Both the position numbers and the translations under genes were made by a program. This document shows positions 1-5,678 of a stretch of 5,678 nt of DNA, one piece after another. The stretch is taken from NCBI GenBank assembly GCA_007133445.1, contig SLMR01000149.1, forward strand, positions 1 through 5,678, written 5' to 3'. Within the stretch, counting starts at the first letter, position 1, and each line of letters starts with the position of its first letter. The DNA comes from Aquisalimonas sp. Lineage in GTDB: Bacteria > Pseudomonadota > Gammaproteobacteria > Nitrococcales > Aquisalimonadaceae. Under the pieces are notes generated by a model. It was not told where the DNA came from and ran no database searches. It was given only the letters and a program-made list of their open reading frames with translations.

Positions 1-768
1 CTGATCGCCGAGACCGGCGGCCAGAACGCCATGATCGCGGACTCCACGGCTCTGCCGGAGCAGCTGGTCCGCGATGTGCTGATCTCGTCATTCCAGAGCG
101 CCGGCCAGCGCTGTTCGGCACTCCGGGTGCTCTACGTGCAGGAAGACGTGGCCGACCACGTGCTGACCATGCTCCGGGGCGCCATGCAGGAGCTCACCGT
201 GGGCGACCCGGCATGGCTGGCCACCGACGTGGGCCCGGTGATCGACGCCGAGGCGCGGGAGAGTCTGATGGCGCACGTGGAGGCCATGCGCCGCAAGAAC
301 AAGGTCATCGGTGAAACGCCCCTGCCGGAGGACACCCGCGAAGGCACCTTCGTCGCACCCGTCGCCTTCGAGGTCAGCGGCATCGAGGCTCTTGAGGACG
401 AGCACTTCGGGCCGATCCTGCACGTGGCCCGCTTCCAGGCCAAGGATCTGGATCGCGTCATCGACGCGATCAACGCCTCGGGGTACGGGCTCACCATGGG
501 TGTCCACAGCCGCATCGACGCCGTGGCGGAACGTATCGCCCAGCGCGCGCGGGTGGGCAACCTGTACGTGAACCGTAACCAGATCGGTGCGGTGGTGGGG
601 GTGCAGCCCTTTGGCGGCGAAGGGCTCTCGGGCACTGGCCCGAAGGCCGGCGGCCCGCGTTACCTGCACCGGTTCGCCACCGAGCGGACGATCACCGTGG
701 ACACCACCGCCGCCGGAGGCAATGCCTCGCTGTTCGCCATGGGGGATGAAGAGGACCTGCCGCGGTAG
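1..768 (+). CDS. putA: PutA, C-terminal part (delta-1-pyrroline-5-carboxylate dehydrogenase domain), 5'-truncated
   Basis: This is the end of the bifunctional proline dehydrogenase / P5C dehydrogenase. The visible part is the aldehyde dehydrogenase half, which oxidises glutamate semialdehyde to glutamate with NAD+. The frame is open from base 1 and ends at TAG 766-768 (255 codons seen). Visible motifs, numbered from the window edge, are the ETGGQN segment with the conserved active-site region Glu at codon 4, the nucleophile Cys38 in SAGQRCSAL, the EDEHFGPIL motif near residue 132, and PFGGEGLSGTGPKAGG near 203. The ending TERTITVDTTAAGGNASL is typical of PutA rather than of stand-alone P5C dehydrogenases. 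The protein stops soon after it, so there is no long extra C-terminal domain. The first in-frame ATG (31) lies inside the catalytic domain and is not the real start. No functional link to the downstream operon is evident; a strong hairpin separates them. Confidence 0.93.
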   Translation: MIAETGGQNAMIADSTALPEQLVRDVLISSFQSAGQRCSALRVLYVQEDVADHVLTMLRGAMQELTVGDPAWLATDVGPVIDAEARESLMAHVEAMRRKNKVIGETPLPEDTREGTFVAPVAFEVSGIEALEDEHFGPILHVARFQAKDLDRVIDAINASGYGLTMGVHSRIDAVAERIAQRARVGNLYVNRNQIGAVVGVQPFGGEGLSGTGPKAGGPRYLHRFATERTITVDTTAAGGNASLFAMGDEEDLPR

Positions 769-776
769 AAGGAACC

Positions 777-810
777 GCCGGGGGTGTCGCAGGGCTGCGA
801 CACCCCCGGC
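777..810 (+). terminator. Strong GC hairpin just after putA, probable 3' end
   Basis: A perfect 15-bp inverted repeat (777-791 with 796-810) encloses the 4-nt loop GGGC and starts 8 nt after the putA stop. It lacks a T-run on its 3' side (AGAAACC follows), so it is not a canonical intrinsic terminator. It could act as a terminator in a GC-rich genome, as a Rho-assisted 3' end, or as an mRNA-stabilising stem. The position makes a transcript-end role most likely. Confidence 0.6.
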
Positions 811-1023
811 AGAAACCACCAGGCCCCGCGCCCTGCGGCCCGAGGCGTCATCCTGGCCGTGATTGTCGCGCCCGTGAAGCATGTCCGGCCACTCCGCGGC
901 CGACCCAGCCGCTGAAAACTCCCTCAGCAAACGCCCCTTTCTGCCCGCACCAACGGGCCGCATGCAGGCATTCCGCCACCGAATGACGCCCTGGGACACC
1001 CAGGGCGGCGTCGATTCCCTTCC
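811..1023. other. Non-coding upstream region of the repeat-protein operon
   Basis: No convincing gene is present between the putA hairpin and the operon promoter. The one long antisense frame here runs into putA as its shadow. The stretch holds a 9-bp stem with a 3-nt loop (987-995 with 999-1007) and two weak inverted repeats with 7-nt spacers: CATTC/GAATG at 969-973 and 981-985, and CGGCC/GGCCG at 886-890 and 898-902. Enhancer-binding proteins usually bind about 80-200 bp upstream of a sigma-54 start, so this is where operators for the activator should lie. None can be assigned with confidence. Confidence 0.45.
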
Positions 1024-1040
1024 CTGGCCCATCTCTTGCT
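1024..1040 (+). promoter_or_regulatory. Sigma-54 (-24/-12) promoter for the four-gene operon
   Basis: The sequence CTGGCCCATCTCTTGCT matches the sigma-54 consensus YTGGCACGRNNNTTGCW at 11 of the 14 specified positions. It includes the invariant GG (1026-1027) and GC (1038-1039) at exactly the right spacing. The predicted start is near 1051, giving a leader of about 74 nt before the ATG at 1125. The presence of a GAFTGA-containing sigma-54 activator in the same locus strengthens the call. A chance match in GC-rich DNA remains possible. Confidence 0.7.
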
Positions 1041-1110
1041 CTGGCTTATAGAGCCGAGCCGAGCGGTCCGCCCGTGCCGGCAATTACCCCTTTGAGTAAC
1101 GACGTCCTTT

Positions 1111-1116
1111 GAGGAG
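1111..1116 (+). promoter_or_regulatory. Ribosome binding site of the repeat-protein gene
   Basis: GAGGAG sits 8 nt before the ATG at 1125 and fixes that start. An 8-bp sequence CCTTTGAG occurs twice (1089-1096 and 1106-1113), the second copy overlapping this site. Confidence 0.8.
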
Positions 1117-1124
1117 TAAGAACG

Positions 1125-2045
1125 ATGAAAACCACGAACGCACTGATTGCGGCCTCCATTGCTGCGGTATTCGGTCTGGGAGTCAGCACCGCTGCACTCG
1201 CGGAGAACAACGCCAACGCCGACAATGCATCGGCGAGCGCGGCCGGCGAGTCCACTGCGAACTCCAACAGCAGCAAGACCTGGACGGATTCCGCCAACGA
1301 CAGCTCCGATAACTCTGACAACTCGGATCAGAGCGTTGCGGATTCGTATAACGATAGCTCGGACAACTCGGACAACTCCGACAACAGCATCTCGGACTCC
1401 GGGAACGACAGTTCCGATAACAGCACCAACATCGCGGATTCCGGCAATGACAGCTCGGACAACAGCTCCAACGCCGCGGATTCCTTCAACGACAATTCGG
1501 ACAACTCCGACAACTCCGACAACAGCATCGCCGATTCCTACAACGACAACTCCGACAACAGCGTTGCGGACTCCGGCAATGACAATTCGGACAACAGCAT
1601 CTCGGACTCGGGGAACGACAGCTCCGACAACAGCACCAACGTCGCGGATTCCTACAACGACAGCTCCGACAATAGCTCGAGCGTCGCGGATTCCTATAAC
1701 GACAATTCTGATAACTCGGATAACTCGGACAACTCCGACAACTCCGATAACAGCATTGCCGATTCCTACAACGACAACTCCGACAACAGCGTTGCGGACT
1801 CCTATAACGACAACTCCACCACCACTATCAACATGAGCATGGCGGTGGCCTCCAGCGAGCTGTCCGGCAACGTTTCCGGCAACACGCTGCGGCTGAAGGG
1901 CGAGAGCTACTTCTCCGCGGACAACGTGATTGGCGGCGGTGCCTTCGGCGAGGTGGCAGGCATCAACCAGGTGTCGCAGAACAGTGGCGCCAGCAGCCTG
2001 ACTCAGCAGAACGTGACGGTGCAGTCGAACCTGAGCTTCGAATAG
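1125..2045 (+). CDS. Secreted acidic Asp/Asn/Ser-repeat protein, candidate fibre or adhesin subunit
   Basis: This 306-aa protein is of unrecognised specific family. Residues 1-26 form a clear Sec signal peptide ending ALA before Glu27. A short Asn/Ala/Ser linker leads to twelve low-complexity repeats (Trp53-Thr234) built on a 12-residue unit V/I-A-D-S-Y/G/F-N-D-S/N-S-D-N-S, several extended by extra DNS triplets. The C-terminal 70 residues are not repetitive and end in a beta-rich stretch, GINQVSQNSGASSLTQQNV and following, related to the end of the next gene's product. The mature chain has no Cys and only three Lys/Arg (Lys51, Arg256, Lys258), so it is extremely acidic. As first gene after the sigma-54 promoter it is probably the major product of the operon. 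By analogy with Fap it may be the fibre subunit, though it lacks a Cys-x-Cys motif. Alternatives are an acidic matrix or cation-binding surface protein. Confidence 0.85.
   Translation: MKTTNALIAASIAAVFGLGVSTAALAENNANADNASASAAGESTANSNSSKTWTDSANDSSDNSDNSDQSVADSYNDSSDNSDNSDNSISDSGNDSSDNSTNIADSGNDSSDNSSNAADSFNDNSDNSDNSDNSIADSYNDNSDNSVADSGNDNSDNSISDSGNDSSDNSTNVADSYNDSSDNSSSVADSYNDNSDNSDNSDNSDNSDNSIADSYNDNSDNSVADSYNDNSTTTINMSMAVASSELSGNVSGNTLRLKGESYFSADNVIGGGAFGEVAGINQVSQNSGASSLTQQNVTVQSNLSFE
1281..1826 (+). repeat. In-frame tandem repeat array encoding 12 Asp/Asn/Ser units
   Basis: Twelve units of 18, 18, 14, 14, 18, 12, 12, 14, 14, 24, 12 and 12 residues run without gaps from Trp53 to Thr234. 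Each starts with a hydrophobic residue and follows with A/S/T-D-S, an aromatic or small residue, and N-D. Units 3-7 (1389-1598) and 8-12 (1599-1826) form a five-unit block present twice. A 45-nt stretch at 1530-1574 is identical to 1758-1802. The 9-nt element for DNS recurs in tandem around 1495-1525 and 1705-1755. All variation is in multiples of three bases, so the frame is never broken. Confidence 0.92.
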
Positions 2046-2053
2046 ACGTCACC

Positions 2054-2085
2054 GGCGGAGCTCTCAGAACCGTGGGAGCTCCGCC
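2054..2085 (+). other. Intercistronic RNA hairpin between the repeat gene and the next gene
   Basis: A perfect 10-bp inverted repeat (2054-2063 with 2076-2085) extends by one G-U and two Watson-Crick pairs to a 13-bp stem with a 6-nt loop (2067-2072). It lies 8 nt after the stop of the repeat gene and has no T-run. A partial terminator or a 3' stabiliser that keeps the first cistron more abundant than the rest would fit. Confidence 0.6.
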
Positions 2086-2103
2086 CCTACTGAGGGTACC
2101 GCC

Positions 2104-2442
2104 ATGAAGTACGCGACCATGATCTTCGCGCTGGCTGCCGCCACCGCAGTGATGACCACCGGGTTCGCCGCCGCCGACGACGCGCTGTTTGCCGCACCGC
2201 TGGAGGCCGGGGAACTGGAGAACCACCGCGCCAAGGCCAGTCAGTACCACGCGCAGCTGGGTCAGCTCTCCGAACAGGCCGTGCTCACCGACAACGAGAT
2301 CGGCAGCGCCCACACCGGGAACAACGCCCTGTCCCACGGCGCCTTCAGCAGCGCCAACGGCGTGACGTCGGTCATCCAGAACACCGGGAATCACGTCATC
2401 ATCCAGGATGCCGTGGTCGTGAACGTGACGGTGTCGCAATGA
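2104..2442 (+). CDS. Small secreted protein, candidate minor subunit sharing a C-terminal motif with the repeat protein
   Basis: This is a 112-aa protein of no recognised named family. The start is supported by TGAGGG 7 nt upstream. Residues 1-24 are a Sec signal peptide ending AAA before Asp25. Residues 33-44 resemble a double-glycine leader in spacing (Leu33, Glu37-Leu38), but Ala-Lys replaces Gly-Gly. The last 39 residues (74-112), starting NALSHGAF, align without gaps to residues 267-305 of the upstream repeat protein at 13 identities, including GAF, Q-N and alternating Val positions typical of a beta strand. The stop overlaps the ATG of the peptidase gene by 4 nt (ATGA), so the two are probably translationally coupled. 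Roles that fit are a nucleator, a minor subunit or an assembly partner. Confidence 0.82.
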   Translation: MKYATMIFALAAATAVMTTGFAAADDALFAAPLEAGELENHRAKASQYHAQLGQLSEQAVLTDNEIGSAHTGNNALSHGAFSSANGVTSVIQNTGNHVIIQDAVVVNVTVSQ

Positions 2443-3119
2443 TGCGATGGCTCGCCCTGCCGCTTCTGCTGGCACTGTCATCAGGCGCCTGTGCCGGCAC
2501 GGTGTGGCTGTCCGGCGCCGGCACGACGCTGGCGGTGGACGTCGTCAACATGCGGGATGCACGCTTCCAGGGCGTGGTCCGGCAGCAATACGATTTCAGC
2601 TGTGGTGCCGCATCAGTGGCAACCCTGCTCACTTATCACTACGACGACCCCGTCGGCGAGCGCGAGGTCATGGACGGCATGCTGGCAAGCGCCGATGCCG
2701 AGCGCGTCGTCAACGAAGGGTTCTCCATGCTCGAGATGAAGCATTTTCTCGCCACCCGGGGCCTGGACGCGGACGGGTTTCGCGCCGGCCTGGACGCGCT
2801 GGCGGGCACCGGTATTCCCGCCATTGCGCTGATCGACACCGACGGTTATCGCCACTTCGTGGTCATCCAGGGCGTGTCGTCGGATGAGGTCCTGGTGGGC
2901 GACCCGGCCCTGGGAGTGCGGGTCTACAGCCGGACGGAGTTCAAGGCCATCTGGAACGGCCTGCTGTTCCTGGTGCGCGATCATGTCGACCAGGCCAAGG
3001 CCACGTTCAATCGCGCCGAACAATGGGCGGTGCGCGAGCGCGTGCCCTACGGGCTGGCCCTGCAACAGCCGACGCTGGATGGCTTCGCGCTGTCCCTGCC
3101 GCGCTCGGGGGACTTCTGA
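2439..3119 (+). CDS. Periplasmic C39-family cysteine peptidase (FapD-like)
   Basis: This 226-aa protein begins with a Sec signal peptide (residues 1-19, cut at ACA before Gly20). The C39 catalytic set is visible: oxyanion Gln49 six residues before nucleophile Cys55 in QYDFSCGAASVATLL, catalytic His139 in GYRHFVVIQGV, and Asp155 in VGDPALG. C39 domains normally form the N-terminus of bacteriocin ABC exporters and cleave after Gly-Gly. This one has no membrane or ABC domain and should act in the periplasm, as FapD does in Pseudomonas fap loci. The downstream gene encodes a plausible Gly-Gly substrate. The start overlaps the previous stop; a second in-frame ATG at 2442 is equally possible and would change only one residue. 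The region after about residue 185 is a short unassigned tail. Confidence 0.9.
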   Translation: MMRWLALPLLLALSSGACAGTVWLSGAGTTLAVDVVNMRDARFQGVVRQQYDFSCGAASVATLLTYHYDDPVGEREVMDGMLASADAERVVNEGFSMLEMKHFLATRGLDADGFRAGLDALAGTGIPAIALIDTDGYRHFVVIQGVSSDEVLVGDPALGVRVYSRTEFKAIWNGLLFLVRDHVDQAKATFNRAEQWAVRERVPYGLALQQPTLDGFALSLPRSGDF

Positions 3120-3120
3120 C

Positions 3121-3582
3121 ATGCGCCGCACCATTCACATCCTCTGCCTGGCGGCCCTGCTCGGAGCTGCCGATGCGGGCGCGGGTGAGCCGTTTTTCCG
3201 CGATCTCGCACCTATCGCCGACGACACGCTGGCGGAAATGCGCGGCGGCTTCGTGTTGCCGGGCGGGGGCGTGCTTGCCCTGGGAGTGGACAGCGGCGTG
3301 CGCATCAACGGCGAACTGGCCGCACACATGCAGTGGGAGAACGGTCAGGTCCGGATCACCCGGTCCGGCGCCATGCTGGACGGCCTGAGTGTGAGCGCCC
3401 TGGACGAGCATGCCATGGCCGCCGGCCGGTCACTGGGGTGGATCGTTCAGAACCAGCTCGACGAGATCCAGATCCACAGCTTCACTGAGTTCCATGTGGA
3501 TCTGCAGGGCATGCGGGGCATCAGCACCATCCATCGCGACCGCATGCTGGAAGCGCAGGCGGTCACCCAACTGGCCCGCTGA
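3121..3582 (+). CDS. Secreted protein with a double-glycine leader, probable C39 peptidase substrate
   Basis: This is a 153-aa protein of no recognised family. A Sec signal peptide (about residues 1-20) is followed by a short stretch, FFRDLAP, and then a motif at residues 32-43 (IADDTLAEMRGG). That motif fits the GG-leader pattern, with hydrophobics at -12, -7 and -4 and Gly-Gly at -2/-1. Cleavage after Gly43 would release a 110-aa product starting FVLPGGG. The C-terminal part (108-128) begins IVQNQLDEIQIH and recalls the Q-N plus beta-strand ending of the two other secreted proteins of the operon. The gene starts 1 nt after the peptidase stop, with GGGGGA 9 nt before the ATG, so production is tied to the peptidase. 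In position it corresponds to FapE, but it has no Cys in the mature region and no clear similarity I can show. Confidence 0.85.
   Translation: MRRTIHILCLAALLGAADAGAGEPFFRDLAPIADDTLAEMRGGFVLPGGGVLALGVDSGVRINGELAAHMQWENGQVRITRSGAMLDGLSVSALDEHAMAAGRSLGWIVQNQLDEIQIHSFTEFHVDLQGMRGISTIHRDRMLEAQAVTQLAR
3214..3249 (+). other. Double-glycine (C39) processing site in the encoded protein
   Basis: These codons encode the 12 residues ending in Gly42-Gly43. Ile at -12, Leu at -7, Met at -4 and GG at -2/-1 match the recognition pattern of C39 peptidases. The site sits about 20 residues downstream of a Sec signal rather than at the N-terminus. Confidence 0.65.
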
Positions 3583-3594
3583 ACTGGCCCGCTG
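3569..3594. repeat. 13-bp perfect tandem duplication at the convergent gene ends
   Basis: AACTGGCCCGCTG occurs twice head to tail (3569-3581 and 3582-3594). The first copy spans the last codons and most of the stop of the secreted-protein gene; the second fills the gap to the barrel gene. An 8-bp palindrome CTGATCAG (3592-3599) covers the barrel gene's stop. No terminator hairpin is seen between these convergent genes. Confidence 0.85.
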
Positions 3595-3595
3595 A

Positions 3596-4636
3596 TCAGA
3601 AACGCATCGGCAGGCGCAGGGAAATCTGCACGTCCGGTGCCGCCTCGGTGACACCGAACCCGAGCCCCAGGTTGGCCGTGGTACGCGGCCCCAGGCGCTG
3701 ACTGATGCCCAGGGAGGCCGTGCCCACCTGCAGGCGCCGAAACGTCGGCTGCAGATCATGTTCAAGGTCCTTGATCCGGGTCCGATCCACCACCGAATGG
3801 TCATACCCCAGGCTGAAGGAGGTGCGGTCGTTCACGGCGAGCCCCATGCCCAGCCCCACGCTCACGGCGTCGCCCGGATTCACGCGGCCGTAGTCGCCGC
3901 CCACGTCCCGCTCGATGTTCCAGAGGTACCCCACATGGCCGTAGAGGACTGCAGGCTGGGTGGGATAGATCACGCTCAGGCTCGGTTGCACGCTCCAGAA
4001 GCCCGAACCGGTGGGCTGCTCGACAAAGATTTCACCGATACGGTCACCGTCGTCGGTGAGCACGGACTGGGTTTCCACATCGAACGGCCCCGTGCCGGTG
4101 TCGGATTTCACCCGCAGGGACCCTACGAACAGCGGCCCCTCGGCGCTGGTATTGAGCTGATAGCGCAGGGCAGCCTCCACGTCACCCAGGCCCTTGCCGC
4201 GGGAGCGCTCCAGGCCCGGAAAACTGCTCTCCGCCAGCACTTCACGCTCCCGGATGGCCTCCTCGCGGTAGACCCACGGCACCCGCGTCTCAACTTCAAG
4301 CCGCTGGGTCAGGCCATAGCGCAGCGTGAGCGCGGAGGTGAAGGTATCGCGCTGCACCTGGCTGACGTTGATCAGGCCGATGGCAATCGCGGGAATGACG
4401 GTGAAGCCCTGGATATCCACCTGCGTCGCCGAGGAATGGGTGTACTGGATCGAGGGTTCCACCACCAGAGTGCCCCGCGAGGACAGCACCGAGCGCTGGC
4501 CGGTGACCACCGTGACATCCTCGGCCGCCGCACCCGAGCCTCCGGAGGCGGAATCAGTCTGTGCGAGCGCACCTGCGGGGATCGTCAGGAAACCGGCAAC
4601 GACGACGGCGATACCACGATTCAGCGTTTTTCTCAT
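3596..4636 (-). CDS. Outer-membrane beta-barrel protein, candidate export channel (FapF-like position)
   Basis: This 346-aa protein has a Sec signal peptide (residues 1-25, ending ALA before Gln26), then a short Ser/Gly/Ala-rich linker and about 300 residues of alternating hydrophobic and polar strands with frequent Gly and aromatic residues. The terminal Phe346 in SLRLPMRF is the outer-membrane insertion signal. Segments such as GLGDVEAALRYQL (149-161), LFVGSLRVKSDTGTGPF (169-185) and the final strands recall the transporter-type barrels related to the phenol-degradation MetA and FapF groups; I cannot settle the exact family. Unlike Pseudomonas FapF there is no long helical or coiled-coil region before the barrel. 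The start is supported by GGAGAG (4645-4650, minus strand), 8 nt from the ATG. It lies 42 nt after the activator gene on the same strand and converges with the secreted-protein operon, so it probably serves that operon. Confidence 0.85.
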   Translation of the reverse strand: MRKTLNRGIAVVVAGFLTIPAGALAQTDSASGGSGAAAEDVTVVTGQRSVLSSRGTLVVEPSIQYTHSSATQVDIQGFTVIPAIAIGLINVSQVQRDTFTSALTLRYGLTQRLEVETRVPWVYREEAIREREVLAESSFPGLERSRGKGLGDVEAALRYQLNTSAEGPLFVGSLRVKSDTGTGPFDVETQSVLTDDGDRIGEIFVEQPTGSGFWSVQPSLSVIYPTQPAVLYGHVGYLWNIERDVGGDYGRVNPGDAVSVGLGMGLAVNDRTSFSLGYDHSVVDRTRIKDLEHDLQPTFRRLQVGTASLGISQRLGPRTTANLGLGFGVTEAAPDVQISLRLPMRF

Positions 4637-4678
4637 TAGCGCGACTCTCCAGACCGCATCTGGGCAGGATCGGCCCCG

Positions 4679-5678
4679 TCATGTCGCCGCGTGCTCGCCC
4701 CGGCCGCGATCGCGCAGACTCAGCCCGTGACGCTGAACCATCCGGTACAGCGTGGCGCGCGAGACGCCCAGAGCCCGCGCCGCCAGAGTGTAGTTATGCG
4801 CGTATCGTGCCAGCGCGTTGCGGATGGCAGCGCGCTCGGCCTCCCGGCGCGCCGCGTCCAGCGACTCGACGCTGCGATGCACCTGCCGTCGCCGCTCCAG
4901 CCCCAGATCCCGCGGCGTGACGTAGGCCCGGTCACACAGCACGGCGGCACTGCGCACGCGGTTCATCAGTTCACGGACATTGCCGGGCCAGTCATGGGCC
5001 TGCATGGCCTCATGCGCCTGGCGGGTGAATCCGAGCACGCGGCCGCCCTCCTCGCCGACGAAGGCGTGCAGGAAGTAGTCGGCCAGCAGCACGATATCCT
5101 CGCCCCGGCCTCGCAACGGCGGCATGTCGACGCGCAGCACGTTGAGGCGGTAGAAGAGGTCGTCCCTGAATGTCCGTGCCTCCAGACATTCTTCGAGACC
5201 CACATATGTCGCAGCAATGACACGCACCCGCGGGGAGAGCGGCTCGGTCGACCCCAGCCGCTCGATAGTGCCTTCCTGCAGGAACCGCAGCAGGTTCACC
5301 TGCAGCTCCAGCGGCAGGTCACCGATCTCGTCCAGGAACAGCGTGCCACCGTCCGCGGCCTCGATGCGCCCGGTGCGGCGCGCCGTGGCGCCGGTAAAGG
5401 CGCCACGCTCATGGCCGAAGAGCTCCGAGTGGATCAGCGAGGCTGGCAGCGCACCGCAGTTGACGGCGATGAACGGGCCCTGCGCGCAGGGCGAGCGGTC
5501 GTGGATGGCCCGCGCCACCAACTCCTTGCCGGTCCCGCTTTCACCCTGAATCAGGACGGGGGCGCGGCTTCGGGCGAAACGCGGAATCAACCGGAAGATG
5601 CGTCGCATGCAGGGACTCTGCCCCACCATGCGGGCGAAACCATCCACGGGCGTCGGCGGCGTGCGCAGGCTGCACATC
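4679..5678 (-). CDS. Sigma-54 enhancer-binding transcriptional activator, 5' end outside the window
   Basis: The visible 333 codons hold the AAA+ domain and DNA-binding domain of an NtrC-class activator. Numbered from the Met at 5677, these are Walker A GESGTGKE (45-52), the sigma-54-contacting loop GAFTGA (92-97), Walker B GGTLFLDEIGDL (110-121), the arginine-finger region FRDDLFYRLNVL (170-181), WPGNVREL (230-237), and a Fis-type helix-turn-helix LAARALGVSRATLYRMVQRHG (about 298-318). The AAA+ sequence resembles the VpsR-like group linked to biofilm regulation, but the intact GAFTGA favours true sigma-54 activation. The sensor-I segment reads AATYVGLEE, with Tyr where Asn or His is usual. 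The frame is open through the window edge, and the Met at 5677 is probably internal, because a sensory domain normally precedes this region. It is followed 42 nt later by the barrel gene. The likely target is the 1024-1040 promoter. Confidence 0.93.
   Translation of the reverse strand, partial: MCSLRTPPTPVDGFARMVGQSPCMRRIFRLIPRFARSRAPVLIQGESGTGKELVARAIHDRSPCAQGPFIAVNCGALPASLIHSELFGHERGAFTGATARRTGRIEAADGGTLFLDEIGDLPLELQVNLLRFLQEGTIERLGSTEPLSPRVRVIAATYVGLEECLEARTFRDDLFYRLNVLRVDMPPLRGRGEDIVLLADYFLHAFVGEEGGRVLGFTRQAHEAMQAHDWPGNVRELMNRVRSAAVLCDRAYVTPRDLGLERRRQVHRSVESLDAARREAERAAIRNALARYAHNYTLAARALGVSRATLYRMVQRHGLSLRDRGRGEHAAT

Follow-up and report, generated by a model that had tools for sequence, protein, structure and literature searches.

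A recurring Fap-like gene module in Aquisalimonas and a candidate double-glycine-type leader in its FapE-like protein

Genes and features of the locus

We examined a 5,678-nucleotide stretch of contig SLMR01000149.1 from Aquisalimonas sp. (the window), which carries a group of six genes, four on the forward (+) and two on the reverse (-) strand. A first-pass annotation had described these genes and their motifs from the letters of the DNA, and its description was confirmed: all six reading frames are open at the coordinates given below, and Pfam and NCBIfam matches were obtained. The forward genes form a tight operon in the order rep, sp1, C39 peptidase and sp2, which converges with the reverse unit (barrel and activator) such that 13 bases separate the last stop codons. 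Signal peptides were called by eye together with a simple hydrophobicity rule. An Rfam scan of the window gave zero matches at the gathering threshold.

The rep gene (1125..2045, +) encodes a 306-aa repeat protein with a signal peptide, recognized by inspection, and with zero Pfam matches; a FapC-like role as the major subunit is likely. Its residues 51-235 (1275..1829, +), delimited by tandem repeats and composition, contain 56 S, 45 D and 41 N (142 of 185 residues) and one K/R, with main repeat periods of 36, 42 and 72 bases. Across 66 loci, this middle part is D/N/S-rich in 28, G-rich in 19, of another type in 18 and too short in 1. One copy of a conserved C-terminal motif follows (residues 265-302; 1917..2030, +), detected at an E-value of 2.4e-14 by an HMM trained on the same family, possibly with the window's copy among its seeds. 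This motif is common to sp1 and resembles the Fap repeat, and in profile comparisons, the rep C-terminus matches sp1 (94.2%), matches FapC weakly (7.5%) and does not match sp2 (0.4%). Even this family-trained HMM leaves 28 of 66 rep and 24 of 78 sp1 proteins without a recognized copy. A FapB/C-repeat HMM made here (not the published one) finds no copy in the window's rep, sp1 or sp2 and no repeat in 65 of 66 rep proteins; its control, three repeats in 10/10 FapB and 9/10 FapC, consists of its training sequences, with one of 11 loci excluded as masked.

The 58-base gap between rep and sp1 folds into a 13-bp intercistronic RNA hairpin without a U-tract (2054..2085, +), with a folding energy of -29.1 kcal/mol and a z of -2.8. 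A z below -2 is found for this gap in 55 of 62 loci (of 66, 4 whose gap is shorter than 30 bases were omitted) versus 20 of 84 other co-directional gaps. A hairpin also follows fapC in 7 of the 8 classical gaps tested, for which 8 of 11 loci were used.

Both sp1 (an open reading frame of 112 aa; 2104..2442, +) and sp2 (153 aa; 3121..3582, +) have signal peptides and are identified by family profile matches as FapB-like and FapE-like, respectively: the sp1 family matches the FapB profile at 92.0% and the sp2 family the FapE profile at 94.9%, each with a reversed control of 0.3%. In sp1, the rep-type motif lies at residues 72-109. Taken alone, the window's sp2 scores 0.032 against NCBIfam FapE (13.4 bits, cut-off 250); FapE matches occur in 15 genomes, and the FapE cut-off is exceeded in 0 of 369.

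Overlapping sp1 by ATGA, the C39 gene (2439..3119, +) encodes a FapD-like peptidase of 226 aa with a signal peptide. It is a member of the C39 family (Pfam Peptidase_C39, 7.5e-19, 68.3 bits vs a cut-off of 22), and its match to C39_FapD (2.9e-46, 157.6 bits) lies below the FapD equivalog cut-off of 330, the NCBIfam equivalog cut-offs being strict and failure to reach this one being weak evidence. Residues Q49, C55, H139 and D155 are invariant in an alignment of 28 sequences including the window's (alignment A1). In a tree of 81 window-type, 11 FapD and 6 third-type rows, we resolve three groups with supports of 100/99, 99/92 and 97/85, respectively, the 80 window-type relatives having been picked by similarity, which favours clade separation. 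The window's peptidase falls outside the FapD clade. Nine positions differ between the window clade and FapD, none of which clearly explains why the predicted cut site has G in the former and R/K in the latter.

On the reverse strand, a 346-aa FapF-like outer-membrane barrel (3596..4636, -) matches NCBIfam FapF at 2.2e-45 over FapF positions 102-420 only (155.2 bits, under the equivalog cut-off of 700), matches the solved FapF 5o67 at 2.5e-34 and carries the PTGSGF motif (alignment A2). By eye, the alignment leaves about 27 residues before the barrel in the mature protein, and the window barrel appears to lack the N-terminal periplasmic coiled coil of FapF. Its N-terminal linker contains a GG without the leader pattern. 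A weak match to Phenol_MetA_deg is also observed (7.4e-05, 23.4 bits vs a cut-off of 22).

The adjacent activator gene (4679..5677, -; 332 aa) is cut by the window end and retains Sigma54_activat (PF00158, 2.2e-67), GAFTGA, an AAA lid and a Fis-type HTH (HTH_8, 3.8e-08); its AAA+ domain and HTH identify it by sequence as a sigma-54 enhancer-binding protein. Since the frame is open to the window end and barrel-adjacent relatives are longer (~370-550 aa), the window copy is missing its N-terminal domain. A VpsR domain is present in 46 of 56 relatives and absent from 10; the N-terminus of the window copy lies outside the window. The known VpsR is reported to act without sigma-54 (PMC5552954). A promoter-like site, TGGCCCATCTCTTGCT (1025..1040, +), lies 100 nt before rep and agrees with the sigma-54 (-24/-12) consensus at 10 of 12 positions; counting both strands, a second such site lies elsewhere in the window. 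Of 65 loci, the window's among them, 42 have a site with at least 10 of 12 positions upstream of their repeat gene, compared with 2.0% of random 350-base windows; the other 23 have no good site, and 16 of 81 loci were excluded from the count (15 without a recognized rep, 1 too short).

Leader motifs behind the signal peptides

A motif model places a double-glycine-type leader in sp2 at residues 32-43, followed by F44 (IADDTLAEMRGG/F; 3214..3252, +), and C39 is predicted to cut behind residue 43 (base 3249). In a leader model seeded on motif matches, conservation is high at R(-3) (76/80), G(-2) (73/80), G(-1) (78/80) and L/M(-7) (79/80), and [LM]xxxRGG is found in 55 of 70 trimmed sp2 proteins versus 0.7% of shuffles. 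To probe the leader without circularity, mature sp2 (residues 48-153) was used as the query; this returned two relatives, 60-63% identical and both with LAxMRGGF, a number too small for the result to serve as a test. In sp1, a relaxed motif search yields the degenerate leader motif ELENHRAK (residues 37-44; 2212..2235, +), and the relaxed motif is present in 61 of 78 sp1 proteins (window included) versus 12% of shuffles. Cleavage of the window's sp1 may not occur, as its leader ends in RAK instead of GG.

Behind the Sec signal, the leader reads LxxxRGG in FapE-like proteins and RG[RK] in classical FapE (16/16 loci), and the motif also appears in proteins adjoining C39 in 3 of 6 loci of the third branch. 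The leader in FapE-like proteins is new here and singles these proteins out as the likely substrate of C39. The FapD target and cut site were called unclear in 2017 (PMC5557850), and the target was described as still to be determined in a 2018 paper (PMC6173800). The FapE N-terminus is reported to be processed (PMC5557850), FapF is also proposed as a FapD target (PMC5557850, PMC5135000), and a 2025 review names the N-terminus of FapE together with FapF as the presumed targets (PMC12822426). The C38A substitution in FapD is reported to abolish FapC secretion (PMC5557850). The leader motif of the FapE relatives offers a testable, residue-level prediction of a FapD-type cut site.

Recurrence of the module

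The gene arrangement is repeated in most of 80 related loci, more than expected by chance. Among 52 relatives with full flanks, the barrel is in the locus in 51, the activator in 42 (10 lack it) and the repeat gene at the same position in 49, the last by a crude finder. The HMMs for sp1 and sp2 each pick up the other protein as well as rep, so counts were taken after filtering by position and signal peptide in place of loose HMM matching; the filters drop 15/81 rep, 3/81 sp1 and 11/81 sp2.

We also searched 369 genomes of one class, scoring a few candidates per genome, such that misses are possible. The first-pass annotation had named barrels occurring mostly without the operon as evidence against its proposal; on checking, the barrel count favours the proposal, as a C39 gene lies within 2.5 kb of 15 of 17 strong barrel matches, and the two exceptions (G319, G375) are truncated contigs. 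Common orphan barrels of this type were rejected on this count. Any barrel match is found in 45 genomes, of which 8 lack a nearby C39: G319, G375, G289 (9.8e-62, in the classical range) and five with weak matches of 1.2e-9 to 8.8e-7 (G031, G037, G293, G321, G341). In the class sampled, the window-type lineage and systems with FapE have similar frequencies, with strong window-type barrels in 17 of the 369 genomes and FapE matches in 15. One genome, G021, carries both the window-type and the classical system, ~90 kb apart. According to its description, a 2025 survey retained solely clusters with FapB/C-repeat homology (PMC12392863); judged by the HMM made here, this requirement means that it probably overlooked the window branch.

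These comparisons bear out part of the original interpretation. The genes proposed to form one Fap-like module do recur together, the proteins likened to FapD and FapF are true homologues, and a more distant homology links sp1 to FapB and sp2 to FapE. The strand layout and subunit sequences also differ from fap as claimed, with a convergent barrel and no FapB/C repeat in the window's rep (own HMM). The built-in activator was wrongly taken as a further difference: all 11 classical fap loci retrieved also contain a sigma-54 activator gene, and we rejected it as a mark separating the module from fap.

Interpretation and comparison with known systems

At the level of sequence, the module genes are shown to travel together and to be homologous to FapB, FapD, FapE and FapF. 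We consider it probable that they represent a sister lineage of Fap building a proteinaceous surface structure, the assembly of an extracellular structure being argued from homology. A VpsR-type activator, probably sensing c-di-GMP, would turn on the operon from a sigma-54 promoter, and rep would be made in excess because the hairpin would protect its message. All four operon products would exit via Sec, after which periplasmic C39 would strip sp2, and perhaps sp1, of its double-glycine-type leader, licensing export through the barrel. Outside the cell, sp1 would nucleate and rep would polymerize via its single C-terminal Fap-type motif, its acidic D/N/S arms remaining exposed.

More tentatively, periplasmic C39 peptidases that accompany FapF-type barrels, FapD among them, may cut a second, bacteriocin-type leader behind the signal peptide of Sec-exported subunits, such that Sec and leader cleavage act as successive export licences. 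Classical FapE would then be cut after RG[RK] in place of RGG, and the window fibre would have one Fap-type motif per subunit as its core and an exposed acidic D/N/S brush as its bulk.

The presence of FapB, FapD, FapE and FapF homologues could also mean that this is a plain Fap system, diverged in sequence and in no need of a separate class; two loci of Acidithiobacillus, a genus listed as Fap (PMC3792158), even fall within the window clade (L014, L028). We think this unlikely, as the C39 clade stands apart from FapD with 100/99 support (in a similarity-chosen set), the FapB/C repeat is missing in 65 of 66 rep proteins (HMM made here), the strand layout differs, RGG replaces RG[RK], and both systems coexist in G021. 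It is similarly doubtful that rep forms no ordered fibre and is shed to the medium as a polyanion, either soluble or part of a matrix. The preponderance of D, N and S with one basic residue and the variation of the middle part between loci would suit such a product, whereas the conserved, Fap-repeat-like C-terminal motif and the inheritance of rep together with a FapF-like pore speak against it.

Two further explanations are far less probable. C39 peptidases of bacteriocin exporters cut double-glycine leaders of the same type as that in sp2, so the genes might release a bacteriocin or signal peptide and build no fibre; this is very improbable given that the window has no ABC transporter, that substrates and peptidase have signal peptides, that the barrel is FapF-like and that a Fap-type motif is common to rep and sp1. 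That the barrel is instead a COG4313/MetA_deg-type importer of hydrophobic compounds, with the operon a mere neighbour, is hardly credible: the weak Phenol_MetA_deg match is set against the C39 genes near 15 of 17 strong barrel matches.

Among the nearest described systems, Pseudomonas Fap (fapABCDEF) shares a signal-peptide C39, a FapF-type barrel, FapB- and FapE-like small proteins, a hairpin after the major subunit gene and a nearby sigma-54 activator; Fap of Pseudomonas fluorescens is reported to be controlled by the sigma-54 activator BrfA (PMC13101488). In the window, unlike in Fap, rep carries D/N/S repeats and a single motif at its C-terminus rather than three Fap repeats, the barrel is convergent and appears to lack the coiled coil, the C39 falls in its own clade and the sp2 leader ends in RGG rather than the RG[RK] of classical FapE; the classical loci used for this comparison may come from genera other than Pseudomonas. 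No match to FapA was found among the 7 window proteins, and no gene lies between the promoter-like site and rep; of the 16 genera with Fap, 6 are described as having no FapA (PMC3792158).

The Acidithiobacillus loci L014 and L028 contain C39, small proteins, a convergent barrel and an activator. The L028 repeat protein forms a bridge to Fap, having 3-4 Fap-type repeats and, unlike the window's rep, no D/N/S array. The genus is listed with an operon of deviating type and with 4-8 repeats in FapC (PMC3792158); the Fap-like loci described there and in an F. caldus proteome (PMC10853474) may differ from L014 and L028.

FapD and FapF are reported to belong to larger families, Fap accounting for 70 of 1594 FapD-HMM matches (PMC3792158), and fapD/fapF homologues to colocalize in five further phyla (PMC6173800). 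Acinetobacter Fil likewise combines a C39 peptidase with a barrel, and FilA is named as a Fil pilus subunit in Tol 5 (PMC11784438); the window's matches to FilB (7.3e-35) and FilC (9.9e-12) are far under the cut-offs (120.7/475 and 44.9/630 bits). Relatives of the activator combine VpsR, AAA+ and Fis HTH domains, as do enhancer-binding proteins of VpsR type and perhaps BrfA and BerB, the window copy being truncated at its N-terminus. Finally, whereas the window's peptidase is stand-alone with a signal peptide and has no ABC transporter beside it in the window, it shares with ABC bacteriocin exporters (PCAT, ComA) a C39 domain (6mpz, 4.5e-12) and a double-glycine-type leader in its likely substrate.

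Gene layout and recurrence of the module

The module is preceded by the end of putA (1-768), encoding the C-terminal part of PutA, a proline/P5C dehydrogenase. We do not count this gene as a module member, because PutA matches occur in only 4 of 80 related loci and are all weak (E<1e-2, at most 63 bits). A 17-bp inverted repeat directly 3' of putA (775-812), terminator-like on the minus strand, divides it from the module. On the plus strand, the ORFs of a D/N/S-repeat protein, Rep (1125-2045), and a FapB-like small secreted protein, Sp1 (2104-2442), are followed by the gene of a FapD-like C39 peptidase (2439-3119; Pfam C39, 7.5e-19; NCBIfam FapD model, 2.9e-46), whose catalytic residues are conserved, and the ORF of a FapE-like small secreted protein, Sp2 (3121-3582). 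An ATGA overlap joins sp1 to the peptidase gene, and a single base separates the latter from sp2. Signal peptides were assigned by eye and with a simple rule. The minus strand carries a FapF-like barrel (3596-4636; NCBIfam FapF model, 2.2e-45, FapF positions 102-420) and a sigma-54 activator identified by Pfam/NCBIfam (4679-5677). The activator frame has no stop up to the window end and its barrel-adjacent relatives span ~370-550 aa, so its N-terminal part is missing. By sequence, the nearest solved structure to the barrel is FapF (5o67, 2.5e-34), while that for the peptidase family is the double-glycine peptidase domain 6mpz (4.5e-12). A 13-base direct repeat, AACTGGCCCGCTG, present in 2.1 copies (3569-3595), covers the sp2 stop and runs up to the base directly preceding the barrel stop.

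The first-pass annotation had described these six genes as a self-contained, Fap-like candidate fibre or surface-export module. A protein search yielded 3843 relatives of the peptidase at E <= 0.001 among 6382 candidates, and a contig scan with an alignment of the window peptidase and 27 search hits confirmed at least 589 C39 places, of which the best 80 loci were retained for comparison. The closest named relatives of the window proteins are from Aquisalimonas and Aquisalimonadaceae, and the best 80 loci extend to Ectothiorhodospira, Thioalkalivibrio, Marinobacter, Halomonas, relatives of Geobacter, alphaproteobacteria and Nitrospira. The genes do form one recurring module: among the 52 loci with more than 8 kb on both sides of the peptidase gene, the barrel is present in 51, Sp1 and Sp2 (by a loose HMM) in all 52, the repeat gene in 49, and an activator anywhere in the locus in 42. 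When the window is included, a barrel is found in 74 of 81 loci; six of the seven without one have less than 2.4 kb of sequence upstream of the peptidase gene, and the seventh (L060), fully flanked, lacks it. The barrel nearest the peptidase is convergent in 56 loci, co-directional in 10 and upstream in 8, and in 37 of 41 full-flank convergent loci the activator lies within 400 bases of the barrel.

The reverse search covered 369 genomes of the class of G001, which is the genome of compared locus L003 and hence not independent of the query set, with matches taken as strong at E <= 2.5e-116 for the barrel and E <= 6.9e-83 for C39. Rather than occurring mostly without the operon, barrels are found beside the peptidase: a strong barrel match is present in 17 of the 369 genomes, with a strong C39 match at most 2.5 kb away in 15 of the 17, and every genome with a strong C39 match (15/15) has a barrel. 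Both barrels lacking a nearby C39 sit on truncated contigs, one (in genome G375) stopping ~270 bases past the barrel 3' end and the other (in G319) just before the barrel 5' end, with no C39 on its available 3' side.

Downstream of the first set, another C39, barrel and activator fragment occurs at about +7.0 to +10.6 kb from C39 in L026 and at about +5.2 to +10.6 kb in L072, suggestive of two such modules in tandem. The C39 frame of L049 is open over 762 codons, compared with the usual ~230, and represents either a fusion or merely an open frame upstream. One further genome (G055) has seven C39 matches (2.9e-25 to 9.7e-20) and no barrel match. By eye, an N-terminal coiled-coil-like stretch is present in some barrels of the family and absent from others, including that of the window (alignment A2).

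Leader motif and candidate peptidase substrate

For 80 of the 81 loci, Sp2 aligns about a single site that follows the signal peptide. At this site, R occupies position -3 in 76 of the 80, G position -2 in 73 (A in 6) and G position -1 in 78, preceded by L/M at -7 (79), E at -8 (54) and L/V/I at -12 (65). Because the alignment model was seeded with motif-matching sequences, we prefer to these counts a pattern count on trimmed proteins, in which [LM]xxxRGG occurs in 55 of 70 Sp2 sequences versus 0.7% of shuffles, and a relaxed form in 64 of 70 versus 6.4%. In an alignment of 30 of the 70 Sp2 proteins (A3), four of the nine invariant or near-invariant columns (L37, R41, G42 and G43) fall in the motif. 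The motif has the known form of the double-glycine leaders that C39 peptidases cut. A looser leader with a varied last residue occurs in 61 of 78 Sp1 proteins versus 12% of shuffles, and the motif is absent from all 66 Rep proteins.

Related leaders are found beyond this lineage. In classical Fap loci, here those bearing FapE, the FapE signal peptide is followed by [LM]xxxRG[RK][FY] in all 16 cases, a raw count in which two loci are nearly alike. In a third branch, six loci (L182-L187) that pair C39 with a FapF-like barrel, small exported proteins beside C39 carry a double-glycine-type leader in three by raw tally (L184, L186 and L187) and variants ending in GQ or AQ in two (L182 and L183), with none in L185. 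The peptidase of L187 stands behind three small exported proteins whose leaders read [LM]xxxQMDxxxAG.

On these sequence patterns, Sp2 is probably the substrate of the C39 peptidase. That FapE is a FapD substrate is a suspicion already in the literature, given earlier proposals of FapE and FapF processing. One study states that Fap proteins are without canonical C39 sites, points out that FapE and FapF contain GG and GA motifs (not necessarily the leader GG), calls the FapD target unclear, and finds FapE to be N-terminally processed (PMC5557850). The FapD substrate was yet to be determined according to a 2018 text (PMC6173800), and by 2025 FapD was thought, in a passage on the system, to process FapE and FapF (PMC12822426). 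Our searches of an open-licence literature library turned up no description of the conserved leader motif. The main value of the module is that it makes the question of the FapD substrate directly testable.

Subunits and their regulation

In profile comparisons, in which five reversed controls reached at most 0.3%, Sp2 matches FapE at 94.9%, and Sp1 matches FapB at 92.0% and FapE at 86.2%. The Rep C-terminus matches Sp1 at 94.2%, and Sp1 matches Sp2 at 96.8%. Weak or negative were the Rep C-terminus against FapB (46%), FapC (7.5%) and Sp2 (0.4%), Sp1 against FapC (26%), and Sp2 against FapB (0.5%). An HMM of the FapB/C repeat built here finds three copies in 10/10 FapB and 9/10 FapC, which are its own training sequences, and one copy in 4 of 78 Sp1. 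Of the 66 Rep proteins, 65 give no hit; the exception, with three copies, is that of Acidithiobacillus (L028). By a family-motif HMM trained on Rep and Sp1, L028 has four copies and the window Rep and Sp1 one each; at least one copy is present in 38/66 Rep, 54/78 Sp1, 7/10 FapB, 0/10 FapC and 2/70 Sp2. L028 bridges Fap-type subunits and those of this lineage. The middle of Rep is D/N/S-rich in 28 of 66 proteins, glycine-rich in 19, of other composition in 18, and too short to classify in one.

The rep-sp1 gap holds a hairpin with z < -2 in 55 of 62 loci; this threshold is passed by 13 of 132 random windows and by 20 of the 84 other co-directional gaps. Among the 62 gaps, 60 have a stem of 8 or more pairs and 6 have a U-rich tail. 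In classical fap, 7 of 8 fapC-fapD gaps also pass the threshold. From this hairpin we infer that Rep is probably the subunit made in high copy.

A consensus match 100 nt before rep (1025-1040) constitutes a candidate -24/-12-like site. Of 65 loci, 42 have a site upstream of rep that matches 10 or more of the 12 positions (38 of the 51 with an activator in the locus and 4 of the 14 without), compared with 2.0% of random windows from the same loci. The 56 activators compared comprise 50 of this type and 6 classical ones, and 46 of the 56 have a VpsR domain. In the accounts consulted, VpsR binds c-di-GMP and acts without RpoN, BerB uses both (PMC5552954), and fapA of P. fluorescens is driven by BrfA, a c-di-GMP-sensing enhancer-binding protein (PMC13101488). 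The built-in activator, which had been thought to set the module apart from fap, does not do so: all 11 classical fap loci compared also carry an activator gene, adjoining the operon or a separate barrel gene.

Proposed mechanism and relation to Fap

The comparisons establish the recurring module, the homologies, the conservation of the catalytic residues and the motif statistics. Beyond these, we propose that c-di-GMP would control the module, that the peptidase would cleave Sp2, that export would run through the barrel, and that the fibre would grow through the C-terminal motif with its acidic arms exposed. A Fap-like role in export and assembly is very probable; that the product is amyloid in nature is less so, and is also less probable than the assignment of Sp2 as substrate.

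The NCBIfam FapE model matches at 16 places in 15 of the 369 genomes, with none above the model cut-off, and 11 of these FapE-bearing loci served as the classical comparison set. In L168, a classical fap locus, a FapC-like gene (1765-3141) precedes a FapB-like gene (3865-4548), like rep before sp1 in the window. One genome (G021) carries both a classical Fap locus and a module of this type, ~90 kb apart. In a maximum-likelihood tree of C39, this type (81 sequences; support 100/99), FapD (11) and the third C39-plus-barrel type (6) form one group each, although the 80 relatives were picked by similarity, a choice that favours separate grouping.

Earlier work has already touched on parts of this branch. 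Acidithiobacillus is already listed among Fap genera, with a deviating operon, in a survey that also treats FapD and FapF as members of larger families (PMC3792158); vesicles of F. caldus are described as containing FapF and FapD (PMC10853474); and FapD and FapF are noted to colocalise in five further phyla (PMC6173800). Of the initial description, the Fap-like likeness holds, as homologues of FapB, FapD, FapE and FapF recur together, and the activator drops out as a distinction. The module is best read as a sister lineage of Fap, one that has its own type of subunit.
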